Shown one piece after another: positions 1 to 64,000 of a DNA stretch of 64,000 nt; position 1 is the first letter of the stretch; every line of letters begins with the position of its first letter. The notes beneath the pieces are model-generated. The model worked only from the letters and a program-made list of their open reading frames with translations. It did no database searches and was not told the DNA's origin. The position numbers were made by a program, and so were the translations under genes. The stretch is taken from NCBI GenBank assembly GCA_002841375.1, contig PGZO01000007.1:124001-188000 (forward strand). Direction: 5' to 3'. This stretch comes from Firmicutes bacterium HGW-Firmicutes-7. GTDB lineage: Bacteria; Bacillota; Clostridia; Lachnospirales; Vallitaleaceae.

Positions 1-1077
1 CCACTTCATAAATTCAATAGGTAATTGATTGTTTTGATCTACAATAAGATCCTCTGCGCTGGCCTTCGTAATGCTATCAAACTTTCTCACAAAAAACACC
101 CAGCTTTCTGAAAAAGGCGGTCGTGCTACTACAACTCTTGAACCATCTTTCATTTCATTAACCTTATACCCATTGCTTTCTGAAAGCTGTCCTGGATTGT
201 TAAATCTGTAAATATTCTTGCATACCCTAACCAGCTCATTTTCACTTTTAAACGATAAAAATGACAAATGGATTGTTTTACCTTTCAGGAAAATCCATAC
301 GGAGTCATAACTAAAAGGGAGTTCTTTAACAATATTTAACCCACTTGCAAAGTCTACTTCTTCATGAAAGGTAGGTGGGATTCCTGACACACCACCAGAC
401 ACGCCATCGATCTTCATATCCCTTATTTCATCTATAACACCATATCCTTTATAAACTTGATATATACGTTGTACAATAATTGAAACTTTGTCTTCAAAGG
501 CTGTAATCTTCTTTACCTTTTGGGAATAAAGCATTTCAATATCTTGTTTATTAATAAAATAGGCAAAAGCATCTTCTACTTCTCTTTGTTTATCAAGCCC
601 ATTATCAATGATCAATCTTTCTAGTGCGTTATAATAATACTTTTTTTTATACACTAACAATAAAATTTCAAATTTATCTTGTATACTCAACGCTCTAGCG
701 TTATCAAAATCAATAATTCTATTAATGTTATCTTCATTGATGCCATAAAGATTCACTAGTATATCCCTAATAAAGCTCTTAATATAATTTTTTGAATTAA
801 CATCCCCATAACTACAAGTTTTTAATGCTTTTCTAAGTTGTGCTCTGTTTTTCATTCTCTTCTCAAACTCTTCTTTTGACAGATTCATTTCATGAAGGTT
901 TGTTTTTAAAATATCATTAAACTTGTTCTTAATAAAATCAATAAGTTGATCCATACAATATTTATCTTCTTCTATTTCATAATCCCTCATTCCCTTTGAT
1001 TGACCTTTTACTATTATTATTATAAAGATGCTTGTCCCAATAAAAATCATTCCAAGCATAACGCTATTCATTACCAT
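1..1077 (-). CDS. CpaF/TadA-like secretion ATPase, N-terminal part (cut by window edge)
   Basis: The frame is open from an ATG at 1077 to the left edge (359 codons), so the C-terminal half with the Walker motifs lies outside the window. The first 25 residues form one hydrophobic segment. A helical region follows, then a segment containing an MKIDG/SGGVSGIPP stretch that resembles the N-terminal domains of type II/IV secretion ATPases of the CpaF/VirB11 family. A GAGGTGAT ribosome site lies 5 bases before the start, and the stop of the preceding ParA-like gene is one base upstream, so it belongs to the same operon. A membrane segment on a CpaF-type ATPase is unusual. The family call rests on context and on general resemblance, because no catalytic motif is visible here. 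Confidence 0.6.
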   Translation of the reverse strand, partial: MVMNSVMLGMIFIGTSIFIIIIVKGQSKGMRDYEIEEDKYCMDQLIDFIKNKFNDILKTNLHEMNLSKEEFEKRMKNRAQLRKALKTCSYGDVNSKNYIKSFIRDILVNLYGINEDNINRIIDFDNARALSIQDKFEILLLVYKKKYYYNALERLIIDNGLDKQREVEDAFAYFINKQDIEMLYSQKVKKITAFEDKVSIIVQRIYQVYKGYGVIDEIRDMKIDGVSGGVSGIPPTFHEEVDFASGLNIVKELPFSYDSVWIFLKGKTIHLSFLSFKSENELVRVCKNIYRFNNPGQLSESNGYKVNEMKDGSRVVVARPPFSESWVFFVRKFDSITKASAEDLIVDQNNQLPIEFMKW

Positions 1078-1078
1078 A

Positions 1079-1888
1079 TTAATCACCTCTTTTTGAATCT
1101 ATATCTAATTGATTAAATAAGCTTATGACACTTTTTCTAACTTCATTGATAAACGTATAATATAGATCATTCTTTTCTGCACGTATGTTTTTTACAAAAA
1201 AATCAATTGCCTTGCCATCATTACAGGCATCTGCAAAGGCTCTGCAATAAGGAATACATCCAATATTATCTTTAACCTTATACCTTCTTTGTAGATTCCT
1301 TATACCTAAGCTTGAACTTTCATCATACATGGATATTAAAAACATGCATTTATGTAAGAATTTTGGGTAATCTTTCTTAAAAAAATCCTCTAATATGTTT
1401 ATATTCTGATTCAAATTAATAACAATGATATCTGAATTATCCAATATCTTCTGATTTATCTCGCTATCACCTGCCGGTACATCAACAATCAACAAATCAT
1501 ATTGACGCTTAATTGCGTTCAAAATTGTTACAATCATATTGTTAAAATCACTTAAATAAAGCGCTTTATTCGTATTTTTTGTTCCAACCAAAAGATCTAA
1601 TCGTCCTTTAAGCAACGTAGTTGTATAGCTTAAAATACGCTCGTTATCTAATGTACTAAATTTAACTAATCTACTTAGTGCATCAATTCCATTATCCTTT
1701 AACTCCGTTAAGCCTGTATTTAGAAATAGCTTATCTACCATGGAGGCTTCCAATGTTGACTTTTCAAAGTGACTATGCGTAATCAAGGTTTTCATTTTAT
1801 ATTCAAGGGCAATTGCACAAGCAATAGCTACAGAATTAGTCGTTGTTGTTGTCTGTCCATGCACCGTACTCCAAAAGGCTATTTGCAT
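1079..1888 (-). CDS. ParA/MinD-like (CpaE-type) protein with altered P-loop
   Basis: 269 residues. The N-terminus has the layout of a ParA/MinD/CpaE ATPase, but the deviant Walker A reads VHGQTTTTTN, with Gln where the catalytic Lys of GKT is expected. The YDLLIVDVPAG stretch near residues 129-139 matches the Walker B/switch region. In Tad systems CpaE-type proteins help to localise the machine at the membrane. The start overlaps the previous gene by 10 bases, which suggests translational coupling. The frame is intact, so the altered P-loop is a property of the protein and not a frameshift. ATP binding may be weak or absent; this is inference. Confidence 0.65.
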   Translation of the reverse strand: MQIAFWSTVHGQTTTTTNSVAIACAIALEYKMKTLITHSHFEKSTLEASMVDKLFLNTGLTELKDNGIDALSRLVKFSTLDNERILSYTTTLLKGRLDLLVGTKNTNKALYLSDFNNMIVTILNAIKRQYDLLIVDVPAGDSEINQKILDNSDIIVINLNQNINILEDFFKKDYPKFLHKCMFLISMYDESSSLGIRNLQRRYKVKDNIGCIPYCRAFADACNDGKAIDFFVKNIRAEKNDLYYTFINEVRKSVISLFNQLDIDSKRGD

Positions 1889-2565
1889 GCTTTCGCCCCC
1901 TCCACTGCCTTGATCACCTTCATTACTTTCCCAAATTCAATGCCATATAATTCTTCAATAATATCTGCAAACATCTCTTTATATTTCCTTGATAGCTTTT
2001 TAAAAGAAAAAACTTCATCATACTGACATAATAGCTTGCACTTGTAATCCTCCTGTGTACGTTCGAATTCATATTCTGCCAGCACCTTTGTACGTACATC
2101 AATATTTAGAATATGATTAATATAATTCTTATTAATTTTAGTGTCTATAACATCTCGATAAACTTTAACCACGTTCATGTTATTGTTCAAGAAGTTGTTA
2201 AGACTCTTCTTTAAGGAAAGTATATTATGTCTTTCATAATCAGTAACTATAAAAACAATTGAATACTCCATATCTATTCGTTCAGACACATGAAGTCCAT
2301 GATCAACCAGGGCAATATCGTAGCCTTTCATATTGACTGCCTTACTTAATTCCACTTTTTCTTCTGAATAAGAGATACAGTCGACCCCAAAATATGTAAA
2401 TAAGTCGCTATCAGCTAGTGTTGGTAACGTTGTTTTTAATAACTGCTCTTCGCTTGCATCTATAAGTATTACTTCTTTATTTAATGCTTTTAGTATACGA
2501 GATAAATAATGTATCATATCAACTTTATACGAACCTACAAACCCCAGTTTAATAAAAGGATCCAT
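1879..2565 (-). CDS. ParA-like protein lacking a Walker A motif
   Basis: 228 residues. It begins KLGFVGSYKVDMIHYLSRIL followed by KEVILIDAS, the strand-loop-helix-strand order of a SIMIBI/ParA fold, but no glycine-rich GKT loop is present. A later YDIALVDHG segment sits where Walker B is expected. It probably acts as a structural or regulatory partner of the next ParA-like protein. It overlaps the SAF-domain gene by 17 bases upstream and the next gene by 10 bases downstream, so these genes form one tightly packed operon. The family is inferred from fold-like pattern and context and no specific name is recognised. Confidence 0.5.
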   Translation of the reverse strand: MDPFIKLGFVGSYKVDMIHYLSRILKALNKEVILIDASEEQLLKTTLPTLADSDLFTYFGVDCISYSEEKVELSKAVNMKGYDIALVDHGLHVSERIDMEYSIVFIVTDYERHNILSLKKSLNNFLNNNMNVVKVYRDVIDTKINKNYINHILNIDVRTKVLAEYEFERTQEDYKCKLLCQYDEVFSFKKLSRKYKEMFADIIEELYGIEFGKVMKVIKAVEGAKACK

Positions 2566-3514
2566 TTATATCTTCCTCCTTTATTTCATTTGGTTCTTCA
2601 CCGCTTACGCTCCCTTCAGGTGTTACATCATTTATAGTGGTTGTCTCATGGCTTAAGGTTTCTTGCTCCTTATTAATTTTATTTTCTCTATTAGTTGCTT
2701 CTTCTTTGACCCCACTTTCCACACTATATCCTGCTTCAACACTAACTTTTGCTAACCGCTCCTCTAACTGTAGCCTTGCCTCCTGAGTTAAACTTTCTTT
2801 AGCCTCCTGGATTATATTCGGATTGCTTATTATAACTTTAAGTACGTCTAAATTTACTGGATAATTAAGTATTGCTTTATCTTGAATAGAAGGTGCAACA
2901 TAGGTTACCGTGTATAGCTTTGCGCCCTTATGTAAATATGCATCAACTATTGCACTACTTAAGGTAAGTATCTCTTTTTCATCCACCCATAGCCAAAATG
3001 TATTCGTTGCCAACTGAATATCTCGAACCTTTTTCTTGCTTAAAACTATATAATCTTCTCCACTGGGAAACCCAATTCTCACGTCAATATAATTGTCTTT
3101 TCTAAGATTGCTCGGTAATAATAGCATGTTTAGTTCTTCTTCCCTCAAATCCTTAGAAATTATTTCTTCGTGTACCATTGCCTTCATTAATGGTATCCCC
3201 TGTTCTAAGTCCACCAAAAGCACTTTACCATAATCTTCACTTGTCACATATTGATCTTGAAGCGTACTTGCACTAATTTCATCTTCATAAAAAAGCTCGG
3301 GCTTCAATACAGTTCCTGCTGGTAGCCTTTCGTTCCCCATAAGTACAATTCTATTTAAACTGTATTTCATTGTATTAATCTCCGTAACATATTGCGAAAG
3401 TTGTATTTTATAGACTACGTATCCTGCTGCTCCTATTATTCCTATCAATAGTACGAATGTTAAAACAGTCCTTACAGCCTTAGACATCTTTAGTTTTTTC
3501 TTTCCAAATGCCAT
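2549..3514 (-). CDS. CpaB/RcpC-like SAF-domain membrane protein
   Basis: 321 residues. A lysine-rich start is followed by a single transmembrane helix at about residues 14-35. Then comes a SAF-type domain (about 55-125) with the typical 'RLPAGTVLKPELF' and 'GKVLLVDLEQGIPL' pattern of CpaB/RcpC assembly proteins. The C-terminal 60 residues are Glu/Thr-rich, charged and probably disordered. CpaB proteins act in Flp pilus assembly on the outer face of the membrane. A strong GGAGGAGAG ribosome site precedes the ATG. The gene lies 27 bases after the kinase-ParA gene and overlaps the following ParA-like gene. Confidence 0.65.
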   Translation of the reverse strand: MAFGKKKLKMSKAVRTVLTFVLLIGIIGAAGYVVYKIQLSQYVTEINTMKYSLNRIVLMGNERLPAGTVLKPELFYEDEISASTLQDQYVTSEDYGKVLLVDLEQGIPLMKAMVHEEIISKDLREEELNMLLLPSNLRKDNYIDVRIGFPSGEDYIVLSKKKVRDIQLATNTFWLWVDEKEILTLSSAIVDAYLHKGAKLYTVTYVAPSIQDKAILNYPVNLDVLKVIISNPNIIQEAKESLTQEARLQLEERLAKVSVEAGYSVESGVKEEATNRENKINKEQETLSHETTTINDVTPEGSVSGEEPNEIKEEDINGSFY

Positions 3515-3541
3515 ATCTCTCCTCCTGATAAAATATTCTTC

Positions 3542-4984
3542 TTAGGTTTTTAATAATTGTTCAAATATCTTTTTGATTTCTTGGTTAGGCATAAAAGGAT
3601 TCATATTATACGATAAGTGAAAGGTCTTACTATTTGTTAATTTCTTTATCTCCTTAATTGACTTCTTGTCCATTAAAGGCAACAAATAACACCAGTTGTT
3701 GTTTGGATCGTATTCTCGTGTTCTACTATAAAAGTCTTTTATTTCCTTAACCTTCCAATCCATTCCTTGTCCAATAACAAGCCTGATATCTGATCGAATA
3801 AATTCATCTAGTTCCCCTAATTCTTGATATGAACCTAAATCTATAATAATAAAATCATACTGATCTCTATATTTAGTAAGAAATTTCCAATAATCAATAT
3901 CCCAGTAATAGTGGATTCTATTATAAATAAAGTTCTTTTTTACCATAGTCTTTTCATCCCTTGTAACAAGCCCAATTTCTTTAAAATGCTTTGAATCATT
4001 TAATTCTATTAAAGCGACTTTTCCTTTTTTACATAAAATAGCTGCAAGCATGATACTTGTATGTGTGACGCCCACGCCCTTATTAACCCCCAAAACACCA
4101 ATTGTTGCTGTCTTTTTAACATCTATGTTACTAGCTTCATTCTCACTATTTGTATTGGTTAGAATGGAAAGATTTATATTATCATGTTTTTTAACAGCTC
4201 CTTCCTCACAATTATTCAATGTTAATAAAGAATTTTCGAGCTCCCTTATACTTTGATACCTTTGATTCGGTAAAATTTCGCAGCATTTTAAAACTATCTC
4301 GAATAGTCCATTCGCTAATTCTGTATTAAGTTGTTCTGTCCATTGAATTTTATAAGGTGGGTGAGAAAGATTTTTACTTGTAAGTAAAAAGTATAATGTG
4401 ATTCCTAGAGAAAAAATATCCGTACGTTCATCGCTCTGTCCAATTCCATACTGTTCTGGAGCTGCATAGCCCTTTGTACCAATCGGCATTGTGTCATTTT
4501 GGCTTTCTTCTTTATACTCCCTAGCTATCCCAAAATCTATTAGCTTAATCATGCCATTATCCATTAACATAATATTTTCTGGCTTCACATCTCTGTAAAT
4601 AATTGGATGTGGTTTTCTTTGGTGTAAATAATTCAGTACATCACACAACTGAAATGCCCATTTTACAATCTGCTTCGTTTCTATTTCGGTACACTGTGTT
4701 TTATAGTCTTTCAAATTAATACCTTGCACGTATTCCTCAATGATATAAATAGCTTGGTCATCTTCTTCAATATCAATTATTTTTGGTATGGCTATATGAT
4801 CTAAATGCTTTAATATATTAGGCTCTGCAAGAAGATTAATACTATGATTTTCTTTTCTCGCCTTTTTAATTGCCCACTTATTTCCAACTTTAATATTTTC
4901 TGCAAGATAGACTTCACTTGTACCTCCATGACCAAGTGGTTCTATTACTTTAAATTTGTCAAAATACACCCTCCCGGTTTCCAT
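3542..4984 (-). CDS. Ser/Thr protein kinase fused to a ParA/CpaE-like domain
   Basis: 480 residues. An N-terminal PknB-type kinase domain (about 8-255) shows the glycine loop LGHGGTSEVYLA, the Lys of WAIKKA, the catalytic loop YRDVKPENIM (YRD instead of HRD), DFG and AAPE. After a linker, residues from about 290 on form a ParA/MinD-like domain whose P-loop NKGVGVTHTS has Val at the usual Lys position; YDFIIIDLG is the Walker B region. There is no transmembrane helix. It is the first gene of the left Tad-like operon, behind a clear promoter at 5039-5067. The kinase appears catalytically complete, while the ParA part may only bind partners. Substrates are unknown; the operon's own SAF and ParA proteins, or the FHA protein at 49176-50525, are candidates. 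Confidence 0.8.
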   Translation of the reverse strand: METGRVYFDKFKVIEPLGHGGTSEVYLAENIKVGNKWAIKKARKENHSINLLAEPNILKHLDHIAIPKIIDIEEDDQAIYIIEEYVQGINLKDYKTQCTEIETKQIVKWAFQLCDVLNYLHQRKPHPIIYRDVKPENIMLMDNGMIKLIDFGIAREYKEESQNDTMPIGTKGYAAPEQYGIGQSDERTDIFSLGITLYFLLTSKNLSHPPYKIQWTEQLNTELANGLFEIVLKCCEILPNQRYQSIRELENSLLTLNNCEEGAVKKHDNINLSILTNTNSENEASNIDVKKTATIGVLGVNKGVGVTHTSIMLAAILCKKGKVALIELNDSKHFKEIGLVTRDEKTMVKKNFIYNRIHYYWDIDYWKFLTKYRDQYDFIIIDLGSYQELGELDEFIRSDIRLVIGQGMDWKVKEIKDFYSRTREYDPNNNWCYLLPLMDKKSIKEIKKLTNSKTFHLSYNMNPFMPNQEIKKIFEQLLKT

Positions 4985-5038
4985 TATACCCCCCTTTTCA
5001 ATTATATATCTATGTAACGCTAATATTGCAATAGACCA

Positions 5039-5067
5039 ATTATATACAATTATTTTACCTTTTTCAA
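5039..5067 (-). promoter_or_regulatory. Sigma-A-type promoter of the kinase-ParA operon
   Basis: On the minus strand, TTGAAA (5067-5062) and TATAAT (5044-5039) are separated by exactly 17 bases. The start would fall near 5032, about 48 bases before the kinase ATG at 4984, which is preceded by AAAAGGGGGG. Confidence 0.7.
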
Positions 5068-5209
5068 GAGTTTTTTATGTTATTTTTTGTATTAATGTGC
5101 GATATAAGTCGAGTTTTGCCTTGTTATTTTACATAAAATTACAATTATGTTGCTTATTCCTATTATAGTATTGGCTTGCCTGTAATAACTCCCCATGCTT
5201 GCGCATCCC

Positions 5210-5245
5210 AAAAAAAGCTATAGGCAATTAATTGCCCATAGCTTT
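5210..5245 (-). terminator. Rho-independent terminator after the PrsA-like gene
   Basis: A stem AAAGCTAT.GGCAATT pairs with its complement between 5214 and 5245, with one mismatch. On the minus strand it is followed by a run of seven T. It lies just after the stop of the PrsA-like gene. Confidence 0.75.
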
Positions 5246-5276
5246 GATAGCTTTGATATTTTTAATACTTTATAGT

Positions 5277-6455
5277 TTACTCTGTTGTTTCTTCTGGTAT
5301 TTCTGGCGTTTCTGGTATTTCTGGCGTTTCTGGCGTTTCTGGCGTTTCTGGCGTTTCTGGCGTTTCTGGCGTTTCTGGCGTTTCTTCATTCGCTTTATCA
5401 CCAGGTTTTGTTGCACCGGTCACTTCAAACGCATTCCAAGCCGCTTCGTCTACAACGATGTTGTACTCCTCTTTCCAGCGTTCAATCTGCTCTTGAAAAG
5501 CAGCTTCCTTTTGTTTGCTTTTTGCATATTGAATAACTTCGTCTTCTATATCTTTTCTTGCTTGAATTTGCTCTGCTGTTGGTGCACCTACAGCCTTTTC
5601 TATCTTAATAATATGATAGCCATACAGCGTTTCAACAAGTCCACTAATTTCACCTGTTTCCATTGCAAAGGCCGCTTCTTCAAATTCTTTAGTCATTACG
5701 CCTTTTGTAAAAGTGTACTCACCTTGTGCCGCTAATGAACCCGTATCTTCTGAATATTCTGCTACTAAACTCGCAAAATCTTCATTTGCTTTTGCTCTTG
5801 CAAGTGCTTCTTCTGCCCTAGTTTTTGCAGCAGCAAGTCCAGCTTCATCTAAAGAGGTTCCTGCATCATCAATCGTCTTAATTAATATATGCTTCACTGT
5901 AACAACGTCTGCTTCTACGCCATATTCAGCAATTGAAGCATATTGAGGGTCTTGCAAAGCAACAATAGCTAAATCATTCTCCAATAGTAGCTCATCTATT
6001 TCTGTATCAGGTATTGCTACATCAATTAACTTTTCTAAATATTTATACTTTACAGAAATTTTCTCTAAAGTTTCCAACGTAAACCCTGCCTTTTTAGCTA
6101 TGCTCGGATCTAATCCTTCAAAATAAGTTTTGACAGTAGCTTTTGCTTCTGCAATTTCTTCTTCTGTTAATACAATCTCTTTTTCTTTGGCAACATAAAC
6201 TGCTAAATTAATAGTTGTTAGTGTATCTAATACTTGTTCTTTAATATAATCCCCAACTGTACCTTCACCATATGGGTTTTGTTCACTCATGCCTTCAACA
6301 CCAATTTGTGATTCCATACTAAACACAAAAAAGTTCGCCTCGTCTATAGTAACCTTTTCTCCTTCAATTTCAATAATTGTTTTTTCTGTTGAACAACCTA
6401 CAAACATTGTAACCACTAGCATTGATATCATCATTAATATGATTATTTTCTTCAT
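5277..6455 (-). CDS. PrsA/SurA-like peptidyl-prolyl isomerase lipoprotein
   Basis: 392 residues. The signal peptide ends in a lipobox (FVGC), so it is predicted to be a lipoprotein on the outer face of the membrane. A SurA/PrsA-type helical N-terminal region (about 30-165) is followed by a parvulin rotamase domain (about 180-290) with [18 protein letters not shown] and [11 protein letters not shown]. It would assist folding of exported proteins. The last 35 residues are ETP/EIP repeats, unusual for PrsA and possibly a spacer in the cell wall. The gene is monocistronic, with a terminator directly downstream. It may serve the large surface proteins encoded nearby (inference). Confidence 0.85.
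5292..5385 (-). repeat. 9-base tandem repeat encoding the ETP tail
   Basis: About ten copies of the 9-mer TCTGGCGTT (plus strand) with two TCTGGTATT variants. They keep the frame and encode Glu-Thr-Pro or Glu-Ile-Pro units at the end of the PrsA-like protein. Slippage would change tail length in whole-codon steps. Confidence 0.9.
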
Positions 6456-6623
6456 TTCATTACGCTCCTTTTAACTATATTCCCTTAATATTTTGATGTA
6501 TTTCATCATTTTAAGCTTGCATTATGACATCTTTATTTAATCAAGCTTACCTTCTATAGTTTAAAGTATTTGAACTACAAAATCAACAAAAAACATATAT
6601 TTCTTTGTGACCTTTGTGTGTCA

Positions 6624-6655
6624 ATAAAAATGGCACAAGCTTTCGCTTGTGCCAT
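6624..6655 (-). terminator. Terminator after the universal stress gene
   Basis: A near-perfect hairpin TGGCACAAGC...GCTTGTGCCA (6631-6654) is followed on the minus strand by TTTTTATTG. It ends the gene whose stop is at 6666. Confidence 0.8.
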
Positions 6656-6665
6656 TCGTGATAAT

Positions 6666-7118
6666 TTATTCCTTTATGTATACAATCTCATTACCTTTTA
6701 GATTAGGTAGTTCTTTTACTCTTGGTGCACGTTCAAGTACAAGCACTTCTAAGTCCTTCGCTTCTGATGATATATGACTAGGTATATCTTTCTTTAATAG
6801 TTTAGACAGTTTACCTCTCATAGTTTCTCCTAGCACAACTTGTGATACATCCATATCTCTAATAAACGATATAATACGTGTAGCAACACCTTGATCACTT
6901 ACAAAGTGTACTTCCCCACCTAAATCCTTGCCATATTTAAATAACTCTTCAAGTAACGTTGCTGATTCAGGATTTTGAAATATACTCATACCCTTTTCTA
7001 CATGTAAAATGTGTAGTTGAGCATTATTTTCTCGTGCTATTTTTGCACCTTTTTCTATTAATCTTTTAGAATTGCCTTGTATCGTAATACATACCAAAAC
7101 TTTTAATTGATTTTCCAA
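6666..7118 (-). CDS. UspA-family universal stress protein, KdpD-type
   Basis: 150 residues from the TTG at 7118, which lies 8 bases after AAAGGGG. A GTG at 7127 overlaps that ribosome site and is less likely. The protein is a single Usp domain: KVLVCITIQGNSKRLIEKGAKIARE at the start, then LHILHVEKG, and a GETMRGKLSKLLKKDI loop. This pattern is closest to the Usp domain of the KdpD sensor kinase and not to free ATP-binding UspA proteins. It probably binds a nucleotide or small ligand and acts in a stress or ion response. It is a stand-alone gene, and no kdp genes are in the window. Confidence 0.75.
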   Translation of the reverse strand: MENQLKVLVCITIQGNSKRLIEKGAKIARENNAQLHILHVEKGMSIFQNPESATLLEELFKYGKDLGGEVHFVSDQGVATRIISFIRDMDVSQVVLGETMRGKLSKLLKKDIPSHISSEAKDLEVLVLERAPRVKELPNLKGNEIVYIKE

Positions 7119-7272
7119 TTTTAACACCCCTTTACAATGAATCTGAATTCTACCCCCTATAGTCTTTTTTTCTATGATTCAATTATATCACTAATATTTT
7201 ATATATTCTACAATCATTCTCATTGTTCACAAATTATTCATAGCCAATACTTTGTCCGCGAACCCACTATAA

Positions 7273-7305
7273 GTGAATCAAACAAAACTCTTTTGTTTGA
7301 TTCAC
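7273..7305. terminator. Perfect 15-bp hairpin after the coat-like gene
   Basis: GTGAATCAAACAAAA is followed by CTC and its exact complement (7273-7287 and 7291-7305). It begins 9 bases after the stop of the minus-strand coat-like gene. The T-run is better on the plus strand (CTTTTT) than on the minus strand. A terminator is the simplest reading. Confidence 0.6.
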
Positions 7306-7314
7306 ACTTTTTCT

Positions 7315-7845
7315 TTAGTAAAAGTACTGTCTATAATTATCATAATAAGGAGGGTTATAAGGGCGTCTTCTTCTATATCTTCTACCATAAAATCTATGTC
7401 TTCTTCTATTAAATAGCTCGTTTAAAAACAATATTTTTATTAAATCTCTTTGGGTGTCATAGTCTTCTCTAAATTGCAAGTTATTAACTTCAGCCTCAGC
7501 TTCTATTTTCTTTTGCTTTAATCTTTCATCTTTTCCTACAGCAGCAATAATTTTATCAGTTATTTGCTCAACTACTTCACGATCCGGATATTCATCATAC
7601 ATATACAACCCATCATATTCAAGCTTATCACACTCTTCATCAATGTATACCTGAATATTTCTACTAAAATCAGGATACATACTTTTCATGTATTGAATAT
7701 CTAATTCATTCGAGTTTTCGTCCTCCTGATTAGGTATTTGAACGCCAGATGGCGGTAAATACATATGTCCTTGATTTGAACCAGCTATATTATGCGGATT
7801 ATACTCATTTACCTTTGTATTAGCTGATGCACCCATGTCATACAT
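7315..7845 (-). CDS. Spore-coat-like Tyr/Arg-rich protein
   Basis: 176 residues from the ATG at 7845, which has AGAGGAG 8 bases upstream; an in-frame ATG at 7914 lacks a ribosome site. The start is Asn/Gly-rich, and the middle contains YMKSMYPDFSRNIQVYIDEECDKLEY. This recalls small Clostridia proteins with a 'YPxIY...EECD' core that are often linked to the spore coat. The C-terminus is extremely Arg/Tyr-rich (RRRHRFYGRRYRRRRPYN), typical of structural or cross-linked coat proteins. There is no signal peptide. The function is inferred from composition only. Confidence 0.5.
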   Translation of the reverse strand: MYDMGASANTKVNEYNPHNIAGSNQGHMYLPPSGVQIPNQEDENSNELDIQYMKSMYPDFSRNIQVYIDEECDKLEYDGLYMYDEYPDREVVEQITDKIIAAVGKDERLKQKKIEAEAEVNNLQFREDYDTQRDLIKILFLNELFNRRRHRFYGRRYRRRRPYNPPYYDNYRQYFY

Positions 7846-7929
7846 TGGATAATCTCCTCTATACTTTATCATAATTGCTCCAAACTTTATTTCAATACTA
7901 ATATATGCAAGCACTCACCCACTTTGTGA

Positions 7930-8688
7930 TTAGTATTCAAAAGTAATAACTGGCGTAGCAACATAAAAATATGTCTTCTCTTCAATTTCATTATAGGTTA
8001 TTGCTAAATCCATATTGATTTTTTCACCATTTGTTACAACATAGTCTTCCATATATTTTGAATATGCATAGGCACTCTTTAATTGTTCCTGTTCAACGAT
8101 AGATTTTATTTCACCTTTTAATGCATATACCATACTTTCCATAACCTCTTCAGCCACGGCTTGTGATATCTCTCCATGTTGACTAGCCGTAATTATTAAA
8201 CCTTTTGTAGCAACGATATCCATCTCATCGTATAGCTTACCTAGCTTTTTCTCAAAATAACCGACACTTTTGTATTTGTTATATAGTTTAATATTGACTG
8301 TTAAATAATTCCTAGCCTTAAAGGTACCATCCTCAGTTCCTTCTACAATTTCTACTAATTGAATTTTGGTGTGGGCATCTTTAGAACTTTTTTCTATGGT
8401 ATACACTTTCTTGTCCTTTACATCTACATAATCTTCATGGTAGTTCTCAATTCCGAGCTTTAAAGCAACTTCCTCAACTACCTTACACATTTCTTCTTTC
8501 ACCATATACTTAGGAATATATTCACCCCATATATTCAACTCCGTATTTTCAATTCTAAATTGCGTATTTCCAAAGGCCTCAACGAGATCTTTTCCACCAT
8601 ATGTTGTGTTATCCTTAATTATTTTGTCGGTAATAATCAAGCTCGTCAATAAAATTACCACAATTAAAATTTTTCTATAGATCCTCAT
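7930..8688 (-). CDS. ywmB: YwmB family protein
   Basis: 252 residues with an N-terminal signal anchor (about 5-22). The final third, with MDLAITYNEIEEKTYFYVATPVITFEY, matches the conserved end of the YwmB (TATA-box-binding-like fold) family. It is known from spore-forming Firmicutes and usually encoded next to murA/spoIID and near the atp operon. Its biochemical role is not established. The ATG at 8688 follows AGGAGGGG at 6 bases. In Bacillus, ywmB lies shortly after atpC; here a 10 kb surface operon separates them. Confidence 0.75.
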   Translation of the reverse strand: MRIYRKILIVVILLTSLIITDKIIKDNTTYGGKDLVEAFGNTQFRIENTELNIWGEYIPKYMVKEEMCKVVEEVALKLGIENYHEDYVDVKDKKVYTIEKSSKDAHTKIQLVEIVEGTEDGTFKARNYLTVNIKLYNKYKSVGYFEKKLGKLYDEMDIVATKGLIITASQHGEISQAVAEEVMESMVYALKGEIKSIVEQEQLKSAYAYSKYMEDYVVTNGEKINMDLAITYNEIEEKTYFYVATPVITFEY

Positions 8689-8797
8689 GCCTTACCCCTC
8701 CTAAATGTAATCTATGGCTTCTAGTAATAATTATCTTTCCTAGAGTATAGACACATTCATCGCTGGTTAAACAAGAAACAGTTGTAGAAAATAAGAT

Positions 8798-8845
8798 ATA
8801 CCCCGAAAAGGGGTAATGCCTTTCGCATCTCGCCTCTCGGGGTAT
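8798..8845 (-). terminator. Terminator of the surface-protein operon
   Basis: An outer 9-bp stem ATACCCCGA (8798-8806) / TCGGGGTAT (8837-8845) encloses a second, mutually exclusive ACCCC/GGGGT hairpin. On the minus strand it is followed by a T-rich stretch (ATCTTATTTT). It lies 25 bases after the stop of the SLH gene. Confidence 0.55.
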
Positions 8846-8869
8846 TCTTTCTTTTACTATATAAGGTTT

Positions 8870-9736
8870 TTATTTCTTCTCACAAATCTGTTCTAATACC
8901 CGCGATAAAAGTACGGCACAATCTTCTCTCGTTGCCTTCCTATCTGGATTATAAGGATAAAAGTAATGATCTGTTGGTTTTACAATACCTGCTTCTACTA
9001 ACGCTAAGAAATCACTGTTACTCCAATGAGCCTTTTGTGTATACGGATACTTATTGTTATCCTGGTAGAAAATAAAGGTTCTATTAATTACTGCAATAAC
9101 CTCTCCTATCGTAATATTTCCAGTAGGGTCAAACTTACCTCCAGCTCTTCCTTTAAATATCTCCTTATGAGCTAAGGTTATTACATAAGGTCTAGCCCAA
9201 AAATTTTTTTCAATATCATCAAACTCAATTGTACTTTCTTTAAGTAGTTCATATTTTGCCGTTAGTGTCATCATTTTAGCAAATTCTGCCCTATTCACGT
9301 TATTTTTGGGTTTGAAACTTCCATCCGAATACCCAGAAATAATACCTCTAGCATATAGATTTAAAATGCTGAGTTTTTCAGTTTCAGAACTTGGCATATC
9401 AGGAAAGTTGTTTTCTTCTTTTCCCTTCTCCTCTAATACTATTTTGATTGGGAAAGTAAAATTTGTTGCTTGAATTTTCCTATAGTCCCAACCCTTAACT
9501 GTCGTAGCACTTGATTCGTAAATAACTTTCAAAGTTCCATTACTTTCTAGTGCCCAACTAACAATTCTAATGGGATTATTATTTATCCCTTCATGCCACT
9601 TTAGCTTAATAGTTGCGCTTTGCTCGGACAAAACTTCAACGTCACAAGTCACTCGTTCAGCTCCATTAATTGATATACTCATAAAAACAAGCATTAGCAA
9701 CGTAATCAATAAACTTGCTTTAGCGGTTTTTTTCAT
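8870..9736 (-). CDS. Exported protein with three S-layer homology (SLH) domains
   Basis: 288 residues. A signal peptide ends near residue 25 (SINGA). A short beta-rich domain follows (about 28-105), then three SLH repeats (about 115-285) with GIISGYSDGSFKPKNNVNRAEFAKMM, IFKGRAGGKFDPTGNITIGEVIAVI and YFYPYNPDRKATREDCAVLL. SLH domains bind pyruvylated secondary wall polymer, so the protein should sit on the cell surface. It is the last gene of the three-gene operon, 15 bases after the larger fibronectin-like protein, and has the best conserved SLH triplet of the three. Confidence 0.85.
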   Translation of the reverse strand: MKKTAKASLLITLLMLVFMSISINGAERVTCDVEVLSEQSATIKLKWHEGINNNPIRIVSWALESNGTLKVIYESSATTVKGWDYRKIQATNFTFPIKIVLEEKGKEENNFPDMPSSETEKLSILNLYARGIISGYSDGSFKPKNNVNRAEFAKMMTLTAKYELLKESTIEFDDIEKNFWARPYVITLAHKEIFKGRAGGKFDPTGNITIGEVIAVINRTFIFYQDNNKYPYTQKAHWSNSDFLALVEAGIVKPTDHYFYPYNPDRKATREDCAVLLSRVLEQICEKK

Positions 9737-9751
9737 TATTAATTCCCACCT

Positions 9752-12700
9752 TTAATTAATAAGCTTTGACCAAACTGCAAAGACTTCACCATATGTTATG
9801 GCATCTTTTGGTCTAGCCTGCTCCAATGATGATATCATACCAATCGTAGAAGCTTTAGCCATAGAGGCCTTGTACCCACTACTTATGTTGGCATTTCTAT
9901 TCACTGCGTTGATTGTCGTGTTACTTGGAATAATCGTTTCTTCATTAATTATTTCATAGGCTCTTACGAACATGCTAATTGCTTCTTCCCTCGTAATCTG
10001 GGTTTTTGTAGTGGAAAGATTTGTTTTAGTTTTAGAGCTGGTTAGTGCAGTTATAATATCCTTAGAAATATAACCATCTAAATCTACTTCCTTTTTACCT
10101 GCAATAATTGCATAAACAATATTTATTAATTTTTCCTCAGTTATTTTATGGTCCGCATTATAATTATTTAAACCTTTAATTGAGTAATTCGCTATCACAA
10201 GGTTTCTATACACTTCCGACCAATGAGATTTATTTGCTATATAGCTGCTATTAGTGTTTTCAATAACATACCCATTATAAACACCAATCCTTGATGTCTT
10301 AAAGGTCATAAATCCACTGTCACTGTCATAAGTACTTTCAAGCGTGTTCCAATTATTTTGATAGTCCTTTACTGTTCCGATTCTATTAACTCTGAACTGC
10401 TCATATTTATTATTTGTCAATAATTGTATGATTAACTCTTTGTCCGTAAAATTCAAGGCCGTATTCTTGTTTTTACTATCCACGTATATACCGATATTTT
10501 GTGATTCCGTTACTTCTCTTATAGACTGATTTGGCATTTGTTCTTTTGTATAGTTCTTACCCAATGATTTAATTTCAATACGAACTGAAGGCACACCTCC
10601 ATATAACTTCGTCTGTTCCTTCACCTCGGAGGTCAATGCACCATAAGGCACTTCCAGAATAACATCTCCTGCATCTATAGAAAGCTTAATTTTATGTGTA
10701 TCAAACGCTTCTACAATAGAATAAGGAATGCTAACACTTCTTTTGGCTATTGTTTTATTCTGGTATTCCGAAATATCTATGTTATACACATAAACATTTT
10801 GAGCTATTAAATTACTAATTAATCTCTGGTCAACGTTGTTATCCTTATTCCCATCGGCATCAACTTCATTATCTCTAAATCTAAACGTAAGCTCTTGGTT
10901 TTTCTTATTGTAGATAATTTCGTAGTCCTCCGTTGGCAAAACCTCTAACTCAGGATCTATGGTCCCATCATATTCATCCCCAGTAGAGGATGTAATAATT
11001 TTAATTGTTGAGCTATATCCTACTGATTCCTTATTAATAAGCTGTCCTTGTTCCTTGCCTGTCACGGTTACTCTTGTTTTAACTCTTAAGTAATAAGCTC
11101 TGTTAGGAATGAGTTTATTAATTTTAATAAGGTTCTTTTTCAGCAACTCTACATCGTTCGGCTTAATATCTTTCGTTCCACCTGAGCTTTCTATATAAAG
11201 TGGATCAATAAATGCTGCATTATCTGAAACCTCAAGAATATATGTATACGTTTTATTAATTGCTTTACCCATGTCTTGAACAACATCTAAATCATCTAAT
11301 ACCCATTCAACAGCAATATAGTCTTTCGTAACTGCAGCATCATAGTTAAATTTCTTCATATTTTCCAAAGATGCAATACCAAAGCCCTTAGGCGGGTATG
11401 GGTTATCTACATCTCTGGTTTTTTGTAGCGCTGGATTGCTCCAATGAGACGTCTTGCTCGTTACAGGTTGCGTTGCTCTCACCCAGAAATAATACTGTGT
11501 ATTAGGAAATAAGTCGTCTACTAGCACTTCATATAATTCACCGTTCACTGGATATTTTGGATTTAATGGGTCAGTTGACATCGACCATGTAACCGGCTTC
11601 GCAGTCGTAACATCATCAAATATAGAATATACCAATTCGTATGTAAAGTCTTTATTATATTTCCATGCAACTGTAATATTCGTATCTTTATAATCACTTA
11701 TATAAAGGCTTGGCACTGTAGGATCTGGGTTTACCTCTCCTTCTTCAGGTTCTGTAGAAACAATAATTGGGGTGGGATAATGCGCATATAATACATTCCC
11801 ATTATTTAGTTCCCTGTAAGGATATAACATAAACAAATACGTCGTATTAGGCAGCAACCCTTTCTCCTCATAAATGAGCTTTTGTGGGTTTTCTGTATCT
11901 AACGTCGGAAGGACATTTTTCCAAGCTAAAGGCTTCGTATCATTCTTATCTTCTTTAATCATCTCTTCGTAATACTCTTGGAATGAATAATCTGAATCCA
12001 CCAGTTGCCTTGCTTCAATGGTGCTTTTTACTTGAGCATAGGGTATTTTAAGAAATTTATACTTAATGTCTGATAAATTGAAGTCGTCTTTTCCTAAATC
12101 CACTTCCCTCCCTGTAATCAAATCAATTTCGGTTTGGTCAACACCACAATCTTCTTTAAGATATTTCTTTAACTCAGCAATTACATTTTCGCCGTTATAG
12201 ATTGGAAAGTATCTAGTACCTGCTGTCTTTTCGTCGAATATTGTGCCGTCATCAGAAACCCATACTTCATGTTTCCATGTATATAGGGAATGATTCTCGT
12301 CCGCTCCCAGCGATATGATTTCCCACCAAGCCTCTTCCCACGTAATGGTTACACTGTTATCAGTTGTTGCTGACTCTTTTACCTCCAACGGTGGCTTCGC
12401 AATGGAAGGGGGTTCATATGCATCACCATTATACATATAATATAATGGTACTATTGTAGCTTCAGAAACCAATTCATTGTTTCCCGTTTTCTTTTTAGCA
12501 ACAATTTTAATATAATACAATTTACCAGGGACGATAGGAGACATTTCGCCTTCCTCTTCATCATAATACATATTTAGCGTTTCTTTATATCCGAAAATCT
12601 TCGTTCCATCGGTAATATTATTACCTGCTGTTCCCACGCCATATCTTCTATCATCAATAGCCTTTGGTGCATAAGCGGTAGCCTCTAGTGATTCTGTAAC

Positions 12701-14155
12701 CCATATATCATAATAAATATTCGAATCATAAATCAGTGATTTGTAGGTAGGAGAAGTCTCATCAACGTCAAGTCTTTGGAATGCACCCCAAACAAAATTA
12801 ATATCTTGAGCACTTGTAATAATTTGATACGTATTATTTAACGTAGCTAAATCATTTAATTTACCTGCATAGGTATATCCAGAAACAAAGTATTTCTCCT
12901 GTAGTATTATTCTTATTTGATCATCTGATTTACCTTCTAATCTCAATTCATTTATTAATGATTGAGAAAACACACTTGGCACTATTGGTTTTGTTGGCGT
13001 AATCATTAAATCAGAAGGAACATAAACCGCCAAATTAGAGACAGGTTCGATTGCCGGTTTTGATTGGTCAGCAACTGCTTTATATAAGAACTTAATCTGG
13101 TAAGCTGTTTCTCTAATAGGTTTCTCAATTTTGTAGTAACCAATTTTTGCTGCATCACCATCAAAAACTACAACATTACTACTTTGCCCATCTTTAAACT
13201 GTTGCAATGTAGCTTCTACAAGTTCATATTCATCTTGATTTTGACCTACCTTGAAACTAGGCGGTATGTCCCATTCCAGCCTAATATAATCTCCTTCTTC
13301 GAATAAATCTAATTGTACATTGGTAGAGCAACTTCTAATAACTGGAAAGTTAATATTACTCGTTACTGGTTCACCATTATAACTATATACAGTTGGTTCT
13401 ACCATTATGGAATAAACTTGACCCGGATATATTCGTTCAGAAATAGTATAAGCTAACTTATTCCTTCTCTCTACAGGATCATAGAACCTTTGAACATTAT
13501 CGCTATCGAATCTTATTCCTGCAATTTCCCCTTCTTTGTTATCAATAATCTGCTGCTTGGATTTATTTGTAAAATCACCCAACGCATATACGATTCTATA
13601 TTCAAAGTCCTGCATACCTAAGTCATCCCAAATTACTTGAACCGATGATTCTGTTGTGACAAACTTCACATTCAAATCAGTGATCGCATATGCATTTTCA
13701 GGTGTTCCACTACTAGGTGCTATTACTTTTGTACCATCGATGTTTGTGTGATAATGAAAAGGCTTAACCTCAACATTATAAAACACACCTGCAACTAGAT
13801 TAATTTTTTCATGTATATCTATTTTTTTATCTGTAAACTCTTCGCTACCTTTATTTACTCTAATTGTACTCGTTGTAGTTTGAGTTAAATTCGTAACTAC
13901 AATATCATAATAATCTGGTTCATGAATCAATGCTGGGTCGGCGTTATCTTCCCACGCTGCTGGATCTTGCCAAGACACTGTCATTGTAGGCCTAATGATT
14001 GTCTTTCCGGTTATAATGTCTTGTCCTGGCACATAAAAGATTTCATCAATTACAACCTTTTTAACTTGAATTTGCGTATTTGCATAGAGCTGCGTTGTAG
14101 TGCCACTTATTAGTATAGATGCCACTAATAATACAGATAATATTCGCTTTTTCAT
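9752..14155 (-). CDS. Large exported protein with fibronectin-III-like domains
   Basis: 1467 residues with a signal peptide (MKKRILSVLLVASILISGTTTQLYA). It contains repeated fibronectin-III-like modules, for example around residues 30-150, 585-800, 810-915 and 920-1055, each with a 'hxVxW' strand followed by an 'LxPNTxYxhxV' loop (LLPNTTYLFMLYPYR, LFPNTQYYFWVRA, LIPNRAYYLRVK). A beta-rich domain follows at about 1080-1310. The last 150 residues look like weak SLH repeats (SHWSEVYRNLVIANYSIKGL). There are no catalytic residues, so it is probably a structural surface protein. It is similar in plan to the next gene and lies 15 bases from it. Confidence 0.75.
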   Translation of the reverse strand: MKKRILSVLLVASILISGTTTQLYANTQIQVKKVVIDEIFYVPGQDIITGKTIIRPTMTVSWQDPAAWEDNADPALIHEPDYYDIVVTNLTQTTTSTIRVNKGSEEFTDKKIDIHEKINLVAGVFYNVEVKPFHYHTNIDGTKVIAPSSGTPENAYAITDLNVKFVTTESSVQVIWDDLGMQDFEYRIVYALGDFTNKSKQQIIDNKEGEIAGIRFDSDNVQRFYDPVERRNKLAYTISERIYPGQVYSIMVEPTVYSYNGEPVTSNINFPVIRSCSTNVQLDLFEEGDYIRLEWDIPPSFKVGQNQDEYELVEATLQQFKDGQSSNVVVFDGDAAKIGYYKIEKPIRETAYQIKFLYKAVADQSKPAIEPVSNLAVYVPSDLMITPTKPIVPSVFSQSLINELRLEGKSDDQIRIILQEKYFVSGYTYAGKLNDLATLNNTYQIITSAQDINFVWGAFQRLDVDETSPTYKSLIYDSNIYYDIWVTESLEATAYAPKAIDDRRYGVGTAGNNITDGTKIFGYKETLNMYYDEEEGEMSPIVPGKLYYIKIVAKKKTGNNELVSEATIVPLYYMYNGDAYEPPSIAKPPLEVKESATTDNSVTITWEEAWWEIISLGADENHSLYTWKHEVWVSDDGTIFDEKTAGTRYFPIYNGENVIAELKKYLKEDCGVDQTEIDLITGREVDLGKDDFNLSDIKYKFLKIPYAQVKSTIEARQLVDSDYSFQEYYEEMIKEDKNDTKPLAWKNVLPTLDTENPQKLIYEEKGLLPNTTYLFMLYPYRELNNGNVLYAHYPTPIIVSTEPEEGEVNPDPTVPSLYISDYKDTNITVAWKYNKDFTYELVYSIFDDVTTAKPVTWSMSTDPLNPKYPVNGELYEVLVDDLFPNTQYYFWVRATQPVTSKTSHWSNPALQKTRDVDNPYPPKGFGIASLENMKKFNYDAAVTKDYIAVEWVLDDLDVVQDMGKAINKTYTYILEVSDNAAFIDPLYIESSGGTKDIKPNDVELLKKNLIKINKLIPNRAYYLRVKTRVTVTGKEQGQLINKESVGYSSTIKIITSSTGDEYDGTIDPELEVLPTEDYEIIYNKKNQELTFRFRDNEVDADGNKDNNVDQRLISNLIAQNVYVYNIDISEYQNKTIAKRSVSIPYSIVEAFDTHKIKLSIDAGDVILEVPYGALTSEVKEQTKLYGGVPSVRIEIKSLGKNYTKEQMPNQSIREVTESQNIGIYVDSKNKNTALNFTDKELIIQLLTNNKYEQFRVNRIGTVKDYQNNWNTLESTYDSDSGFMTFKTSRIGVYNGYVIENTNSSYIANKSHWSEVYRNLVIANYSIKGLNNYNADHKITEEKLINIVYAIIAGKKEVDLDGYISKDIITALTSSKTKTNLSTTKTQITREEAISMFVRAYEIINEETIIPSNTTINAVNRNANISSGYKASMAKASTIGMISSLEQARPKDAITYGEVFAVWSKLIN

Positions 14156-14170
14156 AAGTGTCCCTCCCTG

Positions 14171-17100
14171 CTAATTTAAACCTTTATCAATTTTTGTCAA
14201 TAACTCAATAAATTCCTTAATCGTCAACTTGTTATCTGGTAGAACCATTCCATTTGTTAATTTATACATTCCCATATTGGCACCAATTAGCAAAGTATTT
14301 TTGTATGTTTCATTCACTTTGCTAATGTCGGTAATTATATTGTAGTTTTGTATCTTTACATTGCTAAGTTTAATATTGTATTTTTTTGCAAAAACTTGTG
14401 TATGTAAATACAATATCTCTCCTCTGGACAAATCTGAATACATATTATTTGTATTAAATATAATACCATGATCTTTCAAGAACTTAGAATCATCACTGCC
14501 TGAAGGTGCACCAAGTAACCTTGCAAATGCTGGTATCATCCTATACTTCTGTAAATTTAAGCTACCACTCGCCAACTCACTTGAATTAAAAATTTCATAT
14601 AAAGAATATTTATTGATTACGTCAATTTCTTCTGACGTATATTTACCTGCTAATGAAGTACCACTCATTTCATACGGTAACAATACATATGTTGCTAAAT
14701 CCATTGTCTCCAAGGAATACTTAGATGAATTAAATATTGCCTCTTGTTTACTCCAATTACTACCTGTTTTTTTATACATCTGTAATCCTGAAGTTGCTGT
14801 AGTAGGCTTTATTATTAGGAGCATATTCTTCGCTAATGAGATGACCGCTTTTGATGTTTTTTCAATATTGTTTGTCATTACAAGATTTGCTGCAAAACTA
14901 AAATTGGTTTTAACATCCTCTACTGCATCTTTTGTAATGCTAAGCATTTTTTTCTCATCAATTCCAAGATTTAGTTGACTTGTTAATGCTTCCTTAAGCG
15001 ACGCTCGTTTAAAGCTAATGATTGTCTTTAGTTCCTCGCTCATTAGCTGATCAATTAGCAACTCAAGCTTTTTACTACCAACTACATCAACTTTAATATC
15101 AACGAGCACACTCGCAGGTGTCTTAGAATTAATTTTTGTGCTAGTACGCGTGTTATCAATCGTTATTTTTACATAATAATCTACAACAGATGAATTTACC
15201 TTTAATATTTCATCTGCCTTTTCATTTATCGCTTTTGTAATACCACGTCCTAATGAATAAGGCCTTATATTAATTGTTTGATCATTTGCTTCAATCTTTA
15301 ATATTACCTTTTTTTCATTTGCTGCTTCAACAAATTTAGAAGGTAGGTATATAACATTTACTTTCAAGTCTTCTGTGGCTAAGGTATATGTACCATTTTT
15401 ATTTAATTGCAGCTCTCCGATACCATAATCTTCTTTATATTTCACAACATTTTTGGTGCTGGTTTTTTCTAATGTATAATATGGATTTTTCTCTATATCA
15501 CTTACCTTTAGGTCGTAATAATCTAGATATTCCTTGAATTTTGTTTCCTTGTCATATTCTCCTTGATCAAATTCAGTTCTAACGATAATTCTTTCTGAAA
15601 ATGCTGATTTGGGATATGCTAGTGCCCCTCCTGGCAAAACCTCCATATCAATTGTCCTGTCTTCTATCCTAACCTTGACACTATACGCCTTGCCCGGCTT
15701 AAGCTTCGTTATTTTATAATAAAGTCGACGATAACCAATATCGCCATTACCGTCTTCCCCTACCCTAATAGCTGGATACTTTGTATCAGAATAATCATCA
15801 TCGTCTTCACCTTTTACAAATACTTCTATCCCATAGTCATGATCTAGCACAGCATCATCTGGGATTGGCGCATCAAACCGGATTATTGATTGTGTATTAA
15901 AATCATAAGGGTACCCTGAATTGTACGATACAGTTAAATTTATTGGGCCCTTAATTGGCGCAGTCGTTAATGTATCTAATTGCCAAGAAGATGCCGCGTT
16001 TATAACCAACTCGCCTGTATCCGCATCACTTGTAACATTAATAGTTCGAACATAATAGTAATATACCCTGTTTGGCGTATTGCTTGTATCAAGTATTTCT
16101 ACTGAATGATTGCCTAATGAAATTAGTTCACTATCTTCATACGCCCAGTTATCCGTTTCTTTATTATACTTTACAAAAACTGTCGTATCTTCTCCATTTA
16201 TTTCTTCAACATAAACGCGCCACATTTCTAGATTGTCATATTGAAGACTACTATCTTCAAATAAATCCTCAAGCATGATATCTCCTGATTTTAATTCATC
16301 AGGCAACGCTTTGTCTTCAATGCTAAAGATTTCAAATGCAAATTTATCTTTTTCAAGGCTAATCTCTAATGGATATGTCCAGCTTATTTTGGCACTTATT
16401 AACGCGTCATCCAGGAAACTGGCTTCAAGATTTTCTACTGACAAAGGTTTTATTTCATCTTCGTTAGGAACCTCTATAATGGTTGGCGTTGTAACACTAA
16501 GCATTGCCGAAGCATCGGACATCTTATAATGAGTATAGTCAATATCCTCATTGCTAGTTAATTTTAGCTTTGTAACAATTCTAATATAATAATTCGTATT
16601 TTCATCCAATCCCTCAACTTCAGATTTTAATAATGTTAAGTCATCGAGTTTTTTTATATTATAAAATAGTACTTTGTCAGCTCTTAGCGCCTGTTGCTCT
16701 GTTGAAGTTAATGTAATATCCCGAACGATTGGATCTCTATCAATCAATGTATATTCATATTCCAACGGATTTGGATTCAATAAATCTCCATCTAGCAAAT
16801 TAAGGTCAAGTATCTTTTGTCTGTCTTGTGAAATATACACACCATAATACAACTCATCAACTACCTTATCTACTGGTGATAACATATACTCTTTATAGGA
16901 TTCTATGTCTACGGAGTGCCAATCCAAGGAAATACCTACCGTGCTTGCTACCTTGTCAGCAAACGGCTTGTATTTTAATTCTCCTGCTATTGGTACATCA
17001 TATTCAGTAGGGCTTAATGATAAGCTTATTGGAATTGATGGATAGCTTATTCCTATTTTATTATCGATCATTGTAATTGCTCTTATACGAATGTAATTAA

Positions 17101-19117
17101 TACCAGGATAATTAAAATCATAAGGTACCCCACTTGGCGTAATCGTATATTCATTATCATCTTCATTTGCTATGGTATCAATAACTTCTGTCCATTCCTT
17201 AATACCTTCTCCATTATCAATAAAATCATCGAATATTGTAATATTATCCATCCTGAAAAGTTCTTCGTCTACACTATAACCCGCGTTATAATTCCCACCC
17301 GCTGGCGTTTCACTACCTGTAAGGCTTTCATGCAACTTAACCTTAAATTGATTGTCCTCTTTATACGCCTCAAATACTTTAATGACTTTAAATAGGTGAC
17401 CATCCGTCTCAGTCGGCAAATCATTAATTAGGATCTCATAATAGATTCTGTTATCCTCGTTTGATAATATCGTGCCTAATTCCCCTGTAGCTTTGTTATC
17501 AGGCGCTGTCCATATTAAGTCAAACTGAGCAACTTCTAACGGATTGTTTGAAGTATCTTCTGGGGGAACAACAAACAATCTATCAACTTTCTCTATTCTT
17601 GGCGTTGTTGTAGGAACATTTAAATCAAGTTTTGCTTTATAGTTTAGAACCTGAGAAGTAAGCGCTGTTCCTGAAAAGTCTACAACTACTTGATACACAT
17701 CCTGACTACTATTTTTCTCGAAAGGTACAGGAATAAATATATTTGAATCTGAACCTTGTTTTGAGTAATAGTGCCTTAGCCACAAATCATCCTTAATGTC
17801 TAACTGAGGGCTTAAATTTTTACTATATAATATTTTATATTCAGTTTCAGCTTGGGAACCCACATCATAAGGCTTAATATCTAAGTACGCCTCTGCCATA
17901 TTGGCTCTTTTAAGCTCATATTCCATATATGTATATGCAAATTTGGATTCAGGTAAATAGGTTTTAAACTCATACCCATCAAACCCAGCTTCCTTTTGAA
18001 AGTCAATATTCACGTTATATATTTTACTCGATTCTAAATCTTCCCACTGAATAATTTCAGTTTGTAAGGCAAGCTCTGTTTTACCCTTCACAATATCTAT
18101 TTTATATGTTTGAGTACTAACATCAAACGTATATTGTACACCATCATTAATGCCTCCAACGTTTGGCACCTCATTTATTAGCCCTCTTACGATTGCAGGT
18201 CCAGATTCAGCAGCGACGGAGTCAATTAAATCAAAATTAAAGTCCATATACCCACCATTAACGCCTATATCTGACACCTCAACAATACCTTTAAGATCAC
18301 TTAAATTAGAAAGTGCTGCATTATAAGTCCAATCCGCTTCTTTAAATGTACTAGGTTGCTTAAACGTAATTTGAAGGCCCGGTTTTGTACCTGGCTTTTC
18401 TCCTTCTGGTTGTGAAATTGTAGCTTCTTTATTTACTGCTCCATCAATAATTAAATGTGTAGGCGTTACCTTAAAATCCTCTAGACCTTTTAGAACTTTT
18501 ATTTCTTTTACTTGACTAAATGGATTTGTAAATGCTACCGGCATAATCGTTCCTTGATTGTAATCTGTTGTCAAAAAATATACCTTGTTTGCTTGAAAAT
18601 CCCATTTAATAATAACTCTAACATTACTTATTTCAAATGCTACACCCGGATACCTACTACTTGCATTTTTTAATATCGTATACTGTACTTCGTCATTTAC
18701 AAGTGGTTTATTTTGTATATATTTCCAATCTGGAACCGTAAGTGAATAGTCCATTTCTAAAAAATTCTGTGCTAAAGTTGGCGTAATATTATCACTTGCG
18801 TCTACACCAGGGAATTGATCCACCCGATACCCTACCACTAACTTATCATATTGTTGATGAAAACTCACTGTCGTACGCTGTAAATCATCAAGGTAATATT
18901 CTAGGGAATAATTTCCCGCTTCTTCCATATCTAATTCAAGTAAAACATCCTCATCCCCTGCCTTATTTTGGATGACTTGCAATGCTGTATCTAATGTATC
19001 ATTTTTATTCCATTTAATCACAGGGGCAGCTGCCAGTACTTGATTTATTGGATTTATATGAATGATCGTCGCTAACATAATTATAACTAAGCCCATGGAT
19101 ATTTTTCGTCTTTTCAT
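14171..19117 (-). CDS. Giant exported surface protein, fibronectin-III-like
   Basis: 1648 residues with a signal peptide ending near INQVLAAA. It is built of beta-sandwich modules, several of fibronectin-III type (for example LDENTNYYIRIVTKLK and LKPGKAYSVKVRIEDR). A C-terminal part from about residue 1190 to 1500 parallels the 1080-1310 region of the neighbour. The extreme C-terminus may be a degenerate SLH anchor. It is acidic and has no visible enzyme motif. It is the first gene of the 10.3 kb surface operon and follows 289 bases of leader. The relation to the neighbour suggests an ancient duplication. The role is inferred: cell-surface scaffold or adhesin. Confidence 0.75.
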   Translation of the reverse strand: MKRRKISMGLVIIMLATIIHINPINQVLAAAPVIKWNKNDTLDTALQVIQNKAGDEDVLLELDMEEAGNYSLEYYLDDLQRTTVSFHQQYDKLVVGYRVDQFPGVDASDNITPTLAQNFLEMDYSLTVPDWKYIQNKPLVNDEVQYTILKNASSRYPGVAFEISNVRVIIKWDFQANKVYFLTTDYNQGTIMPVAFTNPFSQVKEIKVLKGLEDFKVTPTHLIIDGAVNKEATISQPEGEKPGTKPGLQITFKQPSTFKEADWTYNAALSNLSDLKGIVEVSDIGVNGGYMDFNFDLIDSVAAESGPAIVRGLINEVPNVGGINDGVQYTFDVSTQTYKIDIVKGKTELALQTEIIQWEDLESSKIYNVNIDFQKEAGFDGYEFKTYLPESKFAYTYMEYELKRANMAEAYLDIKPYDVGSQAETEYKILYSKNLSPQLDIKDDLWLRHYYSKQGSDSNIFIPVPFEKNSSQDVYQVVVDFSGTALTSQVLNYKAKLDLNVPTTTPRIEKVDRLFVVPPEDTSNNPLEVAQFDLIWTAPDNKATGELGTILSNEDNRIYYEILINDLPTETDGHLFKVIKVFEAYKEDNQFKVKLHESLTGSETPAGGNYNAGYSVDEELFRMDNITIFDDFIDNGEGIKEWTEVIDTIANEDDNEYTITPSGVPYDFNYPGINYIRIRAITMIDNKIGISYPSIPISLSLSPTEYDVPIAGELKYKPFADKVASTVGISLDWHSVDIESYKEYMLSPVDKVVDELYYGVYISQDRQKILDLNLLDGDLLNPNPLEYEYTLIDRDPIVRDITLTSTEQQALRADKVLFYNIKKLDDLTLLKSEVEGLDENTNYYIRIVTKLKLTSNEDIDYTHYKMSDASAMLSVTTPTIIEVPNEDEIKPLSVENLEASFLDDALISAKISWTYPLEISLEKDKFAFEIFSIEDKALPDELKSGDIMLEDLFEDSSLQYDNLEMWRVYVEEINGEDTTVFVKYNKETDNWAYEDSELISLGNHSVEILDTSNTPNRVYYYYVRTINVTSDADTGELVINAASSWQLDTLTTAPIKGPINLTVSYNSGYPYDFNTQSIIRFDAPIPDDAVLDHDYGIEVFVKGEDDDDYSDTKYPAIRVGEDGNGDIGYRRLYYKITKLKPGKAYSVKVRIEDRTIDMEVLPGGALAYPKSAFSERIIVRTEFDQGEYDKETKFKEYLDYYDLKVSDIEKNPYYTLEKTSTKNVVKYKEDYGIGELQLNKNGTYTLATEDLKVNVIYLPSKFVEAANEKKVILKIEANDQTINIRPYSLGRGITKAINEKADEILKVNSSVVDYYVKITIDNTRTSTKINSKTPASVLVDIKVDVVGSKKLELLIDQLMSEELKTIISFKRASLKEALTSQLNLGIDEKKMLSITKDAVEDVKTNFSFAANLVMTNNIEKTSKAVISLAKNMLLIIKPTTATSGLQMYKKTGSNWSKQEAIFNSSKYSLETMDLATYVLLPYEMSGTSLAGKYTSEEIDVINKYSLYEIFNSSELASGSLNLQKYRMIPAFARLLGAPSGSDDSKFLKDHGIIFNTNNMYSDLSRGEILYLHTQVFAKKYNIKLSNVKIQNYNIITDISKVNETYKNTLLIGANMGMYKLTNGMVLPDNKLTIKEFIELLTKIDKGLN

Positions 19118-19406
19118 TTAAATGCCTCCACGTTTTGTTTTTAAATTGGGAAATGTAATATCTGCTTGCCATTTTCCTCTATTTACCATACTGTTTTTTT
19201 CAAACAATATAAAAATATAGTTTTCGTCCATATTAATATCGGCACGATGGCAATATTAGTTTATAGTTCCAATATTACAAATTGTTTACAAAACGAATAG
19301 CAAGCTACTATAAGCCAACACGCGAGCTTTGCTTGTCTTTATGTGGCTAGTTGGAGATGAACTAAATAAAAAAGCACTTGCAGTATAATCTACAAGTACT
19401 TTTGTC
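19118..19406. other. Leader of the surface operon and atp terminator region
   Basis: 289 bases between the atp operon end and the first surface gene. The right end holds the atp terminator (19364-19403). The rest is AT-rich with short inverted segments. I could not fit a confident sigma-A promoter or a known riboswitch to it, although a promoter for the surface operon must lie here. Confidence 0.4.
19364..19403 (-). terminator. Terminator of the atp operon
   Basis: A stem AAAAG.ACTTG (19370-19380) pairs with CAAGTACTTTT (19393-19403) with one mismatch. It is followed on the minus strand by CTTTTTTATTTAG. It lies 4 bases after the atpC stop. Confidence 0.75.
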
Positions 19407-19829
19407 TTAATCATTTGATTTGTTTTTATGGTATTCAATAAGATCTACTCTAGCCATCGCACGCATAAGAGAAGCGTTTACTCTAGCTTGTGAAATATGC
19501 TCTTCTTGCTCCCTACTACGTGTCTCTGCTCTGTCTTTTGCTGCCTTTGCTCTGTCAACATCAATGTCTGACGGCCATTCAGCTGCATCAGAAAGTATTG
19601 TTACACTTTCTTCTTTTATTTCTGCAAACCCACCATGAAGCACAGCTGTAATTTCTTTATTATCTTTATAGATAATAGCTATACCACTTGTCAAAGTGGT
19701 AGTTAAAGGGATATGGTCGTATAAAACAGCAATATCACCTTCTGTAGATTTAAACATAACACGATTGACATCGTCATCATAAAATGCTTTATCTGGTGTT
19801 ACAATGTGTAACTTAAATGTATCTGCCAT
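19407..19829 (-). CDS. atpC: ATP synthase F1 subunit epsilon
   Basis: 140 residues, normal length. An N-terminal beta-sandwich (FKLHIVTPDKAFYDDDVNRVMFKSTEGDIAVLYDHIPL) is followed by a C-terminal helical hairpin rich in Ala, Arg and Glu. It sits in the central stalk, couples rotation to catalysis and can inhibit ATP hydrolysis. It is the last gene of the operon, 11 bases after atpD, with a terminator directly downstream. Confidence 0.95.
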   Translation of the reverse strand: MADTFKLHIVTPDKAFYDDDVNRVMFKSTEGDIAVLYDHIPLTTTLTSGIAIIYKDNKEITAVLHGGFAEIKEESVTILSDAAEWPSDIDVDRAKAAKDRAETRSREQEEHISQARVNASLMRAMARVDLIEYHKNKSND

Positions 19830-19840
19830 ATTATCACCTA

Positions 19841-21229
<1,389 letters not shown>

Positions 21230-21242
21230 TTAATTCACTCCT

Positions 21243-22097
21243 TTACTTAAGCGCTTCTGCACCACCAACAATTTCTGAAAGCTCTTGTGTGATAGAAGCT
21301 TGACGCGCTCTATTGTATTGTAATGCTAATTTATCGATCATATCGTTTGCGTTATTGGTTGCGGAATCCATAGCTGTCATTCTCGCACCATGCTCACTTG
21401 CAACAGATTCCTTCAAGGCACCATAAATAATACTGTTAATATATTTAGGTATAATTTGATCAAGAACCTCTTCTGCATCAGGTTCATAGTTCATAGGCTC
21501 TTCAACTATTTCCTCTTCGAAATTTCCTGCTTCTAATGGGAGCAGTCTCATTATCTTTGCTTCTTGAGAAATTGAAGAATTAAATCCAGTAAAAGCAATA
21601 TATACTTTATCTGTTTTATTCTCTTTATATAGATTTAAAACTTCATCCCCAATATTTAACGCATCTACATAAGTAGGTACGTCTACAGCATTATGGTGTT
21701 CAGATAAAATTTCAAATCCCTTTTTCTTCAAAATATCGCTTCCCTTTTTACCCGCAGCAATAATGATTACATTTTGATTAATATTCTTTTCTTTACCATA
21801 GATCAATTTGCAAACATTACCGTTATACCCTCCTGCTAATCCTCTGTTTGAAGTAATAACAATATAAGTATGACGATTGCCTTCTCGCTCATGTAATAAG
21901 GGGTGTTTTATATTACCACTCGTCTTAATAATAGAAGAAATAGTGGCATAAATCTTTCTAAAAAATGGTCTTGTTTCTTCTGCTTTAATTTTTGCTTTTT
22001 GTAACTTTGCTGTAGAAACAAGCTTCATTGCTTTAGTAATTTGTCCCGTACTTTGTACGCTCGTTTTTCTTCTTTTAATATCTCGCATGGAGGCCAT
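21243..22097 (-). CDS. atpG: ATP synthase F1 subunit gamma
   Basis: 284 residues. It starts with the family signature MASMRDIKRRKTSVQSTGQITKAMKLVSTAKL, the N-terminal helix of the rotor shaft, and ends with ITQELSEIVGGAEAL, the matching C-terminal helix. The domain between is Rossmann-like, with VITSNRGLAGGYN. It couples rotation of the c-ring to the catalytic head. It lies between atpA and atpD. Confidence 0.96.
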   Translation of the reverse strand: MASMRDIKRRKTSVQSTGQITKAMKLVSTAKLQKAKIKAEETRPFFRKIYATISSIIKTSGNIKHPLLHEREGNRHTYIVITSNRGLAGGYNGNVCKLIYGKEKNINQNVIIIAAGKKGSDILKKKGFEILSEHHNAVDVPTYVDALNIGDEVLNLYKENKTDKVYIAFTGFNSSISQEAKIMRLLPLEAGNFEEEIVEEPMNYEPDAEEVLDQIIPKYINSIIYGALKESVASEHGARMTAMDSATNNANDMIDKLALQYNRARQASITQELSEIVGGAEALK

Positions 22098-22124
22098 TTT
22101 TTTACACCTCTTTATCTAGATTTT

Positions 22125-24242
<2,118 letters not shown>

Positions 24243-24255
<13 letters not shown>

Positions 24256-24839
24256 GTCTCTTCACCCATTTCGTTAATTGCTTTTTCAAACAATTCATTT
24301 CTTGCTAGCTCTGTCATAGAAGCTGCTACAAATTTGCTTGCCATCAAAGTTGCTACCTCTATGATTTCTTTTCTAACATCATCTCTTGCTTTTTCTTTCT
24401 CTCTTTCAATGGCTAGCGCGGCTCTTGCATGAATTCTATCCGCCTCTTGTCTAGCTTCATGAAGTATTTTATTTTCTTGAGTAACGGCAGCTTGTCTTGC
24501 TTGAGTTAAAATATCTTCAGCTTCTTTATTAATTTCAGAAATTTTAAGCTCGTATCCTTTTTTTAGAGCTAACGCTGTTTCCGTTTCTCTCTTAATTGTT
24601 TCGTATTCATTTGCAATCGTTTCTTTTCTTTTTACAAGAATATCTTTTACTGGTTTAAATAGCAGCTTTCCAAGGATTGCAAAAAGCAACAGACCAGTGA
24701 TCATATGAATCCCCGTTTGAATAAGAAGTTGTTGATCAAATCCAAGAATTCTTGCTTTTTCTGAAACGTCAGCAGTTGTATTCGTTAACAAGACATTACT
24801 TGCTAAAAAGTTTTCAACACTACTTAATAAAGCATTCAA
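24243..24839 (-). CDS. atpF: ATP synthase Fo subunit b
   Basis: 198 residues, starting with TTG at 24839, 9 bases after GGAGG; no ATG is available in frame nearby. About 38 extra residues precede the membrane helix (HMITGLLLFAILGKLLFKPVKDIL), which is longer than in Bacillus b subunits. A long charged coiled coil with heptad-like Ala/Glu/Arg content follows. It forms the peripheral stalk that holds the head. A single b gene is present, so a homodimer is expected. Confidence 0.92.
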
Positions 24840-24896
24840 AATTACTTTCCTCCTTTCGTAAAAGTGTAAAAGGGTCTATCCCAAATTACACATTTA

Positions 24897-25190
<294 letters not shown>

Positions 25191-25229
25191 TTAAATTTTA
25201 AATGAATTTTAATTAACGCCAATTTTGTA

Positions 25230-25799
<570 letters not shown>

Positions 25800-25809
25800 C
25801 TACTACTTT

Positions 25810-26541
25810 CTATTCCATAGCACCTGAAACGAAAGTCATACTCAGCATAATAAAAATAAATGATTGCAATACCCCTGCGAAGACATCGAAATAGCCATGA
25901 AGAGCAACCGGTATCCCCAACAATGCAAACCAAGGTAAATTCCAATAAAGACCCATAATAATGGTGCCTCCTAAGATATTACCAAATAAACGGAAGCTTA
26001 ATGAAATAGGATTAGCAAGTTCTCCAATGATGTTCAATGGTGTTAACAAAAATATAGGTTCTGTTAAACCTTTCAACCAATTTTTTACGCCTTTACTTTT
26101 AATACCATAGCCTTGTGTCATAAAAAATGTCATAAGTGCTAAAGATAAAGTCACTGCAATATCTGCAGTTGGTGGTCTCATAAAAGTAAATGGTAGCTGT
26201 TTGTCTAACGGTGTACTCGCTACAATATTTGGACCTAAAAACAATCCTGAAAGATTAAAAAATAGAATGTAAATAAACATAGCACCATAAAATGATGAAA
26301 ATTTCGGACCATACTTACCCATCGTTGATGAAGTAAATGAACCAAACGCTTCAACAAAAAATTCTACAACATTCTGTACACCTGACGGGACTTTCTGTGG
26401 ATTTCTAAAAGCCAGTCTGATCAATACGGCACCAAGAATTATAAAACTACAGATAAACCATGAATTAATCATTGACTCTGTAATCCATATTTCAATACCA
26501 AAGATATGAATGACCTTGGCAACATGAATATTAAAATCCAT
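25810..26541 (-). CDS. atpB: ATP synthase Fo subunit a
   Basis: 243 residues from the ATG at 26541, which follows AAAGGAGGTGG; a further upstream in-frame start overlaps this ribosome site. Five or six membrane helices are visible. The essential Arg lies in NPISLSFRLFGNILGGTII. The segment LNIIGELANP precedes it as in the family. It forms the half-channels through which ions enter and leave the c-ring. It is preceded by a 285-base gap after atpI that may hold an additional promoter. Confidence 0.95.
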   Translation of the reverse strand: MDFNIHVAKVIHIFGIEIWITESMINSWFICSFIILGAVLIRLAFRNPQKVPSGVQNVVEFFVEAFGSFTSSTMGKYGPKFSSFYGAMFIYILFFNLSGLFLGPNIVASTPLDKQLPFTFMRPPTADIAVTLSLALMTFFMTQGYGIKSKGVKNWLKGLTEPIFLLTPLNIIGELANPISLSFRLFGNILGGTIIMGLYWNLPWFALLGIPVALHGYFDVFAGVLQSFIFIMLSMTFVSGAME

Positions 26542-26826
26542 TACTTTCCACCTCCTTTGCATAAAAATGAAATATATATAAAAAGTTACATAATCCCATT
26601 ATGTTAATTCTAAAAAACATTTTATTGTCAAAAAATGTTTTCATTGAATTTAAGTATCTTCTAATGAATTATGTAACTCTAAACCTTCTCCAATTAGGTC
26701 AAAGTCTTAATATATAGGAGTCTTGCTCCCTTATGTAGAAAATTGGCTATATCCTCTTTTCCAATTACACATATAGAATTTTTTTATAGTTCATTCAAAG
26801 GACACTTGCCCTCGAGATTTGTTAGA
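26542..26826. other. atpI-atpB intergenic region
   Basis: 285 bases inside the atp operon, AT-rich. A minus-strand TTGACA at 26631-26626 with a loose TTAACA about 18 bases on could be a secondary promoter. An AAAACATTTT/AAAATGTTTT inverted repeat surrounds it. No gene was seen. Confidence 0.35.
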
Positions 26827-27261
26827 TTAAAAATCGCTGTTTTCTTCTTCATCGTCTTCCCATACCTGGAATTCTACAGACCCATCCTTTGGTGTTGGTT
26901 TCTCTTTGTAACCTTGCCAATAGGCTGCTGCTTTCATTGACAATAGACCAATAATTACCCCACCAATATTAATTGTTGGTTCTAATGCGCCAACAAAAAG
27001 TACGATTAATGTAAGTAAATACCTAATGGTATAATGCAATGTCGCATAACTCTCTGCTGATTTCCTTTTCTTAACAATCGCTTTATCAAACGTTGTTTGC
27101 ATTAGTTGAATTTTAAGGATAGTGAAAACACCACCTAGTGCTAATCCTTTGCCGTATGCAGCCCAATCATTCACAAAAAACAATCCTATAAAAAAAGAAG
27201 CAGCAATTATTATTATTACTTTGATGGCTAGCGCACCTACAATAGAATGTTTTGAATTCAT
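26827..27261 (-). CDS. atpI: ATP synthase subunit I (AtpI)
   Basis: 144 residues with four predicted transmembrane helices and an acidic tail (WEDDEEENSDF). This is the usual layout of the ATP synthase I family. AtpI proteins assist c-ring assembly, and here this may matter because two different c subunits must be combined. The start overlaps the atpZ stop by 4 bases (ATGA). Confidence 0.8.
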   Translation of the reverse strand: MNSKHSIVGALAIKVIIIIAASFFIGLFFVNDWAAYGKGLALGGVFTILKIQLMQTTFDKAIVKKRKSAESYATLHYTIRYLLTLIVLFVGALEPTINIGGVIIGLLSMKAAAYWQGYKEKPTPKDGSVEFQVWEDDEEENSDF

Positions 27262-27494
27262 TTTTTGGGAGCCTTCTTTCCATTTGGATTCTTCTTAACG
27301 CTCAGTACATATAAATTTCTAAATGCAGTCATTACACCTAAAACTGTAAAGACTAATAAGAAAATAATATTCGTTCCAATCAGTTTATCTAAATAACTTC
27401 CTAGTAGTATACATCCAATAATTGGTATGGCCATAAGAAATCCTACTTGAGATATAAGCGATAGATTCTTAAGTACACTATAATCAAATTTCAT
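27258..27494 (-). CDS. atpZ: AtpZ/AtpI-family small membrane protein
   Basis: 78 residues from the ATG at 27494 (MKFDYSVLKNLSLISQVG). A start at 27512 would lie at the transcription start and is unlikely. It has two transmembrane helices (GFLMAIPIIGCILLGSYLDKLIGTN, IIFLLVFTVLGVMTAFRNLY) and a basic tail, the pattern of the AtpZ/F0F1-ATPase chaperone family. It is the first gene of the atp operon. It has been proposed to function with AtpI in assembly or Mg2+ handling. Confidence 0.75.
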   Translation of the reverse strand: MKFDYSVLKNLSLISQVGFLMAIPIIGCILLGSYLDKLIGTNIIFLLVFTVLGVMTAFRNLYVLSVKKNPNGKKAPKK

Positions 27495-27520
27495 ATAAAC
27501 ACTACCTTCCACAATACAAC

Positions 27521-27549
27521 ATTATACCCATAAATGGATTATATGTCTA
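27521..27549 (-). promoter_or_regulatory. Promoter of the atp operon
   Basis: On the minus strand, TAGACA (27549-27544) and a perfect TATAAT (27526-27521) are 17 bases apart. Transcription would start near 27514, just before the GGAAGG ribosome site of atpZ. Confidence 0.75.
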
Positions 27550-27609
27550 TGCTTTTTTGATAATTTAAGATAATTTTTTCACAATACGCTTTTTGGTGTA
27601 TTCTTTGAC

Positions 27610-28740
27610 TTAATTACTTTGGGCCCCTGATATGGATGCTAGTATCGCTTTTACTATTCGATCAGAAGCATGACCATCTCCATAAGGGTTTGTTGCATTT
27701 GCCATCTGCTCATATGCATCTTTATCTTTAAGGAGTTGCTCTGTCATTTGATAGATAGTTTCCTCCTCTGTACCGGCTAACTTCAGTGTGCCTGCCAAGA
27801 CACCTTCTGGCCTTTCTGTAACATTTCGAAGTACTAAAACAGGCTTGCCCATTGAAGGTACTTCTTCTTGTAACCCCCCTGAATCTGTTAAAACTAAATA
27901 AGATCGATTCAGTAGGTTGTGCATATCTTTTATCTCAAGTGGCTCCAACAAATGAACATTATCCAAGCCTCCCAATAGATCAAATGCAGTGTTTTTAACT
28001 GCAGGATTAGGATGAACTGCATAGACTATTTCTACATCTGAAAAATTAAGCGCAATCTTCTTAACTGCATTACAAATATTAATAAGTGGCTGCCCCAGAT
28101 TCTCTCTTCTATGAGCAGTTAAAGTTATTACCCGTTTATTTTTATAGTCAATTGTATTCAATTGATTTACAGAAAAGACATAATCATCAGATATCGTAGC
28201 GCTTAGTGCATCGATTACCGTATTGCCTGTGACAAAAATATAACTATCTTTGACCCCCTCCGCAAGCAAATGCTCTTTCGATGTTTGAGTAGGTGCAAAA
28301 TGCAAATCTGTAATTGCACCTGTTAACTTTCGATTCATTTCTTCTGGAAAAGGCTCATATTTATTATAAGTTCTTAATCCTGCTTCTACATGTCCTACCT
28401 TAACTTGTTGATAGTAGGCCGCTAATGCCCCTGCAAAGGTTGTTGTTGTGTCTCCATGTACTAAAACAATGTCTGGTTTAGCTTGAATAATAACGTCTTG
28501 GAGTCCTTCTAACGCCCTCGTAGTGATTTGAGTTAATGTTTGATTTGCTTTCATAATATTCAAATCATAGTCTGGTTTAATGTCAAAAACTTCTAATACT
28601 TGATCTAGCATCTGTCTATGTTGTGCTGTAACACATACAATACTCTCCATACCCTTTGTTTTTTCAATAGCTTTAACAACTGGACCCATTTTTATGGCTT
28701 CTGGTCTTGTTCCAAAAATACTCATCACTCGAATTGACAT
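27610..28740 (-). CDS. wecB: UDP-N-acetylglucosamine 2-epimerase (non-hydrolysing)
   Basis: 376 residues from the ATG at 28740 (MSIRVMSIFGTRPEAIKM); the 29 codons upstream do not fit the family. Signature segments: GTRPEAIKMGPV, CVTAQHRQMLDQVL, HVEAGLRTYNKYEPFPEEMNR, LTAHRRENLG and TDSGGLQEE. It interconverts UDP-GlcNAc and UDP-ManNAc for wall teichoic acid or surface polysaccharide. It lies between the atp promoter and a divergent ACT gene, and the tagO/wecA-like gene is nearby, which supports a role in polymer linkage-unit synthesis. Confidence 0.93.
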   Translation of the reverse strand: MSIRVMSIFGTRPEAIKMGPVVKAIEKTKGMESIVCVTAQHRQMLDQVLEVFDIKPDYDLNIMKANQTLTQITTRALEGLQDVIIQAKPDIVLVHGDTTTTFAGALAAYYQQVKVGHVEAGLRTYNKYEPFPEEMNRKLTGAITDLHFAPTQTSKEHLLAEGVKDSYIFVTGNTVIDALSATISDDYVFSVNQLNTIDYKNKRVITLTAHRRENLGQPLINICNAVKKIALNFSDVEIVYAVHPNPAVKNTAFDLLGGLDNVHLLEPLEIKDMHNLLNRSYLVLTDSGGLQEEVPSMGKPVLVLRNVTERPEGVLAGTLKLAGTEEETIYQMTEQLLKDKDAYEQMANATNPYGDGHASDRIVKAILASISGAQSN

Positions 28741-28827
28741 ATACACGCTTTCCTTTCTATGTAATTTAATTATTATTTCCTTTGTTATATCCTCAACATT
28801 TATTCCTAGATTATACGCTAATATCAT

Positions 28828-28857
28828 TTGCGTTCATAAATTATCCTATGTTATAAT
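28828..28857 (+). promoter_or_regulatory. Promoter of the ACT-domain gene
   Basis: TTGCGT (28828-28833), an 18-base spacer and TATAAT (28852-28857). TTTGGAGGTG follows, before the ATG at 28897. Confidence 0.7.
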
Positions 28858-28896
28858 GTATTATCACGCAAATTTCTTACCTTTGGAGGTGTTTAA

Positions 28897-29376
28897 ATGA
28901 GTATACCCGTCACACATATGAGCATAACTGAAAATGTAACCCTCATAACTTTAATAGCAATACCTACTTCTCAAAGAGTCTTGTCAAGTGTTTTTTTATC
29001 CCTTGCTGAGAAAGAGATTAATGTTGATATGATTAGCCAGACCTCTCCATTAAAGGGAACGATTAATTTATCCTTTACGATACCTGATTCTGACCTCTTT
29101 GCGGCTATACAAGCTTTAAAAGAATACAAAAGTACGATTCCTTCCCTTAGAATTGAAGTGAATTCTAATAATACAAAAATATCCCTCTATGGCGAGGGAA
29201 TGAGAACAACCCCAGGTACTGCGGCTAAAACCTTGCAGTTACTGAGCGATAATATAATCGACGTTGTTATGATCACCACTTCAGAGGTAGATATCTCCTA
29301 TTTGATTTATGCTTCTGATCAAGAAATAGCTGCGAATCTATTTAGAGAATTAATTGAAACTCAGTCCTTAATGTAA
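28897..29376 (+). CDS. ACT-domain regulatory protein, aspartokinase-like
   Basis: 159 residues, probably two ACT domains (about 15-75 and 85-150). Features are VTLITLIAIPTSQRVLSSVFLSLAEKEINVDMISQTS and GTAAKTLQLLSDNIIDVVMITTSEVDISYLI, very like the regulatory C-terminus of aspartate kinases, but without any kinase domain. It probably binds an amino acid or a partner enzyme. It is the only plus-strand gene between 1 and 55.5 kb, has its own promoter and converges on the tagO-like gene. The target is unknown. Confidence 0.7.
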   Translation: MSIPVTHMSITENVTLITLIAIPTSQRVLSSVFLSLAEKEINVDMISQTSPLKGTINLSFTIPDSDLFAAIQALKEYKSTIPSLRIEVNSNNTKISLYGEGMRTTPGTAAKTLQLLSDNIIDVVMITTSEVDISYLIYASDQEIAANLFRELIETQSLM

Positions 29377-29388
29377 AGAGCTTCTTTT

Positions 29389-29424
29389 ATAACAAGAACA
29401 CGTTATTCAACGTGTTCTTGTTCA
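29389..29424. terminator. Bidirectional hairpin between convergent genes
   Basis: A perfect 14-bp stem AACAAGAACACGTT, loop ATTC and its complement (29391-29422). It overlaps the last codons of the minus-strand tagO-like gene and follows the ACT gene by 14 bases. The T-runs are short on both sides. Confidence 0.6.
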
Positions 29425-30488
29425 TTTAATGCTTTTTTCTTCTCTTTTTTTGAAATCAATAAATCAGCAAACCATACAACAGCCATTAACAAAATAATAA
29501 GCAGCGCAAATTTTGTATCATTCATCGCAACCAATATACCCGCAATACCAAACCCGCCACTTATACCATATAGCGTAAGGACGGCTTTTTTGTGGCTATA
29601 CCCTTTGTCAACTAACCGGTGGTGTAAGTGTCCTCTATCGGCCTTCATTACAGGCTGTCTTTTAATAATTCTTCTTAAAATTGCAAAGGCAGTATCAAAA
29701 ATTGGTAGTCCTAGTACAACTATTGCAATAACTAAAGTAATTGCTGTATAGCTTTTTATGAAACCTTTAACTGATATTACCGCTAAGGTAAACCCTAAAA
29801 ATGTTGAGCCCGTGTCTCCCATAAATATTTTAGCCGGATTAAAATTGTGTGGTAAAAATCCCATACACGCACCTGCGAGTGTTGCCGTTAAGAGTACTAC
29901 CATAGGTTCCTTGTAGATGATTGATATAAACATCAAACATAGCGCAGCAATTGAAGATACGCCCGTAGCCAACCCATCTAGTCCATCAATTAAGTTCACG
30001 GCATTCGTTAATCCAATGATCCAAACCACAGTTATAATTTTACTCAAATGTCCAAGCACCAATACGCCACCTGGTGCCCAAGGCCAAGTAACGAGTTCTA
30101 TTGTTGTTCCTGAAAAAACAACTATAAGTGCTGCTAGTACTTGAAAGAATAACTTTACTCTTGCATTTAAATCATAAATATCATCTAATAAACCAACTAC
30201 TGTAATAAGTATACTACCAATAATTAGCCCTATGTAATCTTGAATTCTAAAGTTCTTCATAGTTGGTGCTAATATCAAAACAGTTATTGCAAATCCAAGT
30301 ACAATTGCACTTCCTCCAGCCAATGGCATTGGCTCTTTATGCATACTTCTTGCATTTGGCACTGCAACAGCTCCAACTTTAAATGCAAATTTCTTACTTA
30401 AAGGCGTTAGTAAAAGCGTAACTATAAAAGCCATACCAAAGCCCAAAATATAAATTAAATTGCTATTAATCCCTGCTAACAAATTCAT
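29403..30488 (-). CDS. tagO: Undecaprenyl-phosphate GlcNAc-1-phosphate transferase (TagO/WecA-like)
   Basis: 361 residues with about ten or eleven transmembrane helices. Motifs: DDIYDLNARVKLFFQ, NAVNLIDGLDGLATGVS, NFNPAKIFMGDTGSTFLGF and DRGHLHHRL, the DDxxD, NxxNxxDGxDGL and HxHH signatures of the MraY/WecA family. The HLHHRL loop favours the TagO/WecA/RgpG branch over MraY. It makes the first lipid-linked sugar of teichoic acid or surface glycan. WecB, encoded 0.7 kb away, can supply a later precursor. Confidence 0.88.
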   Translation of the reverse strand: MNLLAGINSNLIYILGFGMAFIVTLLLTPLSKKFAFKVGAVAVPNARSMHKEPMPLAGGSAIVLGFAITVLILAPTMKNFRIQDYIGLIIGSILITVVGLLDDIYDLNARVKLFFQVLAALIVVFSGTTIELVTWPWAPGGVLVLGHLSKIITVVWIIGLTNAVNLIDGLDGLATGVSSIAALCLMFISIIYKEPMVVLLTATLAGACMGFLPHNFNPAKIFMGDTGSTFLGFTLAVISVKGFIKSYTAITLVIAIVVLGLPIFDTAFAILRRIIKRQPVMKADRGHLHHRLVDKGYSHKKAVLTLYGISGGFGIAGILVAMNDTKFALLIILLMAVVWFADLLISKKEKKKALNEQEHVE

Positions 30489-30522
30489 GTTTTCATCTCC
30501 TGTAAAGGATTTTATTGTCGAA

Positions 30523-30975
30523 TTAATTATTGTCCCATCTTACAACCTCAATACTTGCTTCAGATAAAAGCTGAAGGGATAGTTCGTCTGGATAGGCCCC
30601 TTTGTATACTACCCTTTTCAGCCCTGAATTAATAATTAGCTTTGAACATATAGAGCAGGGTTGTGCGGTTACGTATATCGTTCCACCATTGATTGATACA
30701 CCATACATTGCAGCTTGTACAATAGCATTTTGCTCTGCATGTGATGCTCTGCAAAGCTCATGCCTTTCGCCAGATGGAATTTTTAATTCTTGTCGAATAC
30801 AACCAATTTCTGAGCAGTGAACACATCCCGCAGGTGCACCATTATAACCAGTCGTTAGAATTCTTTTATCTTTAACAATCAATGCACCTACTTCTCTCCT
30901 CATACAAGTTGACCGTTCTTTAATCAACTCAACAATATTCATAAAGTATTCATCCCATGTAGGTCTCATATCCAT
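30523..30975 (-). CDS. Deoxycytidylate (dCMP) deaminase
   Basis: 150 residues. Zinc-site motifs are [11 protein letters not shown] and [16 protein letters not shown], with NGAPAG and [19 protein letters not shown] between strands, as in ComEB/dCMP deaminases. It converts dCMP to dUMP for dTTP synthesis. It lies 9 bases after upp and is part of the nucleotide-salvage operon. Confidence 0.9.
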
Positions 30976-30984
30976 TTTTTCCCC

Positions 30985-31614
30985 CTATTTTGTTCCGTAT
31001 AGACGATCTCCCGCATCTCCAAGACCTGGGATGATATATCCATGCTCATTAAGTTTTTCATCTAAGGATGCAATATATATTTCCACATCTGGATGTTCCT
31101 CTTGCAATCTTTTCATACCTTCAGGTGCAGCAATTAAGCACATAAAATGAATCTTTTTAGCGCCCTTATCCTTAATAAATTGAATCGCTGCTGAAGCAGA
31201 ACCTCCTGTTGCAAGCATTGGATCTAAAACAAATAGTTCCCTCTTTGATGCATCATATGGCAACTTACAGTAATATTCAACTGGATTAAGTGTATCTGGA
31301 TCTCTATATAAACCTATATGACCAACCTTTGCCGTAGGCACCAAGTTTAACATTCCATCTACCATCCCTAGCCCTGCTCGAAGAATTGGAACAATTCCTA
31401 ATGTTTTTCCATCTATTTGTTTGATTTTAGTTGTTGCTAATGGTGTTTCAACCTCGACCTCTTTAAGCTTTAAATTTCTTGTAGCTTCATAACACATCAA
31501 CATTGCAATTTCGGAAACAAGTTCTCTAAATTCTTTAGATCCTGTTGAAGTTTTTCTTAACACACCTACCTTGTGTTGAATGAGGGGATGATCCATTAAA
31601 TGTACGTTTGCCAT
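30985..31614 (-). CDS. upp: Uracil phosphoribosyltransferase
   Basis: 209 residues, the usual length. Features are [16 protein letters not shown], the PRPP-binding [16 protein letters not shown] and a C-terminal [13 protein letters not shown]. It makes UMP from uracil and PRPP. The gene lies between rpiB and dCMP deaminase and before atp, as upp does in Bacillus. Confidence 0.95.
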
Positions 31615-31655
31615 GACTTAACCTCCTAGGGAATTATCCTAATTTATATTTTTAT

Positions 31656-32084
31656 TTATTGTTCTATTTGTTGAATTCGTTTAATATGTCTTTCTTCATT
31701 TGAAAATTCTGTTGAAAGAAAGGTTTCAACTATTTTTTTAGCAACCTCTACTCCGACAACTCTTCCTCCTAAGCACAATACATTCGTGTCATTGTGCTCA
31801 CGTGTCACACCAGCAGTGTAGCAATCGCTACATAATGCAGCTCTAATACCTTTGATTTTATTCGCAGCTATAGAAATTCCAATTCCGGTTCCACAAATTA
31901 GTATTCCTTTGTCGCTTTCATTGCTCAATATAGATTCGCATACACGTTTAGCGTATACAGGATAATCAACAGATTCCTTTGAGTGACATCCAAAATCTAT
32001 AAACTCAATTTGCTTGTCTTTAAGCATTGTAATAAGTTCTTGCTTTAATTCAAAACCACCGTGATCACAACCAATTGCTATCAT
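31656..32084 (-). CDS. rpiB: Ribose-5-phosphate isomerase B
   Basis: 142 residues. Family motifs: IAIGCDHGGFELKQ, VDYPVYAKRVCESI, GILICGTGIGISIAANKIKGIRAAL and EHNDTNVLCLGGRVVG. It interconverts ribulose-5-phosphate and ribose-5-phosphate. It overlaps ywlE by 20 bases; the ywlE-rpiB pair is conserved in Firmicutes. Confidence 0.93.
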   Translation of the reverse strand: MIAIGCDHGGFELKQELITMLKDKQIEFIDFGCHSKESVDYPVYAKRVCESILSNESDKGILICGTGIGISIAANKIKGIRAALCSDCYTAGVTREHNDTNVLCLGGRVVGVEVAKKIVETFLSTEFSNEERHIKRIQQIEQ

Positions 32085-32535
32085 TTGATGTCTCCTTTAG
32101 TTTGTCAATAATTTTAATAATAATACTGCGTAATTGCTTTGCACAATCACAATACACATCTACTTGCATTCCATAAGGATCAACAATATCTCCAACTTCA
32201 CCAATATATTCCTTAATTCCAAAGACGCTACCCACTAAGCTCGGAAATAATTGCAACAAATACTCCTTATGTTTCATCGTCATGGTTAAAACTAATGCAT
32301 CTTCATTTGCATCTATATCATTAAAGTTTTTAGCAATGTGATCTGTAAGGTTTAGCTCATATAGTGCAAGTGCTTTAATTGCATTAGAATGAGCAGGCTC
32401 AGGTTTAATTACCGAAATACCTCTAGATAAAACATCTACTTTTAACCCTTTTTCTTCGGCTATTTTTTCTCCGAGCTTTTCTGCCATAGGGCTTCTGCAC
32501 GTGTTTCCTGTACATACAAAAATTATTTTTTTCAT
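32065..32535 (-). CDS. ywlE: Protein arginine phosphatase YwlE-type (low-MW phosphatase fold)
   Basis: 156 residues from the ATG at 32535 (AAGGTG upstream). The P-loop is CTGNTCRSPMAE; the Thr before the second Cys is the residue that in YwlE selects phospho-arginine over phospho-tyrosine, where Ile is usual. GDIVDPYG gives the general acid Asp. It would reverse McsB-type arginine phosphorylation. It lies between ywlC and rpiB, as in Bacillus. No arginine kinase is in the window. Confidence 0.85.
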   Translation of the reverse strand: MKKIIFVCTGNTCRSPMAEKLGEKIAEEKGLKVDVLSRGISVIKPEPAHSNAIKALALYELNLTDHIAKNFNDIDANEDALVLTMTMKHKEYLLQLFPSLVGSVFGIKEYIGEVGDIVDPYGMQVDVYCDCAKQLRSIIIKIIDKLKETSNDSNWL

Positions 32536-32546
32536 ACTACACCTTT

Positions 32547-33596
32547 TTACAAACAAATCTTTTTATTGCCTGCTGCTTTAAGCAATCTGTTCATTGTTGC
32601 CATGCCAATATTCTCTTCTGAAAAAGCTTTCGTATAAATATATTCAATGCCTTTTTCATCCATTTTTCTAAGTATCTTAAACAAATTGGCTGCTATTTCT
32701 ATTCCATTGTTTTTTGATCCTATAACCATTATGTTTTCACATTGGTACATTTCTTTGTCCTCATCCGTCGAAATAACTGCTACGCTATACCCTGCGACTT
32801 CTTTTTCTTTAACTAATTGGTTTATTTCTTTAATTGCGAGGTAGTCTTCCCCGTAAACAACCGCAAGCATCCCTTTGGGCGCATAATGTTTGTATTTCAT
32901 ACCAGGTGATTTCGGAGTTATTTTTTCATGCTCTCCAATTAACGTCGGATCAATTAATACCTGTCCTATTTCCTTTTCTAACATTTCTATTGTTACAGAT
33001 CCTGGTCGAAGTAAGACTGGAATACTAGAAGAAACATCAAGTACTGTAGATTCTAAGCCTATTTGTGCCTTTCCTCCATCAATAATCATATCAACTAGAC
33101 CATCTAAGTCTTCAATAACATGCTTTGCTCGAGTTGGGCTTGGCTTTCCTGACCTATTTGCACTTGGTGCAGCAATTGGCAATCCAGATGCTTTAATGAT
33201 GGCTTTTGCAATATTATTTGACGGCAACCTAATTGCCACCGTCTCTAATCCTCCAGTAATTACGCTAGATAAGGTAGCATTTTTGTTGAATATTAGTGTT
33301 AGTGGCCCAGGCCAAAATTTATTCATAAGCTTTAAAGAAATATCTGAAACCTCACTTACATATTTATAAACATCACTTAATTGTGCAATGTGTACTATAA
33401 GTGGGTTATCAGATGGCCTTCCTTTTGCTTCATATATTCTTTTAATTGAATTTTCATTTAGAGCATTCGCACCAATACCATATACCGTTTCTGTAGGAAA
33501 AGCAACAAGTCCACCTTGCTTAAGCAATGTTGCTACTTCTTCTATTACATGGAGATTTATATGCTCCCCATCAATTTTAACAATTTTTGTTGTCAT
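32547..33596 (-). CDS. ywlC: L-threonylcarbamoyladenylate synthase (Sua5/YwlC)
   Basis: 349 residues. The N-terminal YrdC domain (about 12-205) contains GGLVAFPTETVYGIGANAL, KGRPSDNPLIVHI and PIAAPSANRSGKPSPT. A C-terminal Sua5 domain (about 215-345) follows the PGMKYKHYAPKG linker. It makes threonylcarbamoyl-AMP for the tRNA t6A modification. It is the first gene of the ywlC-ywlE-rpiB-upp group. Confidence 0.92.
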   Translation of the reverse strand: MTTKIVKIDGEHINLHVIEEVATLLKQGGLVAFPTETVYGIGANALNENSIKRIYEAKGRPSDNPLIVHIAQLSDVYKYVSEVSDISLKLMNKFWPGPLTLIFNKNATLSSVITGGLETVAIRLPSNNIAKAIIKASGLPIAAPSANRSGKPSPTRAKHVIEDLDGLVDMIIDGGKAQIGLESTVLDVSSSIPVLLRPGSVTIEMLEKEIGQVLIDPTLIGEHEKITPKSPGMKYKHYAPKGMLAVVYGEDYLAIKEINQLVKEKEVAGYSVAVISTDEDKEMYQCENIMVIGSKNNGIEIAANLFKILRKMDEKGIEYIYTKAFSEENIGMATMNRLLKAAGNKKICL

Positions 33597-33662
33597 TTTA
33601 TCTCCATTGTTCTAGTAAATTCTTACTTCTAATATAGTATTATACCACATTTCTTTATGTTG

Positions 33663-34490
33663 TCAAAGATGCATAACCTTGCCTCTTAACTTGTCTAATC
33701 CAAAATAAATCAACATCAATCCTAGCACAATAAATATCATTAGCTGACCAACGTCATAATAATTTGTATCCATTTTATATAAATAAAGATTCGTCAAATT
33801 AAATATTATATGTATAAGAATTCCACTATATAGCGTTTTTGTTTTATTAACCACGTAGCCAGAAATTAGGCCAAGTAGTAGAACAGACATCCCTTGTATT
33901 AGTTGAAAATGGAGTAATGAAAATAATAGTCCTTGTATAATAATTGCAAACCAATGAGATCCAACTTGAATTAGTCTACCCATAATATATCCTCTGAAAA
34001 CAAGCTCTTCGAAAATGGGTATACATATACCAATAATAATAATGGTACTCATTACACCACTTTTATAAATACCATGAAAACTTTCATAATAGGGTTTTAA
34101 ATTGATATATTCCGAAACACTTAGTATAACACCGTTAATTACGAGTACTAAACCAAACCCTATAATAACAGATAATAGCACATTGGCAAGACCTATTTTA
34201 TTAATCCATGGAAATGATCGCTGCTTTGCTACTTTAAATGCTAACATAATCATTATTATGGCCATGATCCATCCCAAAAAAATATAGATTGTTTGGGTAC
34301 TATCAATCATTTTAAGCGCTTTTTCTTCAATTGATAAAGTGTTTGTAAAAAACTTTTTTGACACAAAGCTATTTTCATTTTTTGCTAATTGAAATATTAC
34401 GAAGCTATATGTAAAAAAAATTATTTTTTGGGATAAAAAAACGACTATAACATATGATATTGCTTCTAGAATACCTTTTATTTTACCCAT
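33663..34490 (-). CDS. CPBP (CAAX-type) intramembrane protease
   Basis: 275 residues from the ATG at 34490; GTG and ATG codons at 34499 and 34496 overlap the GCGGGTG ribosome site. About seven transmembrane helices. CPBP motifs: PIFEELVFRGYIMGRL (EExxxR) and LLFSLLHFQLIQGMSVLLLGLISGYV (FxxxH). It is a membrane glutamic-type protease; some members act in bacteriocin immunity, but no such genes are near. It lies 32 bases after the amidase gene. Confidence 0.85.
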   Translation of the reverse strand: MGKIKGILEAISYVIVVFLSQKIIFFTYSFVIFQLAKNENSFVSKKFFTNTLSIEEKALKMIDSTQTIYIFLGWIMAIIMIMLAFKVAKQRSFPWINKIGLANVLLSVIIGFGLVLVINGVILSVSEYINLKPYYESFHGIYKSGVMSTIIIIGICIPIFEELVFRGYIMGRLIQVGSHWFAIIIQGLLFSLLHFQLIQGMSVLLLGLISGYVVNKTKTLYSGILIHIIFNLTNLYLYKMDTNYYDVGQLMIFIVLGLMLIYFGLDKLRGKVMHL

Positions 34491-34522
34491 ATACATCACC
34501 CGCTTTTATCCCATAGTGGTAA

Positions 34523-35212
34523 TTATTCAACCTGTATGTTTTCTAAATACGCAACAATGCCCGCATGAATTGCGTACGCCATTTTCGTTTGATAGGTTTC
34601 ATTTTCAAGTAGCGCTGCTTCTTCTTGATTAGACAAAAAACCACATTCGACAATAACAGTTGGCACACCTATTTCTTTTAACAAAAAGTAACTGCCGTTC
34701 TCTTTAATATCTCTTTTATTTTTCCCATCTACATTGAGCACAATGGATTGTTGAATGTAACTTGCTAATTCTTTTCCCGCTGTTGATCCATCATAATAAA
34801 ATACTTGTGCACCTTTACAATTTTCTGTTTGATAGCTGTTTTGATGAATACTTACTACAAGTATGGCATCACTCTCATTACATAACCTTACTCTTGCTTG
34901 TAAATCAGACTTCTTTTTATTCGAAGCACCTTCTTCGTACAGGGCATCATCTGTTTCTCTAGTCATAACAACTGATATTCCTTGCATTTCTATAAAGCTT
35001 TTAAGTTTCAATGCAATGCTCAAATTAATATCCTTTTCAAGTGCATCATTGACCCCAACCTTACCCGGATCATTTCCTCCATGTCCAGGATCAATTACAA
35101 TTACTAACGGGGTTTTTACTTTTTGGAAAGTAGGAAGATAATCCTTAACAAGTAGATTCATACTGAGTAAAAATAGAATAAAAATAAGTATTGGTTTAAT
35201 CCATCTTTTGAT
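34523..35212 (-). CDS. cwlD: CwlD-like N-acetylmuramoyl-L-alanine amidase, probable non-AUG start
   Basis: Amidase_3 domain with IDPGHGGNDPGKVG, EKDINLSIALKL, VSIHQNSY and VECGFLSNQEE (zinc His, Glu and catalytic Glu). The first in-frame ATG (35161) has no ribosome site and lies inside a hydrophobic segment. Upstream, a perfect AAGGGGAGG sits 7 bases before ATC at 35212, from which the protein would begin like MKRWIKPILIFILFLLSMNL, a normal signal anchor. No ATG, GTG or TTG exists between the upstream in-frame stop and 35161. CwlD makes muramic lactam in spore cortex. It belongs with the adjacent GH18 gene. Confidence 0.8.
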   Translation of the reverse strand: MKRWIKPILIFILFLLSMNLLVKDYLPTFQKVKTPLVIVIDPGHGGNDPGKVGVNDALEKDINLSIALKLKSFIEMQGISVVMTRETDDALYEEGASNKKKSDLQARVRLCNESDAILVVSIHQNSYQTENCKGAQVFYYDGSTAGKELASYIQQSIVLNVDGKNKRDIKENGSYFLLKEIGVPTVIVECGFLSNQEEAALLENETYQTKMAYAIHAGIVAYLENIQVE

Positions 35213-35269
35213 GATATTGCCTCCCCTTACTTTTTATACAGTATATTTATCTCCTACAGTAATTATACT

Positions 35270-36988
35270 TTATTCTTTAAGGTAATCTTTAAGCACCTGC
35301 CACACTTCATCTTTTTCCAATCCAAGTTTCCAGCCGGAAACACCTGCTAACTCATACTCCTTTGCAAGTTTAACCTTTTCTTCAATTGACCTTTCTTCCT
35401 CAAGCCATATCTTATAAGTAACCTCCCCAATATCATACTCACCATAATATTGGCCTACTTCTTCATTCCATTCTATGATTGCTTTATTCTCTACCAAAAT
35501 TTCGTATGCCCGGTTCATGCTATAGGCTTTAGAAGAAACTACGACCTCTGAATCGATTAGTTCTTCTTTCCATAGCCTCGTGTAATATGGCAAACCAAGA
35601 ATTACCTTTTCCTTTGGAACTTCTTTTAATGTATCAGAAATGCCTTTTTTCACAAATCCAATTGAAGCAACTGAACCACTTTCTTTGGAACCAGACCAAT
35701 GTTCATCATAACCCATAATAATTAAATAATCTACTATACTTCCTACTTGTGTTCTATCATAATGTGCTGTCCAGGCTGAAGGAACATACATATCAACGGA
35801 TACGATTAACCCTTGCTTCTTCAAGTATGGTGTAAGCTCTTTAATAAACTGAACATAAAATATACCATCTTCTTTTGCAATACTTTCAAAATCAATATTT
35901 ATTCCATCTAGCTCATAAATAGCTGACAACGCTAAAATTTGTTTTATTACCTTCTCTCTCTTCTCTGTGCTACTTAAAACATCATGCGTTATAGTTGAGC
36001 TAAAGCTATTACTGAACAATGCCCATACTTGGTAACCCTGATCATGGGCCCAATTAACATAACTAACATCTGCTATATTTGAAACATTCCCTTCAGAATC
36101 ACTAAGCGCAAACCACGTTGGAGAAAGCACATCTAATCCTGTTACACCTTCTAACGCATTTATTAACCCGCTATTTGCACTAACATTTGTTACTTGATGC
36201 CACGCAATATTAACCTTCCCTTCATAACCTGGAACGGGAGGGTGCGGTAACCATTCTTCTTGTTTTCCGACAATATTCGTTATGTCCTCTATTGAGTTTT
36301 TTTGCAAGAAACCGATATAGCCCTCTTCCGTTCGTACCTTATACCATTTTTCATTTTCTTCGTAGATCTTTACTTTTTCACCTTCTGCCAATTTCTTTAT
36401 ATAGTTGCTATTCTCACTTGTAGTTATTCGAAGCTTCACTTTTCCTTTTCTAATACTTCCGTACATGGAATCTCTTTTCACATCATCAATAACTAATAAA
36501 TCTAATTCATCATTGTACTTAACCTCATAGTCACAAAACTTACCAAGTAAATCTAGTGGGATGTAGGCACTTGAGTCTTCCATTCGAATAATTGGCATAT
36601 TTAGCTTTAGTGGCTTATCATTAATAAAATAATCTAATTCATTGCTTTTCATTCTCACTACATCTTGAGTTGTTGTGTAGGTCAATGTACTTTCTTTTTC
36701 ATCCCAATAAAAATTAGGGTTTAAATACTCAATAACAAAGTCAATTGGTAAATAAATTTTATCTTCAAGAATTACTGGATAATGTAGAAGCGCTAATGGT
36801 TGATCTTCAAAAACAACATATGTATAGTCTTCGTCAATACCTTCAAAAAATTGTGAAGCATGGGCTTTCTCATATCCTGGAAAAAGCTCTTTAAGTTTTA
36901 CAAATCCTTTAAATAGAACTATCGTTAGTAATATAATAAAAATGCTAATTATAACTACACGAAATACAATAATTGCAATCTTTTTCAT
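35270..36988 (-). CDS. Membrane-anchored GH18 hydrolase with CuAO-N-like and SH3b domains
   Basis: 572 residues from the ATG at 36988, spaced 9 bases from AGGAG. Order: transmembrane anchor (about 5-30), a copper-amine-oxidase-N-like stalk domain (about 60-175), an SH3b domain (about 185-245) and a GH18 barrel (about 260-572) whose catalytic motif DGINIDFE ends at Glu368. Such chitinase-like proteins often cut cortex or wall glycan. It is 12 bases after the sensor kinase and upstream of cwlD, so a wall/spore role under that two-component system is plausible. Confidence 0.85.
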   Translation of the reverse strand: MKKIAIIVFRVVIISIFIILLTIVLFKGFVKLKELFPGYEKAHASQFFEGIDEDYTYVVFEDQPLALLHYPVILEDKIYLPIDFVIEYLNPNFYWDEKESTLTYTTTQDVVRMKSNELDYFINDKPLKLNMPIIRMEDSSAYIPLDLLGKFCDYEVKYNDELDLLVIDDVKRDSMYGSIRKGKVKLRITTSENSNYIKKLAEGEKVKIYEENEKWYKVRTEEGYIGFLQKNSIEDITNIVGKQEEWLPHPPVPGYEGKVNIAWHQVTNVSANSGLINALEGVTGLDVLSPTWFALSDSEGNVSNIADVSYVNWAHDQGYQVWALFSNSFSSTITHDVLSSTEKREKVIKQILALSAIYELDGINIDFESIAKEDGIFYVQFIKELTPYLKKQGLIVSVDMYVPSAWTAHYDRTQVGSIVDYLIIMGYDEHWSGSKESGSVASIGFVKKGISDTLKEVPKEKVILGLPYYTRLWKEELIDSEVVVSSKAYSMNRAYEILVENKAIIEWNEEVGQYYGEYDIGEVTYKIWLEEERSIEEKVKLAKEYELAGVSGWKLGLEKDEVWQVLKDYLKE

Positions 36989-37000
36989 GGTGTTCATCTC

Positions 37001-38743
37001 CTAGGCAGTTGATATGTTTTCTAATGCGCGTGGTATTTTGATATGAAGGCTAAAACCCTCTAAGTCTGGTGACCCACAAAATAAGGTTCCATTTAGTTCC
37101 TTTACTCGTTGTTCCATTCCTAACAATCCATTCCCTTTTATTAAGTCCTTACATCCTATTCCGTCATCAGTAATAACAAGATCAAGCCCTTCATTATTAA
37201 ACCTTATTCCAAGAACAATATGACTTGCCTGTCCATGTCTAACCGCGTTGGTTAATCCTTCTTGACACATTCTATAAATGGCATCATAACATTTGGGCGC
37301 TATCGTTTCTTCTAAATGCTTAGCAATTACTTCAACATGCGTACCTAAAGATGCAATTTCTTGTCCCATTTTTTCAATCTCTTCTATTAATTTATAGACG
37401 TTAATACGTGATGTTGTGTTCCCTTCAAAGGACTTCTTTAACTCAGAAAAACCCTCTCTTACAATTTCTCTTGTAAGAACAATGTTTTGCATTGTAACAG
37501 CTCTGTCTTTTCTAACCATAGAATAGCTCATGTCAAGCAAGGAAATAACAAGTGTTAATGAATGTCCAATAATATCATGGAGTTCCTTTGATACTCGATT
37601 GCGCTCCTTTGCTATTGCTAATTTCTTAATTACTGCTAGCTCTTCTGATAGTGCACGATTAATACTTTCTAACTCATCGTTCTTATTTTCAAGATGTTTT
37701 TCTGCATTTAGGTATTTGGTGATATCTATAAATCTAAAAATAGCATAGTTAAGAACATTCTTATCTTTTGTAAACTTTTCTACTTGAACAATAAAGTCGC
37801 TCTCTTTGTGATGAATTCTAAGCTCTAAAATGGCTTTCTCTGTATAGTTTTGCTGCATAAATTCTTTTAGTTGCACTTCTATATTATCATAATTTTCAAT
37901 ACTACATTTATTATTTTGAAGAAACTTGTCTAATGTTGAATGATCAAGTATTATCAAATGCTCCTTAGCATATTGTTCCATAATAGCATTATACTTAATG
38001 ATTTTCATATTCTTGTCGAAAACAAGTATTCCCTCTTGCATATTTTCAAATATAGTATGCCTAGCAATTTTCCTAATATCCAAAAACTTATACTTATAAG
38101 AAACATACCCAAAAATTAAAAACGTTACATTAAACATAATGGGCGTAATATCTGTACGTATACCTGCTAATACAAAAACATGCAAAATATTTGCAGCTAA
38201 TGGCAATCCTAATCCGATCGTTAATAGAACTTTTTTATCCTGTTCCATATCATTGTTGTTTTGATAAAGGCCTTTTAACAAGTACATATATGAAATACCA
38301 ATTAAAGTGTATGAAAATAAAGTATGAAAATAAAAAGCCGGCCCATATGACTTACTATTCATAAAAAATTGACTAAAAAACAAATGATGGTATTCATTTG
38401 TAACAAGTAACCCATAATTGATTGTAGTGATGAATAAAATCAATACACTAAACGGTGCTTTAATCCTTTTTCCCCGTTGATAAAAGTAAGCAAAATGAAG
38501 AAAGATACAGCCAAAGTAGCATACGCCAACATATTGTATGATTGTAAAAGACCATGATAAAACATAATTTGGAGAAACAATAACCAATACTTTACCTAAA
38601 ATCCAAACAAATATTACCCCTTGTAAAGCTAAGAAGCCCCTAGATAATTTTGTATTTTCTCCCTTCAAATAAAAAATTACATTAAATCCAATAGAAATCA
38701 AAATAGAGAATATGTAAAAAACCACGCCATACAATTGATCCAT
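37001..38743 (-). CDS. Sensor histidine kinase, 7TM-type, NarL family
   Basis: 580 residues. The N-terminal half has about seven transmembrane helices (about 5-215), resembling the His-kinase 7TM sensor domain. A PAS-like domain follows (about 230-340), then a HisKA_3 segment with KERNRVSKELHDIIGHSL (phospho-acceptor His389) and a complete ATPase domain with NAVRHG, DDGIGC and GNGLLGMEQR. It should phosphorylate the response regulator encoded just upstream. The third gene of the module is a degenerate copy of the same architecture. Confidence 0.88.
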   Translation of the reverse strand: MDQLYGVVFYIFSILISIGFNVIFYLKGENTKLSRGFLALQGVIFVWILGKVLVIVSPNYVLSWSFTIIQYVGVCYFGCIFLHFAYFYQRGKRIKAPFSVLILFITTINYGLLVTNEYHHLFFSQFFMNSKSYGPAFYFHTLFSYTLIGISYMYLLKGLYQNNNDMEQDKKVLLTIGLGLPLAANILHVFVLAGIRTDITPIMFNVTFLIFGYVSYKYKFLDIRKIARHTIFENMQEGILVFDKNMKIIKYNAIMEQYAKEHLIILDHSTLDKFLQNNKCSIENYDNIEVQLKEFMQQNYTEKAILELRIHHKESDFIVQVEKFTKDKNVLNYAIFRFIDITKYLNAEKHLENKNDELESINRALSEELAVIKKLAIAKERNRVSKELHDIIGHSLTLVISLLDMSYSMVRKDRAVTMQNIVLTREIVREGFSELKKSFEGNTTSRINVYKLIEEIEKMGQEIASLGTHVEVIAKHLEETIAPKCYDAIYRMCQEGLTNAVRHGQASHIVLGIRFNNEGLDLVITDDGIGCKDLIKGNGLLGMEQRVKELNGTLFCGSPDLEGFSLHIKIPRALENISTA

Positions 38744-38753
38744 ATATAATTCC

Positions 38754-39404
38754 TCAACTTAAATTGTTTTTGATAGCAAATACTACTAGTTGTGTCCTGT
38801 CTTTAATGTCTAGTTTTTCTAATAACTTTGATACTTTGTTTTTCACTGTTCCTTCCGTAAAATTCAGATCTTCAGCAATTTCTTTATTACTCTTACCATC
38901 TACTACTTGCTTAATTATATTAATTTCCTTAATTGTTAAGTTATATTGATCTATTGCTGTATCGCTAATACACCGCTCATTTATTGTCTGCATAACACCT
39001 GACCGTAATGAATTAACGACACTTCTATGCATAACATAAAGATCATGTACAACACTTTTCACTGCGAGCACTAGCGCTTCCGGTTTAATATCCTTTACCA
39101 GATAACCATCAGCTCCTTTTTCCATTGCATTAAAAATTGTTTCTTCATCCTCAAAAGTCGTAAGAATAATTACTTTTGTATGAGGAAATTGCTCTTTTAT
39201 CTTCAAGGTTGCACTAATACCATCTAACATAGGCATTCTAATATCCATTAGAATGATATCTGGTCTGACTCTGTCGCAAGCTTCTAATGCTTCATAGCCA
39301 TTGCATCCACCGTCAAAAACCTTAATTTCTCTATCTTGACTTAACATAAATATGAGGGTTTCTTTCAGTAATACTTGATCATCGACTACCATTGCTTTAA
39401 TCAT
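38754..39404 (-). CDS. NarL/LuxR-type response regulator
   Basis: 216 residues. Receiver domain (1-120) with MVVDDQ, phospho-site Asp in DIILMDIRMP, and Lys in KDIKPEA. C-terminal LuxR HTH (about 150-212) with LTIKEINIIKQVVDGKSNKEIAEDLNFTEGTVKNKVSKLL. It overlaps the degenerate kinase gene by 8 bases and precedes the active kinase by 10. Its targets are unknown; autoregulation of this operon, and of the GH18 gene it runs into, is likely. Confidence 0.92.
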   Translation of the reverse strand: MIKAMVVDDQVLLKETLIFMLSQDREIKVFDGGCNGYEALEACDRVRPDIILMDIRMPMLDGISATLKIKEQFPHTKVIILTTFEDEETIFNAMEKGADGYLVKDIKPEALVLAVKSVVHDLYVMHRSVVNSLRSGVMQTINERCISDTAIDQYNLTIKEINIIKQVVDGKSNKEIAEDLNFTEGTVKNKVSKLLEKLDIKDRTQLVVFAIKNNLS

Positions 39405-40749
39405 TTAATTTCACTCCTTTCAAATATTTTGAAACCGATTGTCGCATTTCCTCTAGAGCAGCTCTAGCCCTTGAAGTTGATTCACTAATTGCAACCTCAA
39501 TTACTTCATCACGTTCATCTTGCTCCAATAATAATCCTGAAACTTCCAGAAGTGCTATTAGTTCAGTCATTGAATGTCCGAAGATATCATTAATATCTGT
39601 CATCAATGCATCTCTTTCCTTTTCAACTGTTAATTTTTTCATATTCTTCATATGTTCTTCGAGTTTTTTGTTTGCTTTTATAAGTTGATTATTCTTATTT
39701 ATAATACCGTTTTGCAAATGTATCATTTGTGTCATATCTAGAAAGGTAATCATCGTTGCGATCTTTTCCTTACGTTCATCGAAAATGCTACTTACTGTAT
39801 AAATCAACTGTAAAAATCGTTCATCAACATTAACACAAACCTCCCCAGTAAAATGATTTTGTTCTACTGCTTTGACTGCAAATAAAATGTTATCGACCGA
39901 AAGCTTATTATCTGAAATGGATTTAACTTGATCAATAATATCTTGTAAATTATTCACCCCATCTATAGATACATATTGTTTAAAGAAGTCTTTATTAATA
40001 TCAACAATTTCAAGTCTATTATTAATAACAATTATGCCGTAATTTGCATTACTTAAAATTGAATCAAGCATAAACGGAATTTTGTCATATAGCTGATGTT
40101 TAATTGTAAAACTTACAATAATCACCAGATATAAAAACATGAATAATATTAAAACATCAACACTGAAATGCATGACTTCAAAATAAAAAATAGCATGTAC
40201 AAATAAATCAAATCCAAGTACCGCTAAAAAACAAAATTTTTCTTTCGTTCTATTGATTCCTTCTTTCTTTAAATTATACCAAACGAAAGCTGCCAGTCCT
40301 ATAATTAAATATATAACTACCAGTGTACCATATATATAGCGAAGCTTTAGTGACAGGTCGCTATTTCCATTAACAACCGCCAAAATTAATAGAAAAAAGC
40401 AAACCACAGGAATAATTCTTAATAGACTCGATTGTTTTTTACTCATTGGTTTTTTTACGCTGTAGCTATATGCAAACAAAAAAATATAATATCCAACAAA
40501 TATCAATGGTACTTCCTTTAAATAAGAAATCCTTACGCTAACTTCACTGTTTATTACGATATATTGAAGCAACATTCCTACCAACCAGAGGAGCAGTAAT
40601 ATATGCGCAATAATATATTTATTAATATGATAACATGGCTTCGTTTTTACTTGAATATATGCAAAATGAAAAACTAGCAACATCGTTGATGCTAGCAATA
40701 AAAACCTAATAACAAACAGATGCAACTCATTTTGAACAAACTCCGTCAT
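39397..40749 (-). CDS. Degenerate sensor kinase: no acceptor His, no ATPase domain
   Basis: 450 residues with the same plan as the active kinase: 7TM sensor region (about 10-215), PAS-like domain (about 225-340), coiled coil, then a HisKA_3-like helix. In the helix ERDALMTDINDIFGHSM, the His of ELHD is Asn387 (codon AAT). The protein ends about 60 residues later, without any ATPase domain. It is in frame and has a normal length for this truncated design. It could form heterodimers with the 580-residue kinase, or sense a signal and inhibit it. It is the first gene of the module. Confidence 0.8.
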   Translation of the reverse strand: MTEFVQNELHLFVIRFLLLASTMLLVFHFAYIQVKTKPCYHINKYIIAHILLLLWLVGMLLQYIVINSEVSVRISYLKEVPLIFVGYYIFLFAYSYSVKKPMSKKQSSLLRIIPVVCFFLLILAVVNGNSDLSLKLRYIYGTLVVIYLIIGLAAFVWYNLKKEGINRTKEKFCFLAVLGFDLFVHAIFYFEVMHFSVDVLILFMFLYLVIIVSFTIKHQLYDKIPFMLDSILSNANYGIIVINNRLEIVDINKDFFKQYVSIDGVNNLQDIIDQVKSISDNKLSVDNILFAVKAVEQNHFTGEVCVNVDERFLQLIYTVSSIFDERKEKIATMITFLDMTQMIHLQNGIINKNNQLIKANKKLEEHMKNMKKLTVEKERDALMTDINDIFGHSMTELIALLEVSGLLLEQDERDEVIEVAISESTSRARAALEEMRQSVSKYLKGVKLND

Positions 40750-40889
40750 TTACCTCTCCCCCCTTGTATTCAATACGAATAATTGTATTAAACCATACTT
40801 TATTTAAACATACAAGGACAACGATAATCCTACATTCTTCTTAGCCAAGTAACGCTTGATGGCTTGTTCACAAAGGAGACTTTCTTATT

Positions 40890-40928
40890 AACAATAAAAG
40901 CCATTCCTGTTGGAATAGCTTTTATTTC
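40890..40928 (-). terminator. Terminator after the AIM24-like gene
   Basis: An imperfect hairpin AATAAAAGC.ATTCC / GGAAT.GCTTTTATT at 40893-40926, followed on the minus strand by TTATTGTTAATAAG. It lies 80 bases after the stop of the AIM24-like gene. Confidence 0.5.
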
Positions 40929-41005
40929 TCCCGTTTTTGTTCCTCTAAAAACCTTCACATAACACTTGCTACACTACATCTATAACATAAATTTTATGTT
41001 ACCGT

Positions 41006-41797
41006 TTATTTACCATCGAGCAAGCTACCAAATACACCTAATACGCTACCTTCCTCTTTGGATGAGCCTCCTACTTTTGAAGCAGCCAATACCTTATCTG
41101 CCATTCTATTAAATGGTAAGGATTGAAGCCAAACTGTTCCTGGCCCTGCAACTGTGGCGAAAAAAAGACCTTCACCACCAAAAATTGTATTTTTAATTCC
41201 TCCAACAAATTGAATGTCATATTCGATAGAAGACGTTAATGCAACTAAACACCCTGTGTCTACTCTTAGGGCTTCCCCAGCTTTTAAATCTTTTTTAATT
41301 ATACATCCACCTGCATGCATAAATGATAGTCCATCGCCTTCAAGCTTTTGCATAATAAAACCTTCACCTCCAAAGAAACCTACCCCAATTTTCTTTTGAA
41401 ATGCAATTCCAATTGTTGTTCCTTTAGCTGCACATAAAAATGCATCTTTTTGGCAAATAATTTTTCCATTGTATTCCTTAAGATCTAATGCAATAATTTT
41501 ACCTGGATAAGGTGCAGCAAAGGCTACTTTTCTCTGAAGCTGATCCTTATTCTCAAATATAGTCATGAATAAGCTTTCCCCTGTAATAACACGTTTTCCA
41601 GCACTCGCTAATTTCCCCATGAAGCCACTCTTTGCAGATTGATTGCTTCCATCTCCAAAAGTTGTCTCCATTTGGATGCCTTGTTCCATATACATCATTC
41701 CACCTGCTTCTGCAACAACTGCTTCACCTTGATCAAGTGCAATTTCCACAAATTGCATATCATCGCCATATAATACATAATCTACTTCATGTGCCAT
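41006..41797 (-). CDS. TIGR00266 / AIM24-family protein
   Basis: 263 residues. A single beta-rich AIM24 domain with [46 protein letters not shown] and [23 protein letters not shown]. The family is widespread in bacteria, and its function is not known. There is no signal peptide. It is monocistronic by spacing. Confidence 0.88.
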
Positions 41798-41880
41798 TTA
41801 CATATCCCCCTATCAATAAAAATAGTACCTCACATTGATTCTATTGTACAACTTTAAGTATGCGCTGTTAAGTATCTTTC

Positions 41881-41921
41881 GTCATCATTCTTGATGACTT
41901 TAGTCATCCTTTGACTAAATT
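41881..41921. terminator. Overlapping hairpins after the ABC-export operon
   Basis: Three interleaved inverted repeats: GTCATCA/TGATGAC (41881-41898), GATGAC/GTCATC (41893-41908) and TTTAGTCA/TGACTAAA (41901-41921). They lie 8 bases after the last permease stop. Termination is the simplest function, although T-runs are weak. Confidence 0.45.
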
Positions 41922-41928
41922 TATAGGA

Positions 41929-43092
41929 TTATGCTTCTTTTCTATATGGAATAATCGATGCTAGCAGAAAAACAACGGCAATAATCAATAGTATGCTAAT
42001 TGGTTTTATAACTTCTCCCATGCCACCATTGTAAAGAATCACCTTGCTTAACCCATCCATTCCCCATCTTTGTGGTAAAAACTCTGCAAATGATCTTAAA
42101 AATTTTGATCCCATCATTTCTACTGGCCACATGCACCCACCAATCATAGATGTTGCAACGATAATTGTAGGAAGTATAGCCGCAAGCTGTTGTTGTGTTT
42201 TAACAAATCCAGTAATGAAAAGTCCCATGGCTGTTCCGGCTATAACATAAGCTCCAAGAACACATAATAATGCTAGTGTACTCCCACCCCAATCTATATC
42301 AAATAAAAGCTTACTAACTATTACTACAAAAATCATTTGCAACATACTTACTATAAAGTTACTAATCAAGTTGCCAATAATAAGGCTTTTTTTTGATAGT
42401 GGTGATACAAGTTGTCTTTGCCATACCTTTGTTTCCTTTTCATCCACAATTGTTCCTATTCCAAACATGATTATAAACATCGAAAAGAAAAGCAAGAAGC
42501 CCGTAAAGGTGCTTTTCATAGCATCATACTTTACCCATTCTTCTTTTTCATAAAATGAAGAATGGCTTTTAAATGTAGTATACGAATCCTTATTCTCTAT
42601 TAATTCACCATATATATCTTGGGTAGTTTTAGCAATACCATTTGTAACTAAAACCTTCGAAAACTCTTTTGCAAAATATTTATCTCCAATTACTTCTGCA
42701 ATGAATCCATCTAAGGTATTCTCCAACGTAATTAGTTCAGCTGATGTTCCTTTTTTATAAAATATAATGGGTGCCTCACCTTTTTCTAGACCACCTTCAA
42801 AACCTTTTTCAATATAGACAACGCCCATAATACTGTTCTTTTTTAACGCTACGATGCTTTCCTCATAAGTACCTAGATAAAATTCATATGCTTTATGGCT
42901 CTTAAGCCTCTCCACAATCATTTGACTTATAAGTGAATCATCCTCATCCACTATTGCTAATTTGGGCACGTAAGTTCTACTAAATCCAATCCCAAAAATA
43001 TATATAAATACAAGCGTCATAGCTGTCATAATAAGCATGACTGGTATCATGTCTTTATAATTTTTAATTTTCATTAAGATAAAGCTTATCAT
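41929..43092 (-). CDS. ABC-2 type export permease (second)
   Basis: 387 residues. One N-terminal transmembrane helix, an external loop of about 150 residues, then five helices: the ABC2_membrane_3/YhgE-like layout. The segment GTIVDEKETKVWQRQLVSPLSKKSLIIGNLIS is the family's conserved cytoplasmic loop. It overlaps the first permease by 4 bases, so the two are probably made together and form a heterodimer. The substrate is unknown. Confidence 0.85.
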   Translation of the reverse strand: MISFILMKIKNYKDMIPVMLIMTAMTLVFIYIFGIGFSRTYVPKLAIVDEDDSLISQMIVERLKSHKAYEFYLGTYEESIVALKKNSIMGVVYIEKGFEGGLEKGEAPIIFYKKGTSAELITLENTLDGFIAEVIGDKYFAKEFSKVLVTNGIAKTTQDIYGELIENKDSYTTFKSHSSFYEKEEWVKYDAMKSTFTGFLLFFSMFIIMFGIGTIVDEKETKVWQRQLVSPLSKKSLIIGNLISNFIVSMLQMIFVVIVSKLLFDIDWGGSTLALLCVLGAYVIAGTAMGLFITGFVKTQQQLAAILPTIIVATSMIGGCMWPVEMMGSKFLRSFAEFLPQRWGMDGLSKVILYNGGMGEVIKPISILLIIAVVFLLASIIPYRKEA

Positions 43093-44414
43093 GCTATTAC
43101 CCTCCTCTTCTTACTAGCCTTTAATGCTATCCCAGCACAAAGAATAAACAACACACCCATACCTATTAACAATAGAATATATCTCATATTTTCTTCCATT
43201 GGTCTATATTTCATGCCGTTTAAGTAAATGTTAATCGCCGAACCATTTATAGCAATAAAATTGATTTTTTGGAGTGCTTTCGGTAGTATTTCAACTGGAA
43301 TAAAACTACCTCCAACTAAAGCCATTAAGTTAACAATGCCAAATTCAAAAATATTTGCAATATAATATCGATCCGTAACGAGGGTTAATACGGATACTAA
43401 TACGCCTAGGCCTCCAACAGCAAAGGCCGAACATAACATAGCAACCAATACCGTTTTAACATCTCCCCACAATACTGAAATAGCAACGCTAGAAAATACA
43501 ATCATAATGATACTCTGAATAATCGCAATAGAAATAATTCTAAAAAAGTTGCTCATTGCTATTTTGGCAATGGTACTGCCGGAGACTTCAAGTCTTTGTA
43601 GCGTAAACTCATTCTTTTCTTCAATTAACGCCTTTCCTCCAATGCTTGCAGCATAGAGTAAAAACATTGTCATAATTGCCACTGAATAATATTGAAAGCT
43701 GGTCAGTGAATCCTCTCCTGTAACTTCCCTTACTGCAATATTAACTTTCTCCGTCGTTTGATCTTGTATTAATTTAGTAAATTTATCGATTTGCTCTTGC
43801 TCAAATCCATTCCCAATGATTGAATTAATTAATACCGTCTTCTTTGCAATATTAGCATTCATAGCCTCAGAAAAACGACCAATGATCATTTCTACCATGT
43901 CTGCTGAAAATTGCTTTTCTGAATTTTTAACTATTTCTATTGCAACTGTATTTCTACCTGGCGTTGTAAGGCTAATAAGCGCGTCATAAACAAAATTTCT
44001 AGGTAAAAAAATGATGGCAGAAGCTTTATTTTCTTTTAGCAACTGTTCTCCTGTTTCTTTATCTACAATTGTATAGTTAAGAATTTCTTTAATCTCTTTA
44101 TTCTCCATAAATTCTTCAAAAAAGATCTTTTCTGGATCTATCCCTTCAACATCAAAATCACCTTTGAAATCTCCTAAGAAACCTGATTCAAATATTCCCT
44201 TATATTTATCAAGTTCAAGTTCGTAATTATATTCCTTTACAATTGCAACTTCATATACTTGAATATCGTTATCATTATCTTCCTCTGAAAAGACACCCTT
44301 GAGCGCAGCACCCAATATTGACATGAGCACGATTGGCATTATTAGAATAATTGCTAGGGTTTTCTTATCATAAAGGATATTTTTAATATCTTTTATAATC
44401 AAATTGAGCATCAT
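43089..44414 (-). CDS. ABC-2 type export permease (first)
   Basis: 441 residues with the same plan as its neighbour: one N-terminal helix, a large external domain (about 45-235) and a C-terminal helix bundle. It contains ALIEEKNEFTLQRLEVSGSTIAKIAMSNF, the coupling region of ABC-2 exporters. It lies 7 bases after the ATPase gene. Exporters of this type under NarL-type two-component control often deal with lipids, antimicrobial peptides or membrane stress (family knowledge). Confidence 0.85.
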   Translation of the reverse strand: MMLNLIIKDIKNILYDKKTLAIILIMPIVLMSILGAALKGVFSEEDNDNDIQVYEVAIVKEYNYELELDKYKGIFESGFLGDFKGDFDVEGIDPEKIFFEEFMENKEIKEILNYTIVDKETGEQLLKENKASAIIFLPRNFVYDALISLTTPGRNTVAIEIVKNSEKQFSADMVEMIIGRFSEAMNANIAKKTVLINSIIGNGFEQEQIDKFTKLIQDQTTEKVNIAVREVTGEDSLTSFQYYSVAIMTMFLLYAASIGGKALIEEKNEFTLQRLEVSGSTIAKIAMSNFFRIISIAIIQSIIMIVFSSVAISVLWGDVKTVLVAMLCSAFAVGGLGVLVSVLTLVTDRYYIANIFEFGIVNLMALVGGSFIPVEILPKALQKINFIAINGSAINIYLNGMKYRPMEENMRYILLLIGMGVLFILCAGIALKASKKRRVIA

Positions 44415-44421
44415 ATCCTCC

Positions 44422-45357
44422 TTAATCCCTTAAAATACGCCCTGTTAATTGCAAGAATACTGTTTCCAAATTAGCCTCAACAATATCCATGGAATGAATG
44501 TCTGCACCATCATCATTCAATAAATCTACTATATCTTTAAATAATTTTTTATCTTGCGTTGCTTTCACTACAATTTCTTCTTCGAGCAGGGATACTGATA
44601 TAACACAATTAAGGAGCTCTATTTTTTTTAGTACCTCTTGGGAATAATTTTCAAGTTTAAGTTTAATATCTCTAGTCGTATTATACTGCTTAATAAGTTG
44701 TTCTTTTGTACCCTCGGCAATAATCTTACCTTGATCCATAATACAAATCCTATTACACAAGTACTCAACTTCTTCCATATAATGACTTGTATATATTACA
44801 GTCATTCCTTTCTTATTTAACCCAATAACCGTATCTAATATATGTTTTCTAGATTGAGGATCAATTCCTACCGTAGGTTCATCCATTATGATTAACTCTG
44901 GGTCATGAAGCAAGGCAACTCCGATATTTAGCCTTCTTTTCATTCCTCCTGAATACGTCTTTACCTTATCCTTTAAGCGATCCTTTATACCAATTATATC
45001 TGATATTTCCTCGATCTTATCCTTTAACTTTTTTCCCTTTAATCCATACGCTCTCCCCCAAAACAGTAAGTTTTCTTTACCTGACAACATGGGGTATAGC
45101 GCAATTTCTTGTGGAACATAGCCTAGACTTTCTTGAATAACCTTTGGCTTTTTTATAATACTCGTATCTGCATAAAGGATTTCACCTGTGTCTGGTTGTA
45201 TTAGCGTTGAAATCATAGAAATCGTTGTAGATTTTCCCGCTCCGTTTGGTCCAAGTAACCCAAGGATTTCCCCTTTATTCAACGTAAAGCTAATCCCGTC
45301 CACTGCTTTAATCTTTTTAAATTGTTTTGATATATTTTGAACCTTTAATAATTCCAT
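44422..45357 (-). CDS. ABC transporter ATP-binding protein
   Basis: 311 residues. Walker A GPNGAGKST, Q-loop GYVPQEIALY, signature YSGGMKRRLNIGVALLHDPELIIMDEP and a switch His in YTSHYMEEVE. The C-terminal 90 residues resemble the regulatory extension of DrrA-type exporters. It lies between a lipoprotein and two ABC-2 permeases, forming one export system. Confidence 0.95.
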   Translation of the reverse strand: MELLKVQNISKQFKKIKAVDGISFTLNKGEILGLLGPNGAGKSTTISMISTLIQPDTGEILYADTSIIKKPKVIQESLGYVPQEIALYPMLSGKENLLFWGRAYGLKGKKLKDKIEEISDIIGIKDRLKDKVKTYSGGMKRRLNIGVALLHDPELIIMDEPTVGIDPQSRKHILDTVIGLNKKGMTVIYTSHYMEEVEYLCNRICIMDQGKIIAEGTKEQLIKQYNTTRDIKLKLENYSQEVLKKIELLNCVISVSLLEEEIVVKATQDKKLFKDIVDLLNDDGADIHSMDIVEANLETVFLQLTGRILRD

Positions 45358-45383
45358 ATTTACCTCCTAAGGTATAGTCTTAT

Positions 45384-46352
45384 CTAAAAAATATTTTCTG
45401 GAAATATGGATTTCTGGTCAAAGTCATTCATATTAATCCATTGATCCTCTTTAACAGTTGGAAATTCAAATACCTGCTCTTCTCCAAGATTTGAGTGTAC
45501 CGTACTGAACAAAATTTCTACTGAACGTGGTTCTCCTTTTTTAGGACTTATCCAACCTAGATTTATTTCATATTCTTCTTTAATTAACCTTCCATCAAAA
45601 TCAACATATGCAATTCCTTTAAATCCTTCTAATACCAACCTTGAAATATATCCTTCAATTGTAGAAAGGATTTCTTCTACATCTTCTTGATCAACTTCTT
45701 GTTCTTTAAAACCTTCTCTCAAAAATGTTTCAATAATATCTTGATCTTTGATAACGCTAATCATCTCATCCCCTACTGCTTTCAATTGCTCTTCAGAAGC
45801 ATCGATTGAATAGGTTGTTGTTTTAATTTGACCTTCCTCCGTTAATACGTAAGTTTTCTTGCCTTTTAATACATCTTCTTGCTTAAGTAATTCATTCCAC
45901 TTTTCTAAAACAGGTTTGATTATTTCTTGGCAAACATCCTCACTAATCCTGTTGCTTTTTTCTTGATCAAGGTCCTCTGGATTAAAAGAAATATATCCAT
46001 TGATAATTGGCATTTTCATATACATGTTCGACCCATCAATATAAAATTTGCTGTCAAACCCCATCCCCCCAAAATTATAATAGGACTTTACAATAACTTT
46101 ATTTGATTCACTTGAAGCATCATATTGTGCACTCATATCAAATTCAATTTGGTCAAAATAACTTAAGTCTCTTATTTGGGTATCTGTTAACCCTTCTGAA
46201 ACAAAATCAATCTTTGTTCTTACATTCACTTGAATTTTACCCTTTTCTATACTATTTGTTTCCTCTAGCGCTTTTTTATAGTTACTTAAATCGTCAGATG
46301 AACACCCCGTTAATAGTAATACTAAAGCTAAAACCAACCAAATTCTTTTCAT
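45384..46352 (-). CDS. Lipoprotein of the two-component/ABC operon
   Basis: 322 residues with signal peptide and lipobox (LLLTGCSS). The mature part is rich in beta strands and contains IKTTTYSIDASEEQLKAVGDEM. This recalls the LppX/LprG- or DUF6612-like lipid-binding lipoproteins, with low confidence. It lies between the response regulator and the ABC ATPase genes, so it is likely a sensor accessory or substrate-binding part of the exporter. Confidence 0.7.
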   Translation of the reverse strand: MKRIWLVLALVLLLTGCSSDDLSNYKKALEETNSIEKGKIQVNVRTKIDFVSEGLTDTQIRDLSYFDQIEFDMSAQYDASSESNKVIVKSYYNFGGMGFDSKFYIDGSNMYMKMPIINGYISFNPEDLDQEKSNRISEDVCQEIIKPVLEKWNELLKQEDVLKGKKTYVLTEEGQIKTTTYSIDASEEQLKAVGDEMISVIKDQDIIETFLREGFKEQEVDQEDVEEILSTIEGYISRLVLEGFKGIAYVDFDGRLIKEEYEINLGWISPKKGEPRSVEILFSTVHSNLGEEQVFEFPTVKEDQWINMNDFDQKSIFPENIF

Positions 46353-46454
46353 TTAATACTCACTCCTTTAAGCTTTTGATGTTAATAGAATACCACAAGC
46401 TTATGCTTCAATCTTCTCTCTTAGGTCACTATCTATGCGTTACTTTTAGCACGA

Positions 46455-47096
46455 TTATAACTTATTCTTTACTGCAAACAGTGCCAACTGAGTTCTGTCT
46501 CTAAACGCTAGCTTGTCAAGTACTCTTGTAATATTGTTTTTTACCGTTCCTTCACTAATATATAGTTCATCAGATATTTCCTTGTTATTCTTTCCTTCAC
46601 CAAGCAAATGGCATATATCCTTTTCTCTTCCTGTCAAGAATTCTACTCTTTCATCAAATACAAGCTCTTCATAGCTTGATGAGGTTAATCGCTCAACTAC
46701 TCTTGTAGCTACGTCTGCATTAATAAGCGTTCCTCCTGAGTATACCTTTCTTATTGCATTTACAATTTCATCTGGTGTTGCATCCTTGAGCAAATACCCT
46801 GATGCACCATTTTTTAACGATCCAAATATGTATGCATCATCATTAAATGTTGTTAACATAATGATTTTAATATTATCATACTGTTCTTTGATTTTTAATG
46901 TAGCTTCAACTCCATCCATTTTAGGCATTCGTATATCCATTAAAATAATGTCTAACGCTTCCTTATCACACCATCTAACAGCTTCAACGCCATTTGCTGC
47001 TACACAAACAACTTGAAAATCAACTTCCTGTGATAAAATCATGGAAAGTCCTTGTACAATTAAATCTTGATCATCAACAATCATTAATCGAATCAT
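46455..47096 (-). CDS. NarL/LuxR-type response regulator
   Basis: 213 residues from the ATG at 47096 (AGGAGGGG upstream). Receiver with LMIVDDQDL, phospho-site Asp in DIILMDIRMPKMDG and Lys in KDATPDE, and a LuxR HTH with LTGREKDICHLLGEGKNNKEISDELYISEGTVKNNITRVL. It starts one base after the kinase stop. It probably controls the lipoprotein/ABC genes in the same operon. Confidence 0.93.
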   Translation of the reverse strand: MIRLMIVDDQDLIVQGLSMILSQEVDFQVVCVAANGVEAVRWCDKEALDIILMDIRMPKMDGVEATLKIKEQYDNIKIIMLTTFNDDAYIFGSLKNGASGYLLKDATPDEIVNAIRKVYSGGTLINADVATRVVERLTSSSYEELVFDERVEFLTGREKDICHLLGEGKNNKEISDELYISEGTVKNNITRVLDKLAFRDRTQLALFAVKNKL

Positions 47097-47097
47097 T

Positions 47098-48264
47098 TTA
47101 CCCCTCCTGCTCATATGGTAAACTTCCTGATATTAAAAAGCCTTTCTTACTTTCAAAGGTTATCGTTCCTCCGAGTAGTGCAACCCGCTCCGTCATACCA
47201 TTTAATCCATTCCCTTTTATGAAATTGTTGCAGCCTCTACCATTATCTTCAATATTAAATAATACCGCTTCCTCTTGATAGGTAATTACAGCTTTTATCT
47301 TAGATGCGCTACCGTGTCTAATAGCGTTTGTTAATGCCTCTTGTATAATACGATATAAGGTAATACCTACATCTGGTTTAACACGCTTGTCTCCAATAAT
47401 TTCACAGTCAATCTCCGTTTGGGTTTTTTTTGAGAATTCTTCTGTTAACTCATATAAAGATGTATTTGTCCACTCAATATCATTTTCATTCTTCAAAGTA
47501 TTTAATATTTGTCTTACTTTTGATAAGCTTTCTCTAGCTGACTTTTTTGCATTATCTAACGTAGCCATTCCTTGTATAAGATTATTGTCGTTGAAAAATC
47601 TTGTAGTCATTTCCATTTGCATAATAAGACCGGTCATATCATGCCCTAAAGTATCATGTAAATCCCTTGCAATCTTCGAACGTTCCTCTACCATTGTCAA
47701 TTGTTTAATTTCATTAGAATATTTCTGCAGTTGCTTGTGTGTTTGCAAAAGTTCTTCGTAGAGTTGCTTTGTTTTACTATTCTCTTCTCTATAACCCTTC
47801 GAAAAAATAGCAACTAGTAAAACAAGCATTTGAACAGTCAAGAAGAAAACAAACATTGCAATATTAGCGGAACTTGGTTGTATGGTTAGTAGCACTATAA
47901 ATTTTACAGTTGAAGCAACTGAAAGGACAACACTTAATATTAAACCTGCTTTTTTATCATAATTAAACACAACATACATTAGCATAAGAATATATATGGA
48001 ATGGAAGAAATAGTCTATTGCAAATTTAGAATTTATTTCTATAATCATTAAAACTACAACTGATAAAATTATTAGCGCAAATTGAATCGCTCTTTTTTTA
48101 TATATAATTTGAATAACTATGCAACTAATATAGATGAGGATTAAAGACATTAGTATCGTCTTTCTACGCCCGAAAGGTTCTTCGAAGAAATAACCAAGAA
48201 CCAATAAAGCTATAGATATTATGACATATATAGCTGAAATTAATTTACCTCTATGATTTGGCAT
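47098..48264 (-). CDS. NarL-family sensor histidine kinase
   Basis: 388 residues from the ATG at 48264, after AAGGGGAGGAG; the upstream extension would run into a promoter and terminator and is rejected. About six transmembrane helices (10-160), a coiled coil, then HisKA_3 with RSKIARDLHDTLGHDM (acceptor His203) and an ATPase domain with NAIRHG, EDNGRGC and GNGLNGMTERV. The short external loops suggest membrane sensing, as in LiaS/DesK-type kinases. Confidence 0.9.
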   Translation of the reverse strand: MPNHRGKLISAIYVIISIALLVLGYFFEEPFGRRKTILMSLILIYISCIVIQIIYKKRAIQFALIILSVVVLMIIEINSKFAIDYFFHSIYILMLMYVVFNYDKKAGLILSVVLSVASTVKFIVLLTIQPSSANIAMFVFFLTVQMLVLLVAIFSKGYREENSKTKQLYEELLQTHKQLQKYSNEIKQLTMVEERSKIARDLHDTLGHDMTGLIMQMEMTTRFFNDNNLIQGMATLDNAKKSARESLSKVRQILNTLKNENDIEWTNTSLYELTEEFSKKTQTEIDCEIIGDKRVKPDVGITLYRIIQEALTNAIRHGSASKIKAVITYQEEAVLFNIEDNGRGCNNFIKGNGLNGMTERVALLGGTITFESKKGFLISGSLPYEQEG

Positions 48265-48301
48265 ATCATTTCTCCTCCCCTTATCACTTTCAACTAATGC
48301 C

Positions 48302-48348
48302 ATTGTACCAAAATAAAAAAATCTTCTCAACATTATTATTGAGAAGAT
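48302..48348 (-). promoter_or_regulatory. Terminator overlapping the two-component promoter
   Basis: On the minus strand, the stem ATCTTCTCAA/TTGAGAAGAT (48321-48348) and a T-rich tail end the Tad operon. Inside it lies TTGAGA (48330-48325), with TACAAT at 48307-48302 at 17 bases, a promoter for the kinase gene. One element thus ends one operon and starts the next. Confidence 0.65.
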
Positions 48349-48358
48349 CATTCCTTGC

Positions 48359-49159
48359 CTAGTTAAGCCAATCCCCTACTAGCTCTTCAAAAGAACTACT
48401 AATAACTCTGGCATCGGAAATATCAGGCTTTAATATCGTATTATCTCTATTAATACGTGCTAAATTAAAATCTATTTCAACCTCTATTTCTTCCAAGCCT
48501 AATACGCCAACGATTTTCCTAATCTCAAGCCCTTCATCAATAAAAATCTTCATTTTTATATCTTGAACTTTATTACCCAAGTTACTTAACGAATTGTCTA
48601 CTCCTAATTCATGTATAATTACTTTTTTATCTAAGCTGAAGGAATAGCAATCAGCAAATATATTAATTGGATACGCTGTGTTTTGATTGATCCGAGTCGT
48701 TATATTTCTTTCCACCTCAACTTGCTCCACGTTCAATATACTTAACAGCGCCTCCTTATTCATAATAATCTTATCTGTTGCCTGTTGCTTATTAATTATC
48801 AGCTTGTTAAATCCATCAATAGGTGTGCTTACACATCTTACTGTTTCATCTTCAAAGTAATTAAAAACTAAAATATCATTCATATCTTGTAAGCTATTCA
48901 CTTTAAACTCAATTTCTTTTAAATGCTCAGTAACAGCCCCCGTCATATTAACTTGAAAAATTTCAGACTTACTTTCATCCTTACTGCTTAGTTTGATACT
49001 TCCATAAAAATTAAACCCTTTTCCCCCAAAGGTATGTTCTATTGCTGTCATAATCTTTTCTTCATCCGACATTACCCTTGCTAATAACGGTTGCCTACAT
49101 AAAAACATCATTCCTATAAAAATCAAGCCAATAAAAACAAATATTAGGTTTTCCTTCAT
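48359..49159 (-). CDS. Membrane-anchored protein of the Tad-like operon, unknown function
   Basis: 266 residues. A single N-terminal hydrophobic helix (LIFVFIGLIFIGMMFLC), then a soluble beta-rich domain with no recognised motif. The pattern of alternating strands is loosely like the lipoprotein at 45384-46352, but the two are not obviously homologous. It is the last gene of the Tad-like operon, 16 bases after the FHA gene, with a terminator directly after it. It may be an assembly or surface component; this is inference. Confidence 0.55.
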   Translation of the reverse strand: MKENLIFVFIGLIFIGMMFLCRQPLLARVMSDEEKIMTAIEHTFGGKGFNFYGSIKLSSKDESKSEIFQVNMTGAVTEHLKEIEFKVNSLQDMNDILVFNYFEDETVRCVSTPIDGFNKLIINKQQATDKIIMNKEALLSILNVEQVEVERNITTRINQNTAYPINIFADCYSFSLDKKVIIHELGVDNSLSNLGNKVQDIKMKIFIDEGLEIRKIVGVLGLEEIEVEIDFNLARINRDNTILKPDISDARVISSSFEELVGDWLN

Positions 49160-49175
49160 GATGTGCTCCTTTCAC

Positions 49176-50525
49176 TCAACATAACTTAAAATAATACTTC
49201 TCATCTATGATATTGATTTCATCTGTGTTTTTCAGAAGGTATTTCGCTTGTCCCTCCAGTTTTGTATTATTTAAAAAAGTACCTTCCTTTGAGTTTAAGT
49301 CTGTAATATAATAATTTTCTTCCTCATATGTTATTTGGCAATGTATTCTACTAACTCGTTCATTTTTAATTTGATAATCTACTACACCCTTCATTTTACC
49401 GATAATAAATGGCGTATTTAGTAATGGAATATTTACTTCACATTCATCAACCCAATACGCTCTTTTTTGGGTGATCATAGGTTCAGATAGATTATTAATA
49501 GGACGCTCCCATTGCCACTTCACACGATTCGATTCTTTCTTGACTTTTTTAGGTAAATTTTTTTTTGCTTTTTCTTTTTTATCTAGCTTAATCATTCCCT
49601 TCATATTTTTCTCCTTAGTAATCATAGTTGTTGTTTCATTAGTCACTCGTTTCTTTTGAAATAATACCTTAAAAAAAATGATCACTTCACAGATACTTAC
49701 TACGCCAATAATGACTATTACTTTAATTAATCTACTCGAATGACTTTCAGCCACACCAAACAATTTAGCTGAACACAAGTATAGCGCAGCACCAATAAAA
49801 ACTTGTAAAACGATAAACATCATTTTAGAATCCTTCGCTACCTGATTTTGCTTGGCTGCTGACTGATGTTTTGTTTTTGTTACAGGTTGTTCGTTATCGT
49901 AAGCGCCAATTATATCCATCTGCATAAGAGGCTCAACAAATTGAATATTATCCTCATATTTAATTACTTCCTTTAATATCAAAATATTAAAACTGTTTTC
50001 TTCTAAAACCATACGAAACTTATGTACGAGACTTATAGCTCTTTCATCATTTTTATGAACACGCTTTATTAATCTATCTACTAATGATTTAAGTATGTTA
50101 AAATTATTACTTTCGTTCTCGTTTTTGCAGGGCACATACACGTAGAAACACTTGTTTTTCTCAGTATCGACGAATATGAAATTTCCATCAAGTTGAAAGT
50201 TCGCCTCATTAAGAAAAAATTCATGGGCAGAGGAGATTGTATCTATTAACGTTTCAATAATATTCCTAAGCAACTCATAGCCAATACTATTTTCTTTTAT
50301 ATAATCAAATAAGGATGTTTTTTCTCCTATTGAAAAAAGCACCAAACTATCACCATCATTATTCTTTGTATGCACCTCAAGTATATTCGGTACCACATTG
50401 TTTTGTAACATTTTCACTTGATAGTCTTCTACTTGCCCTTCTCCAACCCTTAATACCAAATAACAACTACTTAAATCTCGTTCTATTTCCCATTCGTAAA
50501 GTTTATACTCAATATTTTTCATCAT
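49176..50525 (-). CDS. FHA-domain protein with DUF6382-like N-terminus
   Basis: 449 residues. An N-terminal domain (about 1-190) resembles DUF6382, found ahead of FHA domains in Firmicutes Tad loci. Two transmembrane helices follow (about 225-245 and 255-280), a basic linker, then a C-terminal FHA domain (about 375-449) with FIIGKMKGVVDYQIKNERVSRIHCQI and YYITDLNSKEGTFLNN. FHA domains bind phospho-threonine, so it could read a kinase such as the one at 3542-4984. It overlaps the prepilin stop by 4 bases. Confidence 0.85.
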   Translation of the reverse strand: MMKNIEYKLYEWEIERDLSSCYLVLRVGEGQVEDYQVKMLQNNVVPNILEVHTKNNDGDSLVLFSIGEKTSLFDYIKENSIGYELLRNIIETLIDTISSAHEFFLNEANFQLDGNFIFVDTEKNKCFYVYVPCKNENESNNFNILKSLVDRLIKRVHKNDERAISLVHKFRMVLEENSFNILILKEVIKYEDNIQFVEPLMQMDIIGAYDNEQPVTKTKHQSAAKQNQVAKDSKMMFIVLQVFIGAALYLCSAKLFGVAESHSSRLIKVIVIIGVVSICEVIIFFKVLFQKKRVTNETTTMITKEKNMKGMIKLDKKEKAKKNLPKKVKKESNRVKWQWERPINNLSEPMITQKRAYWVDECEVNIPLLNTPFIIGKMKGVVDYQIKNERVSRIHCQITYEEENYYITDLNSKEGTFLNNTKLEGQAKYLLKNTDEINIIDEKYYFKLC

Positions 50526-50686
50526 ATGCCAAGTACTTTTGTATCTATTTGGTTAAATATATTATTAATAAGCTCCTCAATTTGGGTTTTAAATATAAGG
50601 GCTAACGCAATAATTATTACGATAATAATTGCAATTTCTATGATCCCCATTCCCCTTTCGTCCTTCCACAAATTCTTTAATAGCAT
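50522..50686 (-). CDS. Flp/TadE-type prepilin, 54 residues
   Basis: MLLKNLWKDERG is a short charged leader; then MGIIEIAIIIVIIIALALIF is a long hydrophobic helix. Cleavage after RG would place Glu at position +5, the rule for class IV (Flp) prepilins. The ribosome site GGGAGGA lies 14 bases after the TadC stop, and the stop codon overlaps the FHA start (ATGATGA). The length is normal for Flp-type pilins. It is too short for most ORF lists but is well supported by motif and context. Confidence 0.85.
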   Translation of the reverse strand: MLLKNLWKDERGMGIIEIAIIIVIIIALALIFKTQIEELINNIFNQIDTKVLGI

Positions 50687-50700
50687 TTATCTTCCTCCCA

Positions 50701-52197
50701 TTAAAATTTCAATGTAATTATGGCGGGCGTTATAACAATAATAAGTATTGCCATAAACATAATGCCCATAGGAAGCACCAGCTTGGTGCTTGCCTTCTCC
50801 CCTTTCTTTCTAGCCAAATCCTCCCGCATTGACATTGCTTCCTTCGATTGTTGTTGCATAGCTCCGATCAACAAGTGACTCCCCTTTTTTATGTTTTGCA
50901 TAATGATAGCCGTAAACCTTAAGATCTCTGGTATTTTACACCTGTGACCAAACGATTCGTATGCCTTAAGTTCAGAAACCCCTTTTTTTAAATCCTCAAG
51001 TGTCATCAACATTTCTTCATATAATAGAATTGATTCACCACTTCGTTCTTTAATTCTTAAATAATCTTTTGTAATTTTTTCCCACGCTCTCCCAAAGGTC
51101 AAACCCGCGTTCATCAACAATGCAAATTTATTAATACATCCTGGAAAAGCTCGAAGCAGCTCTTCTTCACGTTTTTTTACGCTAGTTTTTAATTCATACC
51201 TCTTTAACAAGAAAAATATATAAGAGATGCATAGTCCAATCAAAATTATTGATAAACTCCCGACTTTCTTCTCACCATCGTACCATTTAGCTACCGCGTC
51301 ATAATCACTAAAACTCTGAGGTAAGATAACTTTGTTATTTTTAACATTTGATAATGCTTGCTTTGATAATAACTCCTTAATACGCTCCGCTAGCTGTTGT
51401 TTTTTAATCTCCGTACTTAAAGATTTCTTATATAAGTTGATTGTATATTGAACAAGCTTTTTTTCTCCATAACAATCTATTGTTGCCTTTAAAGTAACAG
51501 TTTCACCTTCCTTATTCAAATTATTATATCTAATCTCTCCATTATTAAGTAATAACTTATCGTTACTGCTCTCCCATCTAATTGCTACTTTTTCCGATAA
51601 CATGATGGGCAAAAATAACGGTTGATTAACATGTTGAAGAGATAGGTTGTTTTGTAGTATTAGTTCTGGTAACTCATGAATTATTTTATCGAGCTCATCT
51701 TTTATTTGTAGTTTTGTTGGGCTTTTTTCTGGAACAACAATAGTAAATGGTTCATATGTAATTGCATGCTCTTTATTTTTTTTATCTTCCACCTCTAATT
51801 CATAAAAATAATGATAATATGAATCACCCTCTCCAAATTCTGATTTTTCAATTTCAGATACATCTTTAACAGTAAGACTCTTGATGTTTAAGCACATAAC
51901 AACGAGTAGTGTTCCAAAGAACAGTAACAATGCCAACGTTATACGCTCCCCTTCAAAAAGTCTATAACGAACTGCATACGCTCGCTTCCCATATAATTGT
52001 AATAGATCATAATTGGGCTTTTCCGAAAAAAATCCTCCTAGTCTATCTAATACAAATAACCCCAATGGCAAATATCTCCAAAACGGATACTCTTTTTTAG
52101 AAACACTTAACATTTCATATTTATATCGTTTTTTTGAGTAGGTATATAGCCAAGCAAAACCTATTAAGCTTATCCCTATTATAATTGTCCAAGCCAT
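50701..52197 (-). CDS. TadC-like T2SSF protein with inserted Ig-like segment
   Basis: 498 residues. N-terminal transmembrane helices (about 1-20 and 88-105). Then a region of about 200 residues (about 120-300) with AIRWESSNDKLLLNNGEIRYNN and VTLKATIDCYGEKKLVQYTINLY, which resembles the atrophied bacterial Ig-like fold. The usual T2SSF domain follows (about 340-498) with FPGCINKFALLMNAGLTFGRAW. TadC is the inner-membrane platform protein of Flp assembly. An extracellular-type domain inside it is unusual. It lies 3 bases from tadB. Confidence 0.8.
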   Translation of the reverse strand: MAWTIIIGISLIGFAWLYTYSKKRYKYEMLSVSKKEYPFWRYLPLGLFVLDRLGGFFSEKPNYDLLQLYGKRAYAVRYRLFEGERITLALLLFFGTLLVVMCLNIKSLTVKDVSEIEKSEFGEGDSYYHYFYELEVEDKKNKEHAITYEPFTIVVPEKSPTKLQIKDELDKIIHELPELILQNNLSLQHVNQPLFLPIMLSEKVAIRWESSNDKLLLNNGEIRYNNLNKEGETVTLKATIDCYGEKKLVQYTINLYKKSLSTEIKKQQLAERIKELLSKQALSNVKNNKVILPQSFSDYDAVAKWYDGEKKVGSLSIILIGLCISYIFFLLKRYELKTSVKKREEELLRAFPGCINKFALLMNAGLTFGRAWEKITKDYLRIKERSGESILLYEEMLMTLEDLKKGVSELKAYESFGHRCKIPEILRFTAIIMQNIKKGSHLLIGAMQQQSKEAMSMREDLARKKGEKASTKLVLPMGIMFMAILIIVITPAIITLKF

Positions 52198-52200
52198 TAC

Positions 52201-52941
52201 TTACACCTCAATTTCTACAACTTTTTTACTGACAATAAAACTAACCAGATATAACATAAGTGCAACTGTCATAGCAATTCTACCCCTTAGAGAATGATAC
52301 ATGACCTCTAAAAATTCTGAAGAAAATACATGCAAATAAAGTATAATAAAGGGAACTAAAAAGGCTAAAATTTTTTGTTCATATTTCTTTCCAGTAATTA
52401 AAACATTAATATTTTCCATGATCTCAATTTTCTCATTTATAGTTGTTGTTGTGTACTTCATGATCTCTACAAGATTACCCCCTGTCCTCTTCGCAGTTAT
52501 AAAAACATTTGTAAAGTTGGTGATATCTTCGTCTTCCGCTCTAAGTGCAAAATCTAATAGTGCACTTTCAATAGAATCATTCATCGAAACTTTTCTCACT
52601 ATATACGTAAACTCTTCTATTATGTATGTATCTTCCTCGTAATATATAATCTTCAAATCATTCAGTGCTTCAACAAAAGCCAGCTCCACACTCTTTCCTA
52701 CACTTATCGATGAGGACAACGCATACAACCCTTCTTTAAACTGTTTTTTAAGTCTTTTCTTCCTTTCGCTTATGAGAATCTTCTTTTGATAAGGTATGTA
52801 TAAGATTCCAATAAAACTAAACGGTAATGCAATCATTAATTGTCCATAAAAAAGCATTGCCAACAAAAAAAATCCACCGATACCCATAGCACCATATTTA
52901 ATCTTTTCAAAGTTACTCAACCAATATATGTTATAGTTCAC
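52201..52941 (-). CDS. tadB: TadB-like T2SSF membrane platform protein
   Basis: 246 residues starting with GTG at 52941, 8 bases after the AAGGAGG that lies inside the end of cpaF; a TTG at 52947 is a weaker choice. Two N-terminal helices, a T2SSF cytoplasmic domain (about 70-190) with LKKQFKEGLYALSSSISVGKSVELAFVEAL and FTNVFITAKRTGGNLVEIM, and two C-terminal helices. It forms the platform with TadC that works with CpaF. Confidence 0.85.
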   Translation of the reverse strand: MNYNIYWLSNFEKIKYGAMGIGGFFLLAMLFYGQLMIALPFSFIGILYIPYQKKILISERKKRLKKQFKEGLYALSSSISVGKSVELAFVEALNDLKIIYYEEDTYIIEEFTYIVRKVSMNDSIESALLDFALRAEDEDITNFTNVFITAKRTGGNLVEIMKYTTTTINEKIEIMENINVLITGKKYEQKILAFLVPFIILYLHVFSSEFLEVMYHSLRGRIAMTVALMLYLVSFIVSKKVVEIEV

Positions 52942-52943
52942 AG

Positions 52944-54158
52944 TCAAGACCTCCTTAAAATAAGCTTTTGATTATGAATAAGTTTATTTTTAGTAGCATT
53001 TAAACTTCCACTAACGATATCTCCAATTGAATTTGAATCCTCTTCATAAACAAACAGTGGATTTAAAAGAATCTCTCCATTTTCAATTGCTACGAGCTCT
53101 GTAATTTCTAATACCTTTCTCGTCTTATCTCTCATCCTTCCTAAATGAACCATTAGATCAATCGAAGAAACAATTTGCTTTCTTATGGCTTCAAGCGGAA
53201 AATTTTCTTTAGATAAGATCATTGTTTCTAGACGACTTAGCATGTCTTTTGTAGAATTGGCATGCCCTGTGGAAAGAGACCCATCGTGACCTGTATTCAT
53301 TGCTTGAAGCATATCTAAAGCTTCTACACCTCTTACTTCACCAACAATAATCCTATCTGGTCGCATCCGTAAGGAGGTTCTAATCAAATCTGAAATAGTT
53401 ATAGCACCTTTTCCTTCTAAGTTTGGATTACGTGTCTCTAGACTCACTACATTTTTAACTTGATTAATTTGTAGCTCTGCTGAATCTTCAATTGTAATTA
53501 TTCGTTCATCATTTGGAATATAATTTGATAGGATATTGAGAAGGGTTGTTTTGCCTGATCCTGTTCCACCGCTAATAAAAATATTGTACTTAGCCTTAAT
53601 CGCCTGTTGCAAAAAGTTGGCTGCATCATTTGAAATGGCCTTCCATCCAATTAGTTGATCCATATTTATTGTTTTTTTTGAAAACTTTCTAATTGTTAAG
53701 ATTGGACCGTTTAGAGCAATTGGTGGTAAAACTACATTTATTCTCGAACCATCGTCTAACCTAGCATCACAAATAGGTGTCGATTCGTTTACAACTCTAT
53801 TCATTTTAGATACGATACTTTGAACAACATCTTCTAGCCTTTCTAAAGTTTCAAATCGGACATCAGATTGAATGAGTCTGCCCTCTTTTTCTATAAAAAT
53901 CAAATCTTTCCCATTAACCATAATCTCTGTAACACTGTCGTCAACAATAAATGCTTGTAGCACATCTAATCTTCTTAATGCATTAAATAGCTGGTGCGAG
54001 AGGGCTACTTTTGCATTTGTTTCAATGTAAGCTTCTCTGGACTTAGATAATATTGCTTCATCGATAATGTCAATAATTTCTTCATCTTTTAGCTCTCTTG
54101 CTAAGTCAAGTTGACCTCTTACTTGAGCTTTAACTTCTTCTACTATTCTCTCATCCAT
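52944..54158 (-). CDS. cpaF: CpaF/TadA secretion ATPase
   Basis: 404 residues. Walker A is ISGGTGSGKTTLLN; the Walker-B-like part and Asp/His boxes are RIITIEDSAELQI, RMRPDRIIVGEVRGVEALDMLQAMNTGHDGSLSTGHANS. It is a typical VirB11-like hexameric ATPase that powers Flp-type pilin assembly. It overlaps cpaE by 8 bases. Unlike the truncated gene at 1-1077, it has no N-terminal membrane segment. Confidence 0.93.
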   Translation of the reverse strand: MDERIVEEVKAQVRGQLDLARELKDEEIIDIIDEAILSKSREAYIETNAKVALSHQLFNALRRLDVLQAFIVDDSVTEIMVNGKDLIFIEKEGRLIQSDVRFETLERLEDVVQSIVSKMNRVVNESTPICDARLDDGSRINVVLPPIALNGPILTIRKFSKKTINMDQLIGWKAISNDAANFLQQAIKAKYNIFISGGTGSGKTTLLNILSNYIPNDERIITIEDSAELQINQVKNVVSLETRNPNLEGKGAITISDLIRTSLRMRPDRIIVGEVRGVEALDMLQAMNTGHDGSLSTGHANSTKDMLSRLETMILSKENFPLEAIRKQIVSSIDLMVHLGRMRDKTRKVLEITELVAIENGEILLNPLFVYEEDSNSIGDIVSGSLNATKNKLIHNQKLILRRS

Positions 54159-55242
54159 CCATACTGATCACCTTTCCTAATTTTCTAATACCCTCACCAA
54201 AACCGTTATCTAAATCAATCGTTATTCTATCATCCTTTTGAACTAATAATTTTTCTATATAGGGTATTTCACATACAACCAACTTATCCTCCTGCTTATT
54301 CATTTCTACTTCTTTTATCGGTTTTGCTGCATTTCTTACCATGATGATGTTTTCATCATTAAACTCTATGCGCCCACCTCTTTTAAACAGTGCTTCAAGC
54401 TTTTCATTACTAGCAAAGTTATAATTTGTTATAATAAGCTTCTTATGACACTTCTCCATAAGCAAATCATTTCTTTTGGAGTACTCACTTGTAAAATCAA
54501 TAATGATGTACTGATATTCTTTAGCATTTAATAAATAATCCATTAAATAAATCCAATCCTCCTCCGCTACACCAATCATATCCTCTTTGTAAATTGGTGG
54601 AGGAATGTAACTCATACCTGTTATACGATCTGTTTTTTTAATTCCTTCTAGCTTCATAAGTAAATTCTCAGTTCTCTTACTAATATGGTAAAGTAAATCA
54701 GACATGCTACTACTAAAATTCATTTCTAGCATCTTACTATAAGACGGAATCTCTTCTAGGCTTAAAAAGAGTGTTTTATAGCCTTGCAGCGCCAACGTAT
54801 TTGCAAGTGCTAAGGAAATGGTTGTTTTTCCGCTACCACCAATGGGTGAATAAACACAAATCAATTCTGTTGTAGTATTAGCCGTTGCGCTAACAAGTTC
54901 TTTACTGCATAAGGACGTATAGTATGCGACTATTTCATCTACAATTAAGTGACCCTGCTGATACTTATTTATCTTTGGCATTTGAAGTAGCGAAGTACTA
55001 ATTAAATGATCTACAAGCAAAATTGTAACCTCAATTAATGGCTTCTTCGTCATCTTAATATATAATTTTTCACTTATTAATAAAATATCAATTGGATTAT
55101 TTTTTAGAAATTTCAGAAGGTTTGATTCAGTAGATAAAACATGGACAGAAAAATGATGGATGTTATACGTTAATAGATAGCTAGCTAGTTTATGTACATA
55201 CCCTTGATCCCATTCGCAAATGGCGACCTCTAAATTAAGCAT
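54151..55242 (-). CDS. cpaE: CpaE-like ATPase of the Tad-like operon
   Basis: 363 residues. The N-terminus (about 1-110) looks like a degenerate receiver domain (VAICEWDQGYVHKLASYLL). The MinD-like part from about 128 has a canonical P-loop VYSPIGGSGKTTISLALANTL and YQYIIIDFTSEYSKRN. It likely positions the machine. It is the first gene of the right Tad-like operon. Its start lies 21 bases from AAAGGGGG, with a short coupled reading frame between (see findings). Confidence 0.85.
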   Translation of the reverse strand: MLNLEVAICEWDQGYVHKLASYLLTYNIHHFSVHVLSTESNLLKFLKNNPIDILLISEKLYIKMTKKPLIEVTILLVDHLISTSLLQMPKINKYQQGHLIVDEIVAYYTSLCSKELVSATANTTTELICVYSPIGGSGKTTISLALANTLALQGYKTLFLSLEEIPSYSKMLEMNFSSSMSDLLYHISKRTENLLMKLEGIKKTDRITGMSYIPPPIYKEDMIGVAEEDWIYLMDYLLNAKEYQYIIIDFTSEYSKRNDLLMEKCHKKLIITNYNFASNEKLEALFKRGGRIEFNDENIIMVRNAAKPIKEVEMNKQEDKLVVCEIPYIEKLLVQKDDRITIDLDNGFGEGIRKLGKVISMDG

Positions 55243-55310
55243 TCTTTACTGCCATGGCAGTTCCCCCTTTCAAGTGTGCTTAACAGATAAGACAACAGCA
55301 ATGTATTGTT

Positions 55311-55339
55311 ATTATAACTTAATTTATATTATATGTAAA
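55311..55339 (-). promoter_or_regulatory. Promoter of the right Tad-like operon
   Basis: On the minus strand, TTTACA (55339-55334), a 17-base spacer and a perfect TATAAT (55316-55311). It lies about 60 bases before the cpaE start. Confidence 0.75.
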
Positions 55340-55459
55340 GAATGTTTTAATTTTTTTTATTTTAATCATTTATTGTAATTACCTTACTGTATAAAAGTCC
55401 CTTTATTGTAATATATTTACATTCATTCTTATTGACACGAATAAATAGACGCTCAATTC

Positions 55460-55488
55460 TTGCTTGTTCTGCACTTATACGCTAAAAT
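55460..55488 (+). promoter_or_regulatory. Promoter of the merR gene
   Basis: TTGCTT (55460-55465), a 17-base spacer and TAAAAT (55483-55488). The start would be near 55495, on the direct repeat. Confidence 0.65.
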
Positions 55489-55558
55489 AAAACTCTCCAC
55501 TATAACACCAGACTTATATTTGTCATTATGATACAATTGATTGGAGGTGAAATGCAGT

Positions 55559-56323
55559 ATGGCTACCACATATAAAACATCAGAAGTTGGAAAAATAATT
55601 GGCATACATCCTAACACAGTGCGCCTTTATGAAGAACTTGAGTTGATACCAAAACCCAAAAGGCTGCCAAACGGCTATCGTGTATTTACAGATTTTCACG
55701 TGGACCAATTCAAGTTGGCAAGAACGGCTTTAAAGATAGAGGTATTGCAAAATGGTTTGCGAAAAAAAGCTATCAATATCATTAAATTTTCTGCAAGAGG
55801 AGATTTTCAAAAAGCGCTCGACCTTACAGAAAGTTATTTGCAACAAATTGAAATTGAACAAAAAAACGCTGAAGAAGCTATCCGCATAACTAGTGATCTT
55901 TTTTACGGCATAAATCAAAAAGCTAATAGACTATTTCTCACACGAAAAGAGACCGCTGATTATTTGGAAATTACAATAGATACCTTGAGAAATTGGGAAA
56001 TGAACGGATTGCTAACTGTTAAAAGAAAAACGAATGGTTATCGGGTGTATACTGACGCTGATATACAACAACTTAAAATTATTCGTTCCTTGCGTTGTGC
56101 CAACTACTCACTTTCAGCGATTTTGCGTATGCTTAATGTGTTGTCTTTTAATCCTAAAGCAGATATACGAAATGCCATTGACACACCAAATACAGAAGAT
56201 GATATTGTATCCGCCTGTGATAGACTTCTTACCTCATTACGAAATGCAGAACTAAATGCTATATGCATAATGAACCAGTTAATAGCGATGAAAACAAAAT
56301 TTAATACCAACGCTCCACTTTAA
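55559..56323 (+). CDS. Double MerR-family transcription regulator
   Basis: 254 residues from the ATG at 55559, which follows GGAGGTG. Two MerR winged-helix domains: residues about 3-70 (KTSEVGKIIGIHPNTVRLYEEL, NGYRVFTDFHV) and about 125-195 (LTRKETADYLEITIDTLRNWE, NGYRVYTDADI). Having two DNA-binding domains in one chain is unusual, because most MerR proteins dimerise through one. It is followed by an ABC exporter, its likely target, in the same direction. Confidence 0.85.
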   Translation: MATTYKTSEVGKIIGIHPNTVRLYEELELIPKPKRLPNGYRVFTDFHVDQFKLARTALKIEVLQNGLRKKAINIIKFSARGDFQKALDLTESYLQQIEIEQKNAEEAIRITSDLFYGINQKANRLFLTRKETADYLEITIDTLRNWEMNGLLTVKRKTNGYRVYTDADIQQLKIIRSLRCANYSLSAILRMLNVLSFNPKADIRNAIDTPNTEDDIVSACDRLLTSLRNAELNAICIMNQLIAMKTKFNTNAPL

Positions 56324-56346
56324 CACCAGACTATGTTCTGGTGTTA
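56321..56346 (+). promoter_or_regulatory. Dyad between merR and the ABC genes
   Basis: TAACACCAGA pairs with TCTGGTGTTA (56321-56330, 56337-56346) around a 6-base loop. It lies across the merR stop. It could be an operator or a weak attenuator, because the following T-run (ATTCTTT) is short. Confidence 0.5.
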
Positions 56347-56383
56347 TTCTTTATAAGAAAAATAGATTAGGAGGTAAGTTAGG

Positions 56384-57118
56384 ATGGAAACAGCAATTAA
56401 GGTTGAAAATTTATGTAAGTCCTACGGCAGCATAAACGCGGTAAGCAATGTGAACATTTCCGTTGATCGTGGTAAAGTGTACGGATTGCTTGGCGCCAAC
56501 GGTGCTGGTAAAACTACAACCATTGAGTGTATTTTAGGCACCAAAAATTTTGATAGTGGCACCGTTCTTATTTTAGGGATGAATCCACAAAAAGAAAGAA
56601 AAGTTTTATTTGAAAGAGTCGGCGTGCAATTTCAGGAATCCCATTATCAAGAAAAAATTACAGTAGCCGAACTTTGTAACGTTACACAATCCCTATATAA
56701 AAATCCGTTAGATTACACGGAATTATTAAAACAGTTCGGACTTTTTGACAAACTCAAAAGTCCGGTGAATGAACTATCAGGTGGACAGAAACAACGAATG
56801 TTTATTGTACTTGCTTTGATCCCAAATCCTGAAGTTGTTTTTTTAGATGAGCTAACAACTGGTTTAGATTCACGGGCAAGACGCGATGTATGGAAATGTC
56901 TTTCTAATTTGAAAGCAAAGGGGTTGACAATTCTTTTAACCTCTCATTTTATGGATGAGGTTGAAGCACTATGCGATAAAATCTGTATTCTTAAAAAAGG
57001 AACACCCATTTTTTATGGAACAGTGGGAGAAGCTATTTCATGTAGCCCTTTTGAAAAGTTTGAAGATGCCTATCTGTGGTACACCGATGAGGAGGGATCA
57101 GAAAATGAAAGCGTTTAA
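56384..57118 (+). CDS. ABC transporter ATP-binding protein
   Basis: 244 residues. Walker A LLGANGAGKTTTIE, Q-loop VGVQFQESHYQEK, signature LSGGQKQRMFIVLALIPNPEVVFLDEL and switch His in LTSHFMDEVE. It is the exporter ATPase for the ABC-2 permease that follows and overlaps by 14 bases. The start follows AGGAGGT. Confidence 0.95.
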   Translation: METAIKVENLCKSYGSINAVSNVNISVDRGKVYGLLGANGAGKTTTIECILGTKNFDSGTVLILGMNPQKERKVLFERVGVQFQESHYQEKITVAELCNVTQSLYKNPLDYTELLKQFGLFDKLKSPVNELSGGQKQRMFIVLALIPNPEVVFLDELTTGLDSRARRDVWKCLSNLKAKGLTILLTSHFMDEVEALCDKICILKKGTPIFYGTVGEAISCSPFEKFEDAYLWYTDEEGSENESV

Positions 57119-57848
57119 TACGATGTTCAAAACTGAACTAAAGCTTGCTATTCGTGGAATGGATATGGTTATATTTGCAATTGCTTTACCTGTCATAGTA
57201 ATGGTTATTCTTGGTGTGATCTATGGAAACCAACCAGCTTTTGAGGGTGCTTCGTATTCTTTTTTAACCCAATCTTTCGGTGCCGTAGTCACGATTGCTA
57301 TAAGTGCATCTGGAATGATGGGCTTACCTTTAGTGGTTGCAGATTATCGCAATAAAAAAATATTAAAAAGATTTAAAGTTACACCAGTAAGCCCCATGCT
57401 GATTTTGTTTGTACAGGTGATAGTCAATATGCTTATGTCTATCGTTTCACTTCTCCTTGTATTCGCTGTTGGCGCACTTTTATTTGATCTTCGCTTAGGT
57501 GACAATTGGTTTGCTTTTTTAGGTGCATACTTCTTGGTGTTGCTATCAATTTACAGTATTGGAATGATGGTTGGAGCAGTATCTCCGAATATTAAAACTT
57601 CAAATTTACTATGTAGCATATTATATTTCCCAATGCTTATTTTTTCTGGTGCAACACTGCCTTACGAGGTTATGCCCACAGTCTTACAGAAGATATCAGA
57701 TATCTTACCCTTGACCCAAGGCATAAAACTCCTTAAAGCCACCTCCCTTGGCTTGCCCAGTGGAGATATTCTATTCTCTCTTATTATAATGATTTTAATC
57801 GCAGGTTTTTGTGCATGCATTTCAATTAAATTTTTCAGATGGGAGTAA
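57105..57848 (+). CDS. ABC-2 type export permease
   Basis: 247 residues from the ATG at 57105, which follows GAGGAGGG; longer upstream versions overlap the ATPase gene and lack family likeness. Six transmembrane helices of the ABC2_membrane type with PLVVADYRNKKILKRFKVTPVSP (coupling loop) and a conserved FPMLIFSGATLPYEVMP segment. With the ATPase it forms a drug- or peptide-type exporter; the substrate is unknown. Confidence 0.9.
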   Translation: MKAFNTMFKTELKLAIRGMDMVIFAIALPVIVMVILGVIYGNQPAFEGASYSFLTQSFGAVVTIAISASGMMGLPLVVADYRNKKILKRFKVTPVSPMLILFVQVIVNMLMSIVSLLLVFAVGALLFDLRLGDNWFAFLGAYFLVLLSIYSIGMMVGAVSPNIKTSNLLCSILYFPMLIFSGATLPYEVMPTVLQKISDILPLTQGIKLLKATSLGLPSGDILFSLIIMILIAGFCACISIKFFRWE

Positions 57849-57883
57849 TGATTTATTCAATTTACTAAGCTGTCTATAAAACT

Positions 57884-57926
57884 TAAAAAAGGGCTGTCTC
57901 TTTTGATGAGACACTCCTTTTTTTAT
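57884..57926. terminator. Bidirectional terminator between permease and bofA
   Basis: A stem AAAAAAGG..TGTCTC / GAGACA..CCTTTTTTT (57885-57924) with a small internal loop. T-runs occur on both strands, so it can end both convergent operons. Confidence 0.75.
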
Positions 57927-57941
57927 AAAATATGACAAACA

Positions 57942-58148
57942 TTATTTAAAAATTGCAATATCAATGCAAACAAGTATATACAAGAGTAAATACCCTGATA
58001 ACCCGAGAATACCAATGATGATACCGTTGCAAGCATTGATGCCTACGGATATGTGCCAAGTTGATAAGGCTAAATTTGTTGCATATATTGCGAAAATCCC
58101 AATAACACCTTTTAAAACTACACCCAGTAGTAACCTCAAGGCTTTCAT
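57942..58148 (-). CDS. bofA: Pro-sigma-K processing inhibitor BofA
   Basis: 68 residues with two transmembrane helices. The core ISVGINACNGIIIGILGLSGYLLLYILV is the BofA pattern (G-I-N-x4-G-hh-G-h-L-G-h-x-G). BofA controls the SpoIVFB protease during sporulation in Bacillus. It is 12 bases after the yaaL-like gene; the yaaL-bofA order is conserved. A GGAGAG ribosome site precedes the ATG. Confidence 0.85.
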   Translation of the reverse strand: MKALRLLLGVVLKGVIGIFAIYATNLALSTWHISVGINACNGIIIGILGLSGYLLLYILVCIDIAIFK

Positions 58149-58159
58149 AGCTTACTCTC

Positions 58160-58435
58160 CTACTTATTCTTTTTACATGTATACTCAATTTTTTCAGATA
58201 TTATTCCTAACTCCTTAGCTTGTTGAATTAAATACTGATATTTAAGTTGTATGGCTTTCACTTCATAAATATAGCTATCAACTAAATCAGGCTCCGATAC
58301 AAAATCAAAATTTGCATAAGCACATTCTAACGCCTTTTTTACTTTTTCGATACTTAAAATAAGATCCGTCTTATCATCTGTTGGTTTGCTTTTTAAATCA
58401 CTATCACTATATTGATAATTATAGTTGCTTTTCAT
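58160..58435 (-). CDS. yaaL: DUF2508 / YaaL-family protein
   Basis: 91 residues from the ATG at 58435 (AAGGCGTG upstream); the longer reading frame to 58513 lacks a ribosome site. Conserved core: ALECAYANFDFVSEPDLVDSYIYEVKAIQLKYQYLIQQAKELGI. It is found next to bofA in spore formers. The function is unknown. Confidence 0.8.
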   Translation of the reverse strand: MKSNYNYQYSDSDLKSKPTDDKTDLILSIEKVKKALECAYANFDFVSEPDLVDSYIYEVKAIQLKYQYLIQQAKELGIISEKIEYTCKKNK

Positions 58436-58527
58436 AATTTCACGCCTTACCATATTTTTCTTAATTATAGTATAGCCATGAATACAATTATTTATGCCAA
58501 TTATTATCAACAATATAAGATTTCTTA

Positions 58528-59865
58528 CTAATTTTCATGTTTATATGTACTGCTTGCAAATTTGGTGTATGCACCAAGCCAAGCTAAATGAACTGTCCCT
58601 GTTTGACCATTTCTTTGTTTTGCAATAATAAGTTCTGCTTGATTTTTAAATTCTGAGTCTTCATTGTAATATTCATCCCTATATAGAAACATAACAATGT
58701 CTGCATCTTGCTCTATCGCACCAGATTCTCTTAAATCAGATAGAATTGGCCTATGATCCGCTCTCGTTTCACACGCACGGCTAAGCTGCGATAAAGCAAT
58801 CACTGGTGCCTCCATTTCTCTTGCTAGGCCTTTAAGTCCACGAGATATCTCTGAAATTTCTTGTTGTCTAGACTCTTTCTTGCTGTTTCCACTCATAAGT
58901 TGTAAATAGTCAATTAATATTAAATCCAAACCCTTTTCAAGTTTTAACTTCCTGCACTTTGCTCTAATTTCATTTACTGATAAACCTGGTGTATCATCAA
59001 TAAAAATAGGCGCTTGACCCACAACCGTTGAAGCATCAATTAGGTTTAACCATTCTTCTTCGGTTAAATCACCAATTCTTACTTTTTGTGCATCTACAAG
59101 ACCTTGAGTACATAGCATACGTCTTGCTAACTGTTCCTTTGACATCTCTAAACTAAAAATCGCAACAGATTTTCTTTCCTTTACAGCTGCATGTTGTGCA
59201 ACATTAATGGCAAACGCAGTTTTCCCCATAGAAGGCCTCGCTGCTATTAGAATTAAATCTGATGGCTGTAATCCTGCAGTTTTATGGTCCAAATCAGGAA
59301 ACCCAGTTGCAACGCCTGTAACTTGTCCCTTGTTTAAATAAGCTTCACTGATCATATCTAAGGAATCTGAGACAATTTGGCTAATTGTTGAAAACTCTCC
59401 GGTCTTTCTTCCTTGGATAATATTAAATATTTTTTCTTCGGCACTATTTAAAATCCCTTCAAGTCGTTCCTTTCCTTCATAACCGTCTGCAATTATTTCC
59501 TGACCAGCTTTAATAAGTTTTCTTAAAATAGACTTTTCTTTTACAATCATAGCATAATTTTCTATATGCGCTGATGTAGGTACAGCAATCGCTAGCTTTG
59601 ATAAATAGTCAATACCACCAACCATATCTAATTGGCCTAAATCCTTCAACTTTGTCTGTAAAGTGACTAAGTCAACTGGTTGGTTATGTTGATATAGGTT
59701 AACCATAGCTTCAAAAATAGCCTTTAAGTCCGGTTGATAGAAGTCGTCTCCATCAATGTTCTCAAGGGCAATTCCGATCGCTTCTCTATCCATAACCATG
59801 GACCCAATAACCGATTGCTCTGCTTCAATGCTATGTGGTGGTATTCTTTTTATAGATTCTTCCAC
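58528..59865 (-). CDS. dnaB: Replicative DNA helicase DnaB
   Basis: 445 residues. N-terminal DnaB domain (IPPHSIEAEQSVIGSMVMD) and RecA-like C-terminal domain with Walker A ARPSMGKTAFAIN, LILIDYLQLM and SQLSRACE. It unwinds DNA at replication forks. It lies downstream of rplI, as in many Firmicutes. Confidence 0.96.
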   Translation of the reverse strand: MEESIKRIPPHSIEAEQSVIGSMVMDREAIGIALENIDGDDFYQPDLKAIFEAMVNLYQHNQPVDLVTLQTKLKDLGQLDMVGGIDYLSKLAIAVPTSAHIENYAMIVKEKSILRKLIKAGQEIIADGYEGKERLEGILNSAEEKIFNIIQGRKTGEFSTISQIVSDSLDMISEAYLNKGQVTGVATGFPDLDHKTAGLQPSDLILIAARPSMGKTAFAINVAQHAAVKERKSVAIFSLEMSKEQLARRMLCTQGLVDAQKVRIGDLTEEEWLNLIDASTVVGQAPIFIDDTPGLSVNEIRAKCRKLKLEKGLDLILIDYLQLMSGNSKKESRQQEISEISRGLKGLAREMEAPVIALSQLSRACETRADHRPILSDLRESGAIEQDADIVMFLYRDEYYNEDSEFKNQAELIIAKQRNGQTGTVHLAWLGAYTKFASSTYKHEN

Positions 59866-59892
59866 GTGTAATCACTCCGATTGTTTATTTAC

Positions 59893-60336
59893 CTATCCTT
59901 CAATAACCTTGACAGTCAATTCCCCTGTCACCTTCGGATGTATTTTTATAGGTATCGTATAAGTACCCAATGCTTTAATTGGTTCCTTCAACTGCATCTT
60001 TTTCTTATCAATATCTAAATTCAATGCTTTCGCTTCTTTAGAAATCTCCTTTGTAGAAATTGATCCAAAAATTCTACCACCTTCTCCTGCTTTAATTGGA
60101 ACAGTTACTGTAGTAGTTTTAATTTTTTCTGCCACCTCTAATGCTTCTTGGTATATTTCTTGTTCTCTTCGTTCCTCTGAAGCTTTTTGTAGTTTTGAAT
60201 CATTAATTGTTTTATTCGTAGCTTCTGCACCCAATTTCTTTACAAACAAGAAATTCCTTGCATAGCCGTCACTCACATCTACAATATCACCTTTTTTTCC
60301 AAGTTTCTTAACATCTTCTATTAATATTACTTTCAT
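59893..60336 (-). CDS. rplI: 50S ribosomal protein L9
   Basis: 147 residues from the ATG at 60336 ([17 protein letters not shown]); an ATG directly before it at 60339 overlaps the gdpP stop. N-terminal [17 protein letters not shown] and a long connecting helix, as in bL9. It lies between gdpP and dnaB. Confidence 0.95.
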
Positions 60337-60338
60337 CA

Positions 60339-62381
60339 TTAATCCCCTTTCTCTAAATAATTATCTATTGTTTCTTTTAAAATTTCTAATGCGCTTTCTA
60401 TTGTATAGTTCTCTAGCTGAGCTCCTGCTACGTTTAAATGTCCACCGCCACCTAGTTTCTCCATGATTAGCTGAACATTTATATCATCAATTGATCTAGA
60501 ACTAATGTATATCACATTATCTACCTGTGTTAACACAAATGAAGCTGTAATTCCTGAAATATTTAATAGTTCATCTGCAGCTTGAGCCCCAACAAGACTT
60601 GGATTAACAATGTTCGATGGGCAAACAGATATTGCAATACTGTCTTTAAAAATTTCCGAATCCTTTACTGCAGTTGCTTTCGCTTTATAGGATGCCATGT
60701 CGTTTTTAAACAATTTACTTACACGAATTGCATCCGCGCCACTACGTCTTAAATGTGCAGCTGCTTCGAATGTTTTTACGCCTGTTTTAGCCACAAAATT
60801 CTTTGTATCTACTGCTATTCCAGCAAATAAAGCATCCGCTTCTACAGGCTTTAGTTTAACTTTATCAGATACATATTGAGTTATCTCAGTAATCATCTCG
60901 CAGGTTGAAGAAGCATACGGTTCAACATAACTTAATACGGCACTCTCTATATATTCAGCAGTTACTCTATGATGATCAAATACCACAATTTTTTTTAAAT
61001 ATTTTAATAAATCTGGATATTCTGTGTAACTAGGTCTATTCACATCGACAACTACTAACAAGGTTTGATCTCCTACAAAGGAAATCGCTTGAGTGTTGTT
61101 TATAAAAAGGTCTGCTGGATATTCCTTATCTTCTACTATCTTTTCATACATTGGATAGATAGATGTTGTAATTTTATTCAGTACTATGTGTGCGGGCTTA
61201 CCAAAGTGCTTTGCACACGCATATACACCCATTGAAGCTCCTAGTGAATCCATATCTCCAATCTTATGTCCCATTACCATTACACGGTCACATTCATCTA
61301 ATAATTCTCTAAAAGCATGGGCTTTAATCCTTGCTTTTACCCTAGTGCTCTTTTCAACACCTCTTGTTTTTCCTCCATAAAATGATAACTTCTCATCGTT
61401 TTTGATTACTGCCTGATCTCCGCCTCTACCAAGTGCCAAGTCCATAGCAACTTTAGCATATTCAATCTTTTTAGTAAACGTATCTTCACTAATACCGATT
61501 CCAAGACTTAACGTTACAGACATTTCATTTCCAATATTAATTTCTCTTACAATGTCAAGTATATTAAATTTTTTCTCTTGAATTGCCTTTAAATATTTAT
61601 TCTGAAACACAATGATATATTTATCTTTTTCAAACTTTCTAATTACTCCATCAATCTCTTGAGAAAACTTGTTTATATTTCTATCAATTAATGCAACTAG
61701 TAAAGGCCTTCTAACTTCTTCTATGCTATGAATAACCTCATCATAATTATCAATATACATAAGACAGAATACTGATTTTTGCTCATCATTTTTAATTACC
61801 AACGCATTTTCTCTAGAAACATCATAAAAGTATGCTGCAAATAAGGTATCTTCTATCTTACTGGGTTTATGCTTTGATTCTGTCACTGTTTTATTAATAC
61901 TCATTTTTTTCACAACAACTTTAAATACCTTGCCATCAATTTCACAGTGCTTTTCATATGTTTCGCTCTCAGTTGGATACTGGGATAAATTAATAGAAGC
62001 TATAAAATTTGAAATTTTCATATTTAGCAGTTTTGAATCTGGGAACAATGTCTTGAATCCCTCATTGTACCACTTTATTCTACCGGCATTATCCATCAGT
62101 ATATAAGGCAACTCAAAATTGTTTAAAAGTTGCTTTTGAACTTCGTCTAAACCCAAGGCAAAATTTATAACATCTGACATAATACGTCTTCTATTAAAAA
62201 AAACAAGATAAATAGCCAACGAAGTAGATAGCACAAAAAACATACAATAAATAAAACCAAGGGTTGGATTATATAGTGCGCCAATTATTGTAAGTGCTAA
62301 AATTATGATTAAATAAAATAGTGGCCATCTAAAATAGCCTTCAATTTTACTGTTTACTCGTATACCTTTTTGTTTCCTCAT
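60339..62381 (-). CDS. gdpP: Cyclic-di-AMP phosphodiesterase GdpP
   Basis: 680 residues from the ATG at 62381 (GAGG upstream). Two transmembrane helices (about 20-65), a PAS domain (about 90-170), a degenerate GGDEF-like domain (about 190-330) and a DHH/DHHA1 phosphodiesterase (about 350-680) with [28 protein letters not shown] and [13 protein letters not shown]. It degrades c-di-AMP. It is followed directly by rplI. Confidence 0.94.
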
Positions 62382-62459
62382 ATAATAAGCCTCATTTCGC
62401 CTATAGCTACAACCTGCCACTATGTCACTTTATAAGCTACATATTTTTTGTATGTTTTG

Positions 62460-62762
62460 TTAAATATCAAAATGTCTGGATAGTAAAGAAAGCTGTGTAC
62501 GCCATTTTGAATGGGCCTCTTCCGTAAGTAATGCTATCTTTAATTTATTCTTAATTTTCAAGTCCAAGCCTTCATAGGATGTACCTAATTTTTCAGATAA
62601 GAAATAAGTAATAATCATAATGTCGGCTAATAGGTCAATATTGTTTTTATTATCTCCTTCATCTGAAGTCATATTAGTAAATACTGCAGAAACATCTGAC
62701 AACAGTTGACTTTTTAATTGCTCAATAATTTTAATTTTATTTGTTATTTCCATTTCTCCCAT
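62460..62762 (-). CDS. MazG-like family protein
   Basis: 100 residues, mostly helical: NNIDLLADIMIITYFLSEKLGTSYEGLDLKIKNKLKIALL. It matches the small MazG-like family often found near rpsR and gdpP in Clostridia. The key metal-binding Glu set of true MazG is incomplete, so catalysis is uncertain. Expression starts from the near-perfect promoter at 62806-62834. Confidence 0.7.
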   Translation of the reverse strand: MGEMEITNKIKIIEQLKSQLLSDVSAVFTNMTSDEGDNKNNIDLLADIMIITYFLSEKLGTSYEGLDLKIKNKLKIALLTEEAHSKWRTQLSLLSRHFDI

Positions 62763-62805
62763 TGCAACCCACCCTCTATTTTTTCTCTATCTTTGCACTC
62801 TAAAT

Positions 62806-62834
62806 ATTATATCATTATATGGTTATAGTGTCAA
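62806..62834 (-). promoter_or_regulatory. Perfect-consensus promoter inside an inverted repeat
   Basis: On the minus strand, TTGACA (62834-62829), a 17-base spacer and TATAAT (62811-62806). The -35 box lies in the left arm of a 17-bp inverted repeat (62823-62839 / 62858-62874). It drives the MazG-like gene and possibly gdpP-rplI-dnaB. Confidence 0.8.
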
Positions 62835-62874
62835 AAGTATATAGCTGTTCTAATTCTTACTTTTGACACTATAA
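62823..62874. repeat. 17-bp perfect inverted repeat
   Basis: TTATAGTGTCAAAAGTA (62823-62839) and its exact complement (62858-62874), with an 18-base spacer. It overlaps the promoter above and sits just after the rpsR terminator on the minus strand. Confidence 0.85.
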
Positions 62875-62877
62875 ATT

Positions 62878-62912
62878 AAACTTAAAGGCTCTGAAAAATC
62901 AGAGCCTTTAAG
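62878..62912 (-). terminator. Terminator after rpsR
   Basis: A perfect 14-bp stem CTTAAAGGCTCTGA / TCAGAGCCTTTAAG (62881-62912), followed on the minus strand by TTTAATTTA. It lies 16 bases after the rpsR stop. Confidence 0.8.
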
Positions 62913-62928
62913 TTGTGTAGAATTAATA

Positions 62929-63165
62929 TTAATCTACTGTATATGGCATTAATGCAATATGTCTTGATCTCTTAACTGCAATTGTTAATGCTCTTTGGTG
63001 CTTTGCACAGTTTCCAGTAATTCTTCTAGGAAGAATTTTACCTCTCTCTGATACAAATCTTTTAAGTTTATTTACATCTTTATGGTCTATTGATTTTGAC
63101 TTTTCTTCACAGAAAACGCAAACTCTTTTTCTTCTTTTAATTGGCTTTCTTTTCTCAAATGCCAT
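62929..63165 (-). CDS. rpsR: 30S ribosomal protein S18
   Basis: 78 residues from the ATG at 63165 (AAGGAGGG upstream). It starts [23 protein letters not shown] and contains [34 protein letters not shown]. Cys-x2-Cys with a later Cys and His suggests the zinc-binding form of bS18. It is third in the rpsF-ssb-rpsR operon. Confidence 0.95.
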
Positions 63166-63288
63166 TCGCGGACCCTCCTTAATTACCAAATTTATGCCTT
63201 GCAGCATATTGATTATAGTATGGTACATTACACAACGTACCGATTAGTTATTAATAAACTCACTCTGATAAGCTATGCTCTCAGGTTG

Positions 63289-63744
63289 TTAAAATGGTAA
63301 ATCATCGTCGTCGTCAAACTCTTGACTGATTGGAACAAACCCTTCTGTTGCTTTCATAGGTTTTGGTGTTTCAGGCGCATTAGAACGAGCCTGTCCTTCA
63401 AACTTACCACGTTCCTCGAATGATTTTTTGCTTTCAGCAAAATGTTGTTCATCCACAATTACATCAGTACTCCAACGTTTAACGCCTTCTTTGTCATCAT
63501 AAGAACTAACTTGTAAATGGCCTACGACTGCAACTTGCTGCCCCTTCTGAAAATATTTTTCAGCAAATTCGCCTCTCTTACCAAATGCCACTACATTAAT
63601 GAAGTCTGCATCAGGCTCTCCTTCACGTTTGAAGCCCTTATTTACTGCTAATGTATATCTAGCAATAGCCATTGGCTCCGCACCTTGAGAATACCTCATC
63701 TCAGGATCTTTTGTTAATCTCCCCATTAATATTACCTTGTTCAT
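63289..63744 (-). CDS. ssb: Single-stranded DNA-binding protein
   Basis: 151 residues. OB fold with MNKVILMGRLTKDPEMRYSQ and FINVVAFGKRGEFAEKYFQKGQQVAVVG, and the acidic tail DDDDLPF that recruits partner proteins. It lies between rpsF and rpsR. Confidence 0.96.
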   Translation of the reverse strand: MNKVILMGRLTKDPEMRYSQGAEPMAIARYTLAVNKGFKREGEPDADFINVVAFGKRGEFAEKYFQKGQQVAVVGHLQVSSYDDKEGVKRWSTDVIVDEQHFAESKKSFEERGKFEGQARSNAPETPKPMKATEGFVPISQEFDDDDDLPF

Positions 63745-63807
63745 ATTAAATCCCCCTTGTAATGAATAATTATATTTAACACAGCTTATTATAGCTGGAT
63801 TATATTA

Positions 63808-64000
63808 TTATTCTTCGATATTTAAACATAAATATCTAAGTAATGTTTCCATAATACGAATTCTTTTTTCAATTTCGTTTGGAGCTTCCGCGTCCGCTTC
63901 GAAATAAATAAAATAGTAATAGCCTTCTTTAATTTTCTCAATTTCATAAGCTAGTCTTCTTTTACCCCAATCGTCAATTTTTGAGATTGTTCCTCCAAAT
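63808..64000 (-). CDS. rpsF: 30S ribosomal protein S6, C-terminal part (cut by window edge)
   Basis: The final 63 codons, ending at TAA 63810-63808: FGGTISKIDDWGKRRLAYEI, then KEGYYYFIYFEADAEAPNEI and ...LLRYLCLNIEE. This is the bS6 C-terminus. The start lies beyond the right edge. It precedes ssb and rpsR, the usual operon. Confidence 0.93.
   Translation of the reverse strand, partial: FGGTISKIDDWGKRRLAYEIEKIKEGYYYFIYFEADAEAPNEIEKRIRIMETLLRYLCLNIEE

Follow-up and report, generated by a model that had tools for sequence, protein, structure and literature searches.

TadZ/CpaE, a ParA protein with an atypical Walker A motif, is a known component of Tad systems, in which it has a positioning role (PMC6668835). 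Flp-less tad-like loci of Gram-positive bacteria are known as well (PMC3244431), and the available text of PMC11217815 describes kinases of type VII secretion systems (T7SS). Here, we describe, using profile searches, AlphaFold models, trees and dN/dS estimates, an operon headed by a Ser/Thr kinase that is fused to a degenerate ParA domain. For a kinase fused to a TadZ-like ParA no description was found in the open-access literature searched.

The operon was analysed from the window, that is, the whole stretch of 64,000 nucleotides at G000:C55:124001-188000 in a genome of 4.08 Mb. Positions 1-4984 (minus strand) hold the head of a ten-gene operon, the remainder of which lies to the left of the window, and the gene order is kinase-ParA, CpaB-like protein, ParA0, ParAQ, CpaF, a 670-residue putative platform protein and four small single-TM proteins. 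All genes are on one strand, and neighbours overlap by 4-17 bases or are separated by gaps of less than 30 bases. The five open reading frames listed in the first-pass annotation of this DNA (kinase-ParA, SAF/CpaB, two ParA-like proteins and the start of CpaF) are all present, and the features are as follows.

3542..4984 (-): kinase-ParA fusion of 480 residues, the operon head gene, without TM helix
4190..4984 (-): Hanks-type Ser/Thr kinase domain, residues 1-265; Pfam Pkinase 5.8e-47, dN/dS 0.11
4118..4189 (-): fast-changing linker, residues 266-289; dN/dS about 1
3545..4117 (-): degenerate ParA domain, residues 290-480; KGVGVTH, Val306 at the Lys position, Walker-B Asp382 kept
2549..3514 (-): CpaB/RcpC-like protein; N-terminal TM helix, weak SAF-like segment
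1879..2565 (-): ParA0, a ParA-fold protein (predicted structure) without any P-loop
1079..1888 (-): ParAQ, the second degenerate ParA; Thr15 at the Lys position, Gln12 at the second Gly, His10 at the signature Lys
1..1086 (-): CpaF/TadA motor ATPase, N-terminal 362 residues; whole gene G000:C55:123200-125086
5039..5067 (-): top-scoring sigma-70-like promoter match (11/12), 55 nt upstream of the kinase start; such sites occur at chance-level number in the region

A gene for a PrsA/SurA-like lipoprotein (window 5277-6455, minus strand), which has a tail of PETPE repeats at its C-terminus, adjoins the operon.

The proposal that these genes open a Tad-like operon is borne out by the left flank, which, far from being devoid of secretion genes, holds the rest of CpaF, platform-like and pilin-like proteins. 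The genes after CpaF encode the 670-residue multi-TM protein, pilin-like proteins of 154 and 123 residues, and two proteins of 175 and 319 residues with an N-terminal TM helix. What had been noted as a CpaF-like start with a membrane helix belongs to a full motor of 628 residues, with a TM helix at residues 8-26 and the Walker A motif GSQGTGKTT. Its family profile matches the solved Caulobacter CpaF with E=4.8e-13, and the Walker A motif, the Walker-B GE and the HH pair show no variation across 13 relatives, so that a TadA/CpaF motor ATPase with intact catalytic sites is present. The Pfam T2SSE match of CpaF alone is weak (18 bits), which marks a diverged subfamily that has a TM helix at the N-terminus and is longer by about 260 residues. 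The CpaB-like protein has one TM helix and only a weak FlgA/SAF match (E=0.01-0.02), and its gene is kept in nearly all loci. The 670-residue protein occupies the place of TadB-TadC. It gave no Pfam, PDB, T2SSF or clear TadB/TadC profile match (best E=0.005 at 7% probability for TadB, none for TadC), and a comparison of its two halves gave no match and thus no internal duplication; in L132, L133 and L144, however, its homologue is split into two genes. We call it a putative platform on the basis of its position, its topology and this split form.

In the pilin-like proteins, roughly 7-10 residues precede the TM helix and a prepilin leader is absent. No prepilin peptidase is found among the operon genes, A24 peptidases being encoded on other contigs only, so the operon contains neither a Flp pilin with leader nor a TadV peptidase and the label Flp-less applies. 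As known from its genes, the operon is a Flp-less Tad-like machine, a class that has been described: the Flp-less tad-like operons of Gram-positives likewise combine a Tad ATPase with TadZ/RcpC homologues and do without Flp pilin or prepilin signal (PMC3244431). The likeness is drawn at class level, and the word "kinase" is absent from the text of that paper. In several genera (L116, L091, L066, L042), large DUF5704 proteins (1037-1248 residues) are encoded within the operon or downstream of it; they may serve the machine as a surface substrate or form its tip.

The kinase domain of the head gene appears fully equipped for catalysis. The beta3 Lys, alphaC Glu, YRD, DFG and APE are all present, and the catalytic residues (beta3 Lys, alphaC Glu, catalytic Asp, Lys, Asn, DFG and APE Glu) are intact in 36/36 related kinase proteins, all of which show the VAIK Lys, catalytic Asp and DFG that define Hanks kinases. 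The Hanks kinase domain is shared with the PASTA kinases PrkC/PknB, from which kinase-ParA differs in that it has no TM helix and no PASTA domain and, at 174 bits, falls short of the equivalog cut-off of 450. One other Hanks kinase was found in the genome (two in all), and it adjoins the only PP2C_2 phosphatase found. An earlier suggestion, that the machine is controlled by phosphorylation, gains plausibility from the intact catalytic residues of the kinase, while the control itself is something we infer. Viral contigs yielded no kinase-ParA.

The C-terminal domain of the fusion is of ParA fold, as in TadZ/CpaE, according to both a profile match to ParA/FleN (E=7.5e-7) and an AlphaFold model (pLDDT 92) with ParA/MinD as best folds. 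Its P-loop reads KGVGVTH, with Val306 in place of Lys. The Walker-A lysine occurs in 0/58 relatives, the position being T, V, A, S or C, and most of these relatives have T-H after it; the Walker-B Asp is retained in 59/59 of the family. The deviant Walker A with catalytic lysine that characterizes ParA partition ATPases is hence missing from the family (0/58). ParA0 gave no useful match in sequence searches, and its AlphaFold model (pLDDT 82), without a P-loop, matches ParF, FleN and MinD in structure with E about 1e-6. ParAQ had been annotated with Gln in place of the P-loop Lys; the lysine is indeed absent, but alignment with the ParA structure 8ray puts Thr15 at its position and Gln12, three positions off, at the second Gly. 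That all three ParA folds are altered holds in this species and not further out, as canonical P-loops occur elsewhere: several loci of gut Clostridia retain TGKT in ParAQ, and in some Paenibacillus/Cohnella the head slot is taken by a receiver-ParA with canonical KGGVGKTT. The loci L137 and L140-L144 (gut Clostridia with TGKT ParAQ) carry extra pilin-like genes, and no kinase or receiver-ParA is present just before CpaB. The retention of the ParA part over long evolution without its ATP-binding lysine bears on the question of what atypical TadZ proteins do.

How does the fusion compare with TadZ/CpaE (PF21194 TadZ-like_ARD plus ParA)? Both are two-domain proteins with a regulatory N-terminus and a ParA domain, both are encoded with CpaF and CpaB, and the atypical Walker A described for TadZ (PMC6668835) is a shared trait. 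In contrast to the pseudo-receiver N-terminus of TadZ/CpaE, the fusion in the window has an intact Ser/Thr kinase and no receiver-like domain. Kinase-ParA further differs in that the Walker-A lysine is absent throughout, in its G-x-G-x-T-H motif, and in being accompanied by two or more further ParA-fold genes. In L055-L058, L043, L061, L076, L107 and L135, a receiver-like-ParA of the same ParA family replaces kinase-ParA; these receivers were read by eye, and PF21194 gave no match to the receiver-like domains of the sister proteins scanned. We read the fusion as TadZ-like, with a kinase for the input domain, because the sister operons have a receiver-like domain at that place, as in TadZ/CpaE, and in our view this factor brings a kinase to the machine by docking. 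In other loci, a ParA of the same type comes after kinase-ParA as a separate protein. Mapped on the CpaF tree, the kinase label has to change 9 times, and well-supported branches force at least 6 of these changes; the tree of the ParA domain forces only 1. The 449-residue proteins of L055-L058 were also considered as EssB-type pseudokinases; this was rejected, as the ParA domain is the common part and the N-terminus reads as a receiver.

The same gene order is found in most genomes of the family, along with the degenerate ParA sites, and both extend to Paenibacillus; the order also recurs, as had been proposed for checking, in other Clostridia. The ParA family of the fusion, counted with or without kinase, is present in 37/398 sampled Bacillota genomes and 26/267 genera. 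Kinase-headed loci are found in Alkaliphilus serpentinus and in Paenibacillus glacialis, macquariensis, antarcticus, cellulositrophicus and lutrae.

The genome has further Tad genes. A second Tad cluster (window 48359-55242, minus strand) encodes a TadZ receiver-ParA, a canonical CpaF, two T2SSF-like platform proteins, a DUF6382-FHA protein (49176-50525) with the only FHA domain found in the genome, and a 266-residue protein. Its TadZ is of standard form, with a Pfam TadZ receiver domain (E=1e-8) and a canonical GGSGKTT ParA. One of the T2SSF-like proteins has an Ig-like insert. Another Tad-type locus, at G000:C28:134086-150921, encodes a T2SSE ATPase, a prepilin peptidase and a protein that matches the fusion's ParA family more weakly.

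The explanation that we find best, and consider rather probable, is a Flp-less Tad-like machine with kinase-ParA as a factor of TadZ/CpaE type and with control by the kinase. The machine, of pilus or secretion type, would belong to the type IV filament superfamily and comprise one working motor (CpaF), a putative multi-TM platform, CpaB and pilin-like TM proteins. The usual N-terminal pseudo-receiver would have been exchanged, presumably in this direction, for an active-looking Ser/Thr kinase on a lysine-less ParA module that keeps the Walker-B Asp and the G-x-G-x-T-H motif. This ParA part could dock at the base of the machine on the cytoplasmic side, where it might pair with the two other ParA-fold proteins, and docking would hold the kinase beside its substrates. 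Candidate substrates are CpaF, in its soluble N-terminal region, a part of CpaB and a partner ParA. Phosphorylation of such a part may then gate assembly or motor activity. More tentatively, and with somewhat less than an even chance in our estimate, control could be modular: the input domain would be swapped between pseudo-receiver and active kinase on a lysine-less TadZ-type ParA, and the docked kinase would switch the machine directly, without an FHA relay or a ParA ATP cycle, via three or four pseudo-ParA subunits. A kinase in the TadZ slot offers a direct and testable handle on the switching of Gram-positive Tad-like machines.

Several other readings deserve attention. Three altered sites together in one operon might be taken as local decay of a dying operon, yet we give this next to no credence: the comparison with a sister species indicates purifying selection on every operon gene (dN/dS 0.04-0.20, rough values as dS is high), the lysine is absent in 58/58 relatives, and the kinase and motor sites are intact. 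By the same rough measure, the ParA part of the fusion has a dN/dS of 0.13 and the linker one of about 1, and identity to the sister species is 29% in the linker against 84% and 79% in the two fusion domains. The simplest account is an old loss of the P-loop sites in some branches, maintained ever since. ParA-fold proteins are common localization factors, and the ParA part might serve only as an anchor or localization tag for a kinase whose targets lie outside the machine, for example among cell-wall or division proteins; as one of only two Hanks kinases found in the genome, kinase-ParA may have wider duties. Such a role is unlikely given that, in distant genera, the kinase has kept its place as head gene of this single operon. 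ParA-family polymers exist too, and the first-pass annotation had taken the three ParA folds with altered nucleotide sites as pointing to a structural or regulatory polymer on the membrane. This found no support and seems to us quite improbable, since kinase-ParA and both other ParA proteins lack TM helices, neither sequences nor models give evidence of polymerization, and TadZ, the atypical ParA known from Tad systems, acts in positioning (PMC6668835). There is a slim chance, finally, of a T6SS-like phosphothreonine relay, in which kinase-ParA would phosphorylate a target for recognition by the FHA protein that the second Tad cluster encodes about 45 kb from the operon. As a general mechanism this relay is excluded by eight kinase-ParA genomes (G001, G004, G005, G008-G012) without an FHA match, two of which (G005 and G011) are single-contig.

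The operon could also be an accessory of a T7SS. EssC is encoded beside it in L055-L058, L043, L074 and L091, which fits the Tad-linked T7SS types in the available text of PMC11217815, where T7SSg/h adjoin Tad genes and T7SSf has an ATPase with a TadZ receiver; the receiver-ParA beside FHA-EssC in L055-L058 looks like the T7SSf protein TsfV, a TadZ-like receiver joined to an ATPase. For the operon studied here, we regard an accessory role as very improbable, as the window genome has no WXG100 match and no EssC (the best match, of FtsK size, scored 111 bits where the cut-off is 778), and most kinase-headed genomes of the family are alike in this. Unless a diverged T7SS was missed, these absences rule out a T7SS in the window genome, and the available text on T7SSf-h describes no kinase-ParA fusion. 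Because this genome is without a T7SS and eight kinase-bearing relatives are without an FHA domain, neither is required. Among the loci with EssC beside the operon, L074 and L091 carry WXG100 genes as well, and L074 also a YukD-like gene.

In Paenibacillus and Cohnella (L089-L122), near-identical copies of the operon are found in different species, beside genes for a partition-type ParA and a ParB-like protein, which suggests that a mobile element carries the machine in these genera.
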